From Pseudisothecium myosuroides (Eukaryota > Streptophyta > Bryopsida > Hypnales > Lembophyllaceae): DNA of 64,000 bases. Both the position numbers and the translations under genes were made by a program. This document shows positions 1-64,000 of this stretch, one piece after another. Location of the stretch: positions 14,262,501-14,326,500 of the forward strand of contig OX637288.1 of the NCBI GenBank assembly GCA_951799445.1. The letters run 5' to 3'. The stretch's first letter is position 1; the number at the start of each line of letters is the position of its first letter. Below the pieces are notes generated by a model. The model saw only the letters and a list, made by a program, of their open reading frames with translations, was not told where the DNA came from and did no database searches.

Positions 1-1609
1 GTTGACAACAGCAAGTTGCTCAACTGGATCATGAACCCGGAGGAGGTATATGTGTGACAGAACGTCTTCAGCGGTCAAAGACGCTGCGGAAGATCCTGAT
101 GACATATTCCCAAGATCGTCGATGACGGCTTCTGTGATCTGCGATACGCGTTCCATCATGAAGCTCCCTTCTGTATCTGAAATATGAAACCAGAAAGTTG
201 TGAGTTGCCGTGTTGAGATGGTGGAAGTGGAATCAACTCGATTTGAGAGGGAAAATCACGATGCTGGTATTCTAGTCTCTGAAACTCCACGCACCTATAT
301 AAATAGCATGGCCTCCAACTCCACCATATTCTACTGGAATTTGCACATTAACAGCCAACTGCATACTGGCCATAAGGCACACCGATGAAGCTGTTAAAAA
401 AACATAATATTCTAGAGAACCCTTGTTCGGCACCATCTGAATTGGAATATAAATGAATTTAGACATCTTGTTTTGCAATGTTGAGCTCAATTTGAACAAG
501 GGAGAGCTCCCTAAGCCAAGGAGCCATTGTCTTCCCATGTGAGAGCATGTCAGAGGTTAATATTGCTTGATTTGGCATGGCTCTGTTCTAAATAACTCAT
601 AGTTAGCACTATTCTCAAAAGGTGCAGTAGTACACAAGAATGTTACCAAACCAAACGAGAAGCACCAGCCAAATGTTCGGATCACCAAAAGCTAAAAAAT
701 TTGAGATAACACACGCAAAAAAAATCGGTAGCCATTCAAATTTTTTTCTATAGGTACGGCAGACACCAGGACTTGAATACCAATAGTACCCATCATGAAC
801 GAAAAATAGGTTAGCAAAATGCATTACCTGAGCTGTGTCTTGCCAACACCAGGTACACCACCTAACCCCAAAATCCACCCACAGCAAATGAAATTCTTCA
901 CCAGCAAAGCGATTGACACAATGATATGACATTGAATACAATTTCATTGATGACGTTCTTCGATGAGTCTTCATAAAGGTGCAGACACTTACAAATTTCA
1001 GTGAGCTCTTTGGATAAAATCCCCCCGCCAAGAATCTTGTCCACTTCTACACTACCTGTTGCAATTCTCCTCCTTCCCTTCTCACGAATGAGTAGATCCC
1101 ACGCTGTCGTTGACGCTGAAAAGGTGAGGAAAATTCAGGAATTGGCAGGAGCGCAGAATGTATCTTCACGAACCAAGTGCAAGAGGATTGCAAGCTCGAA
1201 AGAGTCTAATGGAAGGGAGAAAGGTTATAAAAGGAAGAATGAAGACCGGCAAGAGGACCACCAATGCCAATGTGATCGCTGGAAGCTCGCGGCACTAACT
1301 TCAACACCACCCGCGCTTCCTCAACTGTAATGTGCGCTTCTGCAAACGGAAACCTCTCAATAGATAATCATCATCTTGATAAATTCAATGCTAAAATTTG
1401 CATCTGAAATCACAGCTTGCTTCGAAAACTAAAATCCAACTGCAGAACATGGATACTTAACGTCTTAGAATGCTTAAAAACACAATATGAAAATCACCAT
1501 GTGCGAGCTGGAAGGGAGTCACAGCGGCAAAAGCAGCAGTCGTATGAAACCCTGCTGCAAGAAGCTTGGATCGCAGCGATGGCGGCAACATCAGTGTCAA
1601 CACGTCCAT
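1..1609 (-). CDS. RAD51C: DNA repair recombinase RAD51C, 5' part (gene cut by window edge)
   Basis: RecA/RAD51-family ATPase of homologous recombination and meiosis, acting in the nucleus with other RAD51 paralogs. Six minus-strand exons can be joined in phase: 1609-1498, 1339-1262, 1115-993, 861-828, 365-295 and 176-1 (continuing off the edge), together 198 codons. All junctions are GT-AG. The start MDVLTLMLPPSLRSKL followed by LLAAGFHTT fits the helical N-domain of RAD51C. Exon 3 gives VEVDKILGGG. The exon 3/4 junction gives the Walker A motif GVPGVGKTQL. Exon 5 gives QLAVNVQIPVEYGG, and exon 6 opens with DTEGSFMMERV. These match plant and animal RAD51C segment by segment. The C-terminal half, including Walker B, lies outside the window. 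The exon 2 donor at 1261 (GTGGTC) is the weakest junction. The gene is divergent from SECE1. Confidence 0.9.
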
Positions 1610-2360
1610 AGCTGCTGCGCTCGAGCTTCAAGTAACAGACCAAGACCTACTGTTGTCGCCCCCAAAGTCCAAATAGATCCCTCGGAAACCTATATCAAAG
1701 AATTTCCTTGAAGCTCTTTAAGGAATTTCAGCAAGCAGGCTTCTGCAAGTGACAACTCCCCCGCCCAAAGCGAAAGTTCGAAAAACAGGGTTGACGAAAA
1801 GCTCAGGCTGCTTCATCCTCTGTTCATCCATCCCCTGTTTCTGGTGGTCTTTCCTCAATGCATGTGCAGATGTTTTGCAGGTTTTCACGCTGTGAAATTT
1901 GTGGTAACGGAAGCGGCTGTCACGGCGACTGGACAGTTTTTTGTGGTGAGCACCTTCGTGGCTTTGTGTAGAACACATGTTGAAGTCAATTTTGAGGGTG
2001 AAACTTGGACTTGGGAATGGCATTGCGAATGTGTGAATCTCAGATGCTTTGTGTGCATATCCTGTTTTTCTCAGGCGGAAGAAACAATTTGGGTGTGCAC
2101 GGCTTGGGTTTACTATTTTGGGTTTCCTTTTCTGTGCCATTTGAGACAGAGCGGGTGGGTTGTGACCACTCTTGAAAATTCGTAGGTTCACTGGTTGCGA
2201 ATTCAGACACAACCAGACGAAAATCAAGAGATGTCATTGTTGGTAGTAGGGGTACTGATGGAGAAATTGCATGCGTTATTTGCAGACTAGCGCTGTGTGT
2301 CTGCTCTCGGAGTTGTAGGGTTTCACAGAGCTAACGTTACACTGCAGCAACGATTTTCCC
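1610..2360. promoter_or_regulatory. Shared upstream region between RAD51C and SECE1
   Basis: About 750 bp between two head-to-head genes, so it should hold both promoters and 5' UTRs. A 169-codon minus-strand ORF (1718-2227) crosses it, but it shows no domain and I read it as chance or 5' UTR. No clear TATA box was picked out for either gene. Confidence 0.5.
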
Positions 2361-2384
2361 ATGTATCAATTAAAGCTCCACCCT

Positions 2385-2393
2385 AACCCTAAA
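2385..2393 (+). promoter_or_regulatory. telo-box AACCCTAAA just before the SECE1 start
   Basis: AACCCTAAA lies 4 bp before the chosen SECE1 ATG. Telo-boxes of this form are common in the 5' regions of plant housekeeping and translation-related genes. The function here is inferred. Confidence 0.4.
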
Positions 2394-2396
2394 GAT

Positions 2397-3264
2397 ATGA
2401 GCGTAATTTCTTCTTGTTTGCATCGGTATGATCCTTCCACACATAGGAGCAAAGGATTGTCTCCATTTGCATCTAGGGTTTCTTCTGAAGGTTTATCTAG
2501 TACAAGTTTTCACAACTGGAATAGCAATGGAAGACGGAACCAAATTAAAGCCAGACTTTCAGTTTTCGGAATGTCGTCGCGAGGTGGAGGATATTTACGT
2601 GGTGGAGAGGAAAGGGTTAGGTTTAGTACCACAAGCACGAGAGCTTACAGGGAAGAGGACTGGGCGAAGCTTTTTCAGCCGGAGGCTTTGAATAAGGAAG
2701 AGCTGAAAGAGTACTTGAACGAGGATCCTGTTTGGCTGTGGGTTTTCAAATCATGGCATAGGTTTGTGCATTCCTGTCCCAGAATTTTTTTAGGGTTTTG
2801 CTTGAAATGCATGTTGCAGCAGATGCACTTAACTCTCACATATGTCTAATGATGTTTTGTGCTCATTCATTGTATTTGCAGTGGTATCAAGGGCGCTTTA
2901 CTATTTTTGTGGACACAACCAGGGCAGATTAAGTACATCGAATGGCCATCGGTGAAGAGTACTGTAAGAATGAAAACTAACCTTCCTCCTTTCTTGATGA
3001 TTTCTATGACTTCTTGCGGTGTAAACTATTGCTGAATTTGATTTCTTCGTCCATCTGTAGTGGACCCCCAATTGGAACTGTCCTGTTCAGATGATTGTGC
3101 AGTTCCTTCTGCTCACTGACCGTACCCATGTGTATGTACGTGCTTTGCAGGTGAAGATGGCGCTTCTGACGCTTGTAGTCGTCATGTTTCTCATGGTTTT
3201 CCTGTACACCGTAGACTCCCTTTTCCGTCATCTGCTGAAGAGCAGTATGAAGCCAATAGCGTAG
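2397..3264 (+). CDS. SECE1: Plastid preprotein translocase subunit SecE (thylakoid SCY1-SECE1 channel)
   Basis: Small membrane subunit that pairs with SecY/SCY1 in the thylakoid protein-conducting channel. Three exons join in phase: 2397-2761, 2882-2963 and 3151-3264, with donors GTTTGT and GTAAGA and acceptors GCAG. The product is about 186 residues. The N-terminus (MSVISSCLHRYDPSTHRS) is rich in Ser, Thr and Arg and poor in acids, as expected of a plastid transit peptide. The SecE signature GQIKYIEWPSVKST spans exon 2, and exon 3 gives one membrane helix (MALLTLVVVMFLMVFLY). An in-frame ATG at 2361 would add 12 residues. I prefer 2397 because it begins a typical transit peptide. Length and single membrane span fit plant SECE1, about 177 residues in Arabidopsis as I recall. 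Confidence 0.85.
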
Positions 3265-3964
3265 GTTACTTGTATTCCTAGTGATTACGTTATTTCTGCA
3301 TTAGATATATCGTACGACTGAGTAACATATCTGGAGAGCCTTATGTGAAAGAACCCACTCTTCTCTTCTGTAGCTGCGACCTAACACATAAAGACTTCCG
3401 AGAGGCACACACAGCCTCAAGAATGTATTGTTTTTCCTTCGGCGGTGCCCCCAGCCAGATTTCCGTCAAGTGACGTGTGCGCAGAGAAATTGGCGACTCA
3501 TTGCAGGAAGCCACTGGCTAGTGCCTGGGAGGGCACCTTCAGTGGAATTTCAATTTGGATACAATAGTACCTTCATCGTATTAGCGAGCAGCTGAAGCGA
3601 CATGGCCGTAGCGCGGATGATGTACAGAGAAAACGGGTGGCAGACTCGACGTGACAGTAGTGATACTGCTGGTGTTGGCTCTTGTCTGCTACTTCGGATT
3701 CACATTTCAGTGTGCAAATTAAACATATGTTTATTGTTTGGGAACTGACTGACGGGATGTTGAGCGTACTGTAAATAGCAATACCCCTGTAGCAGGAAGA
3801 TAGAGATGGATGCACGTTTGCAGCTTTGAGCGACGAAGAATTGAGTGTGGTGGGATTGGACCGGCGTGTGCCCGATTAGAGAAAACAAGTTCTCGTCACC
3901 AGAAGCGCGCGCGAGAGAGGCAGGGAGGAGAGCGTTTTGTATGTAAGGGAGTGTTCTGTGATTT
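3265..3964. other. SECE1 3' flank and distal U2 promoter; no gene seen
   Basis: The first part is presumably the 3' UTR of SECE1. From about 3740 onward the sequence matches the flank of the second U2 gene (inverted, 34300-34540), so this part belongs to the duplicated U2 unit. No coding segment was recognised. Confidence 0.5.
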
Positions 3965-4009
3965 ATCCCATATGGATTGGAGGCGGGCAGGGGGGCTGTG
4001 GAGTATAAG
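3965..4009 (+). promoter_or_regulatory. Plant snRNA promoter of U2 copy 1: USE and TATA box
   Basis: ATCCCATATGG at 3965-3975 resembles the plant upstream sequence element (RTCCCACATCG) and starts 70 bp before the U2 5' end. TATAAG at 4004-4009 lies about 30 bp before it. This spacing fits a Pol II-type plant snRNA promoter. Confidence 0.8.
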
Positions 4010-4034
4010 AAGGCCAGGGAGAGAAGGGAGAAGC

Positions 4035-4230
4035 ATACCTTTCTCGGCCTTTTGGCTAAGATCAAGTGTAGTATCTGTTCTTATCAGTTTAATATCTGAT
4101 ACGGGGGTCATCGATCCCCATGATATTAATCTAATTTTTCTGGGGAGCGGGGCCACCCGGCAGCTTGCTGCCCGGCCCCGCGCGCGTCGCGTTGGTATCG
4201 CACTACCTCCTTGGCTGGCGCAGCCCTCCC
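4035..4230 (+). ncRNA. U2: U2 spliceosomal snRNA, copy 1
   Basis: Branch-point-recognising RNA of the major spliceosome. It starts ATACCTTTCTCGGCC. The branch-point recognition sequence GTAGTA is at 4068-4073, RNA positions 34-39, exactly as in known U2, which fixes the 5' end. An Sm-type U-rich site (AATTTTTC) is at 4133-4140, followed by GC-rich stem-loops. The 3' end is set from the usual plant length of about 196 nt. The sequence CCAGGAGGGGA with a nearby AAACCCTAAA just downstream is conserved at the second copy and may contain the 3'-end signal. Confidence 0.95.
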
Positions 4231-4340
4231 CCCCTCCCCACCAGGAGGGGAACCCAAACGAAACCCTAAACAGAAAATTGTGTTGCCACACACTCTTTAG
4301 GTCACCGTTAGCCGTATAACTCTTCATTTGTGGTTCAATG

Positions 4341-4515
4341 TATGATTTGTGATACACTGTTATTTATGTATGTATGGACTGTGATACACTGTTATTTATG
4401 TATGGTTTGTGATACACTGTTATTTATATATGGATTGTGATACATTGTTATTTATGTATGATTTGTGATGCACTGTTATTTATGTATGGGTTTGTGATAC
4501 ATTGTTATTTACGTA
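4341..4515. repeat. 28-bp minisatellite, about six copies
   Basis: Tandem copies of a unit resembling TTTGTGATACACTGTTATTT plus ATGTATGA. One unit carries an extra TATG. Variation is mostly single-base changes (CACTG or CATTG, GATAC or GATGC). It lies just 3' of U2 copy 1 and is absent from U2 copy 2. Confidence 0.85.
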
Positions 4516-5158
4516 TTATCATGATCATAAATTTACTTCGTCCTCAAAAAAATATTTGGTCAATATTTTTCCAATCAAATACCATTGTACTCATAATGTA
4601 CTATTCGGCTACAAAGGGCTTTTAGACCTTTGAAGGTGGACAAATCTATTTCCATATAAGATGCAAAAATCTTGGGGCCAACTCTAAGATGGGCACATAT
4701 TTTTTTGAAATGTGCCCTTGTTTCATGAATCAAACGCAAGTGGAATAATAAAATTTTGATTAAAATTGTAATTTTTGTAAATTTTTGAAGTGGTCTTTGG
4801 TGAAATTACAAAACCATTCATAGAGTGGAGTCATGAACATCCTACAAACATCTCATAAGTGCTCTCCCATCTATCCAATGGTACTTAAGTATTCACCCAA
4901 GCAAAAAGGAGGAAAATGATCCTATTTCAAATATGCAACCCTTCCAAGTGCAAAATTGTCAGTAGCCCCAAATTTAGTGTATCTAAAAACCATTGTTTAA
5001 TTCTAAATTACCATTCTTTTGCCACAATTATATTGAAGTCATAAAATCATTGGTGTAATTGTTTCCAGAAAATGAATGGATTTGGATGATTTTTGGACGC
5101 TATTTGGGCCAAAAGTACGATAACAAAATTAAATATCGAATTGAAATGGGTTTGTCTA

Positions 5159-5400
5159 CCTTAACCTAGAAGGAAGGGCTAGTCACTATGAAAATCATCC
5201 TTTTTGGTAGTATGTGAATCATTTGTTTAAGAAAATTGAAGAGCACTCATTGGAGGTCAAACTACTATATAAGACCTCCCTTTTTCACCCCAAATTTCAA
5301 GGATGAAAATTTGCACTTTTGTCTTACATAGAAGGATTCTTTGTCGTCCATCAAGCTCTTAGAATCCGCAATGACTTTACAAGATTAGTCCTTTACAAAC
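5159..5400. repeat. Dispersed repeat copy (partner at 63081-63330)
   Basis: Begins TTAACCTAGAAGGAAGGG and shares, in the same order, ATCATCCTTTTTGG, GTGAATCATT, GCACTCATTGGAGGTC and ATAAGACCTCCCTTTT with the segment at 63.1 kb. The TTAA plus CCT-AAGG start suggests a diverged branch of the TTAA-flanked family. Confidence 0.55.
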
Positions 5401-5468
5401 CAGGAGTAGTCTAAATTTTCAAAATTGTGAAGAAGCATTATAAAATACAACTTAGAAGCAAAATTTAA

Positions 5469-5690
5469 CCCCTAAAGTGCCAAGGTCTTTTTTGTCAAAA
5501 ATCACTCAAAACTGCCACATTTTCAATGCAAACAACAAAAAATTTCAACATTTGTTTTTTTTGCATATGCAACCGCAGATCTTGCACTAGACTAGTATGA
5601 GAATATTTGGAAGAAATTTCAGAAACTTTGACTAAATTGATATCAAGATATAAGCTTTTATAGTAAAATAGAGGGGGGGGGGTTCTAGCT
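5469..5690. mobile_element. Truncated TTAA-flanked element (CCCCTAAAG end)
   Basis: TTAA at 5465-5468 is followed by CCCCTAAAGTGCCAAGG. The next 200 bp match the left part of the element at 57051 in order (AAAACTGCCA, then TTTGCA, then CTAGTATGAGA). No matching second end was found, so this is a broken copy. Confidence 0.6.
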
Positions 5691-7627
5691 TGATTAGATT
5701 ATGAGACTTTGATTCTTTTGAACTAAAATTGTATTGCAAATTGTAAATTGTAAATTTTTTTAAATTGAAGGATTGAATTGAGAATTCGGAAAAGAATAAA
5801 AAAAAACAAGGCTATCTAAGTCATGGCATGATATAATGTCAGAAAGTCATGATGCGTGATGTGACCCAAACTTGAAGTTCATTATGATGGAATATCCTAA
5901 CAATTTGGATGGAATATCATAAAATTCTCTAAAAATAACAATATAAATTAGATTAACATGTTAAAAAAGTAGTGATACATTTGATTTTTCTTCCATGATT
6001 GTCATACAATAGTGTTAAAATGTTTAGAATTTAGGGTTTATTTAGGGTTAGGGTTCTTAAGATTTTGATGGAATTTTGACATTTCATAATGCGTCATGAC
6101 AAACATGGCGTGACTTCATAACATGAAAACTCCAAGGCTCGTCAGGATAGAAAACCAAGCAAAAAAAAACTTATAATTTTTATTTTTTAAAGAATTGTTA
6201 AGTTGAAGTAGGTGCAAGATAAAAGGATAAACTAAATTGTTGTTAGCTCTAAGATGGAATTGAAGCACATTAATCCCAAAGATGAGATTGTTCTAAATAA
6301 CAAACTATATCATGATTATAAGATGTATACATGGAAAGATTGTGTTGTAATTCCTTCAATGAATACATCCTCTATTAATAAGTATGTATTATCTTAACAA
6401 CACTTTATATTTAGATTCTATTTCATTTTTACAAATGTATTTTTAATTTAAGATCTCCTCCAAACAAGTCTGTTTGTTTTAAAAATTAGAAGGATTTATT
6501 GCAACCTAATGGTCTTGTTGTAATATATGCCACCATATCCACTATATAACAACTTTAAACATAAATTTGTTGTAAAGAGATTTGTTCAGATACAAAATGG
6601 TAATGAATATGAATGTCTTTTGTATAATTTTGAAATTTATTTATACCCAGCACAACTAAAGTGCTTTGATTGTTGCATTGTAATGTTATTAGAGAAGTAA
6701 TTGAAATTTTAAATAATTTAAGAGTTGACAAAGTCAAATAGCTTCTTTTGTGCATTTTATAAATATCTTGTATTTGACTTTTTATTTAATAAAGCCACAA
6801 ATTAGTGGCCAAATCTACCATCAAGGTTACAAAATGGAATCTACCATCAAGTTTAGAATCTTCAAACATATTATTGAAATAAAAAAATTTGTATAGAATA
6901 TTTTAATTTTAAGCATTTCTTGAATCTAAATTAATTCCTAAAGGTTTTTGATCTAAAATAAAAAAATAGTTACACAAATGCTAAAACAATGTTTTTTAAA
7001 AATAGAGTTGTAAGCCAAAATGAATCCAATTTTTAGAATTTTTAACCATAGGATCTTATAATTGACAAGTATTTGGCTCTTGCTTACAACAATTGGGGTC
7101 TAATATCAATGTAAGGTAGGCATGCTAGTCACCACACAGACAGACTCTGAAGCCTTCTTTTGAACAAATTCCAAGTTAATTTTCTTTGAAATTTGGTGCA
7201 CTAAGTCCATGTCAAGTGCAGACTTTGGTGATAATCAAATCAAGCAATGAGATTGTATAAATTCAACACAATTGTAAATCTTGCCAATAAGGTTTAATTT
7301 GTATTTTTTTTAAAAGCCCTTCACCACATAGCATGCAATGGCTATGCGGTTACTGGGAAGAAGCATTCTTTTAGTGGGAAAATTGCGCAACTTGTGTGCA
7401 GTCGGTGTCCAATTCTACGCGGTGTATGGTAAATGCATGGCACGTCTACCTTATGTGTTAAAAATGATTGAGCAAAGAACAACACAATGTTTTTTTCAAG
7501 ATTGCTTAAGTTTTTGGCAATGTGGATTTTTTAAGCTTTTGAGCTCTATTACCAAACATTGGATCTTTATAAAAAAATTAGATCCTACACAAGCTAGGTT
7601 AAGTTGATTTTCCAATTTCAACAAAAA

Positions 7628-7651
7628 TTAAATAATAATAATAATAATAAT
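7628..7651. repeat. (AAT)n microsatellite
   Basis: About seven uninterrupted AAT units. Confidence 0.85.
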
Positions 7652-9715
7652 CTTAGTACTTCACTTAATCCAAACACTCAATTTTTTTTTCAAGTTCAAA
7701 AGAACTTTAAAGGTGAAGAAAATAAAAATAAAAATTGGTAGAAATGTACCAACCCTAATCCTTCACTTACAGTATACTAATTTGTTCTAATAGTATTGTG
7801 ATACTATTTAACCAAATTTACACTACATTTATATTAATTAAATTAGTAGAGGCTAAAATATTATTGTAATTGTACCAATTTCTACAAAATGGCCCTAATT
7901 ACGCAGGTGACAATAATCTTGCACCCTCACTAAAAGGACACATCACAGTACACCTATTTGCAAAGTGTTTCTCATCAATACCAAGTCCTACAAATTCTAC
8001 TAATAATTAATGCATAGGCTCTTTTGATGAGAGTTAAGGATTGTTTTTGGTTGAAGGAGGGTTGATCTTCAACAATGCATCCTTAGGGATGTGTGTTACT
8101 CTGAACAATCATCTTTGCTTAATTGTGGGCCATATCATAAAGTAAAACAGCCCATTATGGACAAAAGACCCATTGTGGACACCTAGGAATGACCCCATTA
8201 TGATTTTCTTCTAGTGAATGAGATTTGGGCCACAATCAATGTCTTAGCTAACCGAAATGGAGTGATTAGTGACCACAATAGGAACTTCTAGCTTTTTAGT
8301 ATTAATTCATTGTAGGAAGTGATCGTTTTAGGGCTTCCATGTTAAAAAATATTGTAAATGCTTTAGGTGAGTAAGATGACCGTTACAAATACGGTTTTTG
8401 TTGGTTTTGGGATAACCTAGAGACTCTTTTAGGCCATCATGGGCTAAACACTTCAAAAATTCATAACAAATTCACACTTTGTCGAAAAAATGAAATTTCA
8501 ATTGCTCTCGCCATTTCTATCACTTGTCTTTATGTGAAAAAAAAATAAAAAATTTCAGCAATGACATGAGGGCAAACTCCCCATGATTTTGTCCGTAATG
8601 GGCTGTTTTACTTTATATTAGTCAATGATGGAATACTTCCAAATATTAGATAATTCACCAAGCATATTCAACAGATTGATGAATAAGAATTTTTTGGGGA
8701 GGGAATACTAAAAATAAAAGGCACATTGAATTGTCTAGTGAAGGGCAAAGGCGTTTTCTGATGATAGATACAAACCTATGTGAACTCAAATTGAGGTCAC
8801 AACTTTTTCTACAATTCCTTAATTTTCATGCTGTATATGGGAGCCAAATCCATAAGTATTTATCATTTTCAAAATGTTAAGGTTTTAATAGTACTGAGAG
8901 ACTAAAAAATTGGTATTAAGTCATATGTGACTAGTCATTGGCATGTGTACAATAGATACAAAAACAAAAAATATTTCTTCAAACCTTGTAAAATGAACAA
9001 AGTGGGAAGGGGACACTTCCATAATTTTCACCCCTGTCTACAGAGGAGCCAAGTCCAAGGCACTCCTAAAACAATAGAGGATTTTCTTAAAATAAACTAA
9101 TTCCAATTCAAAAATACTACAATACATTCACTAGGAATATCAACAATTGGACTATAAGCTTCATCCAAGACAACAAAGTAGGGAGACTAGAGTATAAGAA
9201 AACCAAAGACATGGTGATCACAAATAAAAAAAATTCAATTTCACTTGCACATCTACAAAGAGTAGGTCAGTGTGCAGAAGCAACTCCATCAAAATGAAAT
9301 GCACCTAAATATAAACATTAAAAAATCCAAAACAATTTAAGGTTGTAAGGTAGAAGACACTAAAGTGTTAGGATTTGACATTATGTCCTGTGATCACTCA
9401 TGTTACCAACAACAACTCACCAATTCATTCATACAATTGATTAGACATATTAGCAACATGTAGTAGCATGACTTTACTTGACTAGATATCTTTCAATAGA
9501 AATGGGATTGTCTACTGTAACTAAAAAATAATAGTATTCCACCTATTGCTTTGAAATTGTGCAAGAATCATACAAAAGTAAGAAAAAAAAATGAAATTTC
9601 AGTAGATTCAACTCTTATACCCAAAGAGCTCCCTAGAGCTCTAGACCTCTCCACCAAAATACATTTAGAAAAATGCAATTGTAAACCAACATAAATCATA
9701 TCCTCCACCTTGATT

Positions 9716-9742
9716 TAGATTCAAACCTCTCAATTGAATCTA
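9716..9742 (-). other. 9-bp hairpin in the kinase 3' flank, copy 1
   Basis: TAGATTCAA and TTGAATCTA form a perfect 9-bp stem about 370 bp beyond the kinase stop. The homologous site in copy 2 (23214-23240) has a changed but still perfect stem. See findings. Confidence 0.45.
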
Positions 9743-10114
9743 TCATACTAAAATGCTAACAATGACTGAAATAAAAACCTCAAACTAACTTCAAGACAAA
9801 ATATCTAAGTTCTACAAACCCATACCAATCAAGGATTTGAAAAACGGGAGAACGAATAGAATTCAAACCTAAAGCATGATATGAAACCCACAGCCAAACA
9901 AGATCTACATTCAAGTACTCTCTTCAACTCATCTTCCTCATAGCAAACCACTAAAATAATTTATGCATGATCTTCATCCCACTAAGCTCTCATAAAAACT
10001 ACTAACCAATCCTTTAGTCTGTGCACACCACCTATATACAACTCATACTAAAAGACCTACAATTACTAATACTATACTTGACAAACAATCAAGTAATACC
10101 TTGTAACAAAGGAC

Positions 10115-13100
10115 TCAAAAATCATTTAGCTTCGCAATGATGTCCAAAAAACTTGGCCTCCTTGAAGGATCAGCATGCCAACAATCTACAATAACGTTCT
10201 TCAATAACGGATGGAGGTCTGTAGGCAACTCTAGGCGATTTCCATCCAAAATGAAATCATAGTCCCGAGTAGAACGACCCTCAAAAGGAATGCATCCGGT
10301 AACAAGTTCAAAGCACACCATGCCAAAGCTGTACATGTCACCCGCCTTGGTGAATTCCATTGCAGCGCTTAAAACTCGGTTCTTCAATTGTTCAAGGATC
10401 TCAGGTGCCCTCCAAAAGCCAGTGCCCACAACCCCCACCGAACACTCAAAATCAGCTACAGTGGCCAAGATCTTCCCATTGATGGATGGTCGTTGCAAGC
10501 CAAGCACAAGGACATTGGAAGCTTTCAAGTCTCTATGTAAGATGGGTGTCTCTGCGGAGTGCAACAAGTGCATGTCTCTAGCTATGCAAAACATCAATCG
10601 CCTCACTTGCCACACACTAAAAGGAGGGCCTTGATTGTTTCCTTCTACCATTCGAAGATCAATCAACTTTCGCACATCTCCCCATTGCCTTTCCATCAAA
10701 ATTGCAAATCGATCCAAAAACCTACTATCTTTCAATAGCATTCCACCTTGTATCAATGAAAATAATCTCAAACCAGAAACCAAGACAAATCTAAATTCAT
10801 TCAACATTCCTAGAGGCCATTGCTTTTCGAGATCTACCAACTGAAAACTTGGATCAAATATCTTCGCCACGTAATCATCACCAACTTCATAGATCTCTGC
10901 TTGACCTCCTTCACCGATTTTCTTACCAATTACAATATCATCCCTTTCCATAAAGAACCCATAATGTCTTGACAAATCATATTGTTGCTTGAGCGCCAAA
11001 AAGTATGTGTGGTTTAGCTCTCCAAAATTCTCCGCGGTAGGAGTCCAATCCACTTCACTCCAATGAACTTTTGAATACTCAATCTCAAACTCCACATCAC
11101 TCGTGAAGTTACTTCTATTCTCAATCATGCTTTGAGTGCGAGCAAAATAGTAACAAGAAGTAGTTGATGGAGAAAAACTTGGCTTTGCAGAGGAAACACC
11201 AAATCTAGCATCTGAAAACAATAATTAAAACCATGAGCTATTTGACAGACTCCCCAAACCTTATCTCTTATTATTGTGAATTGTATTCACATTTGTCAAA
11301 TTTCACTCATACAGATTACAGACTCAACCAATCTTGTTATGTTTTCCAATTGATCAAGGTTAAATCCCCTACAAAAGTATACAACTATCCAAAACAAGTC
11401 CAATTGTGAAAACAATAAATTCATAAAACATCCTATCTACCTCATCACCTTCTACCTTCTCAAAGTAAATTCTAGATTCAAAGTAATTCTTCCTTGGGAT
11501 TCTACATTGTCATTTTGGTGTTCATGTATAGACTATTTGCTTGACAACTAAACTTTAAGAACCAAAACCCACCTCTATAAGTTTAATAACAACATTCATA
11601 AGGAAACCGACCAACAAACCCAAACACTCACCACCATCAAGTGTTGACCCCAAATGCTCTTCCTCAATTTCATGCGTTAGAGAGCAAAGATGCGGATGAT
11701 GAGGGTTCGATGCACAAAACCTAAAGAACATGGGCAATCAATATTTGAAACCTCATGATTTACAAACTCTATAAGAGCTAACGCTTTGACATATTCTCAC
11801 TCTTATCACAAATTGTTAACAACCAATACAGTTAACAAATTTGGTTGAAACAACAGTCAACTCTACATACCAATCTGATTGAAGACCTATCAACTAAGAA
11901 AAAGTTGTTGAATACTAGGAATAAAGAAACCACTTTAACTTAATAAAAAGTTGTTAATCACAAGGAATAATGGAGCCACTACAAGGCTGATGCAACCTCC
12001 ATCACTTAACTACAGAAGTTCATCAGATTAAAAAAACGTACCCCGATTCTCTCCATGAAGTCGGATCCCCACAGTCGCAGAACCCACCCTTTCTACTAAA
12101 GGTCCACCCTACGCACATCCCAACATCAAACTTCCAATTACAAAGTTCCTACTTTAAGAAGTTGTTAAATCACATCATAATATCATAATCAGGATCTTCT
12201 CAAGTAGTCGGAAAAAACAAACCATGAACGAATTAATCCAAAAAAAAAATCATGAGGAACTCCAAAAACCGAAAGAAAATGCTTAATATATCGCAGTTCT
12301 AGAATCAATTGTCTTATTCATCTCCACAAAAGATACACTAAATACAAGGAATCAAAAGATTACCCATACAGTCCATAACGTGGAAAAACAGGTAATTACC
12401 AAAATCGTGCCGCTCATGGTTGCCGTGATTGAAACAACTCCGACATATTGCACTGCGTCACAATATGGCATACAACAACAAAGGACCACCATGTCAAAAA
12501 ACAAAAGCCATAATTCAAAAGAGCAGCAGCATTTCATGCATGACATAATGGACGTATCATTATTGGTTGCCAAGCCATCCCCCACAATAGTTACTCGAGA
12601 AATGCAAATGTTGAATTCATGTCCGTTCTTTGGCCGCACTGAAAACTAGAAACAGTTCCAAATTTTACCACCACCGACGGTACTTAAGTGGCCTGCTTCA
12701 CCATCCGTGCAATCACACCTTGAATGATCGGAGGAAGAAGGGTTGTTATACGATACATCAACTAAATGGATTCCTCTTGACGGAGACCACAGATTCCGGC
12801 TCTTCAGTGTGAGGGAGAACATTGAAGACGCTTTATACAGAACGTCTTTTAAAGGGTTCTCCCAGCAACCATCCATTGAATCCAACAACGGAAGACTTTT
12901 GCACTCATGGATCTACAAAATCATCGCAGGTCGCTAACTCTTGACTCAGAAATGTGACCATTTGAGGTAAGTCCCGGACGATATCAGTTTCTGTCTGTAA
13001 GATTTGTATGGTCATTTCTGTGAACCTTGCTTGCACCTATTTACTGCGAAGAGAGGAACTGCAGAGAAAAAGGCAAGCATATCAAATTGACGTACCTCGA

Positions 13101-13278
13101 AGGGTGCAGTCCACAAGTGTAGCGTAGCATCTGTAAAATATGAACCCCCCCGCCATACGACCTTGCACTGCGATTCTCCTCGATTCCGATACAAAGATTT
13201 GAGCGAAATTTGAGGCTCCACCAACGAAGGAGACTCCACAAGAGGAATCTCGAGGTCCTCCTCGCAATCCGCTGCCAT
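10115..13278 (-). pseudogene. UBR zinc finger-protein kinase gene, copy 1, UBR exon frame-broken
   Basis: Same five-exon structure as copy 2: 13278-13096, 12452-12400, 12108-12042, 11720-11632 and 11211-10115, all GT-AG. Exons 2, 3 and 4 have lengths identical to copy 2 (53, 67 and 89 nt) and encode AICRSCFNHGNHERHDF, GGFCDCGDPTSW and a Cys/His-rich tail. Exon 1 is 183 nt, which leaves phase 0 where phase 2 is needed. Relative to copy 2 it has lost 1 bp near a run of seven G and gained 5 bp by repeating GCTAC. Read through, it meets a stop 12 codons into exon 2. The 364-codon kinase exon is still open, with HRDLKASN, DFE in place of DFG, and APE. Either the break is recent, or the kinase part is used alone, for example from an in-frame ATG at 11128, or the base calls in exon 1 are wrong. 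Confidence 0.75.
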
Positions 13279-13530
13279 CTCGGTAATCTCACGCCTGCCG
13301 CAACCACAGAGGGTCATGCAGCTATCTCACTAGATCAGGGGGACGAAGCCCACCGATTGAGGAGCCCAATCTCCCGCACGAGCACCCAAAGTCCCGTTAT
13401 CGCAGCCCGCCAGTTACGAATGCATCAACTTAATTTGCACCACCGGAGCCTCATCTCTTGCTTCACAGACAACAATCAAAGCGGCCACCTTCCCCAAGCT
13501 CGGCTACCAGAAACCTTGACCCTCGAAAGC

Positions 13531-15210
13531 TCTCCTCAGGAAGACAATCTCTCCCGTGCCGTGCCGACGAAGGCGAAGACGACCTACAGACAGAAAACCG
13601 AGACTGCCAGAAACTTTGTCAACACCCAAGCAAGGGCTCGAGCACCCAAGCTCCTCTGCCGGCGTGACTCAAAACGCCATGGGGCTGGCGTTGTGCCCTC
13701 GTCCTTCCTCCAACAGTCGAGCTTGTAATTCAAGGAAGAAGAAGCCGATTGCCAGCGAACAAATAAGTACAGGAACAGTGCACCACAGTTTCAGTCGGAG
13801 GTTTGACCCAGGACCCACGTGAAGGCGGGACCCCACTGCTGTACGGCCTATTTTACTCATTAGTCTTGATAGTGTCGCCTGAAGACCATGATCTCATACT
13901 GCAAAAGTGCAAATGTACTGCAATCTGTATTGACATTGTACTATATAATTTTTATATCGAACAAATATGGAAGAAAGGGATCAGATTTTCTCGATGAGAG
14001 CTGCACATTTCTTGGTGGAAAGATTTCTACCAAAATCTTGACTCTCCAAACCGCCTAGCATGTTGAAATTCTTAACATGGAGCACATGCCGGTAGTATCC
14101 TCAAATTCAGATTACCAGTCCAGCACGAACTTCACAATCATCCTGTAACTTAACTTCAAAATAGAACTGATACATTAGAAGGGGCACAGCCAACTCATTG
14201 CAACATTATTTATTAGTGCGGTCTCGAAAATAGAGTGGCCCCTAGTCTAGTAGTCTTCCATGGGCCAAAGCTCACCACGCGAAAGGTAAGCGTTCTCCTC
14301 AGGAGTGAGTGCTCGTGCGCCCCAACACCGCGTGCTGTGATGGGCGAAACCTTCCAAACTGGAGCAATACTGCACATCCTGCAAGCAAGCAACGCACACA
14401 CAATTCATTGCCACATAACTATCGTCGGTTTCAGACCTTGAGAAATCGCCGCGGAAAGAAAATCCAGATGATCGAGCTCATGAGTGACTAATCCCTACAT
14501 TGGCCAATAGAAATCCTAAACCTTAGATTTAAATATTACATGGACGTCGCCATCAACATAGATGAGAGATGTACAGTACGGTACAGCACTACAACTCAGG
14601 ATTGTCCTTATGGTTCTCAAGCAGCTTCTGAAACAAGGCCGTCGAACTAACTCTTCTAACTTCAAATTCTGCAACTAACTTACTCTGCTAACTTTGGAAG
14701 GAGTCATCCACCTCCAGCAATGATAACAACTAATTCTCAAAGTTGAAAACGCATTTTCATGTTTCGATGATAGGAGACCCATCTTTGTGCTTTCAACAAT
14801 GGAGACTGATTGAGAGAAGATGGGGTTCCACAGTGACCAGCAAAATAGTGTACAGAATTTCATTTTGGTGGGAATTGGTGTCATACAGTAATTTTTGAAC
14901 TTGCACTAAATCTAAATCAAGATAGCGTGACTAACCTTTGGTAAATTGGTGTCACATGCACTAGTAGGACAAATCAACGTAGTTCAATTATACTCTCCAA
15001 AGGTGCTAAACCATTTTTATCACTGAGTTTGTCACTACTAGAATAAGGGGTTTGCAACGTCTGTAGTGCTGCCAAGAATAGAGCAACGATTGGCAAGATT
15101 GGCAAGAGGCAATTTTCAAAGCAACATCTAAGCAACATTTAATGAAAAAATTGGGGCTTATTACCTAAAACATGGGTTTCTTATAGTGGTTGCAGCTCAT
15201 TGCAAGAAAG
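13531..15210. other. Upstream region of kinase copy 1; no gene recognised
   Basis: Homology to copy 2 stops at about 13530. Several ORFs of 60-170 codons overlap at 13210-14490, but none shows a domain and they occur on both strands. GC content is higher than in the surrounding sequence. Confidence 0.4.
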
Positions 15211-15498
15211 CATTAGAAGAGATTTGAGGGCTCTAAGAACCCGTGAGTTATCAAGCAGTTCCCTGCCTGGGAACTCTGCCACACGCGCAGGCTGACGTGG
15301 TCGAGAGAGTGCCACGTCGGATTTTTCGAATTTTTTTTTTTTTTTTTTTCTTACTGTTTTTTTTAAATTTCAGAAGTAAATTTTTTTTTTTTGGGTAATT
15401 AGGGTCTGACAGCAGCCCGACGCTCCCTTCCTGCATCGAGAACAGATCTGGGAACGGGCCTGAAACGGCCCTCCAATGCCCCCAAATCTCTTCTAATG
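15211..15498. mobile_element. MITE with CATTAGAAGAGATTTG terminal inverted repeats
   Basis: CATTAGAAGAGATTTGAGGG at the left and CCCAAATCTCTTCTAATG at the right form terminal inverted repeats of 288-bp spacing. The middle holds a run of over 20 T and CACGT-containing sequence. A second member lies at 19049-19293. No clear target duplication. Confidence 0.65.
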
Positions 15499-15810
15499 GG
15501 TGGTCCTATTTACCGTCACAATGAGAGTGACTTTTGTGTTATCTTCTATAACTTTTGAAGCACAAGTCCAATGAATATGAAATTTTTATTAGAGATGCCT
15601 AACTTGATGGTAATCAGATCCCTTATTTTTTAGAAATTAAAAAAAAAAAATTATATTTAAAAATCATTTTTGTTAATTTGTCACAATGTAAGGTTTAGGA
15701 GTTTATACTACGTTAGGAGTCCCCAAATTTAATGATCTGGAGCTGAAATTTTCATGGTCTATTTGCATAGTAGGAAAGCATATTACTACCAAAGGGAATC
15801 TAAAAATATA

Positions 15811-16466
15811 CTCCCTCCGTCCCAAAATGATCTTTCTATTAGAGAAAATGTTTCAGATTAAGCTAAAAATTAAAAAAATTCAATTTTTTTTTGAGTTTTA
15901 CATAGAGCTTCATGCACTCCTATTGTCTTGCAAATTTTGAATTTCAAATTAATTTTGAAAGTATGCTTTTGGAGCACTTAAAAACTGAATTTTGGAGGCA
16001 TTCTTGAGAAGCACCGCTAGCCAATCGTTTTCCAATTCCCGCGCACTCTCTGTACATTTCCTACTGTTGCCGCTTCCCATTCCCGGGCTCATGTTGTCCA
16101 CGTCGGAGCTTGAAAATTTTCAAAGCACAAGGTTTCATTCCCAAGACTCAGGGCATTAGAGCAGGTTTTCCGCGTGGCAAGCCATTATGTACCTGGATTT
16201 CAGTTATCAAGAGACGCGTGGCCTCTAGCCCACTACTTTCCAGACTTCCAAGGTGGAAGTCAAGCTTAACCAAATTTTTATTCACTTTTTTATTTTTATT
16301 ATCTTGGTGTGCATTGATGGCCGTGTCTATTCCTATCATAAGAAAAAACCATTCCAGGAGTTCCGCACTATTTTATTCCACGGGACCTTCTCCATGTCAC
16401 TATAAGAAGATCATTTTGGGACACAAAATAGAGGCCAACCGGAAGATCATTTTGGGACGGAGGAAG
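15811..16466. mobile_element. Stowaway-like (Tc1/mariner) MITE
   Basis: CTCCCTCCGTCCCAAAATGA at the left, the inverse of CTTCCTCCGTCCCAAAAT at the right, and a TA on both sides (15809-15810 and 16467-16468). The CTCCCTCCGT start is the Stowaway signature. The right terminus is partly repeated: GAAGATCATTTTGGGAC occurs twice, about 50 bp apart. At 656 bp it is longer than most Stowaways. Confidence 0.85.
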
Positions 16467-17799
16467 TATTATTTTGCGTGTAGTTTTTGAACAATGAAGA
16501 TGGTTTTAAGATCGATCTTTTGGTGAAATCTCATCACTCTGAACTATTCCCAAATGGACAATTTTTAATTTTTTTAAAAATTTCTTTTCCTATTTTTTAC
16601 AAATTAAAATGTGAAATTACAGTGACTGGTCCTATTCAGGGATTTTTTTTTGGACCCGTGTCCCCCCTTGTGGCTTCACTATACAAGCCATATTTTGGAG
16701 GGACAGAGCTGCAGTGGCTAGATTTGGCAAAATCTGGCGAAATTTCGCCAAAAAAAAAAGCCCTGGTTCTATTTTCATGAGATTTAGGGTTTTTCTAGTT
16801 TTCCTACTTAGAGAATTTTTCTATGCTTTTCCTCCCTAGTATACCTTCTTTTTAAGGATATATACATTAAAGATATTTTTTACATTTTTCAAAAATTGAA
16901 TTCTAATTTTAAAATACTCCCGAAAGAGAAAATGAGTATTGTGGAAAACGCTATGCCTTTTGAACACCCTTTCTTGCAATGACCCTTGCTTGAAAAATTA
17001 CGAGGAAAATTGCAGTGCGTATAGCAAGACGAGAAGAACAACACTACAGATTCTCCCCAGACATTTCTACCAGGTAATTGATGTTGTGGAGGTCGCAATG
17101 CGCATGCCTTCAGAGAGAGAGGTAGCTATAGTCATTTTGAAGGAGCGGACCACTGCCCAAACAGATGATCCGGGGATGAATATGCGAACACATTACTAGC
17201 GTGCCCAAATTGACTACACCATTGACTACGTTTAGAATACTAAAAAAAATGCAGGCCATTATGAGATTGTACTCATATTACTTGCATCATGTTCACACTT
17301 TCCAAGCTAGAGCAATATCCAACATCAATAGCTCAACGGCCGTTACAATTTTATTTTATTATAGAGTAATCCATCTTCTTCTTTCTTAAACATGTGGCTT
17401 ACAAAGGAACTATTTCTTCATTTGTGATGCCCTTCTAGAGAATGTTGCCAATTGGCTTGAATCCATTTTGTAGAACCTCCACTGAATTTTTTTAAAAACT
17501 AGGCCCAATGCATCCTGCCCCACTGCAATTTTCAAATCGAAAAATGTAAATTCTTCACGTTTTGGGCCTTGGGCACGCCAAAATTTTGCCCAAAATTTGA
17601 CATGCTTCTATACTTGCATTTTTCTCTTCCAACTACTGTTATCAATAGCGTCGCCCTCACTTGTAGTGAAACTAGAACTTCTCCCTAAACTTTAGAAAAA
17701 ATGGATGAACAAAATTTCCTCTTCCTCTATCCACTATGAATTTGAAACTCTGTTCGTCGTCCAATTTTTGGACATCGGAGCGCTTTAGGGTTAATCTCT
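16467..17799. other. Intergenic, nothing recognised
   Basis: AT-rich sequence with short ORFs only and no supported coding or structural feature. Confidence 0.4.
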
Positions 17800-18020
17800 T
17801 AGTGGTATTGCTCAGTTCAATTGTTGCTTCCTAGTTCCAACACCTTCTTCAATCTGCGATGCAGAAACGAACCTCAAAATTAGACCAAATGTGATCTTTC
17901 ATCTAGTACTACAACAATTCTTATAATACCTTTAAAATTGATGAGAGTCGCTTTGTCAAGTACCTGGTTCTCAAGCAAGTCGCTTCTTGATGAAGAGACA
18001 CTTAGCATTATATAACGAGG
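17800..18020. repeat. Dispersed repeat, copy a (also at 27738-28135 and 33445-33620)
   Basis: Shares GGTATTGCTCAGTT, CAACACCTTCTTCA and TGCAGAAACGAACCTCAAAA with copies b and c. It lies upstream of kinase copy 1 as copy b lies upstream of kinase copy 2, so it may belong to the original duplicated unit, pushed away by later insertions. Confidence 0.65.
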
Positions 18021-19048
18021 GCAATGGTTCTCCCCATGTTGGAAAGGTATCATGCGTCCCTAGATGCTTGTGAGGGATTTACACTACAAGAAAAAAGGAT
18101 CTTTCACAACCAACTGAACAATTACTTACTGTCCTAAATGACTGCGCAGCAATTAGAGCTCCGTAATTGCACAAGCAGCATTTACATGTACAAAAGAGTA
18201 GTCTTTTTGCAGTCATGAAAACGACTGCAGGATGAAGAGTGTCTGAACTCCAACCGAAGACTCCATTCATCCGTGCCTTTTCAATGAGCAAAACATCTGA
18301 ATGCGTGACGTGGACCTTTGAAATCCTAAGTTTGAACAAATTTAGTCATAGACTAGTTGAATACCGACTCTGTGTCGATTGTGTATTGATTGTATAGGAC
18401 TCCGCAAACAACTAAGGTATTACTAGGAAACGACTGCAGTTATGGTCTTCAAAAAGTTCTTTGTTGGATTCATTTTGCAATGTATAACATCTAATGTACA
18501 ACAAATGAGTAAATCCAACATACAATGAGTGTATGAAAAGGGTAAGTACATTGTTGCAAAAGGTGGTATATGAATGCTTATCATATGTCATCATTTAGTT
18601 ATAAATTAGTTATAAAGTAATCATTCATCAGTTATAGATCAATCATACATTAATCATAAATTAGTCATAGAAAAGTCATACTGACACTAAGTTAGGGTTG
18701 CTATGTGTCATCATGTAATTCAATCTGCTCCTTGTATGAACGAACGGTTAGATTTTGCTTCTCTCCTTGGCATGAACAAAATCCTATATTTCCACAGAGC
18801 CGCCACTACCTGCCTTTTGTGTTTGTTGCTTTCACCATCATGTTTGTTGTTTTTTGTCATTGCATTTGTTGTTTAGGTTGCTATGTTTCTTATTTCTTTT
18901 CACTGCGGTTGTTGTTTAGGGTTGCCATATTTGTTGTTTAGGGCTGCCATGTTTGTTGTTTCTTTCTTCCATGTTTGTTGCTTCTTACTGCCGTTTTTGT
19001 TGTTTTTCACAGTAGTATTTGCTACATCTCACCACCGTTGCTCCATCC

Positions 19049-19293
19049 CATTAGAAGAGACCTGAGCCTCTGTTTCCAATATTGGGAAGCAGCCCTTGCT
19101 GTCAAAAAAATTATTATATATATATATATATATATGCTAAAAAAATACTAAAATTTAATTTAATTTTTTTTTAAATGACGTGGTAGTTGCTTGGCCACAT
19201 TAGACTGGCCATTTGGCAGCATCCCAACATTCTTGCAAAGTTTCTACAATCCGAGAACTCACGGTCTCTTAGAAGCCCAAATCTCCTCTAATG
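19049..19293. mobile_element. MITE nested in the CACTA element (partner of 15211-15498)
   Basis: CATTAGAAGAGACCTGAGCC at the left and CCCAAATCTCCTCTAATG at the right match the ends of the element at 15211-15498. Confidence 0.6.
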
Positions 19294-19937
19294 TTGCAAA
19301 AAAGTGAGTTGCTCCATCTTAGGTATTACAACTCTTATTTTGTTTTTCTTAGAATTTGTATAAGTTGATTGTTCAAAACAATGAATTTTATTTCTCTTGG
19401 ATATCATGGCTTTTGCTTTGGTTCTCTTAGGTTTTGTATAAATTGATTGTTCAAAAAAATGAGTTGATTATTCTTGGATATCTTAGTTCTTTAGTTTGGT
19501 TCCCTTAGGGTTAGTGGAAGTTGATTGTTTAAAACAATGAGTTCATTTGTCTTGGGTATCATAACTCTTATTTTAGGTCTCTTAGGGTTTGTGTAAGTTG
19601 ATTGTTCAAAACAATAGATTGATTAGTCTTGAGTATCACAACTCTTACTTTGGTTCTCTTAGGGTTTTTATAAGTTCATTATCCAAAAAAGTGAATTGAT
19701 ATGTCTTGTGTATCATAAGTCTTGCTTTAGTTCTATTAGGGTTTGTTTAAGTTTATTATACAAAAAGGTGAGTTGATTTGTCTTGGACTTCATAGCTTTT
19801 GCTTTTATTCACATAAGTTTTATGTATATGTTGTTTATTTCAATCCCAAAAGAATAGAATTCAATGTTCTTTGCATTTTTGATCCATTTGCACTTTGTCT
19901 AACTTGGATTTTGTTTGTGTGTAAAAAATCACCTTAA

Positions 19938-20857
19938 CCCCTAAAGGACCAGCCTGCTATTTTTAGCAACATAGCAATTTTGGGCAGGTATGTGTGACTA
20001 GAGATTTTCATATTTTAAGCTGAAATTTTAATAGAAGGTGGGGACAAGGAATATCTTTCATGTGCACTAAATTTCATGACATTTCGAAATAGGAGTCAAA
20101 AGTTATGGCCTAATATGTTACTTTTTTCACCGGGCGGGCAATCCGGGCAGATCTGAAAAAATCACTTTTTTCAAAAATAAAAATTTGAAATTGGTTTTCT
20201 AGAGTTATATATATACGTGGAAAGCTTTAAATCATTCCACTTTGACCAATGAGTAAAAAGTTATGAGGTTTTTTAGTTTGCGGGCAGTTACGGATTCTCT
20301 ACTCTGAAATAAACTTTGAAGTTGTTTATTTAACTCAATTTTTAATATTTAAAAAAAAATCATAGGATTTGGGTTGTTTATTACAACATTACAACCATTG
20401 GGATTGACATTTTTCAATTTCATAATTAAATTCTTAACAATTTAGTATTTTGGATCATTCTCTACTTCTTTCTACTTACTATTTTTTTTGTATATGTTGT
20501 ACAATTCCAAATGATTTGAAATTTTTTGAGCATGTAGCCAACTTGTTTAGGAAAAATAATTCAAAGAAGAACCACCATTTTGGACATATTTTCATACAAA
20601 TGTGACCTTGTGAAGTGCAGCTGCCCTGTTTTTTGCAAGAACAAAAAAAGGATTTTTGCCAATTCAAATGCTAATATCTTCCAATCCGCATGGTGGAAAA
20701 TTCTGAAAAATTTTCCACATCTTCTAAAACTAGTTTACTATAAGATCCTATGGTTACATGTGTCAAAAAAGTTTTTTTTTCAAAAAATTGATACTTGTAC
20801 TAAAAATAGCAGTTTTTGAGTGTTTTCGGTGAAAACATAATCATGGAACTTTAGGGG
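19938..20857. mobile_element. TTAA-flanked element A (piggyBac-like ends)
   Basis: TTAA (19934-19937), CCCCTAAAGGACCAG at the left, the inverse ending in ACTTTAGGGG at the right, then TTAA (20858-20861). Interior blocks shared with elements B, C and H include GGAAAGCTTT followed by a CATT-rich stretch, AAAGTTATG, and AGATCCTATGGTTA near the right end. 920 bp, no transposase ORF. Confidence 0.8.
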
Positions 20858-21668
20858 TTAAACCCAAAATTGAGGAAGAAGATGCCTCCAAGAAAGAAGA
20901 TGAATCTAGCATGATGTTGAGCTCTAGAAGTTTTTGTAGAGGGGTTGATATTATAGAGCACAAAGGTTGATGCATCTATTACAAGCATTTACAAATTTAT
21001 ATAGCACCATTTTGTAGTGCAGTGTAACAAAAACAATTGTTAGAAATTTGGATACAGAGTTCTACTTAGCCTAGTCTTATCATTTTGTAGTCATTGACAA
21101 CATGACAAGTTACATAAATAACTTAGAAATGACTTTGTGCAAGTTGCGTTAGTCATTTAACATTGTAATTATTGTTGTTTCAGTTGTATGTGTAATTTAT
21201 TCAGTCAATGATTGCAAGGATGCATTTTTGTGCTTCATAATCATAGCGCAATCAAAACTAGTTAAGACTACAATATCACTCACTTTCAACTGCAATATCA
21301 CTCATCTACTACTACAACAAAATAAATGACTAGTATACAACTAGTATTCTATTGAAAATTGACTATCGAGTAACTACCATGGACATATAAATCATTAGTA
21401 TTAATCATATGTATAACTAAGGTATAATTGAACATTTAATATGCCACGTTAGATGTCGTCATGGACACATAAGCAGCCATGTAGGAAAAATCTGTAGATG
21501 AACATCCATGTAGGAAGGCAGATGGTGATATAAAAAACATAGTCATTTGTATAAAGGACTCGTCCACAATGACTACAGCGTCCAAAATTCTACAACAGTC
21601 ATATGTGTCCACAATGATTGAAAATGTAGTCATATACGTAGTCATAGAATGTTGAAATTCTTGTAGTG

Positions 21669-22154
21669 TTATTAGTTACTGCAAGGATTGGGGTTGTTGA
21701 GGAAACATATAAGACAATTTTGTCCCCTGTGGATATTCCCTTTTCAAGGATGCAAAAAGGACCCTTGTCCCATTGGCAAATAATGTTGTGCACTTCAACA
21801 CAATGTTGATATTTGTTCCTCTATTTCAGTAATGAATAATGTTCATCATTATTTCACATGATATTGTCTACCCTCAATACCATTCAAAACACTTGTGGAA
21901 ACTCTCTACGCTTTAAACAAGGAGAAACATTGGTAGAGGCTCAACACTTCCAAATTAAAAAATTCCAAAATCTAGTTCATTTTGGATATAAATAAAAAGT
22001 CGTATAGGATGGTTTGCATCCTTTGGACTATTGACTAGGATTTGACAGCATATTGTAGAATGGGTTAATTATTTTCATCCAATTTTTTGTATGCAACTTT
22101 TTTGATACTACAGCCACATCATTGAGTAATAAGTTCAAGACATTTTAGTCGTTT
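21669..22154. other. Short intergenic spacer before the right-hand duplication
   Basis: AT-rich, with nothing recognised beyond the CACTA target duplication. Confidence 0.4.
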
Positions 22155-23213
22155 TCTGAAAATGTCCAGTGAAGATTGAAAATTAAAGGCACAATGACTT
22201 TTTCGGGGAATGGCAAAGGCATTTTCCCATAATAGCTACAAACCTATGTAATTGATTCAAATTGAGAGAGGTCACAACTTTTTCCACAAAACCTTAATCT
22301 TCTTGTTGTACTTGAGAGCTACCTCAATTAGATCCAATATTTCTAGAATACTAAGATTTCACTAGTAGCCACAGACTAAAAAATAGTTTCTAAATCATAG
22401 TCCCGGTCATAGTATGTAACAAGTCATTGGCATGTATATGATAACTACAAAAATGAAAATAATTCATCAAATCCTGCAAAATGAACAAACTAGGAAGGTG
22501 ATACTTTCAAAGTGTTCAACATCAGATCTATGGAGGAGCCAAGTCCAAGGCACCCTAAAACAGTAGAAGATTCTTAAAAAATATAATATATCTAGTTCAA
22601 AAATACCTACAATGCATTCACTAGGAATACTAGCAACTGAAACTACAAGCTTCCTCCAAGACAATGAAACAAGGAGTCCAAGGTACATGAAAACTAAAGA
22701 CATGGCGATCACAAGTAAAACAGACACCATCTCCACTTGCACATCCACAAAGGGTAGGTTAGTGTATAGAAGCAACTGCATCAAAATTGAATGCACCTAA
22801 ACATGAACATAGGAAAATCCAAAACAATATAAGCTTGCAAGGTAGAGGACAACAAACTATTAGGATTTGATAGTTTGTTGTCCTATGTCCTAGACTAACT
22901 CCTATTACCAACAACAAATCACCAATTCAAACAATTGCTTGGACATATTAGCAAGACATGTGAGCATGATTTTAATTGGACTAGATATCTTTGAATAGAA
23001 ATGGATTTCTTTACTGTAACTAAAAAATAATAGTTTTCCACCTCCTACTTTAAAATAGTATAAGAAGCATACAAAGCGAGAGAAAAAAAATTAATTTCAA
23101 TAAATTCAACTCTTATATCCAAAGAACTCCCTAGAACTCTAGACCTCTCCACCAAAACACACTTAGAAAAATGCAATTGTAAACCAATACAAATTGTATC
23201 TACCACTTTGGTT

Positions 23214-23240
23214 TAGGTTCAAACCCCTCAGTTGAACCTA
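23214..23240 (-). other. 9-bp hairpin in the kinase 3' flank, copy 2
   Basis: TAGGTTCAA and TTGAACCTA form a perfect stem at the position homologous to 9716-9742, with an A-T pair replaced by G-C. Confidence 0.45.
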
Positions 23241-23592
23241 CCATGCTAAAATACTTACAGTGACTCAAATAGAATCCTCAAACTAACTTCAAGACAAAAA
23301 CCATACTAATCAAGGATCGGTGATAGGAGAATAGACAAAATTCAATCCTAAAGCATCATATGAAAACCACACACAAATAAGATCCATGTTCAAATACTCC
23401 CTTCAGTTCAACTTCCTTATAATAAACCACTAAAAGAACTTTGCATAATCCTCATTCCACTAAGCTCTAGTACAAAACACTAACCCTTCTTTGAGTCCAT
23501 GCACAGCAATCAAATACAATTAAAATCCAAAGACCCACAATTACCAATAATAGGCTTTACAAATGATCAAATAAAACCTCATAACAAAGGGC

Positions 23593-26500
23593 TCAAAACT
23601 CATTAAGCTTTGCAATGATGTCCAAAAAACTTGGCCTCCTTGAAGGATCAGCATGCCAACAATCTACAACAATGCTCTTCAACAATGGATGGAGGTCTGT
23701 AGGCAACTTTGGGCGATTTCCAGCCAAAATGAAATCATAGTCCCCACTAGAATGGCCCTCAAAAGGAATGCAACCGGTAACAAGCTCGTAGCACACCATG
23801 CCAAAGCTGTAAACGTCACCCGCCTTGGTGAATTCCATCACAGAGCTCCAAACTCGGTTCTTCAATTGTTCAAGGATCTCAGGTGCCCTCCAAAAGCCGG
23901 TGCCCACAACCCCCACTGAACACTCAAAATCAGCTACAGTGGCCAAGATCTTCCCATTGATGGATGGTCGTTGCAAGCCAAGCACAAGAACATTGGAGGC
24001 TTTCAAGTCTCTATGCAAGATGGGTGGCTCTGCAGAGTGCAACAAGTGCACGTCTCTAGCTATGCAAAACATCAGTCGCCTCACTTGCCACACACTAAAA
24101 GGAGGGCCTTGATTGTTTCCTTCTACCATTCGAAGGTCAATCAACTTTCGCAAATCTCCCCATTGCCTTTCCATCAAAATTGCAAATCGATCCAAAAACC
24201 TACTATCTTTCAATAACATCCCACCTTGTATCAATGAAAAATGTCTATCAACACGGAAAAATCCAAAGTCACTAAGCATTCCAAGAGGCCATTGATTTTC
24301 AAGATCTTCCAATAGAAGACTTGGATGGAATATCTTCACCACAAAATCCTCGCCAACTTCATAGATCTCTGCTTGAGCTCCTTCACCAATTTTCTTACCG
24401 ACTACAATATCATCCCTTTCCGTAAAGAAGTCTCCACCTTGCCAACATGCACAATACTTTTGCTTCAACACCAAAAAAGTTGCACAATTTTGCTCTCCAA
24501 AATTCCTTGTGGTAGGAGTCAAATCCATTTCACTCCACTGAACTTTTGAGTACTCAATCTCAAACTCCACATCACTTGTGAACTTACTTCTATTCTCAAT
24601 CATGCTTTGAATGCGAGCAAAATAGTAACAAGAAGTAGTTGATGGAGAAAAACTTGGCTTTGAAGAAGAAGCACCAAATCTAGCATCTGAAAACAATAAT
24701 TAAGAACCATGAGCTATTTGACGGACTTCCAAAACCTTCTCTCTCATGTTTTGACTAGTGTTTACATTTTCACTCATACTTTATCACAAACTCAAACCAA
24801 TCTCATCATATTTTCTAATTTTAAAATCAAGGTTAAGTCTCTTCCAAAAGTATACATCTATCCAAAATATGACCAATTGTAAAAAAATATAAATTCATGA
24901 AATATCATCCTATCTGTACCTTATCACCTTCTACCTTCTTGAGGTAAATTCTAGATTCAAGCAAATTCCTTGGGATACTAAATTGTTGTTTTGGTATTTA
25001 TGTGCAGGCTATTTGCCTAACAATTATACTTTGAGAACCTTAAACCACCTCTACAAGCTAGATAACAACACCTACAAGGAAGCTAACCAATAAATCCAAA
25101 CACTCACCACCATCAAGTGTTGACCCCAAATGCTCTTCCTCAAATTCATGTGTCAAACAGCAGAGACATGGATGAAGAGGGTTTGATACACAAAACCTAT
25201 ACAACATGAACTATCAATTTTTTAAACCTCATGGTTTACAAACTCAATAAGAGATAAAACTTTGAGATATTTTGGCTCTTATCACAAACTCTTAACAAGC
25301 AATAGAATGAAACAACTCTCAACTCTAAATACCAATATGATTGAACACCTATCAACTAACGAAAAGTTGTTAATACTAAGAATAAAGCAACCACCATAAC
25401 TTAATAAAAAGTTGTTCAGCACTACAAATAATGGAGCCAACACAAGGCTAATGCAAACAACCTCAACCTCCATCATTCAACTCCAAAAGTTCATCAGATC
25501 TATAAAAACATACCCGGATTCACTCCAAGAAGCCGGATCCCCACAGTCGCAAAACCCAGCATCTTTACACACGACCACGTCTACACACATCCCAACATCA
25601 AACTTCCAATTACAAAGTTCCTACTTTAAGAAGTTAAAATTACATCATACGATCATAATCACGATGCTGTGAAGTAGTCAAAAATAAAAACATAAACGAA
25701 TTAATAGTAAACAAAACAATCATACGAAACTCTAGAAACCAAAAGAGAATGCTCAATATATCGCAGTTCTATAATCAACTGTTTTATTCATCTCCACAAA
25801 AGATGCACTAAATTAATACAAGGAATCAAAAGATTACCCATACAGTCTATAACGTGGAGAAACAGGTAATTACCAAAATCGTGCCCCTCATGGTTGCCGA
25901 GCTTGAAACAACTGCGACATATTGCACTGCGTCACAATTTGGCATACAACAACAAAGGACCACCGTATCAAAATGAAGAAGCCATAATTCAAAAGAGCAG
26001 CAAGATTTCATGTACGACATAATGGAAGTATCATTATCTACCACAATAGTTACTCAACAAATGCAAATGTTGAATTCATGTCCGTTCTTTTGCAACACTG
26101 AAAACCTGACACAGTTCCAAACTTCAGCACCACGGTTCCTAAGTGGTCTACTTCACCATCTGTGCAATCACACGTTGAACGATCCGAAAAGGAAGAGTTG
26201 TTATACGAGACATCAACAAAATGGACTCCTCTTGACGGAGACAACAAATTTCGGCCCTTCAGTGCAAAGGGACAAATTGAAGATGTTAAGGTAAGCGCCT
26301 TGAGGAACTTAACTGCTGAGTACCAAAGCACATTTTGGTCGCAATTAGTCATGCAAAAGGACAACATATATATGAAACGTCAGTCAAAGGATTCTCCCAG
26401 CAACCAAGCTCATCCATTCGATCCAACAAAAGAAGACTTTTGCACTCGTGGATCTACGAAATTAGCGCAGGTCGCTAACTCTTGACTCAGGAATGTGACC

Positions 26501-26840
26501 ATGGCATTGAGGTATGTCCCAGTCGATTTTAGTTTCTGTCTGTACGATTTGTATGGTCATCTCTGTGAACCTTGCTTGCAACTATTCACTGCGAAGGGAG
26601 GAGCCGCAGAGAAAATGGCAAGCATATCAAATTGACGTACCTGAAAGGGTTCAATCCACAAGTGTAGCATCTGTAATAAAGGTGCCCCGCCTTCCATATG
26701 ACCTTGCACTGCGATTCACCTCGATTCCGATACGAATTCCGATACCATTCTTTGAGAGAAATTTGAGGCTCCACCCCACCCACCAACAAAGAGGACTCCT
26801 CAGGAGGAATCTCGAGGTCCTCCTCACAATCCACTGCCAT
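23593..26840 (-). CDS. UBR-box zinc finger fused to a protein kinase, copy 2 (intact)
   Basis: Five exons: 26840-26641, 25926-25874, 25580-25514, 25196-25108 and 24686-23593, all GT-AG with phases 2, 1, 2, 1 matching, giving 500 residues. Residues 40-110 form a UBR box (binder of destabilising N-termini in N-recognins): C45, YRC58, TC61G, AIC70RSC73F, GNH79EGH82D, then GFC95DC97GD99 and W103, GFC109. Both Asp residues of the CDCGD motif, which hold the N-terminal amine in known UBR boxes, are present. Residues 230-500 are a Ser/Thr kinase of TKL-like type: GEGAQAE at 237-243, K254, HRDLKASN from 361, DFE at 389-391 in place of DFG, GTGFWRAPE to 406, CW plus DPSRRPSF near the end. The start was chosen because ATGGC in GAG context is conserved in copy 1, whereas the upstream ATG there is GTG here. 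No RING or HECT domain is seen. Role unknown; phosphorylation coupled to N-degron binding is only a guess. Confidence 0.85.
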
Positions 26841-27100
26841 CTCGGAAATCGCACGCCTGCCGCAACCACAAAGGATCACGCAGCTATCTCACCATATCAG
26901 GGATACGAAGCCCACCGATCGAGGAGACCAATCTCCCACGCGAGCACCCAAAACCCCGTTGTCGCAGCCCGACAGTTACAAATGCATCAACTTTGCACCA
27001 CCGAGGCCTCGTCTCTTGCTACACAGGCAACAAGCAAATCGGCCACCACGCTGCCACCTTCCCCAAGCTCGGCTTCCAGAAGCCTTCACCCTCCAGATCC

Positions 27101-27737
27101 GATTTTTCCGTTTCACAGTCCTCGTCGTTGTGCTCGTCGCCTCCCTCGTCGCTGTGTCTGCAACGCTCCTCTGTGCTCCTCCTTCGTGCTCCTCCTCCCG
27201 AGTTACCGTTGCTTTGAGTACCGCACGGAGTAAATTTGCCTCTGATTTGCCTCCAAGTGTGATTTTCTTGAGATTCAGGCAGATAACTGCATTTTAGCAC
27301 ATTCCCGTGGTGGAGCAATCGGGAAAGAAGGGGATGGTGTAGATTGGTGACGTGGTGCGTGCAGTGGTGGGTGAACACCGTGAGGAGCTTCAGCACCTCA
27401 ACTCGATCCTACATTCAGGGTGGCTACTAGGTTTTCTCAGGGTCCTTCCTGAGTTTTAAATTGACGAAGACATATGTTGCACTTAGTTGGCAGAATCACA
27501 AGTAACCATGTCTTGGAACAAGCGGATCAGCTCAGGCTTATGAGATATGCACAGCAATTATGTATACATAGAAAGAAAGGTTCAAGCAGTGAGTGCACAA
27601 TCAGTTAGAAAACTTGCAGATGAATGTGTCATGCATTTGGAGCAACTCACATGAAACTTGCCTGCGTCACCAATCATTGCAACTCGCATTAAATTTGCCT
27701 GCGTCCCAGCCTTGCCCTGCGTCACTTCAATTTCTCA
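27101..27737. other. Upstream flank of kinase copy 2
   Basis: Should hold the promoter and 5' UTR. A 112-codon plus-strand ORF here has no supported identity. Confidence 0.4.
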
Positions 27738-28135
27738 GTGGTATTGCTCAGTTTGATCGTTGTTTTCCAGGTGTTTTTTTTTTAATAAATGGAACGAGCC
27801 ATTGCATTAAAAAAAAAAATACAAAACAGCCAAGCCAACAGGCTGGACAATGAAGAAGAGAAAAAAAAAAAGAAAAAAAAAAGTAAGAACCCTACTGTAG
27901 TGAACAGAACAAGAAGGAAGACCCCTCTTATTCCAATAGATGGTGGAGCCTTCCCTACTAGCAAGGACCGAAGATTTGTTTTCCAGTTTCAACACCTTCT
28001 TCACTCAGCGTTGCAGTAACGAACCTCAAAATCAGACCGTATACGATTTGACTCTCATCTAGTGCTCCAGCATTTCTTGTAACCCCTCTGCAATTGATGA
28101 GAGTTGCTTCCTCAAATTCCCAGTTCTCCCGCCAG
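27738..28135. repeat. Dispersed repeat, copy b, interrupted by a retroinsert
   Basis: Matches copy a (17800-18020) on both sides of the insertion at 27771-27975. Confidence 0.65.
27771..27975 (-). mobile_element. Truncated non-LTR retroelement insertion
   Basis: An 11-bp direct repeat TTGTTTTCCAG flanks it (27760-27770 and 27976-27986). Reading the minus strand it ends in ATTTATTAAAAAAAAA, a poly(A) tail next to one repeat. The homologous site at about 17825 lacks it. It also holds two internal A-rich tracts. Consistent with a 5'-truncated LINE or a SINE. Confidence 0.75.
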
Positions 28136-28170
28136 TCACATTTTGGTGCACAACATTAGTAAATCCATTT

Positions 28171-28399
28171 CACGAAGTGGAACCAGCAGGGTAAAATTTG
28201 TGTTTTCCGGGGTAAAAGTTTAAAAAAAAGTCCCCTATTTTGTGTCATGTCTAGGATAAGTTGTAGACCTCACTTAGCTAGTTTGGGGTCTCTGATTGCA
28301 AATGTGAATTCAGAATTTGCAAAAAAATTCATATTTGGCAAATAAAAAATTCCTGCGTTTTCCCCCGGGGTAAATTCACCCTGCTGGTCCTACTTCGTG
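28171..28399. mobile_element. MITE with CACGAAGTGGAACCAGCAGG ends
   Basis: The left 22 bp and the inverse right end (ACCCTGCTGGTCCTACTTCG) match with two mismatches. The interior, with CCCCTATTTTGTGT and CCTCTGATTGCAAAT-like blocks, recurs at 40403-40618 and in part, inverted, at 62090-62165. Confidence 0.7.
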
Positions 28400-28478
28400 G
28401 GACGGGTTTAATGTCCCCCGTTTTGGTGAAGCGACATGCACTTCAACATGATCTCCGTAATTTTGTTCTTCTACTTAA

Positions 28479-31321
28479 CCCCTAAAGGACCAGAGGGATG
28501 TCCAAATTTTCAAAATTGTGAAGATCTATTATAAAATGCAACATAGAACAAGAACAATATTCTAATGATGACTCTCAAACAATAGTTGTAAAATATGATT
28601 TATAGATCACATCCATTAAATGCAACTTTACTGATGCCTTAGCCACATCATTAAGTTAAGTTCAAGACATTTTAGTTTTTATTTTTATATGGGGGTAGTT
28701 TATCAAAAAAATAGTACGTGTATTTCAATACTTCAAGCTTTTTTCCCTTAAAATTTGATTTTGACATTCAAAACGATTTCTTTTGTTTACAAGGAAAACT
28801 AACAAAATGATGATTTTGAAGTTAGTGCAATTTCTACTCCACTTAGAAATTATGAAAAGTTCCTTAAAATAAGCATTTAAATAAAGTTTGAAGTTTGAAG
28901 TTGAGGATTTATAATCATGTTTCTAACTATGGAGTGACATAAGAAAATTCTTTATACCACGATGCTCTACTCTACAATGCATTTTTATTCTAAAAATTTT
29001 AGATTTTTCGGACATGATATGGATTTTTGTCATTGTTTCTTCAAAAATTCATGGTAAATTGAAATTTTCAAAGAAAAAATTGAAAATTTTATGGCAAATA
29101 TTAGATACGTGATTTTATTTCTAGAAAACAAAACCAAAAATTTCACTCATAAATAGTGAAGAAATATAAGATATATAATGAAGGAATTTTAAGTTTGACT
29201 ATGTGGCTATAGGCTCTATCATTTAGGGATTAATAGAGAGTAAAGTATTGTCAGGGGATGCATTCTTAGTCAAGGATCCTATCTTGGTACCTCAATGACT
29301 ATTACCCACATTGTGACAAACAATAGCATTGATTCACATTTCAAAAAAGGCTAAACTCAAACTTCTTCAAGTTCTTTTTCCATCTATACAAATTGTCTTT
29401 TCCTTCAATCCAGAACAAAGCAAGTTCTTACTAAGTTCCAAATTCCAACAGTCCTACCACATTTTCAAAATCTAATTGGTGGAAAGCTAAAAATTGAAAC
29501 TTTAGGCTTCACACTAAGGGTCAAGGCCCAACATACTTAATTTATAAAGGTCTATGTATCCATGATCTTGGTCAAACTCAAATGTAACTTTCAAAATAAT
29601 CATTTTTGGTATCTCATTTTTACTAAAAAAATGAAACTTGACAAAAAAAAATTCTATTCCATATTCAAATTTTGAAAACACCCAAAAATCGGAATAATTA
29701 TTGCCATTTCAAGCTCCATAGTTTTTAATCCAAATTATATAATATTTTTTGTTTTCATTTATATATTTTTTTAAATAATGAATTTTATATTTAATTAAAA
29801 AAATTATGATTTTCATTGTAACCTTCATTTATGGTAAAAATTCCAAATTATTCTAATGTATATTATAATTAATATAATCTTATTTCCACCTTTTATTGCA
29901 AAAAATTGCAATAACTTGAATTTTCCACCCAAAAATCTGAAAAAATCAGCATCAATAGAAAATAAATTTTTCACAAGTAAAAATACAATAATTTTATATA
30001 TCAATTATATAAAAAGATAAAATTTGCTTGATAGTAGAATTTGACTTGAAGGTATTGGCAAAGATGTTTTGGTTGTCAAAATCAATATAATTAACCCCTA
30101 AAGGACCGTTGTCCCTTCGGGGGACAAATGCGTTTTCGGGCAGGTACCTACAGGCTGAAATTTTCTTGTGATTTTTTGAAACTTTTTTTGGAGATAGAAA
30201 AATTGATAAGCTTTGTGGGAATATAATTTTTTTCACAATCGGTGCCCGGGAAAAAAGTTATGACCAAATAAGCTCAAAACAGGGGACGGGGGGCAGCCCG
30301 GGCAGCAAAAAAAAAATGGACAAAAATTTGAATTTTTTTTTTTATATTTTTTTTCTCATAGATTATATTTTTGTCTATCCGGAAAGCTTTGATTCATTTC
30401 ATTTGGATATGTTATGAGAAAGTTATGGACATTCTTGTTTTTCAGGCAATTAGAGCATCTTTTTGAAAAAAATAACTTGTAGGATTCATTTCTGAATGCA
30501 ATCTTTCAAATTTTTCATTTTTTTTTTTTGCATGGTTTAGTTTAGTTGCTAGAACAATCTCACCATTGGGATTAGTGAATTTTAATTCCATCTAAGAGAT
30601 ATTAATATTTTAGATTTTCCTTCTATCTTGTACCTACTTCTACTTAACAATTTTTTTAACAATGATAATTAAGTTTTTCTGAATTTCTTATTTTTTCCTA
30701 GACTCTCAACTCAATTCTCCACTATAAAGATTTAAAGCTCAAAACTCTGTAGTGCAAAAAAATTTAATTAAAAATGTTTAAAGTCAAAAAATCTAGTCCC
30801 GCAATGTGCTGAAAAACTTGTTTTTTTCACTTTAAACACTGATATCTTGCAATCTGTGCAGTCAAAAATTCTGAAATTTTTTCCACACATTCTCATACTA
30901 GTTAGGTGTGAGATCCTACGGTTAGATTTGCAAAAAAAAACATTTTTCATTTTTTTTTATTGTTTGCTATAGAAATGGCAGTTTTCAGTGTTTTTTGGCA
31001 AAAAAAAGGCCTCGGTCCTTTAGGGGTTAATTGATAAATCTTCACACTAATGCCATTGAGCACTACTTGTACCTCTTGAAAAAATTTCAAACTAATTGGA
31101 CTATCGAGATTTTTATTATATATAATAATTATTTTCACTTTTGCTACAAAATTAACAGTGATAATTTTTCATAAAACAAATTGAATTTTTTTACAGTAAT
31201 ACATAATCCATAATGTCAATTGATAAATATATAATATTGATGTTTGAAGACACTTAAAAACTATAAATTTAGTTCATACACGATGTTTGACCATTTTACA
31301 ATGGATCTGGTCCTTTAGGAA
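28479..31321. mobile_element. TTAA-flanked element G, containing nested element B
   Basis: Left end CCCCTAAAGGACCAGA after TTAA (28475-28478). Right end is the inverse of TTCCTAAAGGACCAGA before TTAA (31322-31325), 14 of 16 positions equal. Without B and its extra TTAA the element would be about 1.9 kb. The left interior (AAATTTTCAAAATTGTGAAG) recurs at about 5413. No ORF of note. Confidence 0.65.
30095..31026. mobile_element. TTAA-flanked element B (best-preserved member)
   Basis: TTAA (30091-30094), CCCCTAAAGGACCG at the left, CGGTCCTTTAGGGG at the right, TTAA (31027-31030): a perfect 13-bp or longer inverted repeat. Just inside the left end is a hairpin, TTGTCCC-TTCGG-GGGACAA. Interior blocks match elements A, C and H. 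932 bp, no transposase. Confidence 0.85.
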
Positions 31322-31714
31322 TTAAAAATGTCTATACTACAAAAAAGTTTAGAGGTTTGGGGGTCAAAGATGTGGAGCTTGGAGGTTGAGTTGGGTCTAC
31401 AAAAACTAAAGACCCAACTCAAGCTTCAAGTCCCACCCATTGTTTTGTATACAAGACAAGACAAGTAACACTAATTACAAGGCATCTTTATAGGCTAATT
31501 TAATTTAGAAACTTATCTATTGTAGATTGTATGCAAAAAAAAATCCTAAAAATGACACATATTTGAACACACACACCATACAGTACTATACATGAGAAAA
31601 TTTGGTACTTAGAATTGGGGCTTTGATCTTCCCACTATGAAGTTTCCAATCTTACACATATTGTTTTTTATTCACTTCCTAAAGTAGAAACATCCACACC
31701 TAATTACTTAAGCA

Positions 31715-32050
31715 ATTTTGGGACAGATCATAAGCAAAATGAGGCAAGACAAACTTTTCCATATAGAAAGATAGGAAATATGGAGACTGCAAAGTTTTCA
31801 TAATTTTATTCCTAAAATTGAAATTACTATGAATTTTGGGAGCCCAAAAGTGCTTAGAAACCATAGTCAATGTCTAGATTCTTCCAATTTTGATCATTCA
31901 ATAACTATTTTCCCGCTTGTTACTTCCTACTTTCTTGCTCACTACTTTGGGACATATGTCATCACCTCATTAGTCCCAACCTTGAAAAAAGAGAAAAAAA
32001 AACATTCAAAGCTTTGGTTGAAATTTTGTTCCAACCTTGATTGAGAAAAG
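31715..32050. repeat. Dispersed repeat (partner at 45325-45655)
   Basis: Shares GAAATTACTATGAATTTTGG, GATCATTCAATAACT, GGGACAT and CCAACCTTGAAAA in order with 45.4 kb. Probably an unclassified transposon. Confidence 0.7.
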
Positions 32051-32944
32051 TTGCATGCTACAAGTCGGGTATGAGATCTCAGTTGGGTATGGTGTTTCTA
32101 CCTTACAACCCAAGAAAATTGGGATTTGGCTTTGAGCTAGGACTTAGAGAAGTAACTAGGACTTTGAATATAGTGAGAGTAGCTCCTATCCCTAAAAATG
32201 AAAAATAGCTAATTGTGACTTTAGATAAAGTAAATGCACCAAATAAATTGTATCAAAATAAGCAATTGAGCATTGTTCCTATTATTAAATTGCCTAATTC
32301 TTTTTTTGCATCTGATTGGAAGTCAAAAAAGTATCCTAGATTATCTTCTTATCCATGTTTTGGACAATGTATAAATAAACCATAATGAGTGTTTGAAGTG
32401 ATGAAAATAGATGTACCTAACTCAAGTGACACTTACTAGGCTCAATAGAAAAGAGCAACCTTTTTTTTTGGCTCCATGAGGCCAAATTGCACCATTTCAA
32501 AATAAATGTCTACTTTCTGCCAAATAAAAGTAATTTCTTTTCGCCAGAAATTTCCCGTTTCTATTAAAAATGTGGATGAAGTTGCCAAATTTGGATAAAA
32601 ATTGCATGAGTATCATGATTGCAAAGGGTTTTTTTTCAAAGATGGATGAACGTAGAAATACAATGCTTCACCAAATTGTTGGTGATCACAATCCTGACAC
32701 TTTCTCAAATAGTAAAAAAAGGGCTGGAAGAGAGGCAGCACACTTTAGGCAATTTATGTCTGTTAGGATGGACATGTGAAGGTGTACCCTCGGAACTTAA
32801 AATGGCTGCCGAGGAAGAGGACATTAAAACTGCACGTCAGGTTTGATGCTGAGTCCGGAGTCAACAACAGCAACTCATGCATCGACTGATCAAATGATCG
32901 GACTTACTGTCGAGAAGGCCTAAGTACTGTAAAGCCAAAACCCC
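32051..32944. other. Intergenic, no gene recognised
   Basis: Two overlapping ORFs (32570-32846) have no recognisable domain. Confidence 0.4.
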
Positions 32945-33620
32945 AATTAAGCCAATTGGTGGCAATCAAGGATTTGTGGAAGAGGAATAAAGGTAAGAGT
33001 TCACAAACCTATGCACGATTTGAGAACCTACAGCCAAAGAGGATTCTTCTGCAACCACTCTTCTCGCTCTTCCTTCTTCATAGCAAACCACTGAAACAAC
33101 TTCGCATTATCCTCTTTTCTATGAAGCTCTCCAGCAAACCCTACCCCTTTCCTCTTTTCCAAGACATTGTCCTGCACCCAAATATAACTGATACCCTAAG
33201 ACCCACAATTACTAGACTACGTTGTACATACAATCACATAACTAAGGTAAAAATACCCATCCTGCTCATTTCAGGTAACTATGCAGTCGGAGGTTTGAGC
33301 CTTCCAAGAGATTTTCTTCGTGCTTGTTCATCCACGCAGAAACTTGCCCCCTAATTTGGTCCATTAATTTTCTAGTTCATGGCCTCCCCTCCGTGATTCG
33401 GGGTCTCTTCTTCTAAATATGAATTCAAAAATTTCACAATTCACATCAACACCTCCTCCAATCTGCGATGCAGTAACAAACCTCAAATTTAGATCAAATA
33501 CAACTTTGCATCTTGTGCTGGAGCAATTCTTGAAACAACTCTCCGAGTGATGAAAGCCTCTCGCTAAAACACTTCAACGCCAGTGACGTTCTGATGAAGA
33601 AACACTTCAACAAGATCTCA
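32945..33620. repeat. Relic of a third UBR-kinase locus lacking the gene body
   Basis: 32945-33250 matches the kinase 3' flank (AATCAAGGATTTG, CATAGCAAACCACT, AAGACCCACAATTACTA), and 33445-33620 is copy c of the upstream dispersed repeat (TGCGATGCAGTAACAAACCT). The exons that should lie between are missing, so this looks like a third copy reduced by an internal deletion. Confidence 0.55.
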
Positions 33621-33726
33621 AAAAAATTATTTCTGGATTTCAGTATAAAATGACGTCACTACTTCAAGAACGGCCTTACGCAAGCTTCCTCACGTTCACT
33701 TTAAATTTAGCCTCTGTCCATCCACC

Positions 33727-33936
33727 AGTCTTTTCCCCCTGACTAGTAAAGCAAAAATGCAGCAGAGTTTCACGCGAGTACGCAAGGTGTACAGCAGTCC
33801 ATATTTTAGTCTTGCACAAGTCCATAATTTAGTCTTTTTCCCCCTGACTAGTAAAGCAAAAATGCAGCAGAGTTTCACGCGAGTACGCAAGGTGTACAGC
33901 AGTCCATATTTTAGTCTTTGCACAAGTCCATAATTT
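33727..33936. repeat. 105-bp tandem duplication next to U2 copy 2
   Basis: Two nearly identical units of about 105 bp, each containing CCCCCTGACTAGTAAAGCAA and GTGTACAGCAGTCCATATTT, 3' of the second U2 gene. Confidence 0.85.
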
Positions 33937-34034
33937 AGTCTTTTTCTATTTGTCAGTGACATAGATCCTTCAATCGTTTTCGTTCGGAATTGCTGTTTAG
34001 GGTTTCGTTTGGGTCCCCTCCTGGTGGGGAGGGG

Positions 34035-34230
34035 GGGAGGGCTGCGCCAGCCAAGGAGGTAGTGCGATACCAAGGCGACGCGCGCGGGGCCAGGCAGCAA
34101 GCTGCCGGATGGCCCCGCTCCCCAGAAAAATTAGATTAATATCATGGGGATCGATGACCCCCGTATCAGATATTAAACTGATAAGAACAGATACTACACT
34201 TGATCTTAGCCAAAAGGCCGAGAAAGGTAT
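34035..34230 (-). ncRNA. U2: U2 spliceosomal snRNA, copy 2
   Basis: Minus-strand copy with the same 5' end, GTAGTA branch-point box and Sm site as copy 1. The few differences include changes at the GGGGCC stem-loop that fall in its internal loop (ACCC opposite C becomes AUCC opposite U), leaving the flanking stems paired. Shared flanks extend about 300 bp upstream and 40 bp downstream, so the whole expression unit was duplicated. Confidence 0.95.
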
Positions 34231-34255
34231 GCCTCTCAACCTTTCTCCTGGCCTT

Positions 34256-34300
34256 CTTATACTCCACAGCCCCCCTGCCCGCCTCCAATGCATATGGGAC
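34256..34300 (-). promoter_or_regulatory. USE and TATA box of U2 copy 2
   Basis: Reading minus, GTCCCATATGC (34300-34290) starts 70 bp before the RNA and TATAAG (34261-34256) about 30 bp before it, the same geometry as copy 1. Confidence 0.8.
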
Positions 34301-34540
34301 AAATCACACACTAAACCCCTACAAACGAAATTCCCTCTCCTCCCTGCCCCTCTCGCGCATGCTTCTGGTGACGAGAACTCGTTTTCTCTAATCGGTCACA
34401 CGCCGGTCCAATCCCACTACACTCAACTCTTCGTCGCTCAGAACTGCATCGAGCGACGATTGCGTGCCACCATCGCCCTCTTTATTTCACTGGGGAGTTA
34501 CAGTTTCACTTACTTGCAAAGCCACTTCAGTCAGTTCCCG

Positions 34541-35508
34541 AGCAAACGCAACTATTTACGCGTAGGATATTTCAGGTAGTAGGCTAATAAAAATTCAGCA
34601 TCAATGTTATTGCTGTCATGCCCAGTTTTGGTACGCACTTGAGGGCACGGGCTTGTGTCGGTCTGCATTCAACTTTCAAGCTCTGCTCCTATGAACGTTG
34701 TAAAGTAACTTAATCAGGTTCCATTCAACGAACCCTCCAACGCAATCGCGCAAGTTTATCATTCAATCGTCCAGACTCTTTCAATCGTTCTATGCGCATA
34801 ATTCTGAGGGCAATCTCAATGGGGACAACACGGTATGCACTCACTGATGAGACTATATTCTTGGTGTTACGTGTCTCGGAACGAACGCTATTTTCTCGCT
34901 AAGTTGCTTCTTAGGAATCAATGCTCACTATGTCCTGATTTGATGTTTGTACTCTGTTCCCTAGCAGTGGAATGAGATAAATTCACTTGGTTTAAGAGAC
35001 TGAAATATACTTCAGTGTTACGTGAGGAAGCATTATCAGGCATGAAATTAGCACAAATCACATGTAGCCGTAACTTGATCCACGATGTAGGCAATATCAA
35101 GTTATCAGGAAATACACTACACCTACAGACCAATGTCATCTGCAAAATTCTCAAATGTAAGACAACCAAAATTACATGTTCGTGAAGTGCGGTATGGTTC
35201 GTAGGTACTAGCACTTCTCTCATCAAGCTATTCGCGATCTGTCGCTCTCTCCAATCTGAGAGACAAAAAATTATCCTACCTAAATTTACATGGATAGTAT
35301 GCTGCACTGTGTAAAAAACCCTCCTAGCAGATGGTTATGCATCACTTGCTCTCGTTGTGCATGATACGCCGCCTACATGTACTACTCCGCTTAGGTCCAG
35401 GCTACATACATAAAAACGCCACATGCATTGCAACAAAACATGGCGGATTTTCAGTCGCAAGGAATCCCAAATGATTCTGAGTTCAAAAAAAAAGCTAGTC
35501 CGGTTTAC
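34541..35508. other. Spacer between U2 copy 2 and the 3beta-HSD/D gene
   Basis: Probably includes the 3' UTR of the downstream minus-strand gene. A 129-codon ORF (34918-35307, minus) has no recognised domain. Confidence 0.4.
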
Positions 35509-37224
35509 CTACTGCACCTTCTTTATCTCCAACCGCCCTCGGAGATTCTCTGGCAATTTACTGGCGACAATTCCGTAGTAATGGTCGAAGGTTTCAAATG
35601 CCAGAGTGCACAGCTTGTCAAACTCATCCTCGTTCTGCTCGTACATGTATGGTGCAGTGAAAGCTGCAAACACGCTCATGAAGAGTAAACTCCGGAAGGA
35701 AAATCTCCCGAAAAACTTCAGGACACGCAGTACAACCATCACCTTGCAAAACAGAGCGCGGTCTCTTTGCACAACGATTCTCTCCAGAAGAAAGCAGCCA
35801 GAGTTCCAGAGTGATCGAACTTCATGGGCCACTTTGATTGCGGACTCATCAGATATCTCGAACAACGACGGGGGAATCTTGGGTAACGAAATTGAAAACA
35901 GGGGATCGGGCAAGAAGTTAAGGGTAAAGACAGCAATCAGCACCACACAGAGGTTGTAGCTCAATGCAGAAGCCAGAGTGGCCCCCGACTTGTAGAAGAA
36001 GTACAGTATGCTCAAAAGGCCAATGAAGAACGCAACGCTTCTCCTGCCGTCTTTCCACAAAAGCACATCCGCCACAGCACCACCACCGAGCGCCGTATTC
36101 ACCTTCGACGACAGTTTGATTTCTCGGTTCGCAATCTCGGGGTCCGGCGCATCGGCACGAAACTCAGGATACGCTGCGATCGTTCTCCGAATCCCTTCCT
36201 CTAAAGACACAATGGGCTTGTACCCTAAAAGCTCCTTGGCTCTGTTGCAGTTGAACGTTCTCGTGACAGTAACCAGCCTCAAACGCACAGGATTGAAATT
36301 GACTGCCGGCTTGACACCGATTGGGGCCAACATCTTCGCCACGCTATCATACGCTTCGGCAATTGTCAGCACAAGCTTCGCAGGAACGTTGAACTTTGGT
36401 TTAGGGTAACCAAGCCCAGTGATAATTCTCGTCAAGAAATCCCAAAACGGAATCGGCTCCTGGTTCGTAATAAAGAAAGCTTTCCCAGAAACCCCTCCAG
36501 CATCCCCAAACGTCAAAGCCTTCTCCGCACACAAATGCGCATGCGCGACATTTTCCACAAACGTCCAATCGAACATATTCTTCCCATCACCGAGAATAAA
36601 CTTCAGTTTCCCAGCTCTCGCCGACTTCGCAAACGCAGGGACAGTCAGTCTATCGCCGGGTCCAAAGATCCCACTCGGACGAATCGCACATGTCGCCAAG
36701 CTCCTCCCATTAGCACTCAAAACCAGCGCCTCCCCGTGCGCTTTCGCATCCGAGTAATAATCATTAAACTTATCACAGATCGGAGCCGACTCGTCCACAT
36801 TAACAATGGGGTGCACACCGTCGAACACAATGCTAGGAGAGGAAGTGTAAACCAGCTTCTGCACCCCACATTCCAGACAAGCCTCGATCACATTCCGCGT
36901 CCCCGTGACGGAGACGTCGAAATGCAATTTGAAGCTATTGATGGAAGTATCGGGAGCGGCCATATGAAACACCACCGCAACCCCTCGCAACGCCTCCATC
37001 ACCTGCTGCTTGTTGCGAATGTCACAGGAAACGTATTGCACTCGTTCCATTTCAACCCCCCGCCCAAGAACCCCCATCGTCTCCTCATCCGTCATCGCCA
37101 ACCGGGGCGCCAGATCCACGATACGGACCACATAGCGGCCATCCTCCAGCAATTTCTGCACCACCCACTTCGCCAAGAACCCTCGCCCGCCCGTCACCAC
37201 GCAAACCTCCGACGACGCCCCCAT
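35509..37224 (-). CDS. 3BETAHSD/D: 3beta-hydroxysteroid dehydrogenase / C4-decarboxylase with C-terminal reticulon domain
   Basis: 571 residues in one uninterrupted ORF. It oxidises the 3-hydroxyl and removes the C4 carboxyl of sterol intermediates during C4 demethylation, at the ER. The extended-SDR part starts with TGGRGFLA (11-18, NAD binding) and has the catalytic pair Y157-SDA-K161. The C-terminal part, from about residue 385, is a reticulon domain with hydrophobic hairpins (VAFFIGLLSILYFFY and LCVVLIAVFTLNFL). Plant 3BETAHSD/D1 and D2, also called RTN19 and RTN20, have this same fusion and similar length. The C-terminus KKVQ fits a KKXX ER-retrieval signal. GC-rich relative to its surroundings. 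The seed-plant genes I know have many introns, so the intron-less form is notable. Confidence 0.93.
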   Translation of the reverse strand: MGASSEVCVVTGGRGFLAKWVVQKLLEDGRYVVRIVDLAPRLAMTDEETMGVLGRGVEMERVQYVSCDIRNKQQVMEALRGVAVVFHMAAPDTSINSFKLHFDVSVTGTRNVIEACLECGVQKLVYTSSPSIVFDGVHPIVNVDESAPICDKFNDYYSDAKAHGEALVLSANGRSLATCAIRPSGIFGPGDRLTVPAFAKSARAGKLKFILGDGKNMFDWTFVENVAHAHLCAEKALTFGDAGGVSGKAFFITNQEPIPFWDFLTRIITGLGYPKPKFNVPAKLVLTIAEAYDSVAKMLAPIGVKPAVNFNPVRLRLVTVTRTFNCNRAKELLGYKPIVSLEEGIRRTIAAYPEFRADAPDPEIANREIKLSSKVNTALGGGAVADVLLWKDGRRSVAFFIGLLSILYFFYKSGATLASALSYNLCVVLIAVFTLNFLPDPLFSISLPKIPPSLFEISDESAIKVAHEVRSLWNSGCFLLERIVVQRDRALFCKVMVVLRVLKFFGRFSFRSLLFMSVFAAFTAPYMYEQNEDEFDKLCTLAFETFDHYYGIVASKLPENLRGRLEIKKVQ

Positions 37225-37620
37225 CGCCTGCGACCTCTACCAAAACCAACACCCAAAACGACTCCCGGTGCGAAATGCGAGCAGATTAGATTGCTGGGAA
37301 GCGGGACTCGGAAGCAATTGCGACGGAACGGCAAGCGCAGCAGCAGAATTGCGAGCAAGGAGGGACACAAATTGCGAAGGAGACTGGCCCGCTGCAATTT
37401 GTGTGCGGGGCCCGTTGCGCTTTGTGTTGGTACGGGGGTGGGTTTGGAAGCGTCCGGAGACAGAGGCCTGGCAGAGGGAAACGGATCGCCGTGGATTGCT
37501 CCGACGGCTCAGATCTCTCTCTGGGGAGCGAATGAGAGCGCCAACGCAGCCTTTGGCTGTTATGAGCCAGGGCCAACAGTTACTGTACCAGGGAGTTCAT
37601 TTGATTAGCAATGATTTTTC
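37225..37620 (-). promoter_or_regulatory. 5' UTR and promoter region of the 3beta-HSD/D gene
   Basis: A GC-rich island upstream of the ATG, dropping to AT-rich sequence beyond about 37600. No TATA box was singled out. ORFs on both strands here are shadows of its base composition. Confidence 0.4.
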
Positions 37621-37674
37621 GCATTCATGATTGGGGGAGGGGCATTTCAGTATTTCTTGTTGAGGGTTAAGCTT

Positions 37675-37810
37675 AAGGTAGGAAGTCCATAATTGGACCA
37701 TCTAAGGCCTGGAACTGAATTTGGAGGAGGCTAAACATCTTGAGAAAAATTTCAGTAAATTTTCCTTGAAAAACATGTGGAATTGACATCTAACCCAAGT
37801 TGTTTCATAT
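37675..37810. mobile_element. Fragment of the AAGGTAGGAGGTCC MITE
   Basis: Starts TTAAGGTAGGAAGTCC and runs through GGAACTGAATTT, TTTTCCTTGAAAAACA and ACATCTAACCCAAGT, which is the right half of the element at 40628-40957 inverted. The other end is not clear. Confidence 0.6.
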
Positions 37811-38817
37811 TTTTTGGACCTATGTGGAATGAGTTACAAATTTTTGAAGTTGGGAAAAAGTGGTCATTTGTGGTCATCAAAAGCGACCATCTCTTGAAAT
37901 GTGCATAGTTGGTACATCGTACAAAGCAAAATGTACCTCTGAGTCATGTTCGCTTTTATTGCCCAGTCAAAGTTTGAGCCTCCTCTCTTACCTTTTGTTT
38001 CTTCGGCAATGAAATTACGTTTCATTTGTCTCAAAAAAAAAAGATTTTTAAATTTTATTTTTTAAAGCTTACCTTTTTGTGTTAATTGAGGGTTACCTTC
38101 TTTGATGGTGTTTGAGTTTTGGGCTTTATTGTTGTTGAAAATTAACCCCTCACCGCTTGGAGTATTTCAAAATACATTAAACAAGGGACGTATTTTGTCC
38201 CTTTTGGCAATGAGGGGTTACCCCGCGGAGGTCTTGGAAGCCCAATTTTGGTCTCAACATAGTTTTTTTGTTGTGTATTTGACATGAAGTACATACGCAC
38301 ATAATCAAGAAGGCCCTGAATGCACCTATATTTGCACCAAAAGTGTTACAAAAAATAGATATTGATTGTGCAAGATGTATAGTATACAATCAAAATATGA
38401 ATCTATGAGAGTCTAGTATTATTTTTGGTACACCAAGAGACGATACTTTAAAAATTCATAACTTATTTGTACAATGTCCAATAATGCATGCTAAAATGTG
38501 TTGGAATCCTCTTTCAATCACTAATAAGATCCATTAAAATAATTACAATTCCAAGTATAATTATTTCAACAAATTTTGACAATAACATTGTCTCATTTGG
38601 GGGCTATCAAACTATACACGAAGAAATATGGAAAAAAAAATATGTAGATGAAATCACCAAAAACATCTTGAAGATATATCCAAATTATAGGATGAAGTTC
38701 ACAAAAGAATTAGAAACATACTAGATGAAAGAACTAGTGATGAATGTATAGTAATCATTCCAAACATTAGATGAATGAAATTAGATGGTTTTCATACATT
38801 ACGAATCGAACGCTTAA
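37811..38817. other. Intergenic; small palindromic TTAACCCCTCA unit at 38142-38220
   Basis: No gene recognised. TTAACCCCTCACC and TGAGGGGTTACC face each other about 75 bp apart with an inner inverted pair (AAGGGAC and GTCCCTT), possibly a very small relative of the TTAA family. Confidence 0.35.
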
Positions 38818-39325
38818 TCCCTAAAAGTCCAAGGGTTTGGACAAACACAGATGTATTATAAAAAATAAGTTTTATAATTTTTTTGAAGTTTGCATCAAAG
38901 AAGACAATGTGAAGCACAAAAAGTCAAAAGTATCCATATGGTCAAAATTATAAAACTATTTTTAGTTTTTTTCAAAGATATTTGAAGATATAACTTAAAA
39001 ATTTAATAATATAATTTCTATCTTTAGCATTTGAATTTTTTTAATTGGTCAAAATTATGGTTTCTATTGATTTATAAATAAAATGCATAGTATTCAATAA
39101 TGAAAATAGCACTTTCCCAAATAATAAATTTTCCAACACAAGCCAAGTTCTTAACACTTTGTGCTGTATTCTTTACAATTATTGTTTGACCGTAGCTACC
39201 TCAGTTTTGAATATAAAAATCAAAAGACAATCCAATTTAATTTGTACAAAGAAGAAAAAAAACTTGAATTTTTTCTACCCAAAGTTGAGCAGTGACCATA
39301 AAATGGTCGCTCAAGCATTCAGGGG
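38818..39325. mobile_element. TTAA-flanked element F (diverged)
   Basis: TTAA (38814-38817) then TCCCTAAAAGTCCAAGGG. The right end ATTCAGGGG precedes TTAA (39326-39329). The left interior (GATGTATTATAAAA) resembles element G. The ends are degenerate, so the call is tentative. Confidence 0.5.
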
Positions 39326-40018
39326 TTAAAGGACATTGCAAAGTCCTAGGGGCATTGTTCACGGTCAAACAATGTCTTTCATGTAGTTTTGGCTTCAAAC
39401 GAAGTTAAACTCAACTAAACATAGGTTGCTATACTAATCTACTTACATTACATTTTTGAATTTCTTAGAAATTGATAAAACTGCATTTTTTTGTAGCCCT
39501 TTGAAGACAATATCTTGAAAGTTTCCTATACAATACATTTGAATTTTTTCTATTGAACTTTTCTTAATATTAACCAAAACATACACCAATTTACCATGAT
39601 GTTAATTACTTTAATTTTCACTTCTTCTTAATGAGATATTCTATTTAAATCATTTTTGTAACTCCTATGACTTTTACAAAGAAAAAAAACACCATAGAAT
39701 TATAAAAATTTCATTTTCATATTTTTAATTAGGAAAATTTGAAGAAAAATCTAAAGTGTAGACTATTATATACGAAAAATGCCAAATTTTTCAAGTGTAC
39801 ATTTTAATTTCGGAAACTATTGATTAGGTGAGAACCAATATTGAAGAAAAAATGACAACTAGTTCAAAGTTAGTTAGTGGAATTGGAATGATTCCAATTG
39901 CAATTTGAAAATATCAACAAAAACCTATGTGAAAACTCTATAAAATCTCCATTTACAGTAAAAAAAAATAGCTTCAATCTTTGAAAAAGTGGTTCAATAC
40001 AGGAATCAAAGGAAACTA
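39326..40018. other. Intergenic, nothing recognised
   Basis: AT-rich, no ORF of note. Confidence 0.4.
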
Positions 40019-40267
40019 CACTAAATAGTGAAATTGGGTTGCCTTAACAATTAGGTTGCCTTACCCCATAGAAGTTACCTCATGACTAATACTTGTCCAG
40101 ATGGAGGTACATGCCAATCTCTAATCCTGAGACATGAACCAGTACACCAAACTATGTCATACACATAATTCTTACTTTATTGCATCCTTCTATAATACCT
40201 GTACATATTGATATACTATAGAATGTTGAGAAATTAGTTTGGGGCAACCTAATTTCACTATTTAGTG
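40019..40267. mobile_element. MITE with CACTAAATAGTGAAATTG ends, TA target site
   Basis: The first 25 bp (CACTAAATAGTGAAATTGGG then TTGCC) are repeated inverted at the right end with one mismatch, and TA flanks both sides. The first 12 bp of the end are themselves a palindrome. A diverged member lies at 62171-62416. Confidence 0.8.
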
Positions 40268-40402
40268 TAGCTGCTAAAACTCAAAAAATGTCTCCAACAT
40301 AATTTGTTCCCTCTAACTTAAGGGTTATTAGTATTGCAAAATATCACACTTGACTAAGCCCAAGACAAAAACATGGTTGAGCCTAAAGTTGTGCGACAAG
40401 AC

Positions 40403-40618
40403 TCTTGCGGAGGTAAAGGGAGAGGTGAATATAAAAAAAAAGACCCCCTATTTTGTGTTGTCTCTAGGGTATGTTATAGACCACTCCTAACTAATTTGGG
40501 GCCTCTGATTGCAAATATGAACTCAGAATTTGCAAATTTTATTGTGCCTTGCAAATAAAAAGTTCCTGCGTTTTCTCCAAGGGTAAAACCGGGGGCAAAA
40601 CGGCCCTCGCAGGAGGCT
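40403..40618. mobile_element. Relative of the MITE at 28171-28399
   Basis: Interior blocks CCCCTATTTTGTGTTGTCTC, GGGGCCTCTGATTGCAAAT and TTCCTGCGTTTTC match the 28.2-kb element in order. The ends (CTTGCGGAGG and the inverse of CGAGCCTCCTGCG) have diverged. Confidence 0.65.
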
Positions 40619-40627
40619 CGTTACACT

Positions 40628-40957
40628 AAGGTAGGAGGTCCTTAAATGGAGCGGGTATTAAAATGGAGCCCTAACTGAAATGTAAACTGTTTGTACATGT
40701 TTATTTTTTCATAGCCTCCATCAATGTACAGACTGTGTACATTTTAGCTAGGGCACCATTTTAGAGCCCTATGCCATTTCAACTTCAAAATTTTTTAACT
40801 AATTCAAAAAAGCATGAAAAAATATGAAACGACTTGGGTTAGATGTCAGTTCAATCTGTTTTTCAAGGAAAATTGACTGAAAAAAATTTCAAGATATTTC
40901 ACCTCCTCAAAATTCAGTTCCAGCCCTTAAATGCTCCATTATAGGACCTCCTACCTT
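40628..40957. mobile_element. MITE with AAGGTAGGAGGTCC ends and ACT target duplication
   Basis: A perfect 14-bp inverted repeat with ACT on each side (40625-40627 and 40958-40960). 330 bp. A 3-bp target site suggests PIF/Harbinger or CACTA relatives, but the end sequence is neither. Confidence 0.75.
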
Positions 40958-40960
40958 ACT

Positions 40961-42145
40961 TTAGACTCCACCCAAAAATATCATCCAGGTTCTGTATATC
41001 TAGGAATCTATTCCGTATCTCAGCTTCTCCAGCACTGCAGACACTGTGCCTGTGTATGCGGAGATTCCATTCAGCAGACATTGCCTGTGCAAAACAGGTT
41101 CATGTCGTCAAGGTTTAGCCAAATTAACTTAACTGGATTTCTGCAACCACAGTGAGTATGCCTGGACTGTCTTGTCATAAACAATTGCTGATTTATTCTG
41201 ATTCAAATCTGGGTTCACACAATCTCCTCAGTCCTGACTGGCATTCTTTCCACTTCAGTTCCCCAGTCCCCATGCTTCATCAGCTGCTTCATCAGCATTT
41301 TCAAATTTGGTTTCAAACTGGCACGAATCAGTCGTTTTCAAATATTGGAACAGTAATGGCTGCAGATTCGGCACTTTGGCATCCAGAGGACCAGTGGGTG
41401 TTTCTTTTAAACATTTTATTCTCAGAGGCGGCTTCACTTGTGAGTTTCATGAGTTTTGCCTGAGGTTATTTACAACTGAAGTGTGACACGGGTGAACTAT
41501 ACTTGTTTAAATATATTTGTTAGGACGAATGTCCTTGTGAGTATGCCACATCATTTAAGACCAACTACCACGCCACCAAAATTGCCATGTTGGCTGACAG
41601 CAGTTGCCACGTCACAATGAGTGAAGCTAATGGAGTTTGAACCCAAGACCTCATGAAATCGATAATGAAGCCTACTTGTCACCTCCTAACCATCTCCCCT
41701 TCATCTTGCACATATACAAGGGATTCAAAAAATAGATAATGTAGCATTAATTTAAAAATCTCAATAATTTTTGCCACGTCAACATTTTCAAGCAATCTAT
41801 GTTGATCAGTAATCAACATTTTCAAGCAATCTATATTGTTCAAGCAATTTATATTGATTGCCCAAATGAGTTTGAAAAATGTGTTGTTTTGGTAGCTTGG
41901 ACAATTAATATCAACACGTATTAATAAATACTGTGTTAATTTGGGCCCCCCTTTCAAGTAGTGTGTGAATTGTATGCACCCGCAATGTTCAATTCGTTGA
42001 TTAACCCCTTTAGGATGTTGGTCTGAGTACGATTATGGTGTCTTCCTCACCGTATTTCCTGCCAGTCCGAATAAGTCAGGCGCACCGGCCGGTCTGACTG
42101 ATGTGACGACCCCCAACCCGCTCCCCGGTCATCTGCTCATGCCCT
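40961..42145. other. Intergenic, nothing recognised
   Basis: Overlapping ORFs at 40931-41463 lack any domain. TTAACCCCTTTAGG at 42001 resembles one end of the TTAA family without a partner. Confidence 0.4.
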
Positions 42146-42205
42146 ATTAAGATGAATCCGATTGCGGTCGTAGATTTGTACAAGTTCGAGCCGTGGGGCT
42201 TGCCT
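42146..42205 (+). pseudogene. NAC transcription factor fragment
   Basis: Twenty codons read IKMNPIAVVDLYKFEPWGLP, which matches the NAC-domain segment around DLYKFEPWDLP where the first intron of NAC genes usually falls. Immediately upstream, in other frames, is only SGAPAGLTDVTTP-like sequence, and the preceding FRFHPTDEEL segment is absent. No GT donor follows. Most simply a broken gene fragment. Confidence 0.55.
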
Positions 42206-45200
42206 GATACTGTGTTATGGGAATGTATTCTTGATTTATTTTTGTTCGGAAGCTCTGTTTCTCTGTTTTTGCTCGCTTTTGGTTGTGATGAGTTGCATTT
42301 GGACGTTTCTTTATTTGCGAATGCCGGTTGTCTTAGTTTGGATTTTCATCGAAGGTTTGGTTTCTGTTTCTCGTTTTTTTAACTTTTCATGCTCTGCTCT
42401 TCTCAGATAAGTCGTTAGTTGGAAGCCGAGTGGTTCTACAGCTGAAGCATTAAACCCCAACGAACGGCCATATACTGTATCTAGGAAGGAGATTGACGTT
42501 CTCATTGGCTTGCGCTCTTCACATGAAACATGCAACAAGCTCAGAACTGGTTCCTTGGACTGACCATCCTCAACCTGGCAGTACCTACTTCAATTTGTGT
42601 GTTCCACAAATGGAATTTCTCTGAACCTCAGCTCATGATGATTGTGCTTGAATTGAAGTGTGCTTACACAAATACAAACAGCAACAAATGAAAAGAGCTG
42701 CAGATTGTAACCTAGCAACTTGATAGAAATCCCCTTCTGGTAGAAGATCTTAATAAATTTCAAGAGGTTCATCAGATCTGGCAACTGGAAGAGTGTGTAT
42801 GAGTGATTCTAAGTTACAAATTGAAGCCCTAGCTAGCTAGAAGCCCTTGCAACCAACGTAAGCTTACCAGAACTGAACCTGCAACTCTAATCAAAACTTT
42901 CTTGTGAAGGGACGATCTTCTCTCATTGTAGAGAGATCACAACTTCACAAGTTTACTCTTATCAAAACTTGGATTACGTAGAGCTCCAAAACAAAGCTGT
43001 GGACACGGATCAATTTCAGCCAAGGGAACTCACTGCAGCTGAGAAAGAGGTGGAGCACAGCTTCGTGCCTCATACTTCGGCCCATTTGTGCTGGTCTTCT
43101 CATCCTTTGGGGCTTCAAACGCAAGTGTTTGACTAAGGAATCAATCACCGAACAGAAACCCAACAATAGGCTTGGGCCGAAATCATAAGTTTTGTGCTCT
43201 TGACAACTTGGTCCTGCAGACCTGCGCTGGAGTTGTTCTCGCATACCGGCTGCGTCGGTCACCCTCCGTGCAGGCTCTGCGGCCCTGACAAGTATTCCCC
43301 CTCATACAGTATACGTTCTACACCGTCGGCCAATTCTGGCTGGCAACATCGTTTAAGGGTTAACATAGCAAACCCTCATATCTATCCACAAAAGTAATTC
43401 AGAGTAATTTAAAAAGAATGTTGTTGTACCAACCAAAATAAATAACCCCAAATAAATAAAAACGTGATTTAAAGAATGTGGTAATGTGAGTCCTTATAAA
43501 TCCAAATATTCAATTCGCCAATTTAGAAGACAAACCCTTCCACATACCCAATTTAAATGGCAAATCCTTGCACCTATCTACAAAAGTAATTTGAAGTTAA
43601 TTTTTTTTAAATCTAAAATTTACAATATTCAAACGTAAAATACAAAATCATTTTCTAACAAAAGCCTTCATTGTATTGTATTGCAGGCTTGACAAACTGA
43701 TTTATACTTTCAGTTATACTGCATCAATTTTTAGAAATGATTATTGTTCTAAATGAAGATTTGAAAAGGTGTGCAAATTCCAGCTATCAAAAATAGAATT
43801 CAACATTGTTTGACTTTGGAGGAAAATTTTTGTAGCAAATTGAATGTGTAAGGTCCACAGAAAGCTAAGTTCTTCTATGAGTTGTACTTATTTTGTAGCA
43901 TCCGTACCCTAGGGTCCACTCCCGCCCCTATATCTACGTTCATCCATATATTCACGTTTGTCTCTACATCTAAGCACCAAAGTAAGTGCTTGTTCTTATG
44001 TCCGATGTCCTTACGTCTGCACCTATCTCCTCACTTCTACCCTAGTGTCAGTCCCCTTTCCTTATATCCGTGCATTTGTGCCTAAGCATCTTTACCCCAA
44101 CCTTTTTACATTCATATCATGTGATAGAGTATGCGTCCATTTGGTCTGCACTACTACTCATCCACAACATCCATGCCCCTACTGTCCGTCCATGCCCCAA
44201 TTCTAGTATAGAATGTTGCATTTATAGCCCCCATGCTATGTCACTATGTAAAGGTAAATTGTAGTAATTTTTTTTACTTTGCAAAATCCAAAACTCTAAA
44301 AATTCCAAGCAAGTCAGACTATATATTTGTCCAGTCTAACTTTTTTACTTTTTTACTTAACAAATACGTCTGGTGACTGTGACCCGTCCAATGTAACAAC
44401 TTTGTTTCTAATGAAGGCTATGCTCAACTATCAAACAATGTAATTTAGCATTTGTCTAAATTATCAAAGTCAAATTACTTTTTATTGATCTAGGCCATAC
44501 ATTTTAGTATTGATTGGATTTGGCTTAGTACAAGAACAAACTTTGTCAATAGTATATACCAAAACTGCCCGGGTATTGAAAATTTGGCATAAAGGAGGGT
44601 GTTAGTACATGAAGTTAAAAAAATTTAAAATTTAAAAAGAAGGTACAATTTTAATTTATTTCCTTTTTCAATTTTGTAATGTATATACCCACCTTATATC
44701 AATAAATTAAGTAGTAAAAATATTTTTTTGTTTTTTTTACAATTTCATAGGATTGGATTTATAATACTAGTCCAACAATCAATAGGTATTGGTCGAGTAT
44801 GTACATTTTAAAAATAAAAAATTCAATCCTTAATAAAGTTAAATAATTATAGGAAAGTACAAAATAATTAAGGAAGAGTTGGAAGAAAGTAGTTAAATGG
44901 GGTATTTTGTATTTTGAATGCAGAGGGCTACATGACCATGTGATGGCAAAGTAAGGTAACTATACCTAAGTGCATCCAACTAAGCAATTTAGTTTGGTTC
45001 ACATTATTATTATATTGAAGAAATTTATCTGGGATCTTGCTGGTAATCCACAGGGGATTTGAGATTTTCTTTAAATGCATTTTCTAGCCTTTATATAAAT
45101 AAACTATGAATTTTAAAGTACTGACAATTGGTATATCTAAATGTGACTATAGGTTCTCATGAATAGAGGTTGTACATTTTAGGCAAGAATATGTAGAGGT

Positions 45201-45324
45201 CAATTTTAGAAAGGGATTGCAAGAATATGTAGGGGTTAGTGGTGTTACCTCATGAAAAAAATTTCACACTCTTATCTAGAATTACAACCATATAAGGTCA
45301 CCCCCCCATAACTGACCGAATAAG
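42206..45324. other. Intergenic, with a degenerate pyrimidine-rich tract
   Basis: 43900-44200 is C- and T-rich on the plus strand, with loosely repeated 10-14 bp words such as CTATATCTACGTTCATCC. An open stretch of 48 codons ends at 42563 with no recognised family. No gene is supported. Confidence 0.4.
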
Positions 45325-45655
45325 GAATTCTGACACGATCTGGAGTAGTGAAGGCAAAACAAATATTTTTCAGAGGTACATCAATAGAAATGACATGGAT
45401 TGCAAAAAATTTGGTAATTTTATCGCTTGAATTGAAATTACTATGAATTTTGGGAAGCAAAAAGTGGGTCGGACCCATGACAAATGTCTAGACTCTTCCA
45501 ATTCCGATCATTCAATAACTTTTTACCTAATCATTATTTCCTATTTTTTTTTCACAACTTGGGACATGTATCATGTATTTATTAGTTCCAACCTTGAAAA
45601 CGAAAAAAACCCGCATTCTAAGCGTGGTCAGAAATACGTGCACCTATAAGTCGGG
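45325..45655. repeat. Dispersed repeat (partner at 31715-32050)
   Basis: Same order of shared blocks as the 31.7-kb copy, same orientation. Confidence 0.7.
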
Positions 45656-48600
45656 AATGGGTCAGTGGTCCGGAAAAAGGGGGGTTACCTTAGCTGAGTT
45701 CATAGTCATCAGTGAGTTGAAGTATCTTTATGTGTCATGTTGTTCTTCAAATCAAAAAGGCAAATACTGTCTTTATTGAGTCCACTGTGGGACTGCCACA
45801 CAATAGGCCCAAAATTGAGCCCAAAATTAAATTAAAACTGAATGAACAACCTTCCTCCACCTCCCACTCTCCATTCTTGTATTTTTCAGAATACAGATGG
45901 GATTGCATTCAATATGGGATATGTGGGAGTACATATTCAATTCAGAATACATGTATGTATGATATACATATGTATTTTGTATTGATATTTTCGTATCTAT
46001 AATCCTATATTTTCATATCCATAATTTTGTATATTTTTGTTTGTATTCTGTAATAGTATATGTATCGTAATTGTATCTGTATAAATATCCATATCAAGAT
46101 CGACACTGGAGGGGGGTCCAAATTTTTCTACTTCAACATTGATGGCTCACATTTTCCAAGAAAAAACTTAATCAATGGCTCGGGTGTATGTGCTGAATTT
46201 TCCCCTACCCAATCCAAAGGCTGTGAATTTTTTATGGGAGGGGCCAAGCTTGTACTAATCAAAGGCTGTGTGTGCCTCTTCTGTTCTTCAACAAATTGAC
46301 TACAATTTTTTTAGTTTAATCAAACCCCACCCTCAATTGCAACATGAATACAGTGATTATGAATACTCAAGCTGCCTAAATCCTAAACCCCAACAATTAG
46401 AACTTCCATCTTCAAGTACTTGCAAGGTCTGGTTTTGCAAGCAGTATTCTGATGTGATACCGGGGCAGGCAGGTTGCAATAGGCTAGTCTTTCAACCAAT
46501 ACTCCAAGGTTCCAAGTATTACCATTATTTGCATTGATGCTTGGGTTTATCCCATAACCCCAAACAACTGTAATGTATACCTTAATTCATTCACTTTCTA
46601 TGTCAAATACACAATAATAATCATGTTGCAGTCAAAATTGGGCTTACCAAACCTTTTAGGATCATAACTAAGCTGTTTGTTCTTGTGAGTTTGGGAAAAT
46701 GAACTCCTCTTTCAAGCAAAAAACATTGAAGAAAAAAAGATAGAAATATGAGATAACTTGAAGGTTTTTATTTCCAGCTTTAAGCATCTAAATTCACGTA
46801 AATGTCATTCGATTGGAGTGGGAATAACGAGGGATGGAAGAAGGTGAATAGATGAATCGCAAGAGATATCTATGAAGCTTCTCTGAATCTCTTCATTTCA
46901 ATTTCAGACAATATTTTGTGCCTTCATCCTAACAGAACATTTGAACCAAGCGATAACTTGCATTGGCCCTCACAATTGTTGCATCATCATTATGGGTTTG
47001 GTTGTTCCATACATAGGAAATTGCAAGAGCACTATAATTTCAAATCTCACACATTCAAAGAGCATGGTGGACAGTGCAAAGTCATCCATGGATGTGACAA
47101 GAGCCTGCTGTTATAAGACATTCAAACATAGTTTTGAATGAAAGGGTTGAATATAAGTCCTTAGCGCTTCATATCGCAATTTGTGAGGTTGAACTCCAGA
47201 GAATAGCAGGAGTCACTCATAGTTGTGCGCGAGTGCAGTTCATGTTAATGGGCTTGATAATGATCCAGAATTGGGAGGTTTGAAGCATTATTGGACATAC
47301 AGTAATATCAAATTGTTCTATTCAATCCAGAATGTCCAAATCTGTCCTTTTTGATTGATCATAAGACTTAAAATGAGGAGAAAGATTATGAGTAAGAATC
47401 CTCTTCAGACTAGCCAATGAGACAGGTCACGTTTACCTTGAACGTTGGAGTTCGCATCGTGCTTTCTGGATCTTGATAAGAAATTCTGAGCAGTAACTTA
47501 TGCCCTGCTCTGTCCATGTTCTTGTTTCTACTTTGGAAGGCATTGAAACAGAACCTATGCTCTTTCCAGGCCTTGCAGCTTATGCACTTCAACAAGGAAT
47601 GGTCATAAGTTCGAGCAGGGAGATGCGTTGTTTCGGGATAGCAGGAACAAATCTTCAACAGAGAATCACCCTCAACAGTAGTTAAGTTGTCATTTCAGTT
47701 ACATAGAGTGGTGCTTGTAGGTTTAACTACAAGAACAAACACTTTCTATCAACAAGATACAACTGTTGCTTTGGGCCATTCTTATTTCATTCTGACTCCA
47801 AGAATTTGATTCAGGCTACCAATTCTTCCAAATTTTGTAGAAGGTTTTGGATATACCGGTAGCAATAATACCATTTTTGCGATTCACAGCAAAAATTCTA
47901 TTGAAATTTGGCTATAAGTAATTTCATTCACTGCCTTGAATTTCCTGTACAGGCTTCTAGCTCGACCCAAAAATTTGTCAATAAATGAATGGTAGGTCGT
48001 TTCATGTTTTCAGTAAAGTGGAGGCTTGGGGCATGCTCTGGAAGGTGGAGTTGTTTTGGGTCAAGCCGAATTTGGGTTGTCCAAGTATTGTGAACCAGTC
48101 TGCAAGAGTTGTGTGCAACGAACCTCATCAGCATATGCTTGTGGAATCATCTCGCCCTTTTGAAGTCAACAACTGTTAACAATCTCTAAACTGAAAAGGA
48201 GAGAAGTGCTCGTCTGACCTAATCATGTTCACATAGGCTGGAATTACTCAAATGATGTTGCCATTTCATGTCTTTCTCTCCAGTATGCAAAATGCACATA
48301 ATAATCTGGAAGAATATGGTGTACTGTACATGATAATGCACATAAATAACACTTTGACAATACACTCAAACCTTTTTAACTTGCCACTTGAGATCCCGGC
48401 CCAAATTTGTCACCAAGGAAAAAGCATCTAAAATCAGTCAATTAAGCAATTGAGGATGGTTCCTAATCTTTTATTATTACCAAAACACAAGAACATAAAT
48501 TTTTTGTTTAAATGATGACTAATCAATTCTTGTGCCATTTAGGGGGACCTGCAAAACGTTGTTTTGTTGATAAGTTCTCTAAAAATCTTGCTAAAAAAGT

Positions 48601-49774
48601 ATCGTAACCATGTTACAAAATATAAGCTTCAGATACAAAGGATTTTCCATGAAAGACACCCGTAACCCCCTAAACTTCATGATCAAGGATTGATGATCCT
48701 AGAATGACCTCTTCAATTGATCAAACTGTGAAAAATTTAATTCAAATGAGACCAAATTTTACATGAGAAGAATCAATTAAGAACAGCAAAAAATTTGAGC
48801 AACACAGAGACCTCTCCTCCAAAAGATGCGGCTTAGAGTCCTCTACTGTAAAGGTCAACAAGGTAGAATTCAACAGCATAGGCATTCGTACGTGCAATCT
48901 TACGATAATACATTATCACACTGAAAAAGATTCTTAGCAATACAGACAATGCGCGGTTTGCACGTTTGCACCGCAATCGACAACAACTAAATTCAACATA
49001 ACAAGCAGCGATTCCTTTTCGTAGTGAAGTCGCACACATTACAACCAAACTCTCAGGTACTATAAATCCGTAAATCCAAGCGGAAAGATCACTTGGAGGC
49101 ATAATTGCCTATTAAGCAACAAAATGAGACCACAAACCCACAATTGAGCAACAAACTTTGCCGATTTTTCAAAATTTGATACAAGAATGTACACTCCTCT
49201 TCTTCAAAGTCAAGCTCTACAATGTGGACATGATCGAGTGCAAGATCGAGAGCAACAAGCACCTGCTTCTGATAATTCCAAATTCTGCTTCGAAGTTTTC
49301 AGACAGAACTTTGCATTCTGAAATTCAAACTTCCCACCTGATTAATTCCAACTTCCAGTGACCCCAGTTACTTCTTTTCACAGAAGGTAGATTAACACTG
49401 GAGTGAACGACTGTGGTTCCAAGTGTGCACTGAAATCATGTTATTCGAAGAATGAGAAGTCCTACCAAGGAACTGACGAACTTGAAATACAGAGTCCGAA
49501 CATACCATTCTCATCTCAATTTACACTCCACATCCACGAGTACTACGTCATGTTTGAAAATCCACTCACTGATACCAAGTCACCAATAATTACTTATTTA
49601 GAATCGCACGTTCAGTTACATTTGCAAGCATTATTGTTTCTGAACATAGAATTGTCAATTCTGTGGACTCCTATTTGTTTTGACATTTACTGCAACTCTC
49701 TACAAAAAATTTCAAAGAAGGCTTCAACTGGTCTACCACAAAGAATAGGCAAAAAGGGATTATACATACGTATT
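45656..49774. other. Intergenic, no gene recognised
   Basis: 45890-46090 is built of degenerate TAT/GTAT-rich words. ORFs up to 146 codons (49403-49843) have no identifiable domain, and the last overlaps the transposase remnant on the other strand. Confidence 0.4.
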
Positions 49775-50590
49775 TTCGGTGTTCTTCGAAGTACCTTGAT
49801 GTGTCGACTACAAAATTGTGGAAGTTTCTCTGCTCCTCAGTGAGCGTCCTTCTCCTTCCCTTCGAGAATCTCATATGCCATTGTGGGGTCCTCTCGTGAG
49901 TCCCAAACCCTTCTACAGTAGATGTCGGACTCTAATTCAGCATATACTTTGTTACATAACTTGCTGCCATACTGCCTTTGGGTTTGGCTAGGTTTCTCAC
50001 ATAACTCTCCAAACCTTTGTAATAGCGTTCGTATGCGTACATCCAATGATTTTGAACCGGCCCACAAATGAAGACCTCCTGCACAATGTGGTATGGCAAA
50101 TGCATCATTATTGGATTGCCGCCGGAGGTAGTTCTCTTTCTACTATTACCTTTGTCTCTGCTACATCTTAGAGTACGTAGCTGATTTATGGAGTCCTTGC
50201 TGATCACCTTGTCGCACACCCTTTGAAACACCCTGCTCAGTCTGATGATTGTGCGTGCAAGTTCCTGGTTCTGGATGTTACGTACGCAGATGGGCAGAAT
50301 ATGTTGCATTACAATGTGAAAGTCGTGAGATTTCAGCCTTCGTAGCTTACCTTTCTGTACTCTTCGGTGTAGAGTGGACACGTATCGGCTCCGATCCCTC
50401 AATGTCTGGAAAAATGAAGCTTTGTCCTCCGCTAACAGTACAATCATACCTTGCGTCCGGCATTCTAAACCTGTCGCTGCTTGGAAATGTTTCTTCGAGC
50501 CAAAGGTGATCCCGAATGAAATGCTCTCGCATGTCAACCCTCAATGCTGGCGTATTACTTTCACCTAAAATAAATTTCAGTAGGGTTTTG
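49775..50590 (-). pseudogene. CACTA (En/Spm) TNP2-type transposase remnant, DUF4218 region
   Basis: Translated pieces line up with the C-terminal DUF4218 region of plant CACTA transposases: LRRLKSHDFHIVMQHILPIC, then VQEVFICGPVQNHWMYAYER and YYKGLESYVRN, then LTEEQRNFHNFVVD. They lie in at least three reading frames (50544-50347, 50537-49932, 49874-49775), so the copy has several frameshifts and is dead. The catalytic DDE part was not found. Not linked to the CACTA element at 18 kb. Confidence 0.8.
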
Positions 50591-51431
50591 CAGATGTTTT
50601 CTCACAATGCATCAAGTGCAGGGTGTGTCTGCAAGGCATATCCTGCACAGTGCATCTGCAACACTTAGATTGAAGTCGTCACGGTTGAGTATACCAATAC
50701 AACAGAAGTACTCCATGTTCTGTAACGTTCAGTACGAGCCCACTGTCATTGCCTTCATCTAAATTCGCATTCTCTCGTAACCATCGCCTCCACTAGACTG
50801 GGTGAGTCCCACAGGCTGTTCCTGCGGCCCCCAAAAGACGAGAGTGTCATCGTTGAACACAGAAAACGATCAAGTGCGATAAAGTACTGAGGATATGGTT
50901 GAAATGTATCTGTGATTTGGTGCTTGGACTTGATGCTGAGTGGAGAAGTGGAGCTGGTGGTTTAGAGGAAATTGACGAGAGTGCTTGAAGAGTGTAGAAG
51001 CTGCAGCTCGTGAGGAAGCTCTTGAATGATCGGCGAGCTTTTGGACATTTCTACTGACCGCTGGAAGGAGAAGAATCTTGGTTCTGGAAACGATTAGAAA
51101 GTTGAATGAGAGGAATTCTTAGCGTGGGTGTTGGGGTTGCCGAGATGGCGCCAATTGCGCTCCAGTTCTGACCACACCTTGATTTTCTGAGTCGATCATC
51201 AACAGGTGAGACCTTGTGAAAATATGTGATGGTTTTAGCCTGTTTTGATCAAGATTTTTTTGGTTTGGTTTTGTAACCGAATTGGTATTTTCTTTCGAAA
51301 TTTGCAGCATTGTAAGTGCATCATGAACTAGCATTTACATTTGAGTTCCTTGATTGGCAGAGATGTGCTCAGGACAATCGACATATGTTTTGTTCTGCAA
51401 TCCTCCAGTTTGTAGAAATCCTATTAATATA
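50591..51431. other. Flank of the transposase remnant, nothing further recognised
   Basis: Possibly more decayed transposon sequence. No readable domain. Confidence 0.35.
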
Positions 51432-51770
51432 ATAGAGTTAATTGTAAAGTGTGTGCAAGGTGGGATCAGGAGCCCGAGTTTGGGAAAATCATATGACCAA
51501 ACTCCCTGGAGCACCCAAACTCAAGTTTAATTAGAGTTAATCGTAAAGTGAGCAAATGCGGAACCAGGAATCAGAGTTTTGGAAAAACACAAGACCAAAC
51601 TCCTTGGAGCACCCAAACTCAGGTCTAATTGAGTTTGGTGCCGTGTTTGTTTTGTTCTATTCTTAGTTAAAGCTTCCTCTGACACAAGACAACTTTGCAA
51701 TTAACTCTATTGAGTTTGTTGCCCTGTTTGTTTTGTTCTATTCTTAGTTAAACCTTCCTCTGACACATGT
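51432..51770. repeat. Inverted-end repeat unit with two internal tandem duplications
   Basis: ATAGAGTTAATTGTAAAGT at 51432 and its inverse (ending 51710) bracket two 99-bp tandem copies starting AGAGTTAAT (51434 and 51533). The sequence TTGTTTTGTTCTATTCTTAG occurs twice, about 80 bp apart. A diverged single copy lies at about 55030-55190. Confidence 0.7.
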
Positions 51771-53285
51771 TCACAAACACAGTTCAAAGAGCCAAAGACC
51801 TGCTCATTGTGAATTCACGCCGGGGTTTGACTGACAGAAAGTCGAGAGGTCTGATTGTGTCAACATAGTTTGAAAAGTTCACTTTTTATTGCAGATGGAA
51901 GCAGATGGACAGTGAGTTCGAATAAACCAGCGACACAACCAGCGTCTCTTACAATTGGCAGGTGAGCCACCCTGAGTTTTCTAATTGCCACTCAGTTCAC
52001 ATTGATTATTTGGATTTGCAAAAACAAGGCCCCTGAGAGTTTTTCAACAATCTCATAACAATCTCAAGCAATTTCAAAACAAACTCAAGCGTAACAGAAG
52101 TATATATGAAGTGAGTGCCTCTTGCTGGAACTGCAGGCAGTGACGTACAGAAGATGGTCCCAAAGCAGGATATGCATGTGCACAAATCAAGGCCAACCCG
52201 AACAATCAGCAAAAAGTATAAAATTGTCCCATGTTAGATCTCTTCAGAATTGATAGCATCGTGCCACAGATTCTGCACTCAGCCCTCTCTAACGATTCAT
52301 TCTGTAATTGAACATTCTCTACATGGCATGAATAAAAGAACTGCCCCAACCGATTCTTCATTTATTATGGATTTTAGTCCCACATTCCTCTTCTTCTATC
52401 AGTTCTAATTGAAACGATATGAAAATCAAACAGATCAATCAAAATGGTACCCAACGTTACTTCAACAAGCTGTAAGTTACTTCACTGCACTCAGAGCCGT
52501 TCAGTGTGATGTTTCACATTCTTTTTCGAGCTAAATCTCATCCCATTTCATTCCAAAAAATTTGGGCTCGGTGCCAGCCTACATGTCAATTCAAGATGCT
52601 ATTATTTAACCAAATTTGAATGAGTATTTGCTGGTAATCGTTAGAATTTGAATTATACCTTCCAAAATAACAAAACTATTCTGCTACATTCGCCATAATT
52701 GGCAGCCCACCAAAATCCTTGGAGCCACCCGAGCTAAAAACAGAAATAGAAAGAAAAAAACCCGCCACTCCAATAAGTCAGCTCATGAGTTCCACAGGGA
52801 CTTCCGAAATTATGCCCTCGTAAACCTCAGAAAACATATAATATTCGATGGTGTCAGGAATCAACAGGCTCCCCAGAAAGCAGCGTGAATGAATTTTGAC
52901 GTTTCGAAGCCGAGCCCTGAATTTGAGAATCAAGATGGGCTTGATTGGGAACTTTGTGTGGACTCGGTGATCACTGGAAATGGCAGCCGGGTCGAGATTT
53001 CTGTCTGGCTCACATAATTTGGGGGTAAGTTAATCGGACGCAAGGATTTGCTAAATTGGGCAACATTCACTGGAGTCCAAAACTCCGTCGGTCTTGCTGC
53101 TGTTGTCCGGGACTCTGGACAGCCAAGCGAGAGTCATTTTCAAATGCACAGTTCAAAGTCGTCTTCTTCTGCCGGCAACTCACCATGGCTGCAATAAGCA
53201 AAAATAGGAGAAGAAGAACAGGGATTTAACAAAAATATTATAAAATGTATTGGTTTTGCACTGAAGGGGAAGAGGCAGTGCATGC
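51771..53285. other. Intergenic, nothing recognised
   Basis: Short ORFs only. Confidence 0.4.
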
Positions 53286-53440
53286 ATAACATTCAGTAGC
53301 ATGTGTTGATGTTGCCTTGGTTCTACACTGATGGTGTCCCTCTACATCCTCCACCTATCTAATTCATCAATAGCTACTAATGAAGCACTCTTGGGGTGTG
53401 GAATATACCACACCATCACTGTAGAGCTACTGAATGTTAT
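53286..53440. repeat. Inverted repeat with a 21-nt insertion in one arm
   Basis: ATAACATTCAGTAGC (53286-53300) pairs perfectly with 53426-53440, and TCTACACTGATGGTGT (53322-53337) pairs with 53410-53425 with one mismatch. The left arm has 21 extra bases (53301-53321) between the two blocks. The loop is about 72 nt. Could be a fold-back MITE or a hairpin RNA locus. Confidence 0.65.
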
Positions 53441-56400
53441 GTGGAGAGAAGCTATCCTCAGGAAGTTTGAAAAGTTAATTTACACAAACAGCGAGCTAGT
53501 GTTACAAGGGACAAAGCCTCTTATAGTGTAGTTATTTGTTTCATTTATGAACAAGTTCGTTGCTAAAAAGAGGTGTATCACATGTTCTTACAATATTGAG
53601 ATGACACAAAGGTCAAAATTGGCAACCAAGTGAAGAGTAGAAGAACTAACATTAATTTTTTCATGTATGGATGGCTAGCCACAATATCATGACTTTCTAC
53701 AAGTGCAATGAAACTTTCTTCGGTGTTTTAGTTATCAATACAAAGTAGTAACTTTATCTTTACCAATTGAAACATATCTCTACAATTTTCTAATAGTGTC
53801 GCCCTTCTTTAGTGGGACCTTGATTGATGATCTTTTCCTATTGCTCAACCATCTACCTAAAGGTAAGAAGCCCAAAATAGCATCAAATGGAATCACCAAT
53901 ATATGGAAGATTGGACATTTACGATTATTGTGAGTTGGTTCTTGGTGAAGCGGTTTGAGGATATCTTGTGAGGAAGTGCATTAGAGCATCCACACTCATG
54001 TGCATTGGCACCACTCCAAACAATCATGCAAAGCCAGGAGTCATTTGGGAGACCTATTCTAGACACACCATCTAATATTTTTGTGTGGCCCTTCATTTCT
54101 CAAAGCCCTTACAATTTATGAGCATGCTTGGATTTTGATGCTTAGTCTAATTTTTCTTTCTTTATTCATGAGTGGTAGGCCTTAAACTCCATTAATTGGG
54201 GAGTGGCCTCAATCTTTATTAAACTCCCTGTTGTATATTAGGAGAAAAGATCAATATTGGATGGATGAAGCCAAGTCAACACAACAGAGACATGTGTGGT
54301 GCAAATACAAGTGCAAGTGGGAGCAAGAAGTTCAAGCTTTGAACTTCAAGTTGACGTCATTGTTGTCTACAACTAGTGTCCCTAGTTCTAATAGGATGCA
54401 ATAGAAGGGAGTCATAGGTGATCAAGAGTTCAGTGAATCGCTACACTTTTTTACTCACCCTTCCAAGTAGAGGAGAAAGTTCAACGAGTTCATTGAACCT
54501 CCGATCCCTTGCCACATGGAATTCAACAAACTTGTTGAACTCAAGCTCCCTCTATTGTGTTGAGTTCAACTTGAGTTGTTCGTCTTACATGCTAGTAACC
54601 TATCCTGAAGCTCTTTCTTTGTATTTGTCTTGTAGGAATAGTGCAGTCTAATAGCATGTTTGTTCAAGTGTATGAGCATTGGTGACAATATTGTTTATGC
54701 AATTTTAAGCCATAATATATGTTGTAATGAGGGGCATATGCTTACATCCTTCAAATGTTTTCATTCAAGTGTGTATAAAGCATTGTTATACATTGCTGTG
54801 TTTTAATAATCAAACTCTATAAAAAAATTAAAAAAAACTACAATAGATTCATTGTATTGAGTAGCAGGCAAGGGTGAAACAATGTGAGGCTCCCTCCAAA
54901 CACCTCTTAGCAAGTGTGAGAGTAAACACAAGTCTAAGGTTGTGGGCAAAGCAATGTTTCTCATTTAGGTTCACCGATGTTTGGTTGGCCTCCAATGAAG
55001 TGAAGCTCTTGCTTATACTGGAAGGTAGTTTAGACCTAATTGTGAAGTATGTTCGATGAGGGACCAGGAGCCAGAGTTTGAGAAAAACATAGGACGAAAC
55101 TAAACTCCTTGAAGCACCCAAACTTTCTCTGATGGAATTTAGTGTTGTGTTTCTTTTGTGCTATTCTTGGCTAAACCTTCCTTTGACATCCCTATTTCTT
55201 TATGCCAAACGCCCTATATTTGACTTGGTTCCAACTAAAAATTTTGGTTGTTGGGTATTGTAGTAATAGGTCAAGTTTGGCAGAAATCATTCCGAAAATA
55301 GATGCCAAATTTTTTGGAGGAATTGTTACTCTTTAAAATTTACGGAAAAAAACAATCTTGTGAAATATTTCTATTATTGCATAATACAAGCATATGTCAA
55401 ACCTTGCTTCTATGAATATCAACATAGATATATATGGCAAGATGTCAAGGCTAGATCTAGAGTGGGATATGAGATTATAATTTTTGAGACTTGGCACTTT
55501 ATGAAGAAAGGTCAAGATTGAAGCATTGACATCCAAAAAAACTTGGTTCTCAAGTTGCACAAGAAAATGGTAGTGAATAAAGAGGAGTTGGAAGAAATAA
55601 TAAAAAGATGCCAATATTCAAGAAGATGCTAAAAATCTTGTCTCCATAGGTATTTTGGGAGATTTTCAAATAATATTAGTCCTACTTGAAAATAACTAGA
55701 AGTCTTAAAAATAGATTCAACATCATGTCTTGGACCTCACTAATATAAGCACTAACTAGGCTTGAATGTTGATACTTTGAGAATCTCAATCCAGTTAATC
55801 TCTATGATTATGACATTATTTTTTTTAAGTGTCACCAAATATGACCAAAAGTTGTCATGATGGTGGATGTCTAGAGCTTTATATGTGGTGCAACATGGCT
55901 TTATAATAGAGCCTCTAACAATAACATTATATCTTGGCACTCAAGAAAATTCTATTCTATATAATAATTTTAATTTTGGAAAGTCACAACTTTTTCTTGC
56001 CGAAAAGGAAAATTTATCTATAGTTGCAATTTTATTTGTGCACATTCAAATTTACTTACATTTACAAATTCAAGGGCAATTTCCTAAATAAAGAGCTTAG
56101 ATTTGGAATATAAAACATTTTTTTATGGATTTGTAAGGTACTTCATGGAATTAAAGACATGCAACAAAAATGGTAGCCCAAATTGTGGCTACTTGTTCAT
56201 ATTACCATTGATATCATGTTTTGTTTTACATACAAAATTATAAAACTCCAAAAAATTTATAGAAGAAATGAGGCAAGCAAAATAGTTTGTGAAGCAAAAT
56301 CCAATATCTAATAAGGTCATGCTAAAGGAAAAAATTCATGGAAGCAACCCCATTCATAACACAAACAATTTTTTTGCAAAACTCTTTATGAGTCATGTGA

Positions 56401-57050
56401 TCAATAAAGGATATATTTGTTCTTAAAACCTATTTTTTTCTTAAATTGTGGCAAATTGGCAATGGAAATAACAGAATATTTTATGATATGGTGAATTATG
56501 CCAAAATAACAAAAAAAGGGGGGAATTAGTTCAAAGTTCCAATCATTCTATTATTGTGAAAGGTTGATTTGTCTTTTCTACACAATTCAGACTACTCGAG
56601 GTCATAAATTCAAGAAGATATCATTAGACGATATTCAATTGTACAACTAACCTTTGCATTGCTACAATATATTTGTAGGTTAGGTAGAGGTAGAAGTAGT
56701 TGCGATGCCTTTAGCCAAGTAAGACCTTGGCCTTAACTAAATTTAACCTTCACATACTTGACTTTTAAAGTTTTCTTATTATGAAAAAAATTGTACTTTC
56801 AAATTTTGACTTTTTTCTATAATTTTTCATGCAAAATAAATTATGCAGATTATTTGAAGCGTAATGTACAATTCAATTATACTACGTAATATATATAAGA
56901 ATAGTCTGAAACAACAATAAATCGAAGGTTTCAAAGATAAACAATAAAATTTAACTTATACATTTTTAGAATGATGGTTCCAGAAAGAATCCCTTGCCAA
57001 AATAGAGTATGCCACATATTGTTGGAAAGCTTAGGAGACTAGGATTTTAA
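53441..57050. other. AT-rich intergenic sequence, no gene recognised
   Basis: Contains a diverged copy of the 51.4-kb repeat at about 55030-55190. Otherwise only short ORFs and simple-sequence stretches. Confidence 0.4.
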
Positions 57051-57477
57051 TTCCTAAAGGCCCAAGGCCTTTTTTCTGCCAAAAAACACTGAAAACTGCC
57101 ATTTCTATAGCATAGAGTAAAAAAAAATGAAAAATGTTTTTTTTTTTGCACATCTAACCGTAGGATCTTACACCTAACTAGTATGAGAGTGTATGGAAAA
57201 AAATTCAGAATTTTTGACCGCACAGATTGCAAGATATTTGCATTTAAAGTAGAAAAAATAAGTTTTTCAGCACATTGCGGGACTATATTTTTTGACTTTG
57301 AACATTTTTAACTTAAATGAATCCTAAAAGTTATTTTTTTCAAGAAGATGCTCTAACTGCCCAAAAAACAAGAATGTCCATAACTTTCTCATAACAAATC
57401 CAAATGAAATGAATCAAAGCTTTCTAGATAGACAAAAATATAATCTATGACAAAAAAAATTTAATTAAATTAAAAAA

Positions 57478-57514
<37 letters not shown>

Positions 57515-57749
57515 CAAATTTTTGCCATTTTTTTTGTTGCCCGGGCTGCCCGCCGTCCCCTGTTTTTAGCTTATTTGGTCATAACCTGTTGTTCCCAGGC
57601 ACCGATTGTGAAAAAAATTATATTCCCACATAGCTTATCAATTTTTCTATCTTCAAAAAAAAATTCAAAAAATCACGTCAAAATTTCAGCCCGTAGGTAC
57701 CTACCCGAAATCCCGTTTGTCCTTGGAAGGGACAATGGGCCTTTAGGGG
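57051..57749. mobile_element. TTAA-flanked element C (inverted relative to A and B)
   Basis: TTAA (57047-57050), left end TTCCTAAAGGCCCAAGG, right end GGGCCTTTAGGGG, TTAA (57750-57753). The interior matches element B reversed, including AATCAAAGCTTTCT and, near the right end, TTGTCCTTGGAAGGGACAA, which corresponds to B's subterminal hairpin. A TA microsatellite interrupts it at 57482-57512. 699 bp. Confidence 0.8.
57482..57512. repeat. (TA)n microsatellite inside element C
   Basis: About 15 uninterrupted TA units. Confidence 0.9.
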
Positions 57750-57753
57750 TTAA

Positions 57754-59940
57754 AATACTAAGACTCATGAAATGAATAGCTAGAAGCTATGGATTTAGAG
57801 TCTTGAAGAACTATACCTCCTGGAAGATTGAGACTTTTGGAAGGTTATAACTTGTTCAATACTTGTTGTATTTGAAAAAGTAAGAAGTTTATAGTAATCC
57901 ATTCAAAGAATATATTACAAAATAGCACTTGCACTTTGGATTTGGAGTCTGGAGCTAAAAGCTATGCCAATGAAAAAAATTATGAGTCATTTAGAGTTTG
58001 TGTTTGAAGCTAAAGCATGGGATTGAGTACCTTCTCAAGGAAAAAGTGTATCTTGGACATCTTTGTAATCCATGAGACCAAAGGATTTGTTGAATCTTAT
58101 AAAAAGTACTACAAAGAAGAAAGGTCTCTTTCCTCACTACCATGTCATGGTGAGCCAAAGTGTCTATCAACGATGAGGTTAGTAATGGAGCCTCACCTCC
58201 ACCTTCATTACATTGTGGAGTGTTTTGGGGCACTTCTTGATACCGGTTTGATGGTGTCCCATTCTATAGGCCATGGAGTTGAGTCTCAACTACCAGTAAT
58301 CAGTTCTGAGGTGAGGTCGCTTGGGCCTAGTCATGAGTTGGTTGCCATTGAAAGGCGGTTAGTCCCGGTGTCACTAAGCACTTGAACATTAATAGAAATC
58401 CCTTCCCATATCATCAAATGACATGTTTAGTGTCTTGTGAAAGCTAGGTGATGGAAGTCATAGAAGAATGCAAAACTGTGACTAGTATTAGAACCTAACA
58501 TTGTCAATGTGTGGCATGTGCAACATTAAAAGATCATGACCCTTGGTGTTATTAGAAGTGAAGTTCCATAAGAACATGTTGAAAAGTATGAAGAAGTAAA
58601 TGTTACTAAGGTGACTAATGAGCATAACACAAAAATTTAATTGATAATTTCTTTTGATGATTTTCAAAGGTGTAAGCTAATCTATGTTAATATTTTAAAA
58701 GACTATTAGCTACATATTTATTGAAGTCATTGTAAAGGGTCTTTTTTTGAGCTAGGAAAGTTAATTTTTGAAATGAAACAAACTTGCATCCTTTAAACTA
58801 TATAAAATATTTGCAAAATGGACATCATAAAATCCATGCCAAACAAATCATAGAAGTCAATACTAGAGTTGGAGAAAAATTTAATGGATGAATTTGGACA
58901 TGCCTGAACTCTTCACAAAAGTGCAAACAATTCAAAATGGTTAACCTTGGTGATTTTGTATTAGCCTAGGAAGGACATTATGAGCTACAAGTGTCAAATG
59001 AATGATTTTTAGAAAAAATTTAGAAACAAATAATGCGCCTAATAATCTGGGAGTGATAGTTTTTGGATGACTACCTTGGTGATAAAATGGCATCTTTCTA
59101 GGATTAATCCTTAACTGCTTAAACTAAAAAATAGGAAGATCAATTTAATACACCAAAGACAATTTCAAAAAAGTAAATGAACACAATCATGTCCTGAGGA
59201 CAATTTGATTTTTCATCCATCTAATTGTTTGGAAATTATTGTGTTAATTGTCTTACATATGTACATGTAGATTTTCAAAGTTTTTTTTCAAATATTTTGT
59301 TGTTTAAGGGCTACAAGTATGTTTAACTTCAAAAAGTGTTTTTTTCAATTCAAAAAATGACCCTTCCGAAATGACTTGAGTAAATAAATAATATAAAAAT
59401 CCTGAAAAAATCACCAAAATTGGAACTTATCAATTTGAACTTTATGAGAAAAAATCTTATGAAAATTACAAATGTTCAATTTGTACTCAAATTTAGAAGA
59501 GATTTTCAGTTTTAGATTTTCAGTTTTTTTGGAAAATATTGATTAATGTATTAAGTGATTTATTCATATGCATATGATCTATAAATCATTTACTACAAGT
59601 TATGATTGAAAGTCATCATTAAATTATTATTCAAAATTATATATTATGATATATTTTTACAATTTTAGAAATTTGGACTACCTCGTGGTTTGTAAGGAGT
59701 TATTTATTAACAATAATTCTTCTTGAAATGGTTGTAATATTGATTTACCTCCAAAAATTCATTCCACCTTCATTACATGATGTTCCTATCCTTTGAAATT
59801 TGGAAAATATGAAGCTATATAACCCAATTTTCCATGAAGCTTCATCAATGATTATTAATTGGATGAAAAAGCATTTTTCTAAATAACATTCATCCTTGCA
59901 TTCATTCCAAAACACATAGATGTTTGAGCGTCAAAAGGAA
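57754..59940. other. AT-rich intergenic sequence, no gene recognised
   Basis: The 122-codon ORF at 58017-58385 has no recognised domain. Confidence 0.4.
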
Positions 59941-59944
59941 TTAA

Positions 59945-61146
59945 CTCTTAGAGGACCAAGGAGCCCACTTTGGACTTTTTGAGAACTTGGACAACCTCTC
60001 TTGACATCATAATTTGGGAATTTTTCATGACTTTTTTGGGATGGATGCTACTCATCCTAATCTATGTGGAAAGCTTTGTTTCATGTCATTCCGACAAGTA
60101 TTCCAAAAGTTAGACTAAAGTTTTTATTCAATTTCAATGTCAAACCGGGCAACAAAAACTATATTCCCAAAAAATATTAATTATTTTTTTGGAATTGTAT
60201 AGATTGATAACTACTCAAAAACATTTGAACCATTGTATTCCAAATTTTGACGTAAAGTTTATGAGGAGTTTTATTATGCAGGCAATGAAGGTGAAAAAAC
60301 CCATATAAACGTGTCTTTTGCTCTCAATTTTGAAATTTTGAAAATAAAAAATAAAAATAATGTTTAAATTTTTTGTTTCCAAGAACATTCTCACCATTGA
60401 AATCAACAATTTCCAAATTCTTCCAAAATTTATTAGCATTTTAAATGCACAAGTTATATAACATATGTGTTTTTTTTCTAAAAATGTTGAAAGACAAAAC
60501 TATAAAACTGGAAGTGCTAGAAAAGCCTACATTTTGAAGTGTAGACACATTAAACTTGCAATCGGTGGGGACATTTACTATCATATTTTAGAACAATGTA
60601 CTTGAACAAGTTCACTAAAGGATCCTATAGTTGGATTTGTTGAAAAACAACTATTGATGAAGATTTTGACCTTGCTTTGAGGACAAGTATGATGGAAACA
60701 CCCAAAACCGTCAATATTAGCAATTCAACATAGTTAGAGGCATCTTTTTTTAAATATAATATTTTTAATAGTATTAGCAAGTGAAAATCATGAATATTAA
60801 TTTTATTTTAAAAAAAAAAAAAAAAAAAAAGATTTTTCAGATGTGGTATGTAATTTCTATGATTTTTCAAAGTGCCAACTCCCTAGACCACTGAAACTGT
60901 CACATAGGTGTACCTTGAACCGAAATCTGCAAATATCAGTAGCCGTTAGCGAATCAAAGTGAAATATGTGTCCTTCAAATTCATCAACAAATCAGAGTTA
61001 AGCATTTGTAGGACACATTAACAAATGTCTAGGGACACATTTAGTGGACCCCTAAGGTACAGGAATGGGAGCAGGGACACTTTTGGGGTGTTTCTACCTT
61101 ATTTTGAAGCAGTTTTGGGCCTCTAAACATGTTGGTTCTTTAGAGG
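59945..61146. mobile_element. TTAA-flanked element H
   Basis: TTAA (59941-59944), left end CTCTTAGAGGACCAAGG, right end the inverse of CCTCTAAAGAACCAAC, TTAA (61147-61150). Interior blocks GGAAAGCTTTGTTTCATGTC and GGATCCTATAGTTGGATTTG correspond to blocks of A and B. A run of about 22 A lies at 60811. 1202 bp, no ORF. Confidence 0.65.
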
Positions 61147-61150
61147 TTAA

Positions 61151-62170
61151 CTTACCCAAAGTTTGGCAAATCCTCAAATGAACCAAGCCCCAGTGCCCGA
61201 CAGACAGACCGATGCATCAATTTCCATGACAAGCAGCAGCTCTGTCTGTGTCCTCTCATGTCGCATTGACAGGAGTACACCCAAGGACACAAAGTTTCCC
61301 TGCATCATGACCTTGTTCTTGTTGTTCTTGTTGTTGATTCAGGTGTACAGTATAAGCAATTGAGGATCAAACAATTGGATATAAAAAACAAAGACAGGCC
61401 CTCTCGGTACCATGTCGGTCTACCAGGCATGTGTCTACCCTCAAGTAGCAGGCTGCTGCGAGTAGAGTTGGATGATTGTTTCTCTTGTAGCCGGCACTCC
61501 AAGTCCGTCCATGAAGGAACTGACAGAAAATTAAATAAATAAATAATCCACTCAGTTGGTGCATGGGGAGTAATAACTTAACAACAAGTGAAGGTGAGTG
61601 GGGGCTCGCCCGCGATGGACGGATAGTGCTGAGTGGACCAAACGACCTCAACCCATACTGATACCCATGGTCCATCAATAGCTGCAGTTCCACTGAATCT
61701 ACTGTACACAGGGTTAAGATATGTGACGCGGGGAATAATAATAACAACAACGGGTTGGATAGTGCTGAGTGGATCGACCACTCCACTGCGACCCGAAATC
61801 TAGCACTAGCGTAGATTGTTGAACGTTCCACAGGCAGTGCATGCTAGGCTGGAGATTCCCAGTAGACAAGGAAAGGAAAAGGAAAGGCTCCATCCGTCTC
61901 CCAGTAGTCCAGTAGTCCAGTAGTCCAGTACAGTAAGCTTAGGTAGGTTGTGAAGTTGTGATGGAGTTTCATATGGTATGGACAATTGGACAGGCCAGTG
62001 GTGGGAGGCCTTGTCCCATTGGGTTAGCTCCCATAGGATTCCATGGCCAGGGAGGATTGACTCCCTCGTTGCCCTGCTAGAGAAAGCATGGAATTTTTTT
62101 TATTTGTCACCCATGATGAAATTTGCAAATTTTGAATTCATACTTGCAATCAGAGGTCCCAAATTAGCTA
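61151..62170. other. Intergenic, with a duplicated 17-bp word
   Basis: GGATAGTGCTGAGTGGA occurs at about 61621 and 61755. 62090-62165 is an inverted piece of the 28.2-kb MITE interior (TTTGGGACCTCTGATTGCAA read minus). The 154-codon minus ORF (61367-61831) has no domain. Confidence 0.4.
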
Positions 62171-62416
62171 TAGTAAATAGTGAAATTGGGTTGCCTTACA
62201 ACAGAGAAGTTATCTCATGTTACCTCATGACTTATTGCTTGTCCAGATGGAGGTACAAGCCATTTTCTAATCCCGAGCGATGAATGAATCAATACACCAA
62301 TCCATCCAGTATACATGTTTCCCACATCACTACATCCTTCACCAGTAATTGTGATATTGATATAGTATAGAACATCGAGATATTAGTGTGGGGCAACTTA
62401 ATTTTCCTATTCAATG
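62171..62416. mobile_element. Diverged copy of the MITE at 40019-40267
   Basis: Left end TAGTAAATAGTGAAATTGGG. Shared interior blocks TTGTCCAGATGGAGGTACA and TACATCCTTC. Right end GGGGCAACTTAATTTTCC. TA on both sides. Confidence 0.75.
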
Positions 62417-62487
62417 TACAAGAAATAAAGAAATTTATGTGGCACAAAATAGAGATTAATTTTACATTTATCCTTGGACCAAGCCAT

Positions 62488-62640
62488 TAGAGGGTTCCTA
62501 TTGGGGTCATCCCCCTTTGATTCTTGTTGTGAGCGCCCTCCCATATGGCCATATTGGCCCTTGTGCCATTGGAGTCCCTATTGGGGTCCGTCCCCATTGG
62601 TGGTTGTGCCCACTCCCATATGGCCATATTAGCCATGCAT
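62488..62640. repeat. Direct repeat with period of about 87 bp
   Basis: CCTATTGGGGTC and CTCCCATATGGCCATATT occur twice in the same order and spacing. CCATATGGCCATAT is itself nearly palindromic. Confidence 0.7.
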
Positions 62641-63080
62641 GAGAACGGACGAAAGGATCCTGGCAATTATTATTAAACTTATAAAACGACCCCAAAAGAT
62701 CTGCCTCGTGAGTCAGCTAGGATAGGATAGGGTGCTGCCTGCCATACCACCTGCCCTGTCCTGCGCCACGTGGACTTATCCTTACTGGCTGCCCAAAACC
62801 GGGAGGCCCGGCCGGGTGGATCATTCCCGACCCGGTCCCCACCCGGCCCGCGTTTTCATTCATTCCCTGGCCGAGGGACTGAGGGAGAGGGAGAGGTTTC
62901 ATTCGTTCGCGAGGATTGTACGGATTTCATCCATGCAAAGGATCGCAGTGTGCGTTTCATTCGTCGGTTCCCGGGAAGCATCTACAAATGTGTAGATCCC
63001 CTTAATTTTAGTAAGCTTATGTGGAATTCCAAACGAAGGGATATTGCCGGCTTGCAAACAATCAAATTTTTAATATATTA
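62641..63080. other. GC-rich patch, no gene recognised
   Basis: 62750-62900 is unusually C- and G-rich for this region. The overlapping ORFs show no domain. It may be a transposon or promoter fragment. Confidence 0.35.
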
Positions 63081-63330
63081 TTAAGCCTTAAAGGACGGAG
63101 TGGTGGCCGTGGAAATCATTTCTTTTGGTACCATGTGAATCATTGGCTTAAAAAATTGCAAAAGCACTCATTAGAAGTCAAAATACTACTGTATAAGACC
63201 TTCCCTTTTCACAACAAAATTATAGTTGAGGATGAATAGTTGCACTTTTGTACTACAGTATATAGGATTCTCTCTCTGTCATTCATCGAACGTGAAACGT
63301 TCATCTCAACATTTAAGAGTTAATATATCT
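63081..63330. repeat. Dispersed repeat copy (partner at 5159-5400)
   Basis: Begins TTAAGCCTTAAAGGACGG and may end at the TTAA near 63319 (TTTAAGAGTTAA). Shares ordered blocks with the 5.2-kb copy, such as AGCACTCATTAGAAGTCAAA and ATAAGACCTTCCCTTTTCAC. Confidence 0.55.
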
Positions 63331-64000
63331 TTGTAAATTTGTGTTTTTTCTACTCTATACCTTGGTGAAGGTCTGATTCGGCACTCAGGTGCCAAAATTG
63401 AATTTCCAAGTGAGATTCTCAAGGATGACACCATTCACAAGGTGATATGTGGCACTTTTTTTTACAAAATAACTTACTATTTGTGTTGAATTTGACCTTC
63501 ACGTAAGAAATAGGCTATGGATGGACAAACCCTAATACGATAAAACTTTGTTGTATCAATAAGAATGTCACTTGCCTTTTTCAAAACATTGTATAACTAG
63601 AAAATCATGGTCCTCCTCATTCTGGGAAGGTATTATGCTTTGTTAGGAACTGGAGAGGGGTTTATCAACGTTTAATCAAAGATTGGAATTGGAAAAGAAG
63701 CCATATATAGAAACCATATATAGAAGACAATGCAAGTCTCCTTTTCAAAGATGCAAAAAGACCCCTCTACTTCATTGGTTAACTCGCCTCACCGCATGAG
63801 AAGATGAAATTCATCTGCTCTATCTACTTCAAAAAATGGTAGATGGATTACCAAAGACTGAGTGTTGAAAATATGAAATCAATTGGACGGTAGGTGCTTC
63901 TGTGCATCCTACAACATGAGATATCAATATTGTAGTTCACAAGAGATTCACAGCAACAAGAAAAATGAACAACTTCAACAACTCCTCTAGCATGCTAATT
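63331..64000. other. Intergenic to window end, nothing recognised
   Basis: AT-rich with no supported feature. Confidence 0.4.

Follow-up and report, generated by a model that had tools for sequence, protein, structure and literature searches.

A moss gene that appears to join a UBR box to a protein kinase, present in three tandem copies

The genome of the moss Pseudisothecium myosuroides contains a gene, present in three tandem copies, whose predicted product combines an N-terminal UBR box with a C-terminal protein kinase domain. Two copies (A and C) are intact and the third (B) is broken in exon 1. UBR-type zinc fingers usually recognise the ends of proteins for destruction. Our preferred reading, which we consider on balance probable, is that this is a single gene encoding a protein kinase in which the UBR box serves as an N-terminal docking domain. 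The joined frame, the presence of both domains, the exon structure shared by the copies, and the position of A, B, and C as one clade of moss kinases are established at the level of the nucleotide sequence. The locus appears on these grounds to be a real and unusual gene, in which two known families are newly combined. The window, meaning the whole 64,000-nt stretch of DNA that was analyzed, corresponds to G000:C2:14262501-14326500, and the genome searched comprises 388 Mb in 222 contigs.

Exon structure of the three copies

Copy A lies on the minus strand of the window (26840-23593) and consists of five in-phase exons of 200, 53, 67, 89, and 1094 nt, which together give 500 codons and a stop; all of its introns are GT-AG. 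Exon 1 (26641..26840) provides the start codon, residues 1-66, and the opening part of the UBR box (C45, C58, and C61), and exon 2 (25874..25926) carries C70, C73, H79, and H82. Exon 3 (25514..25580) encodes C95-D96-C97-G98-D99, and exon 4 (25108..25196) contributes C109 and a post-box segment that includes N112 and H115. The linker and the entire kinase domain are encoded by exon 5 (23593..24686), with the stop codon at its low end; no frame of at least 60 amino acids was found beyond this stop on the minus strand between 23091 and 23592. The five phase-matched exons proposed in a preliminary description of this DNA were thereby borne out, and the ten Cys and His residues that it had named, together with the two Asp of the CDCGD motif (D96 and D99), all lie where it had placed them.

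Pfam searches of the 500-residue product identified both of the domains that the same description had proposed, all with significant scores. The zf-UBR family (PF02207) matched residues 44-110 (66.4 bits, E 2.3e-18; curated cut-off 25.2), PK_Tyr_Ser-Thr matched residues 313-497 (E 1.4e-19), and Pkinase matched residues 232-494 (E 2.2e-19). Only zf-UBR and kinase families were recovered at E values up to 0.1, with no RING, HECT, or other ubiquitin-transfer module among them, and no NB-ARC family was matched in Pfam. An NCBIfam scan returned only weak bacterial kinase matches, all under the cut-off, and neither a bacterial-type promoter scan of the upstream region nor a tRNA scan gave anything useful. 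When the N-terminal 137 residues were compared with solved structures, the top match was 7wuk, named only as an E3 ubiquitin-protein ligase (E 8.2e-15), followed by the UBR boxes of PRT6 (E 1.6e-14) and then by UBR1 and UBR2. The predicted fold of exon 5 (mean pLDDT 87.3) matches kinase structures that have been solved, among them those of MerTK and Roco4.

Copy B (window 13278-10115, minus strand) retains all five exons. Its exon 1 (13096..13278; 183 nt) is frameshifted relative to A and C by a 1-nt deletion and a 5-nt insertion, and has additional in-frame gaps relative to A. Exons 2 (12400..12452), 3 (12042..12108), and 4 (11632..11720) follow the frame of A, with the zinc ligands kept in exon 2 and CDCGD kept in exon 3, and exon 5 (10115..11211) is an open kinase exon that is 84% identical to that of A. 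These indels put the start codon in a different frame from exons 2-5, which deprives the copy of the opening half of the UBR box; the zinc knuckle of exon 1 is not in frame, and the ligands of exons 2-5 are preserved. The third copy, C, was found by genome search outside the window, approximately 34 kb from B (G000:C2 14238932-14235754). Its exons of 188, 53, 67, 89, and 1094 nt have the same phases as those of A and encode an intact product of 496 residues in which both domains are present (zf-UBR 59.7 bits, against the cut-off of 25.2). The agreement of phase and length that had been described for two paralogous loci thus fails for copy B within the window, where exon 1 is frameshifted, and holds for copy C outside it. 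With the DNA of the UBR segment as query, A, B, and C were the only places in the genome where most or all of the segment was recovered. Contig C1 gave two short matches that resemble decayed pieces from around exon 4, and these, together with a short stretch of kinase sequence at a distance of 1.5 Mb, look like remnants.

The join between UBR box and kinase

The splice signals are kept across the three copies, with 24/24 intron ends reading GT or AG. Between A and C, exons 1-4 differ by a single 12-nt indel that preserves the frame, compared with 20 indels in 1572 intron sites, 15 of which are frameshifting. A drift simulation of 40,000 runs, in which the UBR exons changed at the intron rate, returned probabilities of 0.019 for the lack of any frameshift, 0.117 for the lack of a stop, 0.096 for the survival of all splice ends, and 0.014 for all 10 ligands and 2 Asp remaining unchanged; the simulation takes A as the ancestor and the introns as neutral, so these results serve as a guide. 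All four outcomes coincided in 1 of the 40,000 runs. The frame, splice sites, and zinc ligands of A and C therefore persist better than intron-like drift predicts.

Start codons were compared among the 30 best-scoring loci of the kinase family, 27 of which are loci other than A, B, and C (25 full-length and 2 partial). In each of the 25 full-length relatives, a single open frame covers the kinase and supplies a Met ahead of the kinase homology. Copies A and B lack a Met at this position and would need splicing to the upstream exons to obtain a start. In copy C (L007/L035), the open kinase frame extends back into intron 4 and contains an in-frame Met there, which offers a possible alternative start for a kinase-only product. 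The other family loci examined, where no adjacent UBR exons were found, could support a reading of the locus as two neighboring genes, a short UBR-box gene made up of exons 1-4 and a separate kinase gene made up of exon 5. Against this, the frame remains open through exon 4, whose donor in A and C is in phase with the acceptor of exon 5, and A, B, and C all retain the splice ends. Given these matching phases and splice ends, and the lack of a separate kinase start in A and B, two separate genes are the least likely of the explanations considered and, in our estimate, highly improbable. The join of UBR box and kinase in one gene looks real from these exon and frame comparisons; the layout first proposed for this locus draws support from the sequence itself, from the intact copy C, and from the start-less kinase of A and B.

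The kinase family and the origin of the fusion

A database search with the full-length product of copy A matched 696 proteins, and the best 120 were examined. Where organism names are given for these 120, they are Ceratodon purpureus or Physcomitrium patens. The closest of the matches listed is 57% identical to copy A over 42% of the query, and the other relatives among the best 120 of 696 are mostly 40-50% identical over approximately 70% of it. These moss kinases share with copy A a pre-kinase VEFEIExSKxHWSE element and an altered DFG motif, which reads D-[F/Y/W]-E (DFE, DYE, or DWE) in 120/120 of the best 120 of 696; the Glu is also present in A. The catalytic Lys is conserved in 119 of these 120 relatives and the HRD-type Asp, the Asn, and the metal-binding Asp in all 120. 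Copy A has all four residues, and in copy C the HRD motif is replaced by HKD. Since the Gly of DFG is Glu in all 120 listed relatives, kinase activity is not certain. Unlike copy A, no relative among the best 120 of 696 contains zf-UBR or a CxCGD motif. Fourteen of the 120 listed relatives are longer than 600 amino acids; seven of nine that were scanned have two kinase stretches, and no domain outside kinase-like families exceeded its cut-off in these nine, where small kinase-like families were presumed to be kin of the kinase. We know of no name for this D[FYW]E family. Titles and abstract openings from the literature on moss kinases, together with parts of PMC3352924, yielded no description of it. 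The locus also points to a large family of moss kinases in which DFE replaces DFG, and a search of the P. myosuroides genome itself with the kinase gave at least 89 match rows (86 of 989 candidates scored).

A tree of 66 sequences places A, B, and C in one clade (100/100), and their sister is a locus on contig C10 of the same genome (L008; 100/84), which has a long branch. UBR exons were looked for beside L008 and were not found. The sister relationship to this UBR-less locus makes it most likely that the UBR box joined the kinase once, after that split. The UBR exons would have come to stand before a kinase gene, which in A and B would then have lost its own start codon. In a search for a donor of these exons, the two PRT6-like boxes of the genome (L001 and L002, the latter confirmed against solved PRT6 boxes) each proved to lie in one open frame, in contrast to the four exons of copy A; the contig C1 matches resemble decayed pieces and not a donor. 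Two further loci (L003 and L004), UBR7-like by visual reading, have an intron that, likewise by reading, is at a different place. Searches with the UBR regions of A (4 matches) and C (11 matches) returned no protein with a kinase. The search for relatives depends on exact shared words and on similar protein length, and a more divergent UBR-kinase could therefore escape it.

Other moss kinases are known in fused form. The PNL class (kinase-NBS-LRR, resistance-type) contains a fused moss kinase, with exon shuffling proposed as its origin (PMC3352924). Copy A resembles this class in having a moss kinase fused to another domain, but has no NB-ARC domain behind the kinase. At two P. myosuroides loci (L045 and L046), kinase exons lie upstream of NB-ARC exons, as in the PNL class; these are 2 of the 126 scored NB-ARC matches in the genome, where at least 126 were scored. 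Their kinases are only 26-30% identical to that of copy A, and a link to the PNL resistance genes was not supported, the two examined pre-NB-ARC kinases being only distant relatives.

The pairing of these two domains has a precedent in the literature. Kaur and Subramanian (2015; PMC4506424) name protein kinase (PF00069) among the domains adjacent to the UBR box in some sequences. This is the same domain pair as in copy A, a likeness drawn from that one mention in the text, and the preliminary description, whose author knew of no described protein with this layout, went too far on this point. Literature on the UBR box and kinases, covered mainly through titles and abstract openings, yielded no paper on a plant UBR-box kinase, and a search of the main text of a plant review for words starting with kinase gave none (PMC11668491). 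Three UBR-box proteins are reported for Arabidopsis: PRT6, BIG, and AT4G23860 (PMC11371152). A UBR box carried by a plant kinase would demonstrate a use of this module outside ubiquitination.

Constraint on the UBR box and its possible ligands

The box of copy A shares with that of PRT6 the UBR-box profile, the CDCGD and NHxxHD motifs, and ten zinc ligands; 10/10 of the ligands up to C109 are present in both A and C. It differs from PRT6 in that no E3 module was detected in the same protein and in that a pocket Asp and the final zinc His are both replaced. In the alignment column taken here as that of the third acidic residue of the pocket (Asp142 in yeast UBR1), the residue is Asn in copy A (N64), His in B and C, and Asp both in PRT6 and in the PRT6-like boxes of the genome. 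In yeast UBR1 this third Asp lines the pocket (PMC11668491). Both Asp of the type-1 N-recognin CDCGD motif are kept, and D96 and D99 of copy A correspond to UBR2 Asp150, which holds the alpha-amino group, and Asp153, which holds the guanidino group (PMC10687169). The final His (His166 of UBR1/UBR2) completes the Zn2 site and is replaced by Cys in UBR4-7 (PMC10687169); the corresponding residue is Asn in A (N112), B, and C, and thus neither His nor the replacing Cys. A His located three residues past this column is kept in all three copies and might substitute as a zinc ligand.

The box is 46-52% identical to UBR3-type boxes and 45-46% identical to the two PRT6-like boxes of the genome, a comparison that is unbalanced because the UBR3-type sequences came from a search that used this box as query, and only one of them (P0130) bears the name, the rest being grouped by likeness. 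Like copy A, the UBR3-type boxes are missing the third pocket Asp (GIS[PQ]C); they differ from it in keeping the C..H zinc end and in having no kinase family. UBR3 has been reported as a non-binder of N-degrons (PMC11668491). In UBR4, the box recognizes Arg and aromatic residues at the N-terminus with no use of its second Asp (PMC10687169), and loss of one pocket Asp therefore does not preclude binding. If the protein were a strict N-recognin, with the box binding Arg, Lys, or His N-termini like PRT6 and the kinase phosphorylating the bound N-degron protein, then the PRT6 boxes among the best solved-structure matches, the match of D96 and D99 to the amino- and guanidino-binding Asp of UBR2, and the binding of N-terminal Arg by UBR4 would all be in keeping with it. 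This explanation is made quite improbable by the Asn or His at the third acidic position, by the Asn that replaces the final zinc His in every copy, and by the about equal closeness of the box to the reportedly non-binding UBR3 type. Binding of a free N-terminus by the box seems possible from its conserved residues; sensing of basic N-degrons is likewise possible but is not favored, and the link from N-degron sensing to phosphorylation put forward in the preliminary description stays a hypothesis.

The two domains evolve differently. Comparison of A with C gave a dN/dS of approximately 0.86 for the UBR part (bootstrap 0.49-1.70) and 0.38 for the kinase part (bootstrap 0.27-0.57). Differences in the UBR part are spread evenly over the three codon positions (22/25/20), which, together with this ratio, means that purifying selection is not seen on average. 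Positive selection on the box is not claimed: the YN00 estimates (dN 0.25, dS 0.19) disagree with those of NG86 (0.22 and 0.27), dS in the exons exceeds the distance measured in introns, and 1 lies within the bootstrap interval. The changes are not distributed at random over the box, as 0/12 ligand and Asp residues differ between A and C compared with 25/72 box residues (P 0.003), and all 43 nucleotide changes in the box fall outside 13 scaffold codons. Non-ligand box sites differ more than introns do (43/177 vs. 213/1572, P 0.0003). Constraint on the box is concentrated at the zinc scaffold, and the surface is either free to change or being changed.

The dN/dS of the box and its flat codon-position profile, set against the lower ratio of the kinase, would also be expected if the UBR exons were a passenger, carried along after the fusion formed while selection keeps the kinase and the box drifts and is lost copy by copy. 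The loss of the box by frameshift in copy B, where the kinase exon is still open, and the potential start inside intron 4 of copy C would agree with such a history. The joint persistence of ligands, frame, and splice sites in A and C exceeds what intron-like drift produces, and A and B depend on the upstream exons for a start codon; we regard a passenger box as unlikely, though the likeliest of the alternatives.

Under the preferred reading of the box as a docking domain, the UBR box would bind a partner, perhaps by way of a free N-terminus of a protein that D96 and D99 hold, and this binding would bring the attached kinase to its substrate or alter the activity of the kinase. Since the search recovered neither a RING or HECT domain nor any further E3 module, the proposed protein would have no ubiquitin step of its own. 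The altered side-chain pocket and the concentration of changes at non-ligand positions suggest a ligand other than the basic N-degrons of PRT6, and one that may still be changing. A more specific proposal, which we put forward tentatively and consider rather unlikely in its full form, is a UBR-box-directed kinase that reads protein N-termini or a mimic of them and phosphorylates instead of ubiquitinating, with a ligand that shifts quickly between tandem copies as the zinc scaffold is held. The two intact tandem copies, with their different pocket residues, would permit a direct test of UBR-box binding after loss of the third pocket Asp.

Several other features were observed in the window. Two U2 spliceosomal RNA genes lie in opposite orientation at 4035-4228 (plus strand) and 34037-34230 (minus strand), and both overlap a 97% inverted repeat of 230 nt. 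A repeat in six copies, with a spacing of 77-78 nt, occupies 19309-19800. One long frame without interruption, on the minus strand at 35509-37236, encodes 3-beta-hydroxysteroid dehydrogenase and reticulon domains.
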